Notes under the pieces: model-generated | The model's input: the letters and a program-made list of their open reading frames with translations, nothing else | Told to the model about the DNA's origin: nothing | The model's database searches: none | Part shown: one piece after another, positions 1-41,901 of the stretch | Layout of the letters: the number at the start of each line of letters is the position of its first letter | How positions within the stretch are numbered: position 1 is the stretch's first letter | Origin: Treponema sp. | GTDB taxonomy: Bacteria > Spirochaetota > Spirochaetia > Treponematales > Breznakiellaceae | Direction of reading: 5' to 3' | Assembly: GCA_031286095.1 (NCBI GenBank) | Contig: JAITUY010000105.1 | Coordinates: 1 to 41,901 of the forward strand | DNA: 41,901 nucleotides | Translations under genes and position numbers: made by a program

Positions 1-1
1 C

Positions 2-124
2 CTTCAGGAAGATATGTGCGGCGATAACATGAGGAGCTACGTGAAGGATTTAAATGTGTCGTTTTTAAAAGCCGTTTCTGATCTAACAGAACTGTACTTT
101 CCTGAAAACAAAAAAGAAAGGTGA
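2..124 (+). pseudogene. C-terminal part of an XRE-type HTH regulator, cut by the window edge; near-identical to the 3' end of 22677..23033
   Basis: Translation LQEDMCGDNMRSYVKDLNVSFLKAVSDLTELYFPENKKER* matches the C-terminus of the ORF at 22677..23033. It may be an intact gene outside the window; typed as pseudogene only because just a fragment is visible. Confidence 0.6.
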
Positions 125-256
125 GACCCCTTGGTCTCTTCACTGCAAAACTCTCATATACTGATCCTCTTGGGTGCGGGGCTTTTTCTTCACAAAAAAC
201 GTATCAATTACTACAGTATTTAACGAAGCTCAAAGGCGAAAAAGTAGAAAGAAATA

Positions 257-397
257 CCTCTCGCAGAGACGCAGAGGCGCAAAGTTGTTGTTTGTAAAAT
301 TCTCATTATACTTTCAAGATTTTCGTATTTAGATAATATATCATGTATGAAGAGAAGCAATTGGACTAAGACTCCGCGCCTTTGCGCCTCTGCGAGA
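257..397. repeat. Family A palindromic repeat, copy A1
   Basis: cctctcgcagagacgcagaggcgcaaag ... ctccgcgcctttgcgcctctgcgaga: inverted arms around an AT-rich ~90-bp centre. Confidence 0.85.
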
Positions 398-481
398 AAT
401 CCTTTCCGTACTATTTCCCATAAAACCGTAAGTAAGATTCTCAACCATATTCAGAAAAACTGGTGATATTTTACCTGCGCT

Positions 482-532
482 TTCGTGGTTAAAAGTTTCT
501 TCGCTCTTTCCTTACATCTCCTAGGGGAATCG
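482..532. repeat. 51-bp direct repeat including the last 17 nt of tRNA-Glu (copy 1, tRNA 3'-end fragment)
   Basis: ttcgtggttaaaagtttcttcgctctttccttacatctcctaggggaatcg is identical to 693..743. Confidence 0.9.
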
Positions 533-692
533 CCTTCCGGTCGCAGACATCCTTGTCTGCTTCCTACAGGTCGCCTGCGTGTTCCAGCGCATCCATGCGC
601 CGCATTAGTTCAATGCAACGCTTTCGCGTTGAAAAATAACAGGAACACTCCGTTTCGATTCCCTGTCTTCTTGTTCGTGTTGGTCAGTGGGG

Positions 693-797
<105 letters not shown>

Positions 798-884
798 AAA
801 TTACGATTTCAATTTAAAAAAATAGCGGAAAAATGTCAATAGCCTGTAATTGCTTTTTTTTCGCCTTTTATTTAAAATGTTGCA

Positions 885-2912
885 ATGTTGCGGACAATGC
901 GGAATATAGGCATCATGGCGCATATTGATGCCGGAAAAACTACCACTACCGAAAGAATCCTATTCTATACCGGAAAAAGCCACCGTATCGGCGAGGTGGA
1001 CGACGGCGAAGCCATTATGGACTGGATGGAACAGGAACAGGAACGTGGCATTACTATTCAAAGCGCGGCTACTACTACTTACTGGAGAGACCACCAAATC
1101 AATATTATCGATACTCCTGGTCATGTTGATTTTACCGCCGAAGTGGAGCGCTCCCTGCGCGTGCTGGACGGCGCGATAGCTATTTTTGACGCTGTTCACG
1201 GAGTCGAGCCGCAGACCGAAACTGTCTGGAGGCAGGCGCGCCGCTACAATGTTCCCTGCATAGGTTATGTAAACAAAATGGACAGACTGGGCGCGGATTT
1301 TTTCTTCGTCGTCGAAGATGTAAAAAATAAACTGAAAATAAATACGGTTCCGCTTCAAATTCCAATAGGAAGGGAAGGTTCATTTGAGGGCGTTATCGAC
1401 TTAATCGAAATGAAAGAAATCCGCTGGCAGGACAACGGCGATGAAATGATCTACAGCCCGGTAGCGGATCAGCGCGAAGAAACAGCAAAAGAATGGCGCG
1501 AAAAAATGATCGATTCACTGTCCGGCGTCTCAGATATTATTACCGAAAAATATCTTGCAGGAGACGAAATTGACCCCGCCCTTATCCGCGCGGAACTTCG
1601 CAAGGCGGTCCTTAAACGCCAGTTGCTCCCAATGTTCGCGGGCGCGTCAAGGCGCAATTTGGGAGTTCAGCCCGTTATAGACGCGGTGGTCGATTACCTT
1701 CCCGCGCCGGACGAGATAACGCCCGCAACGGGACATCATATTAAAAAAGAGGAAGACATAACTATCCCTTGCGATCCAAAAGGACAGCCCATCGGTCTTG
1801 TTTTTAAAATTCAAAATGACCGCGAAGCGGGAAGTCTTTGCTATGTAAGAATGTACTCCGGTTCTATTCCTAGCGGCGGAGCAGTTTACAATCAAGGAAA
1901 GAAAAAGCGCGAAAGGGCGAACAGAATTTTGCGCATGCATTCAAATAAATCAGAGCCTATGGACAGTCTGGGCGCGGGTGATATAGGTGTCATAATCGGT
2001 ATGAAACTAGCGCAGACGGGGGACACTATCGGCAGTGAAGGCTGGCCGGTCTTGCTTGAAAAGATGCAGTTTCCAGAGCCTGTCATTTCAATTTCGATTG
2101 AGCCGAAAACAATTTCCGAACAGGAAAAATTAAAGGATATACTGGCGATACTTTCCAAAGAAGATCCGACTTTTACAATCAGGGAAAATGAGGAAACCGG
2201 ACAACTTATTATTTCCGGCATGGGAGAGCTTCATCTTGACGTGCTTGTTACGCGCATATTAAAAGAATACAAACTTGGCGCAAAGGTGGGAAACCCGCAG
2301 GTTACCTACCGTGAATCGATAAGCAAAACAGTCGAACACGGCGAAAGTTTTTCAAAAATTATCGGCGGGAAGGAAAATACCGCCGGAGTTACATTGCGCG
2401 TAGAACCAGCTACGCGGGGAACAGGCAACAAGTATGTTTTCGCGTCAAGGCGGAAAAGCGAAGTTCCGCAGGAAATACTTGAAGCGGTTGAAAACGGCAT
2501 AAACGGCGCGTTTTCTTCCGGTATTGTTATGGGCTATCCCTGCATTGACATAACGGCGACGGTTACCGACATTCAGTATTCGGAAGTTACCGGAACCGCT
2601 TTCGCCTTTGAAGCCTGCGCGAGTATGGCTTTTGACGAAGCCTGCCGTAATGCCTCCCCTATCCTGCTCGAGCCGATTATGGCAGTCAATCTTAACACCC
2701 CTCATGAATTTGTCGGAGAGGTTATGAGCCTTGTAACACAGCGCGGCGGACAAATACTCAATATGAACGCGAAACCTGATGCGGACGAAATAAAGGCGCA
2801 GGCCCCAATGGAAAAAATGTTCGGCTTTATGACAAGCCTCCGCAGTGTGTCTCAGGGACGCGCCAGTTTCAGCCTTGAATTCTCCCACTTTGAGAAAAAA
2901 TCTGAAAGATAA
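885..2912 (+). CDS. fusA: Elongation factor G (translational GTPase)
   Basis: G1 [33 protein letters not shown]; full-length 675 aa. Confidence 0.93.
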
Positions 2913-2925
2913 GTAAGAAAAAAGA

Positions 2926-3060
2926 CCTCTCGCAGAGGCGCGGAGGCGTAAAGTTGTTGTTTGCAAAATTACCGTTATACTTTCAATATCTTGGTTTTAC
3001 GATTGTATATCATATATTAAAAGGAGTTACCGGAGTAAGGCTCTGCGCCTCTGCGAGAGA
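2926..3060. repeat. Family A palindromic repeat, copy A2
   Basis: cctctcgcagaggcgcggaggcgtaaag ... gctctgcgcctctgcgagag. Confidence 0.85.
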
Positions 3061-3079
3061 CTTTTCCGAAAAAAGTTTT

Positions 3080-4252
3080 ATGCGTTTTGTCCTTGTTTCG
3101 ATTATCTGTTTTCTCTTACTGCCTTCTTGTGTTAAGTGTGAAATGGTTAACCGCTCAAAAAACGAGGTTAACGACACGAAAAATGGGGATAGTATCGATA
3201 TAATCGACCCTATAAGGCTTCGCGCGGAAGAAATTGCTGAAGGTCTTGACGACAGGCTTCTTTCCGCGCAGGTTCTTATCAGCGGAATAGAGGGTAAGGG
3301 CAAATTGAATGATAATGTCGTAGCCTTGCTGACTGAATTTCCTGCGGGCGGGATTATGCTTTTCAGGTACAATCTTGACGACGATAACGATTCAATCCGC
3401 GCCTTGCTTTCGCAAACTTCTGCGCTTGTAACAGGCGGGGCTGGTATTCCGCCGTTTATAGCGGTGGATCATGAGGGAGGAACTGTAAACCGTTTCAGGC
3501 GCGGAACTGCCGGTCTGCCTTCCGCAGAGTCTTATTGGGAACTTGCGCTCACACAGGACAGACAGACGGCTCTTGAAAAATTAGAGAGCGACAGTTTCAG
3601 GGCGGGACGCGAATTAAAAGATTTGGGGATCAATTTAAATTTCGCTCCTGTAGCCGAATATTTAAACGATGCAAACCGTATTTTTTTACAAAGCCGTTCC
3701 TACGGCCCCGATTCTCTTTTTACTGCGGACGCCGCGTCTGCTTTTATAAGCGGAATGGAACGGGCGGGGGTTTTATGCGTCATAAAACATTTTCCCGGCA
3801 GTGCGGGAAACGATCCGCACTACTCCGCTTCGGTGCTGGGCGCGGACAAAGGCGCGCTTGATAACATAGTCTACCCTTTTACGTTTCTTATCTCAAGAAA
3901 CCGCGCAAGGGCGGTTATGGCCGCGCATACTGCCGTTCCGGCGCTAGATACGAAAATAGCGAGTCTGTCGCAGGTTGTTATGAAAGACTGGTTAAGGGAC
4001 GAAATTGGTTTTAATGGGATATTGATTGCCGACGACTTCAGCATGGCGTCTGCGGGCGGACAAACTCCTGAATCCTCTGCGATTATGTCCGTCATAGCGG
4101 GGGCGGACATGGTGCTTGTCTGGCCGAAGGATTTAAGGCGTACGCACAGCGCTTTTACCGCCGCCATTCAGGATGGACGGCTTTCACGCGAAAGAATGAG
4201 ATCAGCCGCGAAGCGGATAATTTATGAGAAAATTTTACTTGGCTTATTGTAA
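3080..4252 (+). CDS. Glycoside hydrolase family 3, beta-N-acetylhexosaminidase-like lipoprotein
   Basis: VDHEGGTVNRF, KHFPGSAGNDPH, ADDFSMAS; lipobox-like LLPSC after MRFVLVSIICF. The start at 3080 is preferred over 2954 because the upstream part lies in repeat A2. Confidence 0.82.
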   Translation: MRFVLVSIICFLLLPSCVKCEMVNRSKNEVNDTKNGDSIDIIDPIRLRAEEIAEGLDDRLLSAQVLISGIEGKGKLNDNVVALLTEFPAGGIMLFRYNLDDDNDSIRALLSQTSALVTGGAGIPPFIAVDHEGGTVNRFRRGTAGLPSAESYWELALTQDRQTALEKLESDSFRAGRELKDLGINLNFAPVAEYLNDANRIFLQSRSYGPDSLFTADAASAFISGMERAGVLCVIKHFPGSAGNDPHYSASVLGADKGALDNIVYPFTFLISRNRARAVMAAHTAVPALDTKIASLSQVVMKDWLRDEIGFNGILIADDFSMASAGGQTPESSAIMSVIAGADMVLVWPKDLRRTHSAFTAAIQDGRLSRERMRSAAKRIIYEKILLGLL

Positions 4253-4258
4253 CGCTAA

Positions 4259-5260
4259 CTATTTTACAGTTGAAGATTTTCCTATAACCGAGTTTTGGAA
4301 AAGACTAGTTTTCAAAAAATTTAAAAGCGGTTCATTCCATGACTTTTTTGGGTCTCTTTCTGAAACAAAACATTCAAAAAGGTTTAGTATATATTCTCTT
4401 ATTTCATTCTGTACCGCGTCCGGCAATTTTATTTTTGGGGCATAGGACGGATGTATTGTTTTTGTGTGTACTCCAAAATCCGGTATTTTTGAAAAAAGCA
4501 GGCTTATAAAATGCTCCGCTTCCTGCATAGGGAAAAGCTCATTACTGTAACAGTTCATAGCGTATAACGCCGCCGCAATACAGTTGATACTGTGTTGTTT
4601 TACAAAAAGGATAGCCTCTACAATCGCGAGAGCGCCGTACTTCATTTCTAAAATCTGATCTTTTAACTTTTCTTCTTCCCCGAAAGATTTTGCGATTTTT
4701 ACAAACATGGTATAAGTGTAAATTACAACCATAACGTGCAGGCTTGGAATGCACATCAAGTGGGGATCGAGCATGTGTATAACCATGAAGAGCGGGCGCT
4801 TTATGTAAAACGGACGCGATGTTGTAGAAAGATTTTTTCTGTAAACCTGAGCGGCAAAGGTGTAAAGATCGGCCATTCCAGAAATAAAATCCCCTGCCGG
4901 AGCGTACGCTTTTCGTCCGTAGCGCCTGAGTATAAACGAAAGCAGTCTTATCCAATATTTCGCAAAATCTATGTAAATCTTAACCCACGACGGCGTAAAC
5001 GGTATCTTTTTATCAAGAACATGATCGACATTACTTACGGGAACCCTGCCAGGCAAAAAAGCTTGGCGGTGCTGGAAAAAGAAAAAATTAAAAAATAACG
5101 ACAAATAATACTTTAGCGTGGCGCGTCTTAGAGAAGGCACATAAACTGTTTTTTTAAAAGCAAAAAAAGAGGTTTCGCTGTATACGCTGTCCTTTACATT
5201 CATAAAACTACCAATGTTTTCCAATCTTGTCAGGTCTTTCTTGATTAGATATAATATCAT
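4259..5260 (-). CDS. Hypothetical protein, possibly divergent PAP2 (phosphatidic acid phosphatase type 2) family
   Basis: 333-aa ORF; CIPSLHVMVV and VEAILFVKQHSINCIAAAL resemble PAP2 motifs. Confidence 0.7.
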   Translation of the reverse strand: MILYLIKKDLTRLENIGSFMNVKDSVYSETSFFAFKKTVYVPSLRRATLKYYLSLFFNFFFFQHRQAFLPGRVPVSNVDHVLDKKIPFTPSWVKIYIDFAKYWIRLLSFILRRYGRKAYAPAGDFISGMADLYTFAAQVYRKNLSTTSRPFYIKRPLFMVIHMLDPHLMCIPSLHVMVVIYTYTMFVKIAKSFGEEEKLKDQILEMKYGALAIVEAILFVKQHSINCIAAALYAMNCYSNELFPMQEAEHFISLLFSKIPDFGVHTKTIHPSYAPKIKLPDAVQNEIREYILNLFECFVSERDPKKSWNEPLLNFLKTSLFQNSVIGKSSTVK

Positions 5261-5292
5261 ACCGTAGCGGTAATTACAAGCGGGAGATTATT

Positions 5293-6060
5293 ATGAAAAT
5301 AGGCGTTCAAATGTACACGATACGCGATTATTTAAAAACACCGAAGGAAATAGAATCATCTGTAAAACGAATTAAAGAAATGGGTTTTGATCTTGTGCAG
5401 ATTTCAGGTCTTGGTCCGGTTGATACGGATATACTCGCTAAACTCTTTAAAGATAACGGTATAGAAGCCTGCGGAACCCACTCCCCATGGGAATCCGCCG
5501 CCGATCCAAAAGAACTTGACAAACTGATAGACGAACATAAAAAACTAGGGTGTTCGCAGATCGGCATAGGCATGAAACCGGATATTTACCCCGACACTTA
5601 CGACGGCTACACGGCGTTTATAAAAAAATTAAATGAAATATGCGAACAGGTGCGCGCCGGGGGGCTTGGTTTTGGGTATCACAACCACGAACTTGAATTC
5701 ATGAAATTTAACGGCGTATGCGCGATTGACCGTATGATCAAAGAATGTCCGAAAATGGAGTTTACCCTAGACGTTTTCTGGGTACAGGCGGGCGGAGCAA
5801 ATCCCTGCGATTATATGGACAAGCTAAAAAATAGAATAAGAATCCTTCATCTTAAAGATTTCCGCGTTGCCGGCCGCCAGAGGCAGTTTGCCGAAATAGG
5901 GCAAGGCAACCTTGACTGGAAGGCCATTTTTTCAAGGTGTAAAAAATACAAAATACCCTACGCGGTTATTGAACAGGACGATGATTTCCTAACCGATCCT
6001 TTTGAAAGCCTAGCCTTAAGCAGAAAATATCTTGTAGAAAACGGGTATATGAAAGGTTGA
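5293..6060 (+). CDS. Sugar phosphate isomerase/epimerase (xylose isomerase-like TIM barrel)
   Basis: 255 aa; GYHNHELEF, LDVFWVQAGG, LHLKDF, YAVIEQDD motifs. Confidence 0.85.
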   Translation: MKIGVQMYTIRDYLKTPKEIESSVKRIKEMGFDLVQISGLGPVDTDILAKLFKDNGIEACGTHSPWESAADPKELDKLIDEHKKLGCSQIGIGMKPDIYPDTYDGYTAFIKKLNEICEQVRAGGLGFGYHNHELEFMKFNGVCAIDRMIKECPKMEFTLDVFWVQAGGANPCDYMDKLKNRIRILHLKDFRVAGRQRQFAEIGQGNLDWKAIFSRCKKYKIPYAVIEQDDDFLTDPFESLALSRKYLVENGYMKG

Positions 6061-6132
6061 CCTTTTTTTACAATTATTGCATAATAACAAAAGCGGCTTG
6101 AGCCGCCAGATACGGTAATAAAGGAGTATTAA

Positions 6133-6222
6133 GTGCCCTGCGGAAGAAAGCGCAAACTTAGAAAAATAGCCACTCATAAACGCAAGAAGAAACTGCGGAA
6201 AAACAGACATAAGAAAAAATAA
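6133..6222 (+). CDS. 29-aa AURKAIP1/COX24-domain (bS22-like) ribosome-associated small protein
   Basis: GTG start after AAGGAG; translation MPCGRKRKLRKIATHKRKKKLRKNRHKKK*. Confidence 0.8.
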   Translation: MPCGRKRKLRKIATHKRKKKLRKNRHKKK

Positions 6223-6245
6223 ATCCCAAAGTTTAGGAGAAAAAT

Positions 6246-7901
6246 ATGGACATTTCCGCTTTACAAAAAGCACGATATGCCTATGTCCCGAAATTACCGG
6301 CGACTTTAGCAGGTTCCGTCGATGAAATCAGCGTCGAATTCGGCTCCCCTACCGAGGCTGTTTCCGACAAAGAGGAAATCCGTGAGATTTTTAAAAACAC
6401 TTACGGAAAGCCGACGGCAATTTTTAAAAAGGGAAAAAACGACAAAATACGCCGCGAATTAAAAGTCGGCGTTATCCTTTCCGGCGGACAGGCTCCCGGC
6501 GGACACAATGTTATCGCCGGTTTGTTTGACGGTCTTAAAAAAGCAAATCCTGCCTCTACCCTTTTCGGGTTTCAGGGAGGTCCCAGCGGTCTTATCGACA
6601 ACAAGACTGTTACCCTTACAAAAGAACGGATAGACGAATACCGCAATACGGGCGGTTTTGATATAATAGGCTCGGGACGGACAAAAATTGAAACGCCCCA
6701 GCAGTTTGAATCTTCCCTTAAAACCGCGAAGGCTTTGGGACTGGACGCGGTCGTCGTTATAGGCGGCGATGATTCAAACACAAACGCCGCCCTTCTTGCC
6801 GAATATTTTGTTGCCAATGGTTCAAACACTCAAGTAATCGGTTGTCCTAAAACAATCGACGGAGATTTAAAAAACGAACATATCGAAACTTCTTTTGGTT
6901 TCGACACCGCCTGCAAAACATACAGCGAGCTGATCGGCAACCTTTGCAGGGACACCAACAGCGCGAAAAAATACTGGCACTTTGTAAAACTTATGGGACG
7001 CGCCGCAAGCCACATCGCCCTTGAATGCGCTTTTCAGACACAGCCTAACGTCTGTTTGATTTCTGAAGAAATAGAGGCAAAACACTATTCCCTTGACAAC
7101 ATTGTAGATCAAGTTTGCGCTTCGATAGTAAAGCGCGCGGGGAACAGCGAAAATTTCGGCGTTGTTTTAATACCAGAAGGGCTTGTCGAGTTTATACCCG
7201 AAATTAAAAAACTGATAAATGAGCTAAATGATACAATTGCCGATGAAGAAGATAAATTTACGTCTTTGCATAATTTTACCGATCAAATGCAGTGGCTGTC
7301 CGGCAGGCTTACCGATGTGTCTTACGCTCTTCTAAAAATGTTTCCGCAGGAAATAGCCCAGCAATTTTTGATGGATCGCGATCCTCACGGCAACGTTCAG
7401 GTTTCCAGAATAGAAACCGAAAAACTGCTTGTCGGCATGGTAGAAAAAAAATTAAACATCATGAAAGAAAGAGGTCAGTATTCAGGCAAATTTGCGTCTT
7501 TGACCCACTTCTTTGGTTACGAGGGACGTTGCGCGTTCCCCTCAAACTTTGATTCCGATTACTGTTACAGTCTTGGCTACAGCGCGTTTGTTCTTATCGC
7601 CTCGGGGTTGACCGGCTATCTTTCCAGCGTGAAGAACCTTACCGCCCCCGCCGGCAAATGGATCGCGGGCGGCGTCCCTCTTACAATGATGATGAATCTT
7701 GAACAGCGGCACGGTTCCAAAAAACCCGTTATTAAAAAAGCCCTTGTTCTTCTTGACGGCAAACCGTTCAAGACATTCGAGGCAAAACGCGCCGAATGGG
7801 CTGAAAAAACAAGTTATCTTTTTCCTGGTGCAATTCAATATTTCGGACCGACTGAAGTCTGCGACGCGCCGACTGTAACGCTTAAACTTGAACATGAGTA
7901 A
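6246..7901 (+). CDS. pfp: Diphosphate--fructose-6-phosphate 1-phosphotransferase (PPi-PFK, long/beta type)
   Basis: [62 protein letters not shown]. Confidence 0.93.
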
Positions 7902-7914
7902 TTAGGAAGAAATA

Positions 7915-8062
7915 CCTCTCGCAAAGGCGCAAAGTTTTCGTCCGAAAGCTCCTATATCATTAATACGAAAATATGAAGGTAAGGAAAATATAACGAACAA
8001 CAACTCTGCGCCTTTGCGCCTCTGCGAGAGCTTTTTCCCGTACCCTGCGCCTCCGCGAGAAT
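7915..8062. repeat. Family A palindromic repeat, copy A3, with an extra partial right arm
   Basis: cctctcgcaaaggcgcaaag ... ctctgcgcctttgcgcctctgcgagag, then cctgcgcctccgcgaga. Confidence 0.8.
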
Positions 8063-8065
8063 AAT

Positions 8066-9835
8066 TTATTCTTTTATCAACAGATGAAGCTCGTTCAGTT
8101 GTTTTTGATCTACTTCAGACGGGCAGTCGTCCATGGGACTTACGGCGAATGAATTTTTCGGGAAAGCGATAACGTCTTTTAACGAGGAAAGACCCGCCAT
8201 GATCATTACAAGACGGTCAAGACCGGGGGCAATTCCTCCGTGAGGAGGGGCTCCGTACTTAAACGCTTCCGTTAAAAAGCCGAACTTTTTCTCAGCCTGC
8301 GCGGGGTCAATGCCTGCTATTTTAAACACGCGCCTTTGCATTTCCGGGTCGTGAATACGAATTGAACCGGACGCAAGTTCGTAACCGTTCAGTACAAGAT
8401 CGTAAAGGTCGCCTTTTACGGAGCCTGGATCGCTTTCCATTGTTGAGTGGTATTTTTCTTGAGGCCATGTAAATAAATGATGCGCCGCTTCCCACTTCTG
8501 TTGTTCTTCGTCATATTCAAACATGGGAAAATCAACTATCCACGCAAATTCAAAATTGCCCGGATCGCAAAGGCCAAGGTCTTTGCCAAGTTTTGCGCGG
8601 ACCGCTCCCAGCGCGGTATTGGCGATGTTTCTCTTCGCATCCGCGGCAATAAGAATTAGGTCGCCCTCTTTCGCTCCCAGCGCATCTGTTATCTGCGCGG
8701 CGCTTTCATTAAAAAACTTGGAAACGCCGCCTTCAAAAGCGCCGCCTGAAACGACTTTTATCCACGCAAGACCGCGCGCTTTGTAAATTTTAGCGTGGTT
8801 TTCTAAATCTTCGATCTGTTTGCGCGAAAAAGAAGAACCGTTTTTTACTACAAGCGCTTTTACCGCCCCGCCGCCTGAAAGCGCGTCCTTAAAAGCCTGA
8901 AAGCCGCATTTTTCCGCAAACGGGCTAAAATCGTTAAGGCGCATGTCGAAACGGAGATCAGGCTTGTCGCTTCCGTAAAATTCCATCGCCTCTTCCCATG
9001 TAAGCCTGCGGAACTTTTGCGGTATCTCCTTTCCCAAAACTTTTTTGAACACATGCCCCATCAAGCCCTCTGTAACAGAAAGAACGTCGTCCCTTCCGGC
9101 AAACGACATTTCAATGTCAATTTGGGTAAACTCAGGCTGTCTGTCGCCCCTTGAATCTTCGTCTCGGTAACAGCGGGCAATCTGAAAATATTTGTCAAAA
9201 CCAGCCACCATTAAAATCTGCTTGTAAAGCTGAGGAGACTGAGGAAGCGCGTAAAATTTGCCGGGGTACAGCCGCGAAGGAACAAGATAGTCCCTCGCCC
9301 CTTCCGGCGTCGATTTTATAAATGTGGGAGTTTCTATTTCGTAGAAGCCGTTAGATGTCATCCATTCGCGGACTGCGAAAGCGGTTTCGCTTCTCATTTT
9401 GATTGTCTTCTGCATTGCGGAGGAACGAAGATCAAGATAGCGGTATTTAAGCCGCGTTTCCTCGCTCGCGTTGCTTTCTTCGTCAATTTGAAAAGGCAGA
9501 ATTTCGGACTTGTTCAATATTATAAGTTTTTCCGCGGTAACTTCAATTTCGCCCGTCTCCATTGAGGGGTTAATCATTCCGTCAGGACGGAGGCTGACTT
9601 TGCCTTCGACGGCTATTACATATTCGTTACGCAGTTCGCCGCACATGGCGGCAAGCTGTTCTTTGCCTTCTGTGTCAACCGTTACCTGCGTAATGCCGTA
9701 TCGGTCGCGCAGGTTTATAAAAAAAATGCCGCCATGATTCCGTTTGCGGTGTACCCATCCGTTAAGTATAACCGTTTTGCCGTTATCGGTTTTCCGCAGA
9801 GACCCGCAGTCGGCAGTTCTTTTCATTGTTTCCAT
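8066..9835 (-). CDS. aspS: Aspartyl-tRNA synthetase, bacterial type
   Basis: GWVHRKRNHGGIFFINLRDRYGITQV, EIETPTF, GARDYLVPSR, FDMRLND; C-terminal GLDRLVMIM and FPKN. Confidence 0.96.
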   Translation of the reverse strand: METMKRTADCGSLRKTDNGKTVILNGWVHRKRNHGGIFFINLRDRYGITQVTVDTEGKEQLAAMCGELRNEYVIAVEGKVSLRPDGMINPSMETGEIEVTAEKLIILNKSEILPFQIDEESNASEETRLKYRYLDLRSSAMQKTIKMRSETAFAVREWMTSNGFYEIETPTFIKSTPEGARDYLVPSRLYPGKFYALPQSPQLYKQILMVAGFDKYFQIARCYRDEDSRGDRQPEFTQIDIEMSFAGRDDVLSVTEGLMGHVFKKVLGKEIPQKFRRLTWEEAMEFYGSDKPDLRFDMRLNDFSPFAEKCGFQAFKDALSGGGAVKALVVKNGSSFSRKQIEDLENHAKIYKARGLAWIKVVSGGAFEGGVSKFFNESAAQITDALGAKEGDLILIAADAKRNIANTALGAVRAKLGKDLGLCDPGNFEFAWIVDFPMFEYDEEQQKWEAAHHLFTWPQEKYHSTMESDPGSVKGDLYDLVLNGYELASGSIRIHDPEMQRRVFKIAGIDPAQAEKKFGFLTEAFKYGAPPHGGIAPGLDRLVMIMAGLSSLKDVIAFPKNSFAVSPMDDCPSEVDQKQLNELHLLIKE

Positions 9836-9851
9836 GTTTGCTCCATAATGT

Positions 9852-9985
9852 ATTGGACTTGTTCGACAACCCGGTTGGTTGTCTTACAAGTCCTGCATTT
9901 TTTCGGGCTAAAGAAGCTTTAGCCCTGCAAAAATACTTTTTTATTGGTAGTTGTTCGGAAAACTGAAGTTTCCGAACAACTCTAT
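9852..9985. repeat. Family D composite hairpin element, copy D1
   Basis: Three consecutive hairpins: ggacttgttcgacaacc/ggttgtcttacaagtcc; gggctaaag/ctttagccc; gttgttcggaaac/gtttccgaacaac. Confidence 0.75.
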
Positions 9986-10038
9986 TATATGAATTTTAAT
10001 TTTTAAATTCTACCACAGAGACGATGTTTTGGAAAAAT

Positions 10039-10140
10039 CTCCCTCAGAGACGCAAAGGCGCAGAGTTGTTGTCTTTATACTTTTTTACCTTAAATATTTT
10101 CGTACCCCATGGGGAAAATTGCATTTGCGCCTCTGCGGAA
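10039..10140. repeat. Family A palindromic repeat, copy A4 (short/degenerate)
   Basis: tccctcagagacgcaaaggcgcagag ... tttgcgcctctgcgg. Confidence 0.65.
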
Positions 10141-10149
10141 AGTATTCAT

Positions 10150-10181
10150 AAAAAAAAGAGGCTGTCCTTTGCGGACAGCCC
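10150..10181 (-). terminator. Rho-independent terminator downstream of the 1646-aa ORF
   Basis: Minus strand: ggctgtcc-gcaaa-ggacagcc followed by ctctttttttatg. Confidence 0.85.
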
Positions 10182-10206
10182 CAGTTAACTGTTAAACGTT
10201 TACTCT

Positions 10207-13200
10207 TTAGAAGATGTAAATCCTTAAGCCCATTATGATGTGCGGAATTACTATTTCTATACCCAGCTTTTCCGCATCAGCATCTGTAGGTACAAACCAC
10301 AACTGACCTTCCGTGAACAGGCTGAATGTCCTTAAGTTCTTCCGTTTTGGAATTGTCACTTTCGGGAACTCTATCTGAAATAATAACGCGCTCATAAATG
10401 TTGCCTTGCCGCTCTGTGTGTACCCTTCCTGCGCCACGTCGAACATAGAGAAGTTTGCGCCTATGGCGAACGAAGCAAAGAGCCAGTCAAAGTCAGGACC
10501 CCATAAAGAGCCTAGAGGCAGAGTGTAAAGACTGGGAATAAGTTTAAGAGCAATAACATGTCCGCCGTAACGAACACCCAGCGGAGGCGGAGAGCCGCCT
10601 AATGCTTCATAAAGGTCTTGTGTCATAAAACCGTATTGAAGTTGAACCTTTACATTGTCATCAAAGAAGCTTAATCCTAGCCCGAAATCCGTGTATGTAG
10701 CTCCGCCGCCAAACGGCATATTAGGCAACCCGTTAAACATTTGTTTTAAGAACGGAGGAATAATTCCTTCAATATACATTCCTTGCAGGAAGCCTGGTAT
10801 TTCATAAGCCGCCTTGTCGCCCTTTCGCAAGTGGTAGGTAAGGCTTACAAGTTCCACATCGTCAGACGCGGAAGCCGAATACATAATTGTCTGGTTGTAA
10901 ACACTTCCCGCTTCCGGCGAAATAAGTCTTATAACAGGAGGCGTCTTATCAACCTGAACAAGTAACCGCGTAAGGGCGGTTTCACCGTTTTTCATGGTCG
11001 CTCTGAGAAGGATATAATGTATACCTTCATACATATCGCCTGTTTCCAGACGGTAGCGGTAATTTACGTTTTTCGCCAGCGCCTTACTGGTTTTTATGAA
11101 GTTTTTCCCGTTATCAAAACTGATTTCCACATAACTTGGAACTTTTAATTTGATAGCGTCTTTTATTTCTTTATCAGTCTCTTTGGCGGCAAGCAATTCC
11201 TGATCTTCCGCGCTTAAGGTGTAACCATAGCGTCCTGTAACATAGGGTCTTTCATAGGCAAATTCGCCAAACTTGAAACTGTCAATTGTAACCCACGGAC
11301 CATATGGCGCGTAAACAAGGTTTTGCGCGCGCGACTGCACAGTCCCGTACCCGCCGAAATCGCTGTAGACGACAACCGTATTATTGCCTTCAACAAGTTC
11401 ATCGGTACTGAGTAATATGGTGTAGAAACCGGATACCGGATCAACTTCCGCGCTGGCTTTGTCTATGTTGTTTACCTTGACCGTTACTTTGCCGGCGGCA
11501 TCGGTTCCACCTGCGTAACCGTACAGCTTAAAATTGCCCTGAACGTGTTCGTTATCCAGCGGATAATAAATTTCCACAATGTTTTTGTATGTTTCGCGGG
11601 CAAGCGCAAAGTTACGCGAATTACGCGAAACGTTACCGGCCTTATCCGTAGATACGATTTCGATGTTATAAAGACCATCGCGCATTCCTGTAAGCTCATA
11701 GTCCTGCTTAATCGTATCGGAAGAACCAAGCTTGCGCGATTTTACGTTCGCGTTTACGTTTGCGCCTTCCAGACTGCGGATTTCGATGCTAACATTGTCA
11801 AGATTCGGGTCTATAACGCGCCCCATGATGGCAAGTCTTCCTATTGAAAGAGAACCGTCCGCAGGGCTGTCAAGTACAAGTTCAGGGTCGGTATTGTCGA
11901 TGTTTATCATGCTCGCGTAAGTGGCGGGTATATCATAATTGTCAACAACACGAATAAAGACTACATGAGGACCGTCTTTTAAGATTCTGGAATTAAACCT
12001 GTAGGCCCAGCTTTCCGTTCCCTGCGCCTTGTTGTAGGTATTGCCGTTATCCGCGGAAATAAAGATTTCTTTTATCCCGTTCTTGTCGGCGGCTGTTCCT
12101 GTTATTTGAATTACATCTCTTAATACGGAATCAAACCTGGGGAAGGTTACCCTTGCCGTAGGTTCAGCGAGCGACACCCTGAATTTTCGCGTAACAGGCA
12201 TGCTCTTTACGCCGTAGATGTCTTCCGCCGTAACGGTTACGCTGTGTTCGTTATCTGTAAGGGACGAAAGAGTTATCGGAATAGAAAAACCGTATTTTGC
12301 GTCTACACGCTTTTCCTGCCCGTTATCAAGCCTCCAGAAAATATGAGAAACTTCGTCGTCGTCGAACATTACGCCGGATGCGACAAAGTCCGTCGTGATT
12401 ACTTCATTATCCTGAGGCAGAACGATCTGAACAACCGGAACGCCGTATTCAGGATCAATTACAAACTGCCATGTGTTAGTTTCGCTCCTGTTACCCGCCA
12501 TGTCTTCAAAGATAAAGCGCATACGGCTGTTAAGCGGCATCTTTATCGGGTCCATCTGAACTTCTAGGAATACTGGAGCGTATTCTTTGTCCCATTTTTC
12601 TGCGTTAAAAACTTCTACAGTCAGTGCGTTAACGCCGGCGGACGACGGTCTGTTATAAGTAACCGTTTTAAGCGCTCCGGCTTCTTTTATCGCAAAACCA
12701 AGCCTCTGAACGCCGTTTACCCTTGCTTCTGCCAAAGGCATAATCAACTCGGCTTCCGGCGCAATTGTATCTTTATAAGCGGTAAAGTTCGCTACCGATT
12801 CGTTTCCGGCGTCGTTAATCGCCCTAATCATGATGTTAATGGAACCATCTTGAATATTGGTAACATTAATTGTACGCGAAATATCAGTATTTACAGGAGC
12901 GCCCAAAGCGGCGGCTTCACTCGCACTAAGCAGAGGTTGCCAGTTTCCTCCCATATCTACCGAATAGGCAATTGAATTGACCCTATGCACGCTTGTTACG
13001 TTAATTTTGAAAGGTATGCTTGTAGTTACCCAGTCTTTGGGTGTTTCCTTTACCGTTATGACCGGACCGTTAAAGTCTGCGATAACGTTAAACTGCTGGC
13101 TGTTGAATGTGCCAAGAAGCAGGGTAAGGGGACCAAAACTGCCTTCCCTTAACGCCTTTAACTGCACTCTGCCGTATTCGTCTACATCAAGGGTAAGATT

Positions 13201-15147
13201 TTCCGAGCCTACTCCGTTAAGCCTTAAACGGGACCTTTCCAGAGGCTCGTTAGCGAGACCCAGTAATACGTCGTCCTTTGATGAAAGCACCATGCGTCCG
13301 CTTGCGCCTATAACCGGGCGCACCCAGTCAAGCCATTGACCTCTGCGCGCATCCGGATTCTCAGGAACCGCCGGATCATTCTGCTCTATAAAAACATACT
13401 CCGGGAAAACAACTTCGCGCCCGGCGCGGTCTGTTACGCGTATTTCAATTTTTGTATAACCTGACGGAAGACTTGGGGGAATCGTTACAACAGCGCGGCT
13501 TACCATGTCCTTCCCAGCGACGGGTTTAATAGCGTCCGCAGGACCGTCTGCAAAAGAAATTGTAGCGTTCGCTATCTGAGACAACCCTTTTATTTCAACT
13601 TCCATTGTCTTTTTGATCTTTGGTTCAAGCGGTATTCTCATACCTGTATAAAATTTTTCAGGGCGGTTACCGGTTATAACGCTGGAAATTCCCGGCTGTA
13701 AAAGCGCGGCGGGAACCGTTATGCCTTTTACCTGTACCTTGGGACCAAGAACGCCTGTAATATCTTTCGCCCAAATATCCAAATTATAAGTGCCTTCAGG
13801 AATTCCTGGAATGACAAACTGGAAATATCCTGAAGTCTTTACCTCTACCGCCTGATTAGGACCTATTGAGTAGAAAACCGAAGAAACGCCGTCATTGTCT
13901 ACAGCGGTTCCTTTAACAACAAGGTTTCCCTTATTATCGGTAATCGCTCCGGCAGAAGGATCGGTAAGAGTAATAGTGGGCATATCGGCATTTTGATCAA
14001 CTTTGAATTTTTGCTTATAAACTGTAACATTGCCGGAAACATCCACGGCGCGGACTTCGATATCAATGCTGGATGTTTTTAATTCACGGATATTTACATC
14101 CGCCGACCACCACGGGTTGCCGGGAAGAATTGGAATAGTACCGCCTTCTTTACCGCCCGCTTTCCATGAAAGGGAGCTTAACCCGACGCGGTGTTTTGCG
14201 TATCCGGCAATTGAAAAAACACCGCATACTGTGGCTGTCGGCTCCGGGAAAACAATACTTACATCCGGCGGAGTGTTGTTGATGTATAACAGGTGGGCGT
14301 TAACTCCTACAGAACCTTGTCCGTCCTGCCCTCTGAACCAGATAACTTTAGGACCGTCTTCAAAAGTTTTTGAATTAAGATTGAGTTCCCAGTCATAAAG
14401 ATCATTTTTTTTATCGTAACTTGGTTTTAAAGGCTGATATTTTACACCTTCGTCAAGAGAATAAGAAATGGCGTTTATACCGTTACCGTCCGCAATAGTA
14501 CCTTTAAGACGCACATTTCCGGCAACAAGCGCGCCTACTTCGTGGCTTGTTATAAGGATATTGGGCTTTTTACGGTCAAGATTCCAGTAAATTGAGTGTT
14601 TTCTATGGGATTTTGCAGGAAAAGAATCGGAAATTCCTGAAAGATCGTTTATATCAATAGCCCAAGTCGTGATTGTATATACCCCGTCCGTCCATATTTC
14701 AGTATTTGTAGTATCCAGGTAGTAAGACCAGTAATCGGCTCCGTCAGCCTGGACGTTGACAAGCTCTTCGCCCTTCCCGTCCTTGCCTCGGGTAACCGTA
14801 AGCCAGACGCTTTTTACCCCGTCATCGTCCATCGCTATACCGACTATGTTCAAGTTTCCCTGAACGCGCATATTCGGCAAAGGGTTAATTATTGTCGTTT
14901 TTGGAAGGTCGGACGCTGGATCGATAAACATATTGTCAGGCCCGGCGCGGGAAACGTTATTGGCCCTGTCAGTTGCTTCCAGATAGTAATTCCATTTTCC
15001 CGGTTTTTTCTCGGTTGAATCGATTACATCCTTAAAAGCGGCAGGATCTTCGGCTGTCTTTGATTCATTTTGCTTCCTTCCTGCGGCCCAAACAGCCCCA
15101 AAAGAAAGTGTCAGTAAAAGACAAAAAATTATGGTTTTTTTACCCAT
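10207..15147 (-). CDS. Very large secreted Ig-like repeat protein with a barrel-like C-terminal region
   Basis: Signal peptide MGKKTIIFCLLLTLSFGAVWA; repeated ~95-aa modules; C-terminus rich in alternating hydrophobic strands, ending GLRIYIF. Confidence 0.85.
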   Translation of the reverse strand: MGKKTIIFCLLLTLSFGAVWAAGRKQNESKTAEDPAAFKDVIDSTEKKPGKWNYYLEATDRANNVSRAGPDNMFIDPASDLPKTTIINPLPNMRVQGNLNIVGIAMDDDGVKSVWLTVTRGKDGKGEELVNVQADGADYWSYYLDTTNTEIWTDGVYTITTWAIDINDLSGISDSFPAKSHRKHSIYWNLDRKKPNILITSHEVGALVAGNVRLKGTIADGNGINAISYSLDEGVKYQPLKPSYDKKNDLYDWELNLNSKTFEDGPKVIWFRGQDGQGSVGVNAHLLYINNTPPDVSIVFPEPTATVCGVFSIAGYAKHRVGLSSLSWKAGGKEGGTIPILPGNPWWSADVNIRELKTSSIDIEVRAVDVSGNVTVYKQKFKVDQNADMPTITLTDPSAGAITDNKGNLVVKGTAVDNDGVSSVFYSIGPNQAVEVKTSGYFQFVIPGIPEGTYNLDIWAKDITGVLGPKVQVKGITVPAALLQPGISSVITGNRPEKFYTGMRIPLEPKIKKTMEVEIKGLSQIANATISFADGPADAIKPVAGKDMVSRAVVTIPPSLPSGYTKIEIRVTDRAGREVVFPEYVFIEQNDPAVPENPDARRGQWLDWVRPVIGASGRMVLSSKDDVLLGLANEPLERSRLRLNGVGSENLTLDVDEYGRVQLKALREGSFGPLTLLLGTFNSQQFNVIADFNGPVITVKETPKDWVTTSIPFKINVTSVHRVNSIAYSVDMGGNWQPLLSASEAAALGAPVNTDISRTINVTNIQDGSINIMIRAINDAGNESVANFTAYKDTIAPEAELIMPLAEARVNGVQRLGFAIKEAGALKTVTYNRPSSAGVNALTVEVFNAEKWDKEYAPVFLEVQMDPIKMPLNSRMRFIFEDMAGNRSETNTWQFVIDPEYGVPVVQIVLPQDNEVITTDFVASGVMFDDDEVSHIFWRLDNGQEKRVDAKYGFSIPITLSSLTDNEHSVTVTAEDIYGVKSMPVTRKFRVSLAEPTARVTFPRFDSVLRDVIQITGTAADKNGIKEIFISADNGNTYNKAQGTESWAYRFNSRILKDGPHVVFIRVVDNYDIPATYASMINIDNTDPELVLDSPADGSLSIGRLAIMGRVIDPNLDNVSIEIRSLEGANVNANVKSRKLGSSDTIKQDYELTGMRDGLYNIEIVSTDKAGNVSRNSRNFALARETYKNIVEIYYPLDNEHVQGNFKLYGYAGGTDAAGKVTVKVNNIDKASAEVDPVSGFYTILLSTDELVEGNNTVVVYSDFGGYGTVQSRAQNLVYAPYGPWVTIDSFKFGEFAYERPYVTGRYGYTLSAEDQELLAAKETDKEIKDAIKLKVPSYVEISFDNGKNFIKTSKALAKNVNYRYRLETGDMYEGIHYILLRATMKNGETALTRLLVQVDKTPPVIRLISPEAGSVYNQTIMYSASASDDVELVSLTYHLRKGDKAAYEIPGFLQGMYIEGIIPPFLKQMFNGLPNMPFGGGATYTDFGLGLSFFDDNVKVQLQYGFMTQDLYEALGGSPPPLGVRYGGHVIALKLIPSLYTLPLGSLWGPDFDWLFASFAIGANFSMFDVAQEGYTQSGKATFMSALLFQIEFPKVTIPKRKNLRTFSLFTEGQLWFVPTDADAEKLGIEIVIPHIIMGLRIYIF

Positions 15148-15350
15148 TGTATCCCCCTTGACATCTCAAACTAACTTATATAGAATAGGCGTCCTTGGAA
15201 TAAATTTACCCCTCTTATCAAGAATAAGGTAAATTTATAATATTTGCAAGTTTTTTTTACTGTTTTTTTTAAAAAAATTAACCAATTACTAATTAGAGTC
15301 TTATAATGTGGGCACATTATGACTCGTACCCTAATGTACGCGACTATTAG

Positions 15351-15753
15351 TCTGTAACAGCTAAATGTTCACAATAACTTATTACCAGACATTTTCACGC
15401 AGAGGTCGCGGAGACGCAGAGGATCAAGGGTGATTAGCTAACTTGTATCACTTTCATGTTGTTTTTCATTATAAAATAGAGTTGTTCGTAAACTTCAGTT
15501 TCTGAACAACTTCATATAAAAAACGCGGTTTTGTCGAACTTTCGGACTAAAGTCCGCGTTCGCAGGCTTATAGCCTAAAAAACAGCAAGACTGGTCAGCG
15601 TAGCTGACATGAGACAACCAACCGGGTTATCTTACAAGTCAATAATAAAAAAGCATAGCTGGAAACGCGCAATTAGGTAATAAAGCGCAGTTCTCCGCGC
15701 CTTTGCGACCTCTGCGTGATAAAAAATAGAGTGTAGTTTTAGTTGTTACAGAC
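15351..15753. repeat. Family B palindromic repeat, copy B1
   Basis: tctgtaacagctaaatg ... gtagttttagttgttacaga; internal cgcagaggtcgcggagacgcagagg / ctccgcgcctttgcgacctctgcgtga. Confidence 0.8.
15479..15640. repeat. Family D element D2 nested in B1
   Basis: gttgttcgtaaacttcagtttctgaacaac ... gagacaaccaaccgggttatcttacaagtc. Confidence 0.7.
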
Positions 15754-15833
15754 TACTACCTTAAAACGTATTTTCGTAGCAGGCGGGAAAATACAAGGTC
15801 TGTCCGCAAAGTAACCGACTTTGTAGACAGATA

Positions 15834-16649
15834 CTAATTAGTACCCCGGCGCGGAAAAATCGATATAAAAATAAGGGCGATTAACGCGGTAATATACGGA
15901 AAAGCGAGCAAAAAATCGGCGGGAAGGGACATGAACCCCTGCGAATAATTGGAAAAAGCCTCGGCAAGGCTGAAAATAAAAGCGGCAAAAAGGACGCCCA
16001 ATGGGTTTCGTCCCCCAAGGAAGATTACTGCGAGCGCAATCCAGCCTTTTCCGGCGGACATTCCCGGCACGAATGCGCCAAGGTTCAAACTTAAAAATGA
16101 GCCGCCTATTCCGCATAAAAAGCCGGAAATCAGCAAAGCTGTGGTTTGGTACGCCTGCGGTCTTATCCCAAGAGAGACAAGAGCGCAGACGTCTTTTTCG
16201 CAGGCGCGAAGACGGTAGCCAAAGGGCGTTTTGTAGATCGCAAGCCAAGATACCGCAAGCGTAATTATTCCGGCGATAACATACCATTTTTGAAGTCCGG
16301 TTACGTTTTCGGACACAACCACCCCTCTTGTACCGAATAATTTATCGGAAAAAACTACGCACAAACCGCTTGAAAAAAGGTTTACTGCAAGCGCGGAAAT
16401 AAAAAGATTTGCGCGTAATTTGAATACTGCAAATGCGTGCAGAGCCGAAAGCGCCGTCCCCGTGATTATTCCTGCCGTTATTGCAGAGAAAACGCTTCCC
16501 GTAGCGTAATAGACTGCAAGAGACGAAAAAGCGCCCGCAAGAAGCAGTCCCTCAAGCGCGATGTTGAGGGTTCCGGCAAGAACTGGAAATAGTCCGCCTA
16601 CCGAAGCAAACAGCAGAGGAATCATCATTGTAACGGCGCTTTTAAACAT
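15834..16649 (-). CDS. ABC transporter permease (BMP-type, nucleoside/riboflavin-like)
   Basis: LPVLAGTLNIALEGLLLAGAF, VIFLGGRNPLGVLFAAFIF; start MFKSAVTMMIPLLFA preferred over 16688. Confidence 0.85.
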   Translation of the reverse strand: MFKSAVTMMIPLLFASVGGLFPVLAGTLNIALEGLLLAGAFSSLAVYYATGSVFSAITAGIITGTALSALHAFAVFKLRANLFISALAVNLFSSGLCVVFSDKLFGTRGVVVSENVTGLQKWYVIAGIITLAVSWLAIYKTPFGYRLRACEKDVCALVSLGIRPQAYQTTALLISGFLCGIGGSFLSLNLGAFVPGMSAGKGWIALAVIFLGGRNPLGVLFAAFIFSLAEAFSNYSQGFMSLPADFLLAFPYITALIALIFISIFPRRGTN

Positions 16650-17730
16650 CAGTCTTTCCCCTCTTTGAATAAATGTTGCGTATAACAAGGCTTGTGGAAA
16701 TAAAGAAAATTACAGCCTGCGCAATAGAGGCGACTTCGTAAGTAAGACCCGTATTCTGCATGGCCGTTCTCGCGCCGGTTCCGATCCATGCGAAGAAAAG
16801 CGCGGAAGGGATTACGGCAGAAGGATTAAAACCTGAAATTAAAGCTACGGCAAGCCCGTTCCAGCCAAGTCCCGCGGAAAATTCTTTTATTACCGCGTGA
16901 TATGTCCCCATTACCGCCATGCTTCCCGCAAGCCCGTAAAAGCCGGCGCTTACCGCCATTGACGCGACTGTTATCAGTTTTGTGTTGATTCCGCCGTAAC
17001 GCGCAAATAATTCGTTGCTTCCGGTCATACGTATTTCATAACCAGGTTTTGTCCTTTTAAGAAAAAATTGGGCTATTATTACCATTCCTACTGCGATAAA
17101 AAAACCTGCGCTTAAAACAGATGGTTTTAAGATAAGCGGCAAGCGTAAATTTTCCGCTATTTTGCGCGTTGACTGTAGCGACGACTGTGGATCGTTAAAC
17201 GGGACGCATACAAGGTAATTGACAACGGGAATGACCGCGCAAGACAGTAAAAAAGAAGTGATAAGTTCGCTTGTATTCCACATCGCCTTGCAAAAGCCGC
17301 TGAACACTCCAAGCAACCCGGCGCAGACAAACCCGGAAGTTACGGCTAGGATTCCAGTAATTACGCCCGACTGCCCTATGCCGTACTTTGAAAGAAGGAG
17401 CGAAATGGCAGTTGTGCAAAAAGCGCCCGAATATATTTGCCCCTCGCCGCCAAGGTTAAAATTTCCGGCTTTCATCGCAATAGTTACGCCTAACGCCCCT
17501 ATTACAAGCGGAACTGAGGCGTTCAGCATATTGCCGAAACTGAACAAGTTGCTGAAAGGACCTATAAAGAAAAAATAAAGCGTTCTTACAGGAGTGTCGC
17601 TAAGAATAAAAACAAGTAATATTACCGCCAAAAGCGAAATAACAGGGATATATATTCCAGCGTAAACAGGCAGTGGGCGAAAAACTTGCGTTTGAGGCGG
17701 TCCGCCTGTTAATTTTGAGCGTTCCTTCAT
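16642..17730 (-). CDS. ABC transporter permease (BMP-type)
   Basis: AMKAGNFNLGGEGQIYSGAF, GLGWNGLAVALISGFNP. Confidence 0.87.
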   Translation of the reverse strand: MKERSKLTGGPPQTQVFRPLPVYAGIYIPVISLLAVILLVFILSDTPVRTLYFFFIGPFSNLFSFGNMLNASVPLVIGALGVTIAMKAGNFNLGGEGQIYSGAFCTTAISLLLSKYGIGQSGVITGILAVTSGFVCAGLLGVFSGFCKAMWNTSELITSFLLSCAVIPVVNYLVCVPFNDPQSSLQSTRKIAENLRLPLILKPSVLSAGFFIAVGMVIIAQFFLKRTKPGYEIRMTGSNELFARYGGINTKLITVASMAVSAGFYGLAGSMAVMGTYHAVIKEFSAGLGWNGLAVALISGFNPSAVIPSALFFAWIGTGARTAMQNTGLTYEVASIAQAVIFFISTSLVIRNIYSKRGKTDV

Positions 17731-19268
17731 TCCTTTATTCCTATTCCCTGCATGGCATTGCCAATATCTGACTTAACCTGCGCGCCTGTATTTTCAAAAA
17801 CTCCGGCTGTTTTTCCCCTATACATAACAATTATGCGATCTGCAAGAGAAAGTATTTCATCAAGATTTGTAGAAATTAAAATTACAGCAGTCCCCCTGTC
17901 CCGTAACGCCTGTATTTCTTTTTTTATAAAATTACTCGAGGCTATATCCAGACCCCATGTGGGTTCTGAAAAAACAATATAATCCTTTAACAGGTTTATC
18001 TCGCGCGCCAAAATTAATTTTTGCAAATTGCCGCCGGAAAGAAAAGCGGCCTTTTCATTTACATTCGCGCCATCAATGCTGTAATCTTTTGCAAGTTGTT
18101 CTGAAAATTCCCGCGCGGCATTTTTGTCGATTATCATTTTTTTGAAAAACCTGTCGCGGCGGTTAATTATCAAATTTTCCTCAATTGATTCTTCTCTTGC
18201 GCTGGCAACGCGCAGTCTGTCGGCGGGAACGTACGCAAGTCCCTGTTTACGCAGTGCGCGTATTCCAAGACTGGAAATATCTTTGCCTTTGTTAAAAATT
18301 TTTCCGCCCGATGCATGAAGAAAGCCGCCTAAAACCGCCTCGATTACGCCAAGCCCATTACCACCTATGCCGGCAAATCCAAGGATTTCGCCCCGCCTCG
18401 CCTGAAACGAAACATTTTCGAGCAACGGGCGTTTCTGCCCTTTCCTGCGTACTGTAACATTGTCAAAAACAATAACGGCTTGCGCGTCCGTGTTGATTCT
18501 TTCAGGCGTTTTTTCGCATTCTGCGGTATAATTTTCGCCAATCATCATGCGGGCTATTTCGTATTCGTCAATATCAGCAGTGTCCCGGACTCCTGCAAGT
18601 TCTCCTTTTCGCAATACGGCTACTCTTTCGCAAATTTGTTTTATCTCATGCAATTTATGAGTTATCAGAATAACGGAAATTCCTTTTGACGCGAGGTTTT
18701 TTAATGTTTTGAATAACGAGCGCGTCTCCTGTCCGGTAAGTATGGCGGTAGGTTCGTCCAGAATAATTATTTGCGCGTTATGCTGGAGGACGCGGCAAAT
18801 TTCAACCTGTTGCATTTCCCCCTGACTTAAATATTTTACTTTTTGAGCGCTTTTTACGGCAAAATTATGTGTATTTAGCGCTTTTTCGGCATTATAGCGC
18901 GCTTTTTTTTCATCAAAGAAAAACCAGTATTTACGCGGTTCTTCCCCCATCGCGATATTTTCCGCAACGGTAAATTCGGGAAAAAGCATAAAATGCTGAT
19001 GTACCATTCCAATTCCCAGTTTTTTTGCCGCTAACGGAGAAGTTATACGCTCTTTTTTACCGTTTATAAAAATTTCCCCCGTGTCCGGCGTTTCCATGCC
19101 GCACAGGATTTTCATTAAAGTGGTTTTACCCGCCCCGTTCTCTCCGGCAATACAAAGAATCTCGCCTTTGCGAAGGCACAGGCTTATATTGTTATTTGCT
19201 TTTTTTACACTACCCGGATAAGTTTTACTTATATTGCAAAGTTCTACACAATAATGGGCGTCGTTCAT
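17727..19268 (-). CDS. ABC transporter ATP-binding protein (two NBDs)
   Basis: Walker A GENGAGKTTLMKI, LSQGEMQQVEICRVL, ILDEPTA; second domain LSGGNLQKLILAREI, EPTWGLD. Confidence 0.93.
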   Translation of the reverse strand: MNDAHYCVELCNISKTYPGSVKKANNNISLCLRKGEILCIAGENGAGKTTLMKILCGMETPDTGEIFINGKKERITSPLAAKKLGIGMVHQHFMLFPEFTVAENIAMGEEPRKYWFFFDEKKARYNAEKALNTHNFAVKSAQKVKYLSQGEMQQVEICRVLQHNAQIIILDEPTAILTGQETRSLFKTLKNLASKGISVILITHKLHEIKQICERVAVLRKGELAGVRDTADIDEYEIARMMIGENYTAECEKTPERINTDAQAVIVFDNVTVRRKGQKRPLLENVSFQARRGEILGFAGIGGNGLGVIEAVLGGFLHASGGKIFNKGKDISSLGIRALRKQGLAYVPADRLRVASAREESIEENLIINRRDRFFKKMIIDKNAAREFSEQLAKDYSIDGANVNEKAAFLSGGNLQKLILAREINLLKDYIVFSEPTWGLDIASSNFIKKEIQALRDRGTAVILISTNLDEILSLADRIIVMYRGKTAGVFENTGAQVKSDIGNAMQGIGIKE

Positions 19269-19283
19269 AACAAAAATTATGCA

Positions 19284-20306
19284 TTAAAGCGGCGGAATTG
19301 TATAGTTTATTTTACCCTCGCTAAGAGCATTGTAAAACTTTTCAAATTTTTCACGTATATCTACAGGCATATTTTTCTGATATGCGGGATCGTCAAAAAT
19401 AAAGCCAAGGTAGCCTTCTTTTACGCCGACAGTCTGCGCGATACCGTACTCTATTCTTCCTTCCAGCGCGTCTTCCAGTATTTCCTTTACAAGTTTTTTC
19501 TGTTCCATTATTCCGCAACCAAGTACAAGACCGTCCGCCAGTTTATATTCGTTAGCGTTATAACTTACAATATATTTGTTTTTTTCGACGGCGGTTTTAA
19601 TCATTCCCTGAGCCGCGCCTCCGGCGATAGCGGTGAACACGTCAACGCCTGAATCGATCATGGCGGCGCAAAGTTCGGCGGCTTTGCTGGCATCCGCCCA
19701 TGAGCCTATTATGCGCTTGTCCAGCTCTATCTCCTTGTCAACAAATTTTGCGCCTTCCAAAAAGCCGGGAACCATCTGCTTTGTCAACAGAGGATATTCC
19801 TGCGCCGCGATAAAACCGATTTTTTTCTGCTTGTTTGCGTATGGCATATTGCTTGTAGTAACAAGGCCGGCAAGGTATCCAAGAAAAAGCGATTGTTCGT
19901 ATTGGTTGTACAGGTATGTCCGTATCTGCGGATTCCCCGCATACTTCGCGTCCGTAATTATAAATTTTTGGTCTGGAAACTTTTTGCCTACGTTTACGCA
20001 TAACTCAGGCAGAGACGGATTGGAACCAATAACAATATCATAAACGCCGCTTGAAACCATTTCGGCAAGCTGTTGTTCCCATTCCGCCTGATTAAACCCG
20101 GCTTCATAAATTTTTACGCTTACGCCTGAATTAGCCCCGGCAAATTCCAGCGCGCCCTGCGCCATTTGTTCGTAAGGTATGCTTCCCGCCGTAACGCCGG
20201 TAATAAAAACAAGCACGGAAAGCTCTTTCTGCGCCTGCACATGATTCTTCTTTGTGCAGGAAAAGACCAATGTTACAAACAACAACACTGTTAAAAATTT
20301 TTTCAT
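19284..20306 (-). CDS. BMP-family substrate-binding lipoprotein
   Basis: Lipobox LVFSC; FNQAEWEQQLAEM, DIVIGSNPSLPELC, DVFTAIAGGAAQGMIKTA. Confidence 0.87.
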   Translation of the reverse strand: MKKFLTVLLFVTLVFSCTKKNHVQAQKELSVLVFITGVTAGSIPYEQMAQGALEFAGANSGVSVKIYEAGFNQAEWEQQLAEMVSSGVYDIVIGSNPSLPELCVNVGKKFPDQKFIITDAKYAGNPQIRTYLYNQYEQSLFLGYLAGLVTTSNMPYANKQKKIGFIAAQEYPLLTKQMVPGFLEGAKFVDKEIELDKRIIGSWADASKAAELCAAMIDSGVDVFTAIAGGAAQGMIKTAVEKNKYIVSYNANEYKLADGLVLGCGIMEQKKLVKEILEDALEGRIEYGIAQTVGVKEGYLGFIFDDPAYQKNMPVDIREKFEKFYNALSEGKINYTIPPL

Positions 20307-20512
20307 GTCCTTAACTTTCTCCGTGAATTAAAATTTTTACAAGCAAATTTGGGTTAACCAAGCAAAGGAAAAATTTTACCACGAACCATACCGACTTTTA
20401 GCGCATATCCCGCCATTGTCTGCCCGACCGCCTAAAGCGACCGGGTGAATATTTGGTTCTTGGTTAATTATTCTTCTTGGACAGACCCAATTTTATTTTA
20501 CTAAATTACAAC

Positions 20513-21781
20513 CTATCGCGCAAGCCTTACAAAAGCGTCTTTATAACCTATACTTTTAAAACGCGCAAGAACGGCGGCGCTTTCCCCCTGATTCAAGGGG
20601 CCTAAAAGGACGCGATACCACCTTTCTCCGTCTTTGTAAACGACAGGTTTATAGTGCTGGTCTATCCTGCTTACGCTGTTCTCTACGGATTCCGCCGTAT
20701 CAAAAGCCGCTAACTGCACATAGTAACTTCCGCGCGACAATTCGTATATTCTTGGTATCGAAAAATTAGGTTCGTTATTCGCAGTTGACTGTTGCGGGGC
20801 GTTTGAAATTCCGGGAATAATTAAGGCGGGATCGATTCCGTAAATATTCATAGGCGGACGATCTTCCGCAGGTACAATGTTGTATTCCGCCGGACTGACA
20901 TCATCCGGGCTAACGTCCGCTACCTCTTCCGGTTCGTAATAATCAATTTCATAATAATCAAATACTTCGACGGTTTCGTCTTCTGCCTCGGCTACCGCCT
21001 CCGCTTCTTCTTCTTCAAAATATTCGGCTACTTCTTCATAAACTTCTTCCACTTCTTTCGCTTTTTCCATTTCCGCAGTTTCAGTTTCTGCGATTAATTC
21101 CGGTTCTTCAATTTTTTCCGTTCTTTCTGTATTGGTATATGTATCGGTATAATTGGGAAGATCGACAATATTGCGCGCGCTGTTTGTGCCGCTCCATTCG
21201 GGTTCAAGTACATAAGATGGATATCCGGTATCTGGCGCAGATGCATAAGACGGAGTGTTAACAGGTGGCGGAGGCGGATAATCATCATATTCCGCAGGGC
21301 GCGGCGGCGCGGTATAATCATCATAATCATACTCCACGGCTCTGTTTGACTTTGCCGCCGGGTTCACAAATCCTTCATCGTAACTTTCTTCGGTAATTAC
21401 TTTTCCGGAATCATAATCGGGAAAGCCGGAGGACAATCCTTCCGTAAAACGAGCGTAAGCGACAGGATCGGTCGGCTGGGTCATTCTTATTCTGCTTACG
21501 GAACCCGCCCTCATACCGATTAATTCTGCGGCAGAGCGTGAAACAATCGCCAGAAGCCCAGGACTGTCAAGGTTATTAGCGACAATAACCCGAGTGCTTT
21601 TATTTGTTTCGATATTTACGATATCAACTACGGTGTTCTTTGGGAACGAATTGGTCGCAACATATTGACCGTTTCCGGGAAGTTCCCCTTCGGGGGCGAC
21701 CACAGCGGCCCCTTCCCATGGAGAAGCGCTTACAAACAAACAAAGAGCCGTTATAACGTAAACAACTGTTACTTTCCTCAT
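20513..21781 (-). CDS. SPOR-domain protein with an RlpA/DPBB-like N-terminal region
   Basis: N-terminal GQYVATNSFPKNTVVDIVNIETNKSTRVIV...LLAIVSRSAAELIGMRAGSVSRIRM; acidic low-complexity middle; C-terminal SYYVQLAAFDTAESVENSVSRI...WYRVLLGPL. Confidence 0.8.
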   Translation of the reverse strand: MRKVTVVYVITALCLFVSASPWEGAAVVAPEGELPGNGQYVATNSFPKNTVVDIVNIETNKSTRVIVANNLDSPGLLAIVSRSAAELIGMRAGSVSRIRMTQPTDPVAYARFTEGLSSGFPDYDSGKVITEESYDEGFVNPAAKSNRAVEYDYDDYTAPPRPAEYDDYPPPPPVNTPSYASAPDTGYPSYVLEPEWSGTNSARNIVDLPNYTDTYTNTERTEKIEEPELIAETETAEMEKAKEVEEVYEEVAEYFEEEEAEAVAEAEDETVEVFDYYEIDYYEPEEVADVSPDDVSPAEYNIVPAEDRPPMNIYGIDPALIIPGISNAPQQSTANNEPNFSIPRIYELSRGSYYVQLAAFDTAESVENSVSRIDQHYKPVVYKDGERWYRVLLGPLNQGESAAVLARFKSIGYKDAFVRLAR

Positions 21782-21792
21782 AATTATCCCCT

Positions 21793-22275
21793 CTAATGCT
21801 CGTTTATACGGGGAATAAGCCCCTTTACGATATTTTTCAAATCATCAATTTCGTCTTTTTCCGACTTGTAGGCTTTTATTTTTACTTTTCGTTCCTGTAT
21901 TATCATGTACGGCGTAGTTCTGAACAGAACAAGAGAAATTTCACTGGGCGTTAAAGAATCGCCTGAATAATCAATTTGGGCGGCAATAAAATAATCAGCA
22001 CCCCCTTCCCTTGCCTCGTCCACTTCACTCTCTACAAATTTCTCCATGCTCATTTTTGGTTTTGAGGGAACGCGCATCATCGGCGTATTGCTGACAATAT
22101 ACCCGGCGTCAAAAAACACGTCGAAAAAAGCGTTTTCCAACTGCTTGGAATGATCGTTTTTCACCCCTTCCATAGGCAGTCCAGATTCAATTATAAAAAC
22201 CGAAACCATGTAAGCCTGAGCGTTAAGAACAAATGAAACGCTTAAAAAAAGAATCAAGCATATTCTTTTAGCCAT
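21793..22275 (-). CDS. Hypothetical secreted protein
   Basis: 160-aa ORF, signal peptide MAKRICLILFLSVSFVLNAQA, 11 bp upstream of the SPOR-domain gene. Confidence 0.7.
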   Translation of the reverse strand: MAKRICLILFLSVSFVLNAQAYMVSVFIIESGLPMEGVKNDHSKQLENAFFDVFFDAGYIVSNTPMMRVPSKPKMSMEKFVESEVDEAREGGADYFIAAQIDYSGDSLTPSEISLVLFRTTPYMIIQERKVKIKAYKSEKDEIDDLKNIVKGLIPRINEH

Positions 22276-22411
22276 TTACACTCCTTTGGTTCAATTATCG
22301 GCGTTTAAAACCGGTAATTTAAGGGATTATTTGACATAAAGAAGTATCTTTCGAGAGATACGGAAGAGATATCTCTCACAGAGGTGCGTAAGAAGATTTA
22401 TTGAAGAAACA

Positions 22412-22552
22412 CCTCTCGCAGAGGCGCGGAGGCGCAAAGTTGTTGTTTGTAAAATTTTCATTATACTTTTCAAGATTTTTGTATTAGTTAATATATCAAG
22501 TATGAAGAGGAGCAATCGGACTAGGACTCCGTGTCTCTGCGCCTCTGCGAGA
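22412..22552. repeat. Family A palindromic repeat, copy A5
   Basis: cctctcgcagaggcgcggaggcgcaaag ... gtctctgcgcctctgcgaga. Confidence 0.85.
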
Positions 22553-22676
22553 TATCTTTTCCGTATTATCATTCCCCGCGCACTTTCGTCAATAATGCAT
22601 TTCGTGTTGTTTCATGACAAATTCCAACAGCGACAATTTATCCGCCATCGGTTGTTTGTTTGTTTTCCTATAAAAA

Positions 22677-23033
22677 ATGAGAATGTTACTTATGAATAAG
22701 AAAATTGATGAAAACTTTATACATAATTTGGTTAGCAGTAACATTAAACGTTTTAGAAAGATGCGTAATATTTCGCAGTTAGACCTTTCGGTTATTACAG
22801 GTCTTACGCACAACTTTATCAATGATATTGAAAATCGCAAAAAAGGCATCTCCGCTAAATCTTTGGCTAAACTTTCTAACGCCCTGAATGTCGAGCCGTA
22901 TCAGTTTTTCCTTCAGGAAGATATGTGCGGCGATAACATGAGGAGCTACGTGAAAGACTTAAATGTGTCGTTTTTAAAAGCCGTTTCTGATCTAACAGAA
23001 CTGTACTTTCCTGAAAACAAAAAAGAAAGGTGA
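22677..23033 (+). CDS. XRE-family HTH transcriptional regulator
   Basis: NIKRFRKMRNISQLDLSVITGLTHNFINDIENRKKGISAKSLAKLSNALNVEPYQFF. Confidence 0.88.
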   Translation: MRMLLMNKKIDENFIHNLVSSNIKRFRKMRNISQLDLSVITGLTHNFINDIENRKKGISAKSLAKLSNALNVEPYQFFLQEDMCGDNMRSYVKDLNVSFLKAVSDLTELYFPENKKER

Positions 23034-23169
23034 GACCCCTTGATCTTTTGCACTGCGGAACTCTTATATACCGATCCTCTTGGGCGCGAGGCTTTCTTGC
23101 TTCACGAAAAACGTACCAATTACTACAGTATTCAACGAAGCTCCAAAGGCGAAAAAGCAGGAAAAAATA

Positions 23170-23275
23170 CCTCTCGCAGAGGCGCAAAGTTGTTGTTCGT
23201 AAAATTTTCATTATACTTTCAAGATTTTCGTATTTAGATAATATATCAAGTATAAAGAGGAGCAATCGGACTAGA
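23170..23275. repeat. Family A repeat A6, right arm missing at the IS junction
   Basis: cctctcgcagaggcgcaaagttgttg...gagcaatcggactag, then IS sequence. Confidence 0.8.
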
Positions 23276-23279
23276 AGAA

Positions 23280-24645
23280 CCTATCATAAAAATTGTGTAA
23301 ATGGTCATAAAGTGGTAGAAATACTGAAGGAGAGATTATGGTCATGGCACGAAAGAAAGAGAAGAAGGAAAAGGATATTATCGACCAATTGCTTGATAAT
23401 ATCGGCTTCCGCAGACTAATGCAGAACGAGGTTGTATGACAGGACGGTTTAATAAAACAGTTAACCGGAAAGATACTCCAGAGGGCGCTTGAAGCGGAAA
23501 TGACGGGACATCTTGGATATGAAAAGAATTCCAGCGCCGGGGACAACAGCGGGAACAGTAGAAACGGGCACACGGAAAAAACAGTGCTACTTGAAAATCA
23601 AAACACGACAATTAAAGTCCCCCGGTACCGGAAGGGGACGTTCGAGCCGGTAATAGTCCCCAAGCATGAAAAGCGCGTGCCGCTGTTCAACGATCAGATT
23701 ATATCAATGTACTCGTTTGGGATGAGCGACCGCAATATCCAGAAACATCTTGAAAAAGTTTACAACGTGGAAGTGTCGCCTGATCTGATAAGCCGCGTCA
23801 CGAATAACGTCCTTGAAGAAGTCAGGGAATGGCAGAACTGCCCTCTTGAGAAATCCTACGCGATAATGTATCTGGACGCCCTGTGCGTCAAGAGCCGTGA
23901 GGACGGTAAAAGTTGCAATAAGAGCGTGCGGACTAAAGTCCGAGGGCTATGGATAGCGGAAAACGAAGGGACTAAATTTTGGTATCCTCAACCGAGCCCG
24001 GCAGGGCGAAGGTTCCCCTCTTGATGAGCGTGTTAACCCAGCTTAAAAACCGAGGTGTGGAAGACATACTCATCGCCTGCATGGACGGGCTGACGGGCTT
24101 TCCCGACGCTTTACGCGCAATCTACCCTCAGACGCGTATCCAGTTGTGCATGCGGACTTTAGTCCGAGTCCACATGGTCAGGAATTCAACTAGGTTTGTT
24201 TCCTGCAAAGACCTTAAGAAACTGTGCGCGGGTCTGAAGGCTATTTACTCAGCTAAAGCGAGGAAGCCAGACGAGACGCTTTGGAAGATTTCGGGAAGAA
24301 ATGGAATGATAAATACCCGATGATATACCAGTGCTGGCAGAGGCATTGGGATGACTTGAGCGAGTTTTACAGGTACCCGCCAGAAATCCGCAAAGCTATT
24401 TATACTACTCACGCGGTTGAGTCATTAAACTTTTCTTTGCGCAAAGTCATAAAAAACAAATTGATCTTTGTAAATGACGATGCTATATTTAAGATACTGT
24501 ATTTGGCGGTTAGGAACGCTTCTGAAAAATGGACGATGCCGATACGGGACTGGGGGCGGGCGTTAAACCAGTTCGCCATTGAGTTCGGAAAAGAACGGGT
24601 TCCGTTCTAATGATATTTTGCCATTTACACAAAATATCTGATAGG
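23280..24645 (+). mobile_element. IS256-like insertion sequence
   Basis: Terminal inverted repeats cctatcataaaaattgtgtaaatgg / ccatttacacaaaatatctgatagg flank a mutator-type transposase. Confidence 0.85.
23339..24610 (+). pseudogene. IS256-family transposase, disrupted
   Basis: In-frame TGA near 23437 (RLMQNEVV*QDGLIKQL), then three reading frames: 23500..24024, 23979..24323, 24281..24610. Motifs ALEAEMTGHLGYEK, GLWIAENEG, ILIACMDGLTGFPDA, HMVRNS, IYTTHAVESLN, KWTMPIRDW. Confidence 0.88.
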
Positions 24646-24751
24646 CTCTATCATTACGGAAGATATTTATAAATTTCCTTTATTAATCACTTCCCATTAT
24701 TTCAGATTTTTGTTATCCTTCTATAAAATATATTTTTTTTAGAGGAATAAC

Positions 24752-25315
24752 ATGATTAAAGCCGTAGACGTCGTAAAAGGCACTTGCCTGCTTCAAAAGG
24801 GACAGCCGTATCTGGTGGTTGAAAGGGAATTGCACAATCCCGGAAAGGGAACTTCTGTAGCCAGAATTAAAATGAAAAGTATAAAGGACGGGTCCGTTTT
24901 AAGCCTTACAATCCCCACTCAGCAGGAAGTTGAAGACGCGCAGGTCGATATTCACGCCTGCCAGTACCAATATGCGGATCAGGACAATTATCACTTTATG
25001 GATAACGAAAGTTTTGAACAGTACGAAGTTCCCATCACGGACGCTCCAGACAAAAAATTCTATCTTAAAGACGGCGACGTTTACGATCTTACAATTTGGG
25101 AAGGCAGGGTAATAGACATAAAAATTCCGTACAAGGTTGTTTTTACAGTCGCGCAAAGCGAAAATTATGTGAAAGGCGACACGGTTTCAGGCGCGACAAA
25201 ACCAATCATTACGGAAACGGGCTTAACGGTAAGGGTTCCGCTTTTTATCAAACAGGACGAAAAGATACTCGTGAATACCGAGACTAACGAATATGTCGAA
25301 AGAGTCAACAATTAG
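24752..25315 (+). CDS. efp: Elongation factor P
   Basis: 187 aa; NPGKGTSVARIKMK loop, SYVKGDTVSGATKPI-like ENYVKGDTVSGATKPI, GLTVRVPLFIKQDEKILVNTETNEYVERV. Confidence 0.95.
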   Translation: MIKAVDVVKGTCLLQKGQPYLVVERELHNPGKGTSVARIKMKSIKDGSVLSLTIPTQQEVEDAQVDIHACQYQYADQDNYHFMDNESFEQYEVPITDAPDKKFYLKDGDVYDLTIWEGRVIDIKIPYKVVFTVAQSENYVKGDTVSGATKPIITETGLTVRVPLFIKQDEKILVNTETNEYVERVNN

Positions 25316-25357
25316 TGTCTGTCCATAAAGCCGGTTACTTTATAGACACACGCTAAT
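25311..25357. repeat. Small family C hairpin element overlapping the efp stop codon
   Basis: attagtgtctgtccataaagccggttactttatagacacacgctaat. Confidence 0.6.
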
Positions 25358-25387
25358 TAAAGCCCAAATTTTATAAAGGAGCGTTTT

Positions 25388-26947
25388 ATGCTTATCAAAA
25401 TAATTCTTCTGCTTTTGTTTTTTATTGTTACAATTTTTGTAGGTTTTTATTTCCGCAAAAAAACGGCAAGCGTAAATGATTTTGTACTTGGCGGACGGCA
25501 GGTAGGTCCTTGGCTTACGGCTTTCGCCTACGGAACATCGTATTTTTCTGCGGTAATTTTTGTCGGTTACGCCGGGCAGTTCGGCTGGAGATTTGGAACC
25601 GCCGCCACATGGATCGGCTTGGGCAACGCCTTTATAGGTTCGCTTATGCCCTGGTTTATACTTGGGCGGCGTACGCGCGTAATGACGCAACATTTAAAAA
25701 GCGCAACCATGCCTGAATTTTTTGGGGCAAGATTCAACTCAACGCCGCTGAAAATAGGGGCGGCGATTATACTTTTCATCTTCCTTATCCCCTACACCGC
25801 TTCTCTTTACAACGGTCTTTCCCGCCTGTTCCAAATGGCGTTTAACGTTGATTTTATTTACTGTATTACCGGCATGGCGCTTCTTACCGCCGTATACGTT
25901 GTGGTCGGAGGCTATTTTGCCACAGCGGTAAACGATTTTATTCAGGGCATAATTATGCTTTTGGGAATTGTAGCCATTATCGGCGCGGTACTCATCAGCA
26001 ACGGGGGGTTTATAAACGCTTTGGCGAAACTTGCCGAAATTAAGGAAGTAAACGTAAACAAAGTTTTTGTCCCAGGCGTACTTACGTCATTTTTCGGCCC
26101 CGATCCGTTAAGTTTGTTAGGCGTCATAATTCTTACGTCTCTTGGAACATGGGGACTGCCGCAGATGACTTCGCGGTTTTATTCGATAAAATCCGAAAAA
26201 ATGATAAGCAAGGGAGCGATAGTTTCCACAATCTTCGCTCTTTTTGTGGCAGGCGGCTGTTACTTTTTGGGCAGTTTCGGCAGGTTATACGCTAACTCGG
26301 GCATTGCGTACGCTTCTAACGGCGGCATAATATTCGACTCGATCATTCCCGCCATGCTTTCTAAATTTCCCAATGTTTTAATCGGCATAGTTATAGTGCT
26401 TGTATTCGCCGCTTCCATATCAACGCTTTCATCGCTTGTTATGGCGTCATCATCAACATTAACGCTCGATTTCTTAAAAGGAAATATCATAAAAAAAATG
26501 AGCGAAACAAAACAACTTATGATCATTCGCGCTTTGATTGTGGTGTTTATTTTAATATCTTCCGGTATAGCAATTATCCAGTACAAGGGAGGAATTTCCT
26601 TTATAGCCCAGCTTATGGGAGTTTCATGGGGCGGGCTTGCCGGTTCTTTCCTCGCTCCTTTTATTTACGGTCTTTACTGGAAGCGCGTTACAAAACCAGC
26701 GGTCTGGTTTAACTTTATTTTCTGCGTCATACTTATGACGCTTAACATATTTTTCAGAAATTCGTTTCCCGCTGTTTTACAGTCGCCTATTAACGCGGGC
26801 GCTTTTGCCATGCTTGCAGGTCTTGTCATAGTGCCTGCCGCAAGCGTACTGACCAAAGAGCCTGATAAAGTTACAACGGATTATTGTTTCTCCTGTTATG
26901 AAGAAACGGTCAATGTAAAAGTACGCGATGATCTTGGAGGGAAATAA
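25388..26947 (+). CDS. Sodium:solute symporter family protein
   Basis: 519 aa polytopic; ASVNDFVLGGRQVGPWLTAFAYGTSYFSAVIFVGYAGQFGW; VVVGGYFATAVNDFIQGIIM. Confidence 0.9.
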   Translation: MLIKIILLLLFFIVTIFVGFYFRKKTASVNDFVLGGRQVGPWLTAFAYGTSYFSAVIFVGYAGQFGWRFGTAATWIGLGNAFIGSLMPWFILGRRTRVMTQHLKSATMPEFFGARFNSTPLKIGAAIILFIFLIPYTASLYNGLSRLFQMAFNVDFIYCITGMALLTAVYVVVGGYFATAVNDFIQGIIMLLGIVAIIGAVLISNGGFINALAKLAEIKEVNVNKVFVPGVLTSFFGPDPLSLLGVIILTSLGTWGLPQMTSRFYSIKSEKMISKGAIVSTIFALFVAGGCYFLGSFGRLYANSGIAYASNGGIIFDSIIPAMLSKFPNVLIGIVIVLVFAASISTLSSLVMASSSTLTLDFLKGNIIKKMSETKQLMIIRALIVVFILISSGIAIIQYKGGISFIAQLMGVSWGGLAGSFLAPFIYGLYWKRVTKPAVWFNFIFCVILMTLNIFFRNSFPAVLQSPINAGAFAMLAGLVIVPAASVLTKEPDKVTTDYCFSCYEETVNVKVRDDLGGK

Positions 26948-26982
26948 TATATAGAAGAATATTTTATCACGAACATTTAATA

Positions 26983-27103
26983 GAGTTATTTAAAAACTTC
27001 AGTTTTTAGACAACTTTCTTATAAAAAAGTATTTTTGCAGGGCTTGATCCCGAAAAAATGCAGGACTTATTCGACAACCGACCGTGTTGTTGAACAAGAC
27101 CAA
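26983..27103. repeat. Family D element D3 (reverse orientation)
   Basis: agttatttaaaaacttcagtttttagacaact ... tgcaggacttattcgacaaccgaccgtgttgttgaacaagacca. Confidence 0.65.
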
Positions 27104-27229
27104 TGAATATCTTTGCTGTTGTTCGTGTTGGTTTGATGGTGGTGTCCGGGAAGCAAATAACTTTTCGGACGGTCACGTGAGTGTGGTTCGTGGTAAAATT
27201 ATTTATTCTTATTTTATGGAGTTATATAA

Positions 27230-28858
27230 ATGAGCAATGAGAAACAGGCGCTTTTGGGAGATGAAGCAGTTGCGTTAGGCGCAATTCACGCAGGAGTAAG
27301 CGCGGCTTACGGCTATCCGGGAACTCCGTCAACGGAGATACTGCAGTACCTTATAGACGAATATAAAAAAAATCCGTCCGGTCCTTCTGCCGCATGGTGC
27401 GCAAACGAAAAAACCGCGCTGGAGGCCGCTCTCGGCGTTTCATTCGCGGGACGGCGCGCAATCGTTACCATGAAGCATGTCGGGCTTAATGTCGCTTCGG
27501 ACCCGTTTATCAATTCGGCTCTTTTAAAAATAAAGGGCGGACTTGTCGTCGCAGTAGCGGACGATCCCGGAATGCACAGTTCCCAAAACGAACAGGACTC
27601 CCGCTTTTACGCAAATTTCGCAATGGTTCCATGTCTTGAGCCGCGAAACCAGCAGGAAGCGTATGACATGGTTCGCGAAGCGTTTGACGTGTCGGAATGT
27701 TTTAACATTCCCGTACTTCTGCGGCTTGTTACGCGCCTGGCGCACGCGCGCGCTGGAGTGGTTACGGCTCCTAAAAAACAGCAGAACAAGGTTTCCAAAA
27801 CAGACGAAAAAGAAAAATGGATGCTTCTTCCCGCATTTGCGCGAAAGAATTATGCCTCGCTCCTTGACAAGCAGGCTGTTTTTGAAGAATGGGCTTTCCA
27901 GCACTCTGTAAACGAACTGACAGGTTCCAAGAGCGATCTTGGCATAATCACGTCCGGCATAGGCTGTAATTATTATGAGGAAAATCTTGATGATTTTATT
28001 GCCATGCGCAAAAAACAGGGAAAAAAAGCGCCGCTTCATCTTCACATCGGCGCGTATCCCCTGCCCGTCAAGAAAATACGCCAGTTATGCGAAAACGCGG
28101 ACGAGGTTATAGTTATCGAGGAAGGGCAGAATTTTATCGCGGGAAAGATATTTGGTATAACGGGCGGCGCTTTTACCAACATAAAACCACTTATTCCAAG
28201 CGGAGAGCTTGACCCGGACAATGTAAGGGCGGCTTTAGGGCTTGCGCCAAGAAAGAGCGCTTTAAGAACGCCAGCAGGTCTGCCCCAAAGACCGCCGCAA
28301 CTCTGTCAGGGATGCCCGCACGCGGATAGTTACGAAACAATCAACAAAGCCGCCGCCAGCCTTGATCCTCGGTCTGGGCATCCCGATGTAGCAATTAACT
28401 CCGACATCGGCTGTTATTCGCTTGGCGCGGCCCCGCCGTATTCGGCTATCGAAAGCGTCGTCTGTATGGGCGCGTGTATCGGCATGGCGAAAGGAGCTTC
28501 CGACGCGGGACTTAAATACTCGCTCGCCGTAATCGGCGATTCTACGTTTATTCATTCTGGCATAACCGCGCTTATAGATGCGGCTACGGCGAACACTCCA
28601 ATGACTATTATCATTTTGGACAACTCCACCGTAGCGATGACGGGCTGTCAGCCAACCATGGTTCCATCTGAAAAACTTGTCAACCTGATTTCAGGTTGCG
28701 GGGTAAACAGTAGCCATCTTATTGTGCTTGAAGCGAAAAAACAACTGCTGGAAGAAAATGCCGCAAAATTAAAAGCCGAGATTGAGTACCGAGGTCTTTC
28801 CGTGGTTATTTTCCGCCGCGAGTGTCTGGAAGCGTTTAGGAAGAATAAGAAACAGTAA
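27230..28858 (+). CDS. iorA: Indolepyruvate:ferredoxin oxidoreductase alpha subunit
   Basis: AAYGYPGTPSTEI, MKHVGLNVASDPFIN, ADDPGMHSSQNEQDSR, RPPQLCQGCPH, GDSTFIHSGITAL. Confidence 0.9.
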   Translation: MSNEKQALLGDEAVALGAIHAGVSAAYGYPGTPSTEILQYLIDEYKKNPSGPSAAWCANEKTALEAALGVSFAGRRAIVTMKHVGLNVASDPFINSALLKIKGGLVVAVADDPGMHSSQNEQDSRFYANFAMVPCLEPRNQQEAYDMVREAFDVSECFNIPVLLRLVTRLAHARAGVVTAPKKQQNKVSKTDEKEKWMLLPAFARKNYASLLDKQAVFEEWAFQHSVNELTGSKSDLGIITSGIGCNYYEENLDDFIAMRKKQGKKAPLHLHIGAYPLPVKKIRQLCENADEVIVIEEGQNFIAGKIFGITGGAFTNIKPLIPSGELDPDNVRAALGLAPRKSALRTPAGLPQRPPQLCQGCPHADSYETINKAAASLDPRSGHPDVAINSDIGCYSLGAAPPYSAIESVVCMGACIGMAKGASDAGLKYSLAVIGDSTFIHSGITALIDAATANTPMTIIILDNSTVAMTGCQPTMVPSEKLVNLISGCGVNSSHLIVLEAKKQLLEENAAKLKAEIEYRGLSVVIFRRECLEAFRKNKKQ

Positions 28859-29040
28859 GAATCGGGAAGAATTTTTATTATTTCGGAGTGTCAAAAAAGT
28901 AATGGACTTGTTCTAACCAACGGGGTTATTGAACAGGTCTATTGTTATTCTCTTATATTACGTTAATTTGTAAGTTATATTTCTTCTGTTCGTATTTGTC
29001 GTTAGGTTTGCGGTAAAGAATTATTTTCGGACACTCCTAG

Positions 29041-29399
29041 TACTCTGTAACAGCTAAATGTTCACAATAACTATTACCAAACCTCCTCACGCAAAGGGCG
29101 CGGAGACGCAGAGGATCAAGGGTGATTAGCTAGAGTCTATCTATAATGTGGACACATTATAGATAGACTACCTTAAAAACGTATTTTCGTAGCCTTTAGG
29201 CGAGAAAATACAAGGTCTGTCCGCAAAGTAACCGACTTTGTGGACAGACACTAGCTAACTTGTATCCCTTTCATGTTGTTTTTCATTATAAATAATAAAA
29301 AAGCATAGCGGGAAACGCGCAATTAGGTAACAAAGCGCATTTCTCCGCGCCTTTGCGTGATAAAAAACAGAGTGTAGTTTTAGCTTGTTACAGAGTACA
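29041..29399. repeat. Family B palindromic repeat, copy B2, containing a nested C element
   Basis: tactctgtaacagctaaatg ... ttttagcttgttacagagta. Confidence 0.8.
29133..29251. repeat. Family C element nested in B2, flanked by TAGCTA direct repeats
   Basis: TAGCTA (29127..29132) | gagtctatctataatgtgga...gtctgtccgcaaagtaaccgactttgtggacagacac | TAGCTA (29252..29257). Confidence 0.75.
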
Positions 29400-29425
29400 G
29401 TGTATGGGTGAATATTGATAAAAGC

Positions 29426-32176
29426 TTACTTTGATGTCAAATTATAAACGCCGTCCCATTTGTCATCTGGCGGATTAAGAATAAACTGTTCGCACCTTGT
29501 AAGGTACATTTGCGAAGGGTAATCTTCATTCTTTATTGAAAGGGCTTCTTTAAAGCCGTCTGCGGCGGATTTCCAGTTCCGTTTTTCAAAAAGATCAAGA
29601 GCTGAATGAAAAATCTGAACTAGTTTTTTTTCGCCGCTGTCCGCAAGTTCAGAAAGTTCTAGCAATTCATACAGACGTACAGGCTCATTGATACCAACAA
29701 CGCGCACAAGGTCAAGTTTTCTGCTTAAAAGCTGGTGTCCTGTTTCACGTATTGTATCTTCAGAAGCGAGAATCCAAGTTCCATACTGCTTGTTTACTCC
29801 CTCAAGACGCGCGGCAAGGTTTACCGCATTTCCCATGATTGTGTAGTTCATCTTGTTCTCTGTCCCCATGTTACCCGCAACCATATTGCCTGTGTTAATC
29901 CCAATACGAGTAAACAAGGGGGCGGGAGAAAGTTTTTGCTCTATGACTATTTTGTTAAGTTCTTTTTCCGCCTTTTTCATGTTTATTGCGGAAACGCAGG
30001 CTCGAAGGGCGTGATCTGCAAGATTAAGCGGAGCGCCAAAGAAGGCAATAATCGCGTCTCCTTCGTATTTGTCGATTGTTCCTTTTTCCTCGAGAACGAT
30101 GTCGCTCATCGCGCTGAGGTAACTGTTCAAAAGGCTTACCAGTTCTTCAGGGTCAAGCTGTTCGGAAATTGTAGAGAAACCCTGTACATCGGTAAAAATT
30201 GCCGTCATGTGGCGGTTTGTTCCGCCAAGCTGAAGGCGCGAAGGATCGGAAATAATTTCCTTTACTACGTCATGCGAAACATAAGTTGAGAACGCGGTGC
30301 GGATAAACTGTTTTTCTTTTTCCGACCCGGCGTGGGAAATAATTTCCCGCGTTATTACCGCGCCGATCATGGCGAAAACTGTTCCGAGCGGTCCCCAAAA
30401 AATACCCGTAAAGCGGAATAAAAAAGCGGAACCGGCAAAAATAATCAGCGTAACGGTAAAACCTAAAACGGCGCGCAATACGTTAGAAAAACGCGCGCTT
30501 GCGATAAAGAAAAGCGGAACAAACAAAATCATAAAGACAACGCGCCACCAGTAATTTAAGAGAATGATAAAACTTTCAGAAAGTATTGTATCAAGCACAA
30601 CGGCGTGGGTTCCTACATTTATATATTTTCCATGAAAAGGGTTTGCGCCGTAATCTGTGGTTCCGGTATCAGTTCTGCCCAGAATAACAAATTTATTGCG
30701 CAGCATCTTGTCATTGGATTCGTTTAATTCATTACGGCGATCAAAATCGACTTTTATTGCGTTAATTAACTGCGCAATATAATCCGCCTCGTCTTCCAGA
30801 AATTCCGCGCTTTCGGGATGTTCCAAGCCAAGACGCGCCGCCAATTCCTTTACTTTTTCATCTACGTTAAGGGAAACAAGTTCGCGTAACATGGTAAAAA
30901 CAGCTCTGCGGTATCCGGTGTAACCGTTAAAACTGTCTTCATCGTTTTTCTCAAGGGCGTAAATCTTTGCCATGCGCGCATTATCAAAATTTTCCTCAAG
31001 CCCCGCAAGGATACCAGGAACGCGGCTTATTGAAGGATCAAACTGGACAAACGTCATCAAGTCCGCGGAACCAAGAGCGCGGGTATAATATTCCAGTTCC
31101 GCCTCGATCTCGTCCAAAAGTGAAAAATCCGCAAAGGAAACATGGCTGTAACTGTGTTCAAAATCTTCGATAGGCCAGTCAAGCATCATTCTGCCCCTGC
31201 TGTCCAGCGGAATAACAATGTCTTTTTTTTCATTTCCGGAAAACTGCGCCTGTTTTATGGTTAGTTTGTTTTTTGTTAATTCAATTTCCGGCTTGCCGAA
31301 ATAATCAATTAAGGGGGCGAAAGCAAGCTGAAGATACCAGTGATCATTTATATTTTGAGTAAGATACACGCGCCGCCTTATGCCGTCATTATCAATCTCG
31401 ACATTGGTAAATCCGGCTCCTTTCACGGCTTTGGCAAACATGGGCAGGGGCGGCAATACGTCGACAAAACCGGCTCCCCTGTTTGCGCCGATAGAGGCCT
31501 TTAACGGGTAGGAAAAAAGCTCTTGTGCAACCGGGCGGCGTTCCGCCTGCTCTCCGTCAAGCGGGTTTTCCCTTAAGTTAAGGGTAGCCCAGCTGTTTTT
31601 ATTAAGCGCAAAAGACTGGGCCAGATATAGATCGTTATCACGGGCAACGCTTTGCGCTCTTGTGTAAAGGTTTTTATGTTCCCTGTCAATAATATTGATG
31701 AGCGAACCTGTGTAATCGCCAATATCACTGCGCCCTATTCGCCCTGATCTTAACGCCGATAATACTTCCTGCGTTGCCGAGCTTATCTCAGAAAAACTGC
31801 GGTTAAAATCATTCTTAAGTCCCTGATTAAGATATACGCTGTCCACTCCCTGAGGGCCACGATCAATATATTCAATATCAAAAATTACAGCTAATGGCTC
31901 GTATTCTTTAAGGCGTAAAAGTCCTTCGGCGGGAACTGAACGCGGCCACGGAAAGACACCGTTGTAAAAAATAGCGTGATCGTCGACATCAAGAAAAGCG
32001 ATGTTTTCTATACGGTGACGGTTCGCCCTAAAGCGCAGAAAAAAATCGTAAAGGCGGTCTTCCAGCGAACCTAATATGCCCAAAATGTAAGCGAGAGAAA
32101 ATAAAAGCGCCGCGCAAAGCCCGACAATTGCATTGTCTCTAATTTCATGGAGTAACTTTTTTTTAATCATTCCCAA
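29426..32176 (-). CDS. Class III adenylate/guanylate cyclase with CHASE2-like sensor and transmembrane segments
   Basis: FTDVQGFSTISEQLDPEELVSLLNSYL, KYEGDAIIAFFGAP, MNYTIMGNAVNLAARLEG; N-terminal FLDVDDHAIFYNGVFPWPRS typical of CHASE2. Confidence 0.92.
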   Translation of the reverse strand: MGMIKKKLLHEIRDNAIVGLCAALLFSLAYILGILGSLEDRLYDFFLRFRANRHRIENIAFLDVDDHAIFYNGVFPWPRSVPAEGLLRLKEYEPLAVIFDIEYIDRGPQGVDSVYLNQGLKNDFNRSFSEISSATQEVLSALRSGRIGRSDIGDYTGSLINIIDREHKNLYTRAQSVARDNDLYLAQSFALNKNSWATLNLRENPLDGEQAERRPVAQELFSYPLKASIGANRGAGFVDVLPPLPMFAKAVKGAGFTNVEIDNDGIRRRVYLTQNINDHWYLQLAFAPLIDYFGKPEIELTKNKLTIKQAQFSGNEKKDIVIPLDSRGRMMLDWPIEDFEHSYSHVSFADFSLLDEIEAELEYYTRALGSADLMTFVQFDPSISRVPGILAGLEENFDNARMAKIYALEKNDEDSFNGYTGYRRAVFTMLRELVSLNVDEKVKELAARLGLEHPESAEFLEDEADYIAQLINAIKVDFDRRNELNESNDKMLRNKFVILGRTDTGTTDYGANPFHGKYINVGTHAVVLDTILSESFIILLNYWWRVVFMILFVPLFFIASARFSNVLRAVLGFTVTLIIFAGSAFLFRFTGIFWGPLGTVFAMIGAVITREIISHAGSEKEKQFIRTAFSTYVSHDVVKEIISDPSRLQLGGTNRHMTAIFTDVQGFSTISEQLDPEELVSLLNSYLSAMSDIVLEEKGTIDKYEGDAIIAFFGAPLNLADHALRACVSAINMKKAEKELNKIVIEQKLSPAPLFTRIGINTGNMVAGNMGTENKMNYTIMGNAVNLAARLEGVNKQYGTWILASEDTIRETGHQLLSRKLDLVRVVGINEPVRLYELLELSELADSGEKKLVQIFHSALDLFEKRNWKSAADGFKEALSIKNEDYPSQMYLTRCEQFILNPPDDKWDGVYNLTSK

Positions 32177-32841
32177 TTAATTTCATCTATATTTATTATA
32201 ATAGTGCCGGGTTTTACTATCTTGGTTCCGCCTATGGGCGCGGCGTTATATCCAGGCGGGCTTGGCGGCGCAAGCTCAGCGCTGTTGTCGTCCTGTGCTC
32301 CAGAAGCTATTCCGTTCTCCCCTATTCCGCTATGGGAACCTGCCGCTACCTGCACCGTATAGCCGTGGTTTCCCCTAAAGGCAACTTTGCCTTCACGGAC
32401 TCTGAGGTTTCTTGTATCAAAGAAAAAACTTGTCCCGCGCACGGAAGCGGTTGCGGAAGGGCTTGTTACCGAAAATGAGGCTTTAGTTCCGGCGGGCGGT
32501 TTTACGTCTACCCGCACCCTTCCGGCCTGAAGATTCACGTTGATGGTTTCTGTTCCCTGCGAGGCCTTTATCTCCTTCAGGGTAAGGCGGGTCAAAGGAC
32601 GCACGGCGATTACGGCGCTTCCCACTTCAAGCAGAGCTGTACTTTTGAAGCCTGTTGAAATAACCGTGTCCGCCGCCACTTGCGCTCCGGCTACGGCCGG
32701 CACATATTCATCAGCCCCTGCTAATTTTAATTCTACAACGCCGCTCAATTCTTTTATCATTCCATTCTGGGAAAAGACACAAATGCCCGCCCCCGCAAAA
32801 AAAATTACCAGCAATAAAAATTGCACTATTGCCTTTTTCAT
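32167..32841 (-). CDS. FecR-domain protein
   Basis: Signal peptide; VISTGFKSTALLEVGSAVIAVRPLTRLTLKE, NVNLQAGRVRVDVKP, TPSATASVRGTSF-like SPSATASVRGTSFFF. Confidence 0.9.
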   Translation of the reverse strand: MKKAIVQFLLLVIFFAGAGICVFSQNGMIKELSGVVELKLAGADEYVPAVAGAQVAADTVISTGFKSTALLEVGSAVIAVRPLTRLTLKEIKASQGTETINVNLQAGRVRVDVKPPAGTKASFSVTSPSATASVRGTSFFFDTRNLRVREGKVAFRGNHGYTVQVAAGSHSGIGENGIASGAQDDNSAELAPPSPPGYNAAPIGGTKIVKPGTIIINIDEINWE

Positions 32842-32850
32842 CTTAACCTC

Positions 32851-34065
32851 CTAAAAAAGCGAAAATACAATGTTAAGTTCCACACGCCAGAAATTATCCG
32901 CATTCGGAGCGGCATCGCCCATTGAAGGCAGGAATACCCCTGCTCCAAGGTTTGCATGTAAATCAGACGAGGGACTCCATAAAAGCCTGGCGAAAAATTC
33001 ATTGCCTAAAGCATATCCTTTGCCCGTTTCACCGGATAATGGATAACCTTTGTATGTCTCAAAATCGTTTCTTATGTAATAGGCGGAAGAAAGACCCGCG
33101 GAAAAAGCGGGATGAAGACGGGCGGCATAATCCAGCGTAATTATTGAAAGCCCTGAAAATTTTACCTTAAAAATATTCCACCTGCTCTGACTGGTAAAAG
33201 GCGTAAAAGCGCCGGCGGTAACGCCAGTGTTGCCGTTTCCCGCGCCAGAAAAATAGCGCGCTAAAAGCGAAAGCCTGTTTTTAAACACGGTTTGAGGCGT
33301 AACGGCGATTCCCGCTGACGCCGCCAGCGCTGTCCCTGTTTCTCCGTCATTTTGCAATAGTTCAAAACATCCCCCAAGATCAAAAGAAAATATTTTAACA
33401 GGCAAAGTTAGCTTTACAACCGCGTACTGGCTGTTAAGGGGCTTTTCGGCAAAAAAGTCAAATTGCCCAAGTACGCTTGCCCTTGCCTGCACAACTCCGC
33501 CCAAATGTTCCCAGCCCAGCGCGCCAAGGAATCGTTTCGGCGCAAAGTAAGTGCCTGCGAAATTGCCGTAGTCCAGCGGGGCGTTGTTCGCCATGGTTTC
33601 TTCGTCTGTCATTTCTATTGCTGTTCTTTTTTTATAAAGCAAGCCCGTATACCACGCGCCCGCGCTGAATGTTCCGGCTTGGCTGTTATACGCAACTTTT
33701 ACGCCGTCAAAAAGCCCTTCGGCGGCAAAGCCCAGCGGATCGGAGTGGTACATACGCCCAAATTCAAAAACCCATTCGCCGCTGTGGAAAGAGAGTTCTG
33801 TCCTCAGCAATTCCGGCACAAACTTCCAGCTGTCATTGTAGTCTGCCTCAATCCCGGCGGAAATTATAAAATCGCCTGTCTGTCCAAGAAGACCTGTGAG
33901 CCGCGGGACTGCGCCTATTTTATAATCAAAACTTCCGTCTTTTCCCGCGCCGCCGTAACCGGCGTTCTGATTAAGGAACATTCCGAAATCCAAAGCCGAA
34001 ACAAAAGAAAAGTGAAAAAAGAAAAGTGAAAAAAGAAAAAAGAGCCGTATTTTTTTTATACTCAT
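32851..34065 (-). CDS. Probable outer-membrane beta-barrel protein
   Basis: Signal peptide MSIKKIRLFFLFSLFFFHFSFVSA, alternating amphipathic strands, C-terminal aromatic WRVELNIVFSLF. Confidence 0.65.
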   Translation of the reverse strand: MSIKKIRLFFLFSLFFFHFSFVSALDFGMFLNQNAGYGGAGKDGSFDYKIGAVPRLTGLLGQTGDFIISAGIEADYNDSWKFVPELLRTELSFHSGEWVFEFGRMYHSDPLGFAAEGLFDGVKVAYNSQAGTFSAGAWYTGLLYKKRTAIEMTDEETMANNAPLDYGNFAGTYFAPKRFLGALGWEHLGGVVQARASVLGQFDFFAEKPLNSQYAVVKLTLPVKIFSFDLGGCFELLQNDGETGTALAASAGIAVTPQTVFKNRLSLLARYFSGAGNGNTGVTAGAFTPFTSQSRWNIFKVKFSGLSIITLDYAARLHPAFSAGLSSAYYIRNDFETYKGYPLSGETGKGYALGNEFFARLLWSPSSDLHANLGAGVFLPSMGDAAPNADNFWRVELNIVFSLF

Positions 34066-34517
34066 TGATTATCCTCTTCGGTCCGGCCGAGAACTTTGCC
34101 TATCATAAAAAGCAAAAAGTCTCCCGATACGGCAAGCTGGGGATCGGAGCGTCCCTGGATTATTCCCTGATACACTAGTTCGCGGTATGCGTAGCGCGGG
34201 CTTTTCACAGCCGAGTACATGATTCCGCCCTTGATACCAAATGCGCCCATGATTAGAAGCGCAACCCTGTCGAGGACGGCTGTATCGCCGGGTACTGCTT
34301 TTGCGGGTAGCCATTTTTGTTCAAGGGCATAGCTCAACGCCGTCCCCGGAAAAGGCACGTCCGCCGCCCTCAATACAAAAGACGCCGCCTGTTCGTAGCT
34401 CAGGGTTTCCGTTGCCAGCACTGTTTCAAGTTCCGCGGCTGTCTGCGCCGTCAAAGCCGGCGGCGCAATAGCGGAAACAAGCAAAGCAATAAAAAGAAAA
34501 GATAAACACATTTTCAT
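34062..34517 (-). CDS. Small secreted protein of the cyclase/FecR gene set
   Basis: 151 aa, signal peptide, 4-bp overlap with the downstream barrel gene. Confidence 0.7.
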   Translation of the reverse strand: MKMCLSFLFIALLVSAIAPPALTAQTAAELETVLATETLSYEQAASFVLRAADVPFPGTALSYALEQKWLPAKAVPGDTAVLDRVALLIMGAFGIKGGIMYSAVKSPRYAYRELVYQGIIQGRSDPQLAVSGDFLLFMIGKVLGRTEEDNQ

Positions 34518-34578
34518 TCAAAGTACCTCTATTTGGTGATATTTAATCTTCCAGCGTTGGATGTCTCTGCTAAAAAGT

Positions 34579-35820
34579 TTATTTTTTGCTCCAAGTACCA
34601 TCTATCAGATTATACTCTCCAGCGCCGCCGTTATTGGGATTTTTATATGCATCAGACAAACCATTAACTGAATCAGTTTGAGCACAAAAATAACTTGAAA
34701 AAGTAATTGAATTACTTTTAAACGTTACGCTGGTAAGACTTTCGCAACCACTAAAAACACTGTCTCCAATGTAGGTAACTCCACTCCCTATGGTTACGCT
34801 GGTAAGACTTCCGCAATCACTAAAAACATTGTCATTAATTATTTCAACTTTATCTGGTATGTTTACCATTGTAAGACCTGAATAATAAAAAGCGCCAAAA
34901 CCAATGGTTGTAACATTGTCTGGTATTGATATTGTGGTAAGCGCTTCGCAATTGGAAAAAGCATAAGCCCCAATAGCGGTAACTCCGCTTGGTATGATTA
35001 TGCTGTTAAGGTTTTCCCATTTTTCAAAAGCTCCTCCATTTATCGCACTCGTACTATTAGGCAGGATAAGGGTACTTATATAAACTGGTCTAAGACCAGA
35101 ATCAGGTTCATTATTTATGGAAACATTGTAGTTAACAAAGGTTCCATCACTGTAAAGACCGCCGGGGTTTTCGCCTTCATCGTAGCCTTCATCGTAGCCT
35201 TCATCGGCATATTCATCTGGCTTAAATTCAGATGAACGCCCGCATTCAGACAGGTCAAGGTTTACAAGAACACTATCCTCATCTATGTTACATTCTTTTA
35301 AACTGTTGTAAATGTCTTCAAGTATTTTATTCCACCTTGCTGAATCCAGAGTAAAATTAAGCGGCAGGTCTATCGGAGTATCGCCTCTGGTTAAGACATA
35401 TTTCAAATAACCGGCTATATCAACTTTCATTGCAATTTCTTTTACGCTGGTAGAAGACCCGGCTGTTACTTGCACATTTTCAATTTTCCCGCTCGCGTAT
35501 TCAGCGCTGTTTAGGTATGCTTTTACATCTACCATGTAAGCGCCTGGGGCTATCTCTATTGACGCTTTCCCGCTCACGCTCTCGGGACCATAGACTTTTT
35601 TATTATTCTCATTGTAAAGCGTAACTATATATTCAATATTACTCATATTAACTGCCGTGCTTGACACGGACCTGCCGCCAAAGTTAAAAATTATAGTTCC
35701 CTTTGATAGGTCTTTTTCCGTTAAAAGACCGGAACAGCCTGAAAGCAGGAGAAAAAGAATTACCGCCAAAAAGCACATTGCCGTTTTTACGCTTAATTGA
35801 TTTTTATTATTTTTTTTCAT
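34579..35820 (-). CDS. BspA-like leucine-rich repeat (LRR_5) lipoprotein
   Basis: Lipobox LLLSGCSG from MKKNNKNQ; repeats ITAIGAYAFSNCEALTTISIPDNVTTIGFGAF, SLTSVTIGSGVTYIGDSVFSGCESLTSV. Confidence 0.85.
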   Translation of the reverse strand: MKKNNKNQLSVKTAMCFLAVILFLLLSGCSGLLTEKDLSKGTIIFNFGGRSVSSTAVNMSNIEYIVTLYNENNKKVYGPESVSGKASIEIAPGAYMVDVKAYLNSAEYASGKIENVQVTAGSSTSVKEIAMKVDIAGYLKYVLTRGDTPIDLPLNFTLDSARWNKILEDIYNSLKECNIDEDSVLVNLDLSECGRSSEFKPDEYADEGYDEGYDEGENPGGLYSDGTFVNYNVSINNEPDSGLRPVYISTLILPNSTSAINGGAFEKWENLNSIIIPSGVTAIGAYAFSNCEALTTISIPDNVTTIGFGAFYYSGLTMVNIPDKVEIINDNVFSDCGSLTSVTIGSGVTYIGDSVFSGCESLTSVTFKSNSITFSSYFCAQTDSVNGLSDAYKNPNNGGAGEYNLIDGTWSKK

Positions 35821-36002
35821 TATTAACCTCCAACAGGGAATGGGGAATCTCAATTTCCTTTTTCCCTTTACATTTTTTTATATAACCGTTACTTCTACTG
35901 TAATTATGGGAAAAGTTTGCTTGATTGCTAGTATCTTTTGTCTTGAAAAAGTCACCTGTTGGGGTCATTGACGCCTTATTCCAAGTCGTTTGCACGACAT
36001 AA

Positions 36003-36230
36003 AACATAACTTTGTTTTTTATCACGCAAAGGCGCGGAGAAATGCGCTTTGTTACCTAATTGCGCGTTTTCCTCTATGCTTTTTTATTATTTTATATTGA
36101 AAAACAACATGAAAGGGATACAAGTTCGCTAATCACCATTGATCCTCTGCGCCTCCGCGACCTCTGCGACCTCTGCGTGAGAATTTTTGGTAATAATTCA
36201 TTATGAACATTTAGCTGTTACAGAGTTCTA
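36003..36230. repeat. Family B repeat, copy B3
   Basis: ttttatcacgcaaaggcgcggagaaatgcgc ... cctctgcgtgagaatttttggtaataattcattatgaacatttagctgttacagag. Confidence 0.8.
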
Positions 36231-36472
36231 GTACTATGACAGCTAAAACTTTTTTTCATTTTTTATCACGCTGAGGCCGCAGAGGCGCGGAGAAATGCGC
36301 TTTGTTACCTAATTGCGCGTTTCCCTCTATGCTTTTTTATTATTTTCTATTGAAAAATAACATGAAAGGGATACAAGTTCGCTAATCACCCTTGATCCTC
36401 TGCGCCTCCGCGACCTCTGCGTGAGAATTTTTGGTAATAATTCATTGTGAACATTTAGCTGTTACAGAGTTC
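36231..36472. repeat. Family B repeat, copy B4, tandem with B3
   Basis: tagtactatgacagctaaaac ... gaacatttagctgttacagag. Confidence 0.8.
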
Positions 36473-36655
36473 TAGTACTATGACAGCTAAAACTTTATTT
36501 CATTTTTATCACGCAGAGGCGCGGAGAAATGCGCTTTGTTACCTAATTGCGCGTTTCCCTCTATGCTTTTTTATTATTTTATATTGAACAAGTCTTGCAT
36601 TTTTTCGGACAAAAGCCTTACAAAAATACAATTATAAGAAATTTTTTAAACAACT
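36473..36655. repeat. Family B repeat B5 (left half), interrupted by D4
   Basis: tagtactatgacagctaaaac...cttttttattattttatattgaacaagtcttgcattttttcgg. Confidence 0.7.
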
Positions 36656-36712
36656 CTACTGAAAATTTAGACTTTTCCTTAGTATCTATCCAAAAATCCC
36701 AATATACTGTTT

Positions 36713-37945
36713 TTACCAAAGCGCTTCGTAAAGTTCATCGCGGTTATTTACATTCATTTTGCTGTAAATAACCTGTACGGTATTCTTGATGGTTCCCAGT
36801 GAAAGATCGAGGCGTCTGGATATTTCGGCATAGGGAACGCGCCGCGCCGCGAGATTGGCGATTTTCTGTTCCTGTATGCTCAGGAGAAACGGGGCGTTAT
36901 CATTCTTCCGGCAACGAATATGAAACGCAACCCAGTTATTGACTATTTGCCTTGATTGCGCAATTATCTTGTCATAATATTCAGGATATGCTTGTTTCGT
37001 ACATCGCTCCAATAAACCGCTCAGGTCTGTGATGATAGACGTAAACAGAACGGTGAAACCGTGGGGGAAGGCGATGTCCATTGCGCTCATCAGCCAGCGC
37101 TTTGCCTCGTCCATGCGGTCAAGGTAGTGGCAGGCGATGGCGCATCTTGTCATCAGTTGAATTTCTATAGAATTAAATTCCCGATGTAAATCATCGCTTG
37201 ACAGGGAGAGGATTGCTTCGGCGGCAGAAAGCATGGATTCATATTTTTTCTGCCAGCGAAAATACTCAATACGCAAGCATATCGCAGTGTACTTCACAAC
37301 CGGGTAAACATTGGTGAAGTCCGCTTTTTTTATCCACTCTGCCGCCATTTCGGGCAGACCCGCGCCCATATATCCCAAAGCAAGCATTAACTCCGCATAA
37401 GAAGTTACCTCTGCTCCCCTTTTGCTTTTTATGACGGCTTTCAGAAAGGTTTCATATTCATCATAAAAGGCGTAATCGCCCGAAGAAATTGCAACCGCAA
37501 TAGCTATCCCGCTTATCAGGAGTTTCGCCGCCTCATCGCCTTCGGTAGTCTTGCAGTAGCGCTTTGCCTGCTTAAAATCGCCTTTCATATAAAATAGATT
37601 AGCTATATGAAACGATCGCAGTTTTTCGTCTTTAATGGAGTCAATGACGCCGTAGGGATTGTCCCTGCTATTGTTTATATATACAGCTTTGCACATTGCC
37701 GCCAGTCTTTCTTGTAAAGATACTGGTAATGGAACCGCGATATGGCTCTCCGCCGTTCCGCTTTTTATCAAGGCGCGGGTTAAGGGTTTTTCCGCGCTGA
37801 CTGGGATCACCCATGAGTTGCCGAGTTTTTGCGCGTTTGGTATTCTGCCATCAGCTAAAAGACGCTGTACTTGCCTAATTCCTATGCCCCATTTTTGGGC
37901 GGCGGAAACAGCCGACATATAATCCATCTTCAGTTCCATTTTCAT
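36713..37945 (-). CDS. LuxR-type HTH transcriptional regulator with an excisionase-like N-terminal HTH
   Basis: C-terminal EQKIANLAARRVPYAEISRRLDLSLGTIKNTVQVIYSKMNVNNRDELYEAL; N-terminal MSAVSAAQKWGIGIRQVQRLLADGRIPNAQKLGNSWVIP. Confidence 0.85.
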   Translation of the reverse strand: MKMELKMDYMSAVSAAQKWGIGIRQVQRLLADGRIPNAQKLGNSWVIPVSAEKPLTRALIKSGTAESHIAVPLPVSLQERLAAMCKAVYINNSRDNPYGVIDSIKDEKLRSFHIANLFYMKGDFKQAKRYCKTTEGDEAAKLLISGIAIAVAISSGDYAFYDEYETFLKAVIKSKRGAEVTSYAELMLALGYMGAGLPEMAAEWIKKADFTNVYPVVKYTAICLRIEYFRWQKKYESMLSAAEAILSLSSDDLHREFNSIEIQLMTRCAIACHYLDRMDEAKRWLMSAMDIAFPHGFTVLFTSIITDLSGLLERCTKQAYPEYYDKIIAQSRQIVNNWVAFHIRCRKNDNAPFLLSIQEQKIANLAARRVPYAEISRRLDLSLGTIKNTVQVIYSKMNVNNRDELYEALW

Positions 37946-38172
37946 TATAGCCGTTTACGCGGTTTATAGCAATAAAAAGAAAAATCTCTCGCAGGGGCGG
38001 ATACTCAGAAGGAGCTCTCGCAGAGGCGCAAAGGCGCAGAGTTGTTGTTTCTTATATTTTCTTTACCTTCAAGATTTTCGTATTAGGATAATAATTGTAT
38101 ATTAATAGGAACTTTCGTACGAAAACTTTGCGCCTTTGCGCCTCTGCGAGAGGTATTTTCCGAAACATCTCC
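37815..38172. repeat. Tandem duplication copy 1: 5' end of LuxR-type gene, its upstream region and repeat A7
   Basis: gagttgccgagtttttgcgcg...ttttccgaaacatctcc; abuts the second copy directly. Confidence 0.85.
37985..38152. repeat. Family A repeat, copy A7
   Basis: gctctcgcagaggcgcaaaggcgcagag ... ctttgcgcctttgcgcctctgcgagag. Confidence 0.85.
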
Positions 38173-38468
38173 GAGTTGCCGAGTTCTTGCGCAGTTGATA
38201 TTCTGCTATCAGCTAAAAGTTCCATTTTCATTATAGCCGTTTATACGGTTTATAGCAATAAAAAGAAAAATCTCTCGCAGGGGCGGATACTCAGAAGGCG
38301 CTCTCGCAGAGGCGCGGAGGCGCAAAGGCGCAGAGTTGTTGTTTCTTATATTTTCTTTACCTTCAAGATTTTCGTATTAGGATAATATGTTGTATATTAT
38401 ATAGGAACTTTCGTACGAAAACTTTGCGCCTTTGCGCCTCTGCGAGAGGTATTTTCCGAAACATCTCC
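38173..38468. repeat. Tandem duplication copy 2, with an internal deletion
   Basis: gagttgccgagttcttgcgcag...ttttccgaaacatctcc; lacks ~74 bp of the coding part. Confidence 0.85.
38271..38449. repeat. Family A repeat, copy A8
   Basis: gctctcgcagaggcgcggaggcgcaaaggcgcagag ... ctttgcgcctttgcgcctctgcgagag. Confidence 0.85.
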
Positions 38469-38481
38469 TCCAACATGCCTA

Positions 38482-38510
38482 TTGACAATAAAGTAAAATC
38501 ATGTTAACCT
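38482..38510 (+). promoter_or_regulatory. Candidate sigma-70 promoter for the bioY operon
   Basis: TTGACA - 17 nt - TAACCT. Confidence 0.55.
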
Positions 38511-38530
38511 GCGTATTTAAGAGGTTAACA
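38502..38530 (+). promoter_or_regulatory. Candidate BirA operator
   Basis: TGTTAACC - N13 - GGTTAACA, perfect inverted repeat directly before ATG 38531. Confidence 0.8.
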
Positions 38531-39106
38531 ATGAAAAGATTTAACAAATTAATACGGAATCGTCTTGTTTTTTCTGCGGTTTTTTCTGCGCTAATCGCCG
38601 TATCTAACTTTTTTCAAATTCCTATGCTCGGCGGAGTGCCTATAGTGCTGAAAAATATGTTCGTCGTCCTTTCGGGTACAGTACTGGGGAGTTTTTACGG
38701 AGGGGTTGCAGTCCTCATTCTTATCTTCGCTGGTATTATCGGTATCCCTGTGTTTGTAATTCCCGGCGGCATTGGGGTTTTTACTACACCGCTTGGTGGA
38801 TATATAATTGGCTACTTTGCCGCCAGCCTTTGCGGCGGACTTGTCTGCGGACTTCCTAAAGTCAGCGAGAAAAGGTTTTCTGCCCCAGCGTTTATACGGC
38901 TTTGTATCGCGTCTTTTTTGGGGTTCGCGCTAATCCTGTTCTGCGGCTCCGTTTATATGATGTTTCTAAAATCAATGACGCTTAAGGCGGCGTTTTTAGC
39001 TGGAACAGCGCCTTTCATTATAGGCGATTTAATTAAATTGGCGTTAAGTATTCCGCTTGCGCTCGCTCTCCGTCCGGTAGCGGCAAGGTACATAAACAAC
39101 GAATAG
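38531..39106 (+). CDS. bioY: Biotin ECF transporter S component BioY
   Basis: IPMLGGVPIVLKNMFVVLSGTVLGSFYGGVAVLILIFAGIIGIPVF; GGIGVFTTPLGGYIIGYF. Start at 38531 preferred over 38501. Confidence 0.92.
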   Translation: MKRFNKLIRNRLVFSAVFSALIAVSNFFQIPMLGGVPIVLKNMFVVLSGTVLGSFYGGVAVLILIFAGIIGIPVFVIPGGIGVFTTPLGGYIIGYFAASLCGGLVCGLPKVSEKRFSAPAFIRLCIASFLGFALILFCGSVYMMFLKSMTLKAAFLAGTAPFIIGDLIKLALSIPLALALRPVAARYINNE

Positions 39107-39111
39107 CAAAC

Positions 39112-39861
39112 ATGGCGGTAGATGTTCTTAACGTAACAAAAAAATTCCCCGTATACGAAGGTATGACGCAAAATGAACAAACGCGCGATGGCAGTTTCTA
39201 CGCCCTCTCCTGTGTTTCGCTTTCTATAAAAGAAGGCGAGTGCGCGGTAATAGCGGGGGCTAACGGCTCGGGGAAAAGTATTTTAATGTCGATCATAGCT
39301 GGGCTTGAAGAACCGTCTTCGGGAGAAGTAAAGACAAGCGAGAAAGTGGGGCTTGTCTTTCAAGAGCCGGACTCGCAGATACTTGGGGAAACTCCGCGTG
39401 AAGACATCGCTTTCGGACCGCGCAACATGAAACTTTCTAAAAAAGAAATAAATGTCCGCGTTGACTCGGCGCTTGATCAAACGGGTCTACAGCAAAGGGC
39501 AAACTTCCCCGCCCGCTCGCTTTCCGGCGGCGAAAAACGCCGTCTTGCCTGCGCCGGAGTTTTGGCAATGGACGCGCGTATTATCATTTTTGACGAACCT
39601 TACGCCAACATGGATTTTCCCGGCGTCGTGCAGGTAAACGCTCTTTTTAAAAAATTAATCGCGGACGGAAAAACCGTAGTCATTCTTACTCACGAACTTG
39701 AAAAATGTTTGGCGCTTTCAAACCGTTTTATAGTATTATATAAAGGAATGAAGGTTTATGACGGGGACGCAGACGGCGCTCTTTCCTGTGATCTTGAGGC
39801 GTGGGGTATACATCACCCGCTTAAAAATCCCGCGCGGGAATTGGGAGACCTTTTATGGTAA
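39112..39861 (+). CDS. bioM: ECF transporter ATPase
   Basis: GANGSGKSILMSIIAGL, LVFQEPDSQILGETPREDIAFGP, LSGGEKRRLACAGVLAM. Confidence 0.92.
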   Translation: MAVDVLNVTKKFPVYEGMTQNEQTRDGSFYALSCVSLSIKEGECAVIAGANGSGKSILMSIIAGLEEPSSGEVKTSEKVGLVFQEPDSQILGETPREDIAFGPRNMKLSKKEINVRVDSALDQTGLQQRANFPARSLSGGEKRRLACAGVLAMDARIIIFDEPYANMDFPGVVQVNALFKKLIADGKTVVILTHELEKCLALSNRFIVLYKGMKVYDGDADGALSCDLEAWGIHHPLKNPARELGDLLW

Positions 39862-40448
39862 CGGGAAACACGGTATTTAAGTACAAAACTATAAAAGGGC
39901 CTTTGCATAAAGTTCCCGCCGTTGTAAAACTGTTAATGCTTTTGCCCCTTTCCGTTTTTTGTATGTCTTTGCCGTCTTTATGGCTTGGCGCGGGTATAAT
40001 ATCCGCCGTTGCCGTATCCTTTGTCTGCGGTTTGTCGTTATACGATCAATTAACTGATTTTAAACCCGTCTTTTATTACGCGATTCTTATGTACGCCCTG
40101 TCCGTACTCTCAAATTTAACTGATAATTTTGACCGTACAGCGCTGATTCCCCGCGATGATTATTTGCAGACAAGCCTCCGCCTTTTTCTTGTTGTGCAGA
40201 TTTCCGCGCTGTTGTTCCGCACTACAAGCCCGCTCGAAATAAGGGAAGTTGTACGGCTGGAAATTATATCTTTATTTTTATGCTTTATCCCCGAAATTTT
40301 CAAAATATGGACTTCCGTAAATATGGCGTGGAAGGCGCGGGGCGGAAAAGAGGGACCTGCTAAAATAAGAACAGTTGTTTTTGTTTTAATTTCGCTGTGT
40401 TTTGAAAAAGCGGCGTTAAAGGCAAAAGCGCTGTCGGCGAGAAGTTAA
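39855..40448 (+). CDS. bioN: ECF transporter transmembrane (T) component
   Basis: Polytopic, 7-bp overlap with the ATPase gene; AWKARGGKEGPAKIRT resembles the EcfT Ala-Arg-Gly motif. Confidence 0.87.
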   Translation: MVTGNTVFKYKTIKGPLHKVPAVVKLLMLLPLSVFCMSLPSLWLGAGIISAVAVSFVCGLSLYDQLTDFKPVFYYAILMYALSVLSNLTDNFDRTALIPRDDYLQTSLRLFLVVQISALLFRTTSPLEIREVVRLEIISLFLCFIPEIFKIWTSVNMAWKARGGKEGPAKIRTVVFVLISLCFEKAALKAKALSARS

Positions 40449-40460
40449 AAAGGAGCAAAT

Positions 40461-41486
40461 ATGAAAGAAAAAACAGTTTCAGGTTTAACAAGCAAGGCGC
40501 GTCTTCTCGTTCTTCTGCGAAACAAACAGGGAGAGCCTTTAAGCGGCAGTCTTCTTGCGAAAGAAATGGGCGTTTCCCGAGTCGCAATCTGGAAAACGGT
40601 TCAGGCTTTAACGCAGGCGGGTTACGCTATCGAAACGGGGGACAACGGTTATTCGCTTAATCCAAAAAACGAAAAAGATTTTCTGTACCCCTGGGAATTC
40701 GGCGAAAAGGAAAATATGTTTTTTCATTACATGAACACAGGAAGCACTATGGACAGGGCAAGGGAACAGGCTTTACGCGGCGCGGCGGGCGGAAGCGTTT
40801 TTACCGCTGAAAAACAGACTGCCGGCAGAGGCAGAAGCGGCAGGACGTGGGTATCGCGCCAAGGGGGGCTTTTCTTTTCTTTTTTGGAACGCCCGCGCCT
40901 TGCGATAGCGGACTATTCCCTGCTCTCTCTTGTTACGCAAATTGCCGTTGTCCGCACGGTTTCGTCCGTTTGCGGAAAAAAAGCGTACCTCCGCTGGCCT
41001 AACGATATTTATATCAACAGGCAAAAGATCGCGGGCGTTACCACTGAAATTTCAGGAGAAGGAGATTTAATATCATGGCTTTCCTGCGGCGTGGGCGTAA
41101 ATATTAATAACCCCGTCCCTTCCGGCAAAGCGGTAAGTTGCGCGGAAATTACGGGACATCATCTTTCGCGCCGCGCCGTGCTTAACTCAATACTAAACGA
41201 AATTGAAAAGGTCAGAAAAAAATTCACCTCCGTAGCGGTATATTCGCAGGGTAACCGCGCCCTTTCTGCTGAGTGGAACTCGCTTGCCGACTGCGTAGGG
41301 GCAAAAGCGGTCGTTTTTGAACCTGAAGATAAAACGGAAAATTATTCAATCGGCAAGCCGGGCAAAATTCTCGCGCGCGGCATTTTTTCAGGTATCGATC
41401 CCGCGGGGCGCTGTGTTTTAAAGACCGAAAAAGGAACGCTGTATTTTAATCAGGGGACAGTGTCGCTGGCGTTTTTAAACAAGTAA
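40461..41486 (+). CDS. birA: Bifunctional biotin protein ligase / biotin operon repressor
   Basis: N-terminal HTH LAKEMGVSRVAIWKTVQAL; GSTMDRAREQAL, TAGRGRSGRTWVS, RWPNDIYINRQKIAGVTTE. Confidence 0.95.
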   Translation: MKEKTVSGLTSKARLLVLLRNKQGEPLSGSLLAKEMGVSRVAIWKTVQALTQAGYAIETGDNGYSLNPKNEKDFLYPWEFGEKENMFFHYMNTGSTMDRAREQALRGAAGGSVFTAEKQTAGRGRSGRTWVSRQGGLFFSFLERPRLAIADYSLLSLVTQIAVVRTVSSVCGKKAYLRWPNDIYINRQKIAGVTTEISGEGDLISWLSCGVGVNINNPVPSGKAVSCAEITGHHLSRRAVLNSILNEIEKVRKKFTSVAVYSQGNRALSAEWNSLADCVGAKAVVFEPEDKTENYSIGKPGKILARGIFSGIDPAGRCVLKTEKGTLYFNQGTVSLAFLNK

Positions 41487-41522
41487 AAAAGCTAAAACAA
41501 TAAAAAGGGGCATTTTAAATAA

Positions 41523-41562
41523 TTTTGGGGAATGCGGCGTAACAAACCGCACCGCCCCAAAA
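41523..41562 (+). terminator. Possible terminator hairpin after birA
   Basis: TTTTGGGGaaTGCGG...CCGCAccgCCCCAAAA; no strong T-tract. Confidence 0.4.
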
Positions 41563-41572
41563 ACTAACCTAC

Positions 41573-41848
41573 TAGTCTGTAACAGCTAAAACTTCATTTT
41601 ATTTTTTATCACGCAGAGACCGCAGAGGCGCGGAGAAATGCGCTTTGTTACATAATTGCGCGTTTCCCTCTATGCTTTTTTATTATTGAACTTGTTCGAC
41701 AATCAACCGGGTTGTCGAACAAGTCCAATGAAAACAACATGAAAGGGATACAAGTTAACTAATCACCCTTGACCCTCTGCGTCTCCGCGCCCTCTGCGTG
41801 AGGATTTTTGGTAATAAGTCATTGTGAACATTTAGCTGTTACAGAGTT
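41573..41848. repeat. Family B repeat B6 containing a short family D hairpin (~41691-41730)
   Basis: agtctgtaacagctaaaac ... aacatttagctgttacagag; nested gaacttgttcgacaatcaaccgggttgtcgaacaagtcc. Confidence 0.8.
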
Positions 41849-41901
41849 CTAGTACTATGACAGCTAAAACTATACTTTGTTTTTTATCTCGCAGAGGTCG
41901 C
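41849..41901. repeat. Family B repeat B7, start of a tandem copy cut by the window end
   Basis: ttctagtactatgacagctaaaactatactttgttttttatctcgcagaggtcgc. Confidence 0.75.

Follow-up and report, generated by a model that had tools for sequence, protein, structure and literature searches.

How three dispersed repeats came to lie one inside another at positions 15290-15840 of a Treponema contig, and in what order, is the question raised by this locus. The window (41,901 nucleotides; contig C58) is the whole stretch of DNA analysed here and belongs to a genome of 2.77 Mb in 270 contigs (G000). Judging from the isolate codes and the style of the records, the host Treponema relative probably originates from termite gut. 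An Rfam scan of the window found a tRNA alone.

Structure of the nested locus

A hairpin-rich element of about 127 bp (C1) is split by an element of 242 bp (B1), which is itself split by an element of 163 bp (D). The features are as follows:

15290..15295, no strand: left target duplication of C1, TAATTA, from the sequence and the family rule TANNTA
15296..15347, plus: left part of C1, with the hairpin GAGTCTTATAATG..CATTATGACTC and an extra stem CGTACC..GTACG; its last four bases are the left B1 target CTAT (15344-15347)
15348..15755, plus: B1 element with ends TAGTCTGTAACAGCTAAA / TTTTAGTTGTTACAGACTA, interrupted by D
15475..15477, no strand: left 3-bp duplication of D, AAT
15478..15640, plus: D element, AGAGTTGTTCG...CAAGTC, in the middle of B1
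15641..15643, no strand: right 3-bp duplication of D, AAT
15756..15759, no strand: right target duplication of B1, CTAC (left copy CTAT)
15756..15834, plus: right part of C1, with the middle stem and the terminal hairpin GTCTGTCCGCAAAGTAACCGACTTTGTAGACAGATAC
15835..15840, no strand: right target duplication of C1, TAATTA, overlapping the stop codon of the minus-strand ORF 15834..16688

The initial annotation had described a C element whose two parts are separated by a complete B1, with D inside B1 and hence three levels of nesting within about 550 bp. Both statements are borne out by the coordinates of C1 (15296-15347 and 15756-15834), B1 (15348-15755) and D (15478-15640). The repeat flanking C1 had been read as the 10-mer TACTAATTAG and has to be shortened to the six bases TAATTA (15290-15295 and 15835-15840). 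The additional TAC and G are neighbours matching by chance, being flanking DNA at one end and part of the element at the other; a ten-base duplication was rejected because the family rule is of six bases. All three junctions carry the duplication of their family: TAATTA/TAATTA for C1, CTAT/CTAC with one mismatch for B1, and AAT/AAT for D.

Uninterrupted copies elsewhere supplied the corresponding empty sites. About 24 other C copies of G000 are contiguous across the point at which C1 is split. C1 belongs to a subtype with the extra CGTACC...GTACG stem ahead of the CTACC junction, and uninterrupted copies with this stem read GCGACTACCTTAAAA, the empty site for B1. Uninterrupted B copies gave the empty sites GATTAGCTAACTTG and AAAATAATAAAAAAGC, and B copies lacking D as well as B copies lacking C are both present.

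The entire block lies between one TAATTA pair, as would also be the case if C1, B1 and D formed a single composite element moving as a unit. But the genome holds no second full block, and its best other matches span the B/D portion only; moreover, the many uninterrupted C copies and the B copies found outside C with their own CTAG duplications make such a composite extremely improbable. The initial annotation had held that C and B would be one unit if the two parts of C were never contiguous in other copies; they are contiguous in most of them, and a C+B unit was rejected on the strength of contiguous C copies without B. An assembly of 270 contigs that often breaks off within D and C copies might be suspected of having joined unrelated repeats by error. 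Such a misassembly is nevertheless hardly credible here, because each junction carries the family-specific duplication at the right base, and three such coincidences are not expected from chance joins.

These data indicate that the stack very probably consists of three unrelated miniature non-autonomous DNA transposons of the MITE type, inserted in the order C, B, D. Anatomy, duplications, empty sites and order of insertion were all read directly from the DNA. C would first have inserted at TAATTA adjoining the stop codon of the neighbouring gene, B would then have entered C at CTAC, and D would finally have entered B at its central AATAAT run.

The three repeat families

None of the three families is long enough to encode a transposase. 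C measures 119-137 bp, with about 29 long matches in G000. Its consensus, GAGTCTGTCTATAATGTGGACACATTATAGACAGACTACCTTAAAAAACGTATTTTCGTAGCCTTTAGGCGAGAAAATACAAGGTCTGTCCGCAAAGTAACCGACTTTGTGGACAGACAC, forms two strong hairpins around a middle stem (fold z-score of the copy C2, described below, -11.4), its terminal inverted repeats are imperfect (GAGTCTGTC/GACAGACAC), and its end with the target reads TANNTA-GWGTCTGTC. The duplication was set at six bases, TANNTA, from the tally of identical flanks: TAATTA 28, TAAATA 9, TAGATA 6, TAACTA 5, TATTTA 4, TATATA 3, and others.

C duplications overlap the stops of neighbouring ORFs at 15834-15840 and 25309-25318 of the window. Of 43 C insertions, 7 lie no more than about 10 bp from an ORF stop, compared with 9 of 396 random TANNTA sites; as ORFs were called crudely and 16 C copies are still scored within them, this enrichment at stop codons is suggestive only.

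B is about 242 bp long, with several dozen matches in G000. It has the terminal inverted repeats TACTCTGTAACAG/CTGTTACAGAGTA, its ends resemble TACTCTGTAACAGCTAAA, and it is flanked by a 4-bp duplication, CTAG or CTAN; the end with the target reads CTAG-TACTCTGTAAC. Head-to-tail B copies separated by a short spacer (TACTAGAA or similar) occur at 35990-36655 of the window and in contigs C37, C207, C59 and C169 of G000.

D ranges from 163 to 179 bp. Its core pattern matched 203 times in G000, a count that contig ends may inflate, and the reversed control pattern 0 times. The terminal inverted repeats are imperfect (AGAGTTGTTCG/CGAACAAGTCC), the end with the target is ANT-AGAGTTGTTCG, and the flanks repeat ANT (3 bp), usually AAT, in 10 of the 14 copies with both flanks readable by eye. 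Contigs of G000 often begin or terminate within D or C copies, and these repeats are probably the cause of the fragmentation of the assembly. Among the fetched copies, which are biased to the best matches, D is closest to its consensus (median identity 97.9%), followed by B (89.7%) and C (89.0%); the innermost position of D is consistent with its lowest divergence.

C, B and D are each short and dispersed, with terminal inverted repeats and a target duplication (for D, in 10 of the 14 copies that could be read). Another dispersed family of repeats, whose ends are of the CTCTCGCAGAGGCGC type, occupies positions 249-414, 2918-3083, 22404-22569 and 38019-38468 of the window.

Reciprocal insertion of B and C

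A second nested pair lies in the window:

29037..29401, plus: B2, with the element itself at 29041-29397, CTAG as left flank and a degenerate CAGT as right flank; interrupted by C2
29127..29257, plus: C2 (29133-29251) inside B2, with TAGCTA duplications at 29127-29132 and 29252-29257

The order at 29127 had been described as reversed, with C inside B. This holds, since C2 stands between two TAGCTA copies and the uninterrupted B reads GATTAGCTAACTTG. The degenerate right flank of B2 and the one mismatch in the B1 duplication are the weak points at the junctions. B sits in C at 15290-15840 and C sits in B elsewhere, as separate insertions each with its own target duplication; this supports the earlier proposal that the two families were active in overlapping periods.

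The nesting graph covers the fetched loci, a part of all copies in the genome. An automatic scan recovered D-in-B and one C-in-B; C1 and C2, with pieces beyond its thresholds, escaped it and were read by eye. The B2 insertion site is also occupied by a C of another subtype in contig C145 (L016), most simply an event separate from C2. A further B site is occupied by C in C112 (L030), D lies inside C in C152 and C49, and the single case of B in C among the fetched loci is 15290-15840.

D was found at two neighbouring ANT sites of B. At the central AATAAT run it is present in C58 (B1), C210/C97, C23 and C71. This recurrence would suit a B carrying D as a mobile composite subfamily, in which case D would have arrived with B1 instead of being inserted there. 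The D copies at this run, however, are not all of one subtype and carry substitutions of their own, and in C161 and C112 D occupies another ATT site close by, so that a composite subfamily appears unlikely. On sequence grounds, the pattern fits repeated insertion of D into an ANT-rich hot spot.

Single C hairpins

Single C hairpins of 38-39 bp also occur between perfect 6-bp duplications, as in TATATA-GTGTCTGTCCACAAAGTCGGTTACTTTGTGGACAGACAC-TATATA, at six places in the fetched loci and in two contigs of G000; hairpins of either C end were seen. An imperfectly flanked one lies in the window:

L173:1054-1104, L214:2599-2649, L140:6675-6725, L144:1954-2004, L128:3937-3987 and L089:1493-1542: single C hairpins in fetched loci
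C66:4250-4287 (L282) and C164:11884-11920 (L283): single C hairpins in G000
25309..25359, minus: right-type single hairpin of the window, with flanks TAATTA / TAATTG (one mismatch), directly at the end of the ORF 24752..25315

A strict pattern for perfect right-type single hairpins matched in 1 of 40 genomes of the genus, where the exact sequence is thus uncommon. Among the fetched loci, the only C lengths outside the normal range were those of the 38-39-bp hairpins and of two D-interrupted copies. We tentatively raise the possibility that what moves in the C family is the single 38-39-bp hairpin, full-length C being two hairpins that have come to move together. If true, the hairpin would rank with the smallest mobile DNA units on record. 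The single hairpins may instead be remnants of full-length C deleted after insertion.

In G010 and G014 (L289, L290, L297, L298), left-type hairpins are joined to ACTACCTT(A) or its reverse, after which the other flank recurs exactly or nearly so. These arrangements suggest that C has another type of short derivative, about 45 bp in length.

Distribution among relatives

Among relatives, C was present in 30 of the 60 genomes searched (G000 included), nearly all of the same genus, and in 3 of 297 genomes across the class at a stricter cut-off. The C-hairpin pattern matched chiefly in MAG records labelled 'Treponema sp.' and 'Spirochaetaceae bacterium'. Long matches to B came from G000 only, other congeners giving short ones; judged by these searches, B appears nearly confined to G000 and C widespread in related Treponema MAGs. 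One C copy (L109:2835-2869) lies in JAISZT010000090.1, which is labelled Desulfovibrio sp. and shares its sample code with a Treponema MAG; it reflects either a binning error or a transfer.

Sequence matching the DNA that adjoins the stack is present in 33 of the 40 genomes searched within the genus (G000 included). None of C, B or D was seen at the orthologous site in twelve other genomes of the genus whose adjoining sequence was inspected, and the stack is lineage-specific on this evidence. Partially filled states, which the initial annotation had suggested seeking in relatives, did not turn up in the orthologs examined within the genus. The closest ortholog (G005, 77% identity) is without C, B and D and carries a different palindromic insertion at the site. 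This insertion, AGTTAACAGTTAACAGTG...CACTGTTAACTGTTCACTG (G005:C112, L222), lies beside the gene orthologous to the window ORF 15834..16688.

Candidate transposases

Each family would be moved in trans by a transposase that recognises the element ends and makes family-specific staggered cuts: 6 bp at TANNTA for C, 4 bp at CTAN for B and 3 bp at ANT for D. From the duplications of fixed length and the inverted ends, we infer transposition in trans by enzymes of the DDE type. No autonomous partner with the end pairs of C, B or D was found among the DDE_Tnp_1 (PF01609) loci examined in G000 and the genus (about 30), and no element with C ends, 0.3-6 kb long and flanked by identical TANNTA copies, was seen among the fetched loci. 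The CTAG/CTAN duplications of B and the ANT duplications of D resemble what we take to be the target rules of subgroups of the IS5 family, which is a lead only; the same set of about 30 loci contained no IS5-type transposase with the same ends.

Three transposase 3′ ends finish in AGTGTGAACACGC (G000 contigs C221:1-225 and C164:1-225, both PF01609, and C239:1-112), and a B copy directly adjoins this end in C239.

For three repeat families of uncultured Treponema genomes, the stack allows the order of insertion to be read and the target rule to be stated precisely, and it shows that at least two of them were active in overlapping periods. The repeats help to account for the frequent breaks in Treponema MAG assemblies, and the clean definition of ends and targets should be useful for locating the driving transposases.

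Comparison with known systems

A search of open-licence papers found none dealing with elements of this kind in Treponema from termite guts. REPINs, a different system, have been reported to consist of paired hairpins that also have solo derivatives, and movement via RAYT (Y1) transposases has been proposed for them; deletion between paired units is one proposed origin of REP singlets (PMC3116915). C resembles them in that its two terminal hairpins also occur alone, as do REP doublets and singlets, but differs in that its copies are flanked by 6-bp target duplications. Palindromic elements derived from IS200/IS605 insert without target duplication, whereas C and B show duplications and D repeats ANT in most readable copies.

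In Streptococcus pneumoniae, small repeats have been reported to insert into one another, with BOX and RUP bearing terminal inverted repeats as well as target duplications (PMC3049150). The sequences of BOX, RUP and SPRITE are unrelated to those of C, B and D, and partner insertion sequences have been proposed for the pneumococcal repeats (PMC3049150), whereas none was found for C, B and D among the approximately 30 PF01609 loci. C, B and D share with prokaryotic MITEs (PMC10969869) their short length, dispersal, terminal inverted repeats and target duplications, and are three families for which no name was found. They are MITE-type families, a kind already known in bacteria. The stack does not overturn current understanding: it is ordinary MITE nesting, and mutual insertion of small bacterial repeats is already known.
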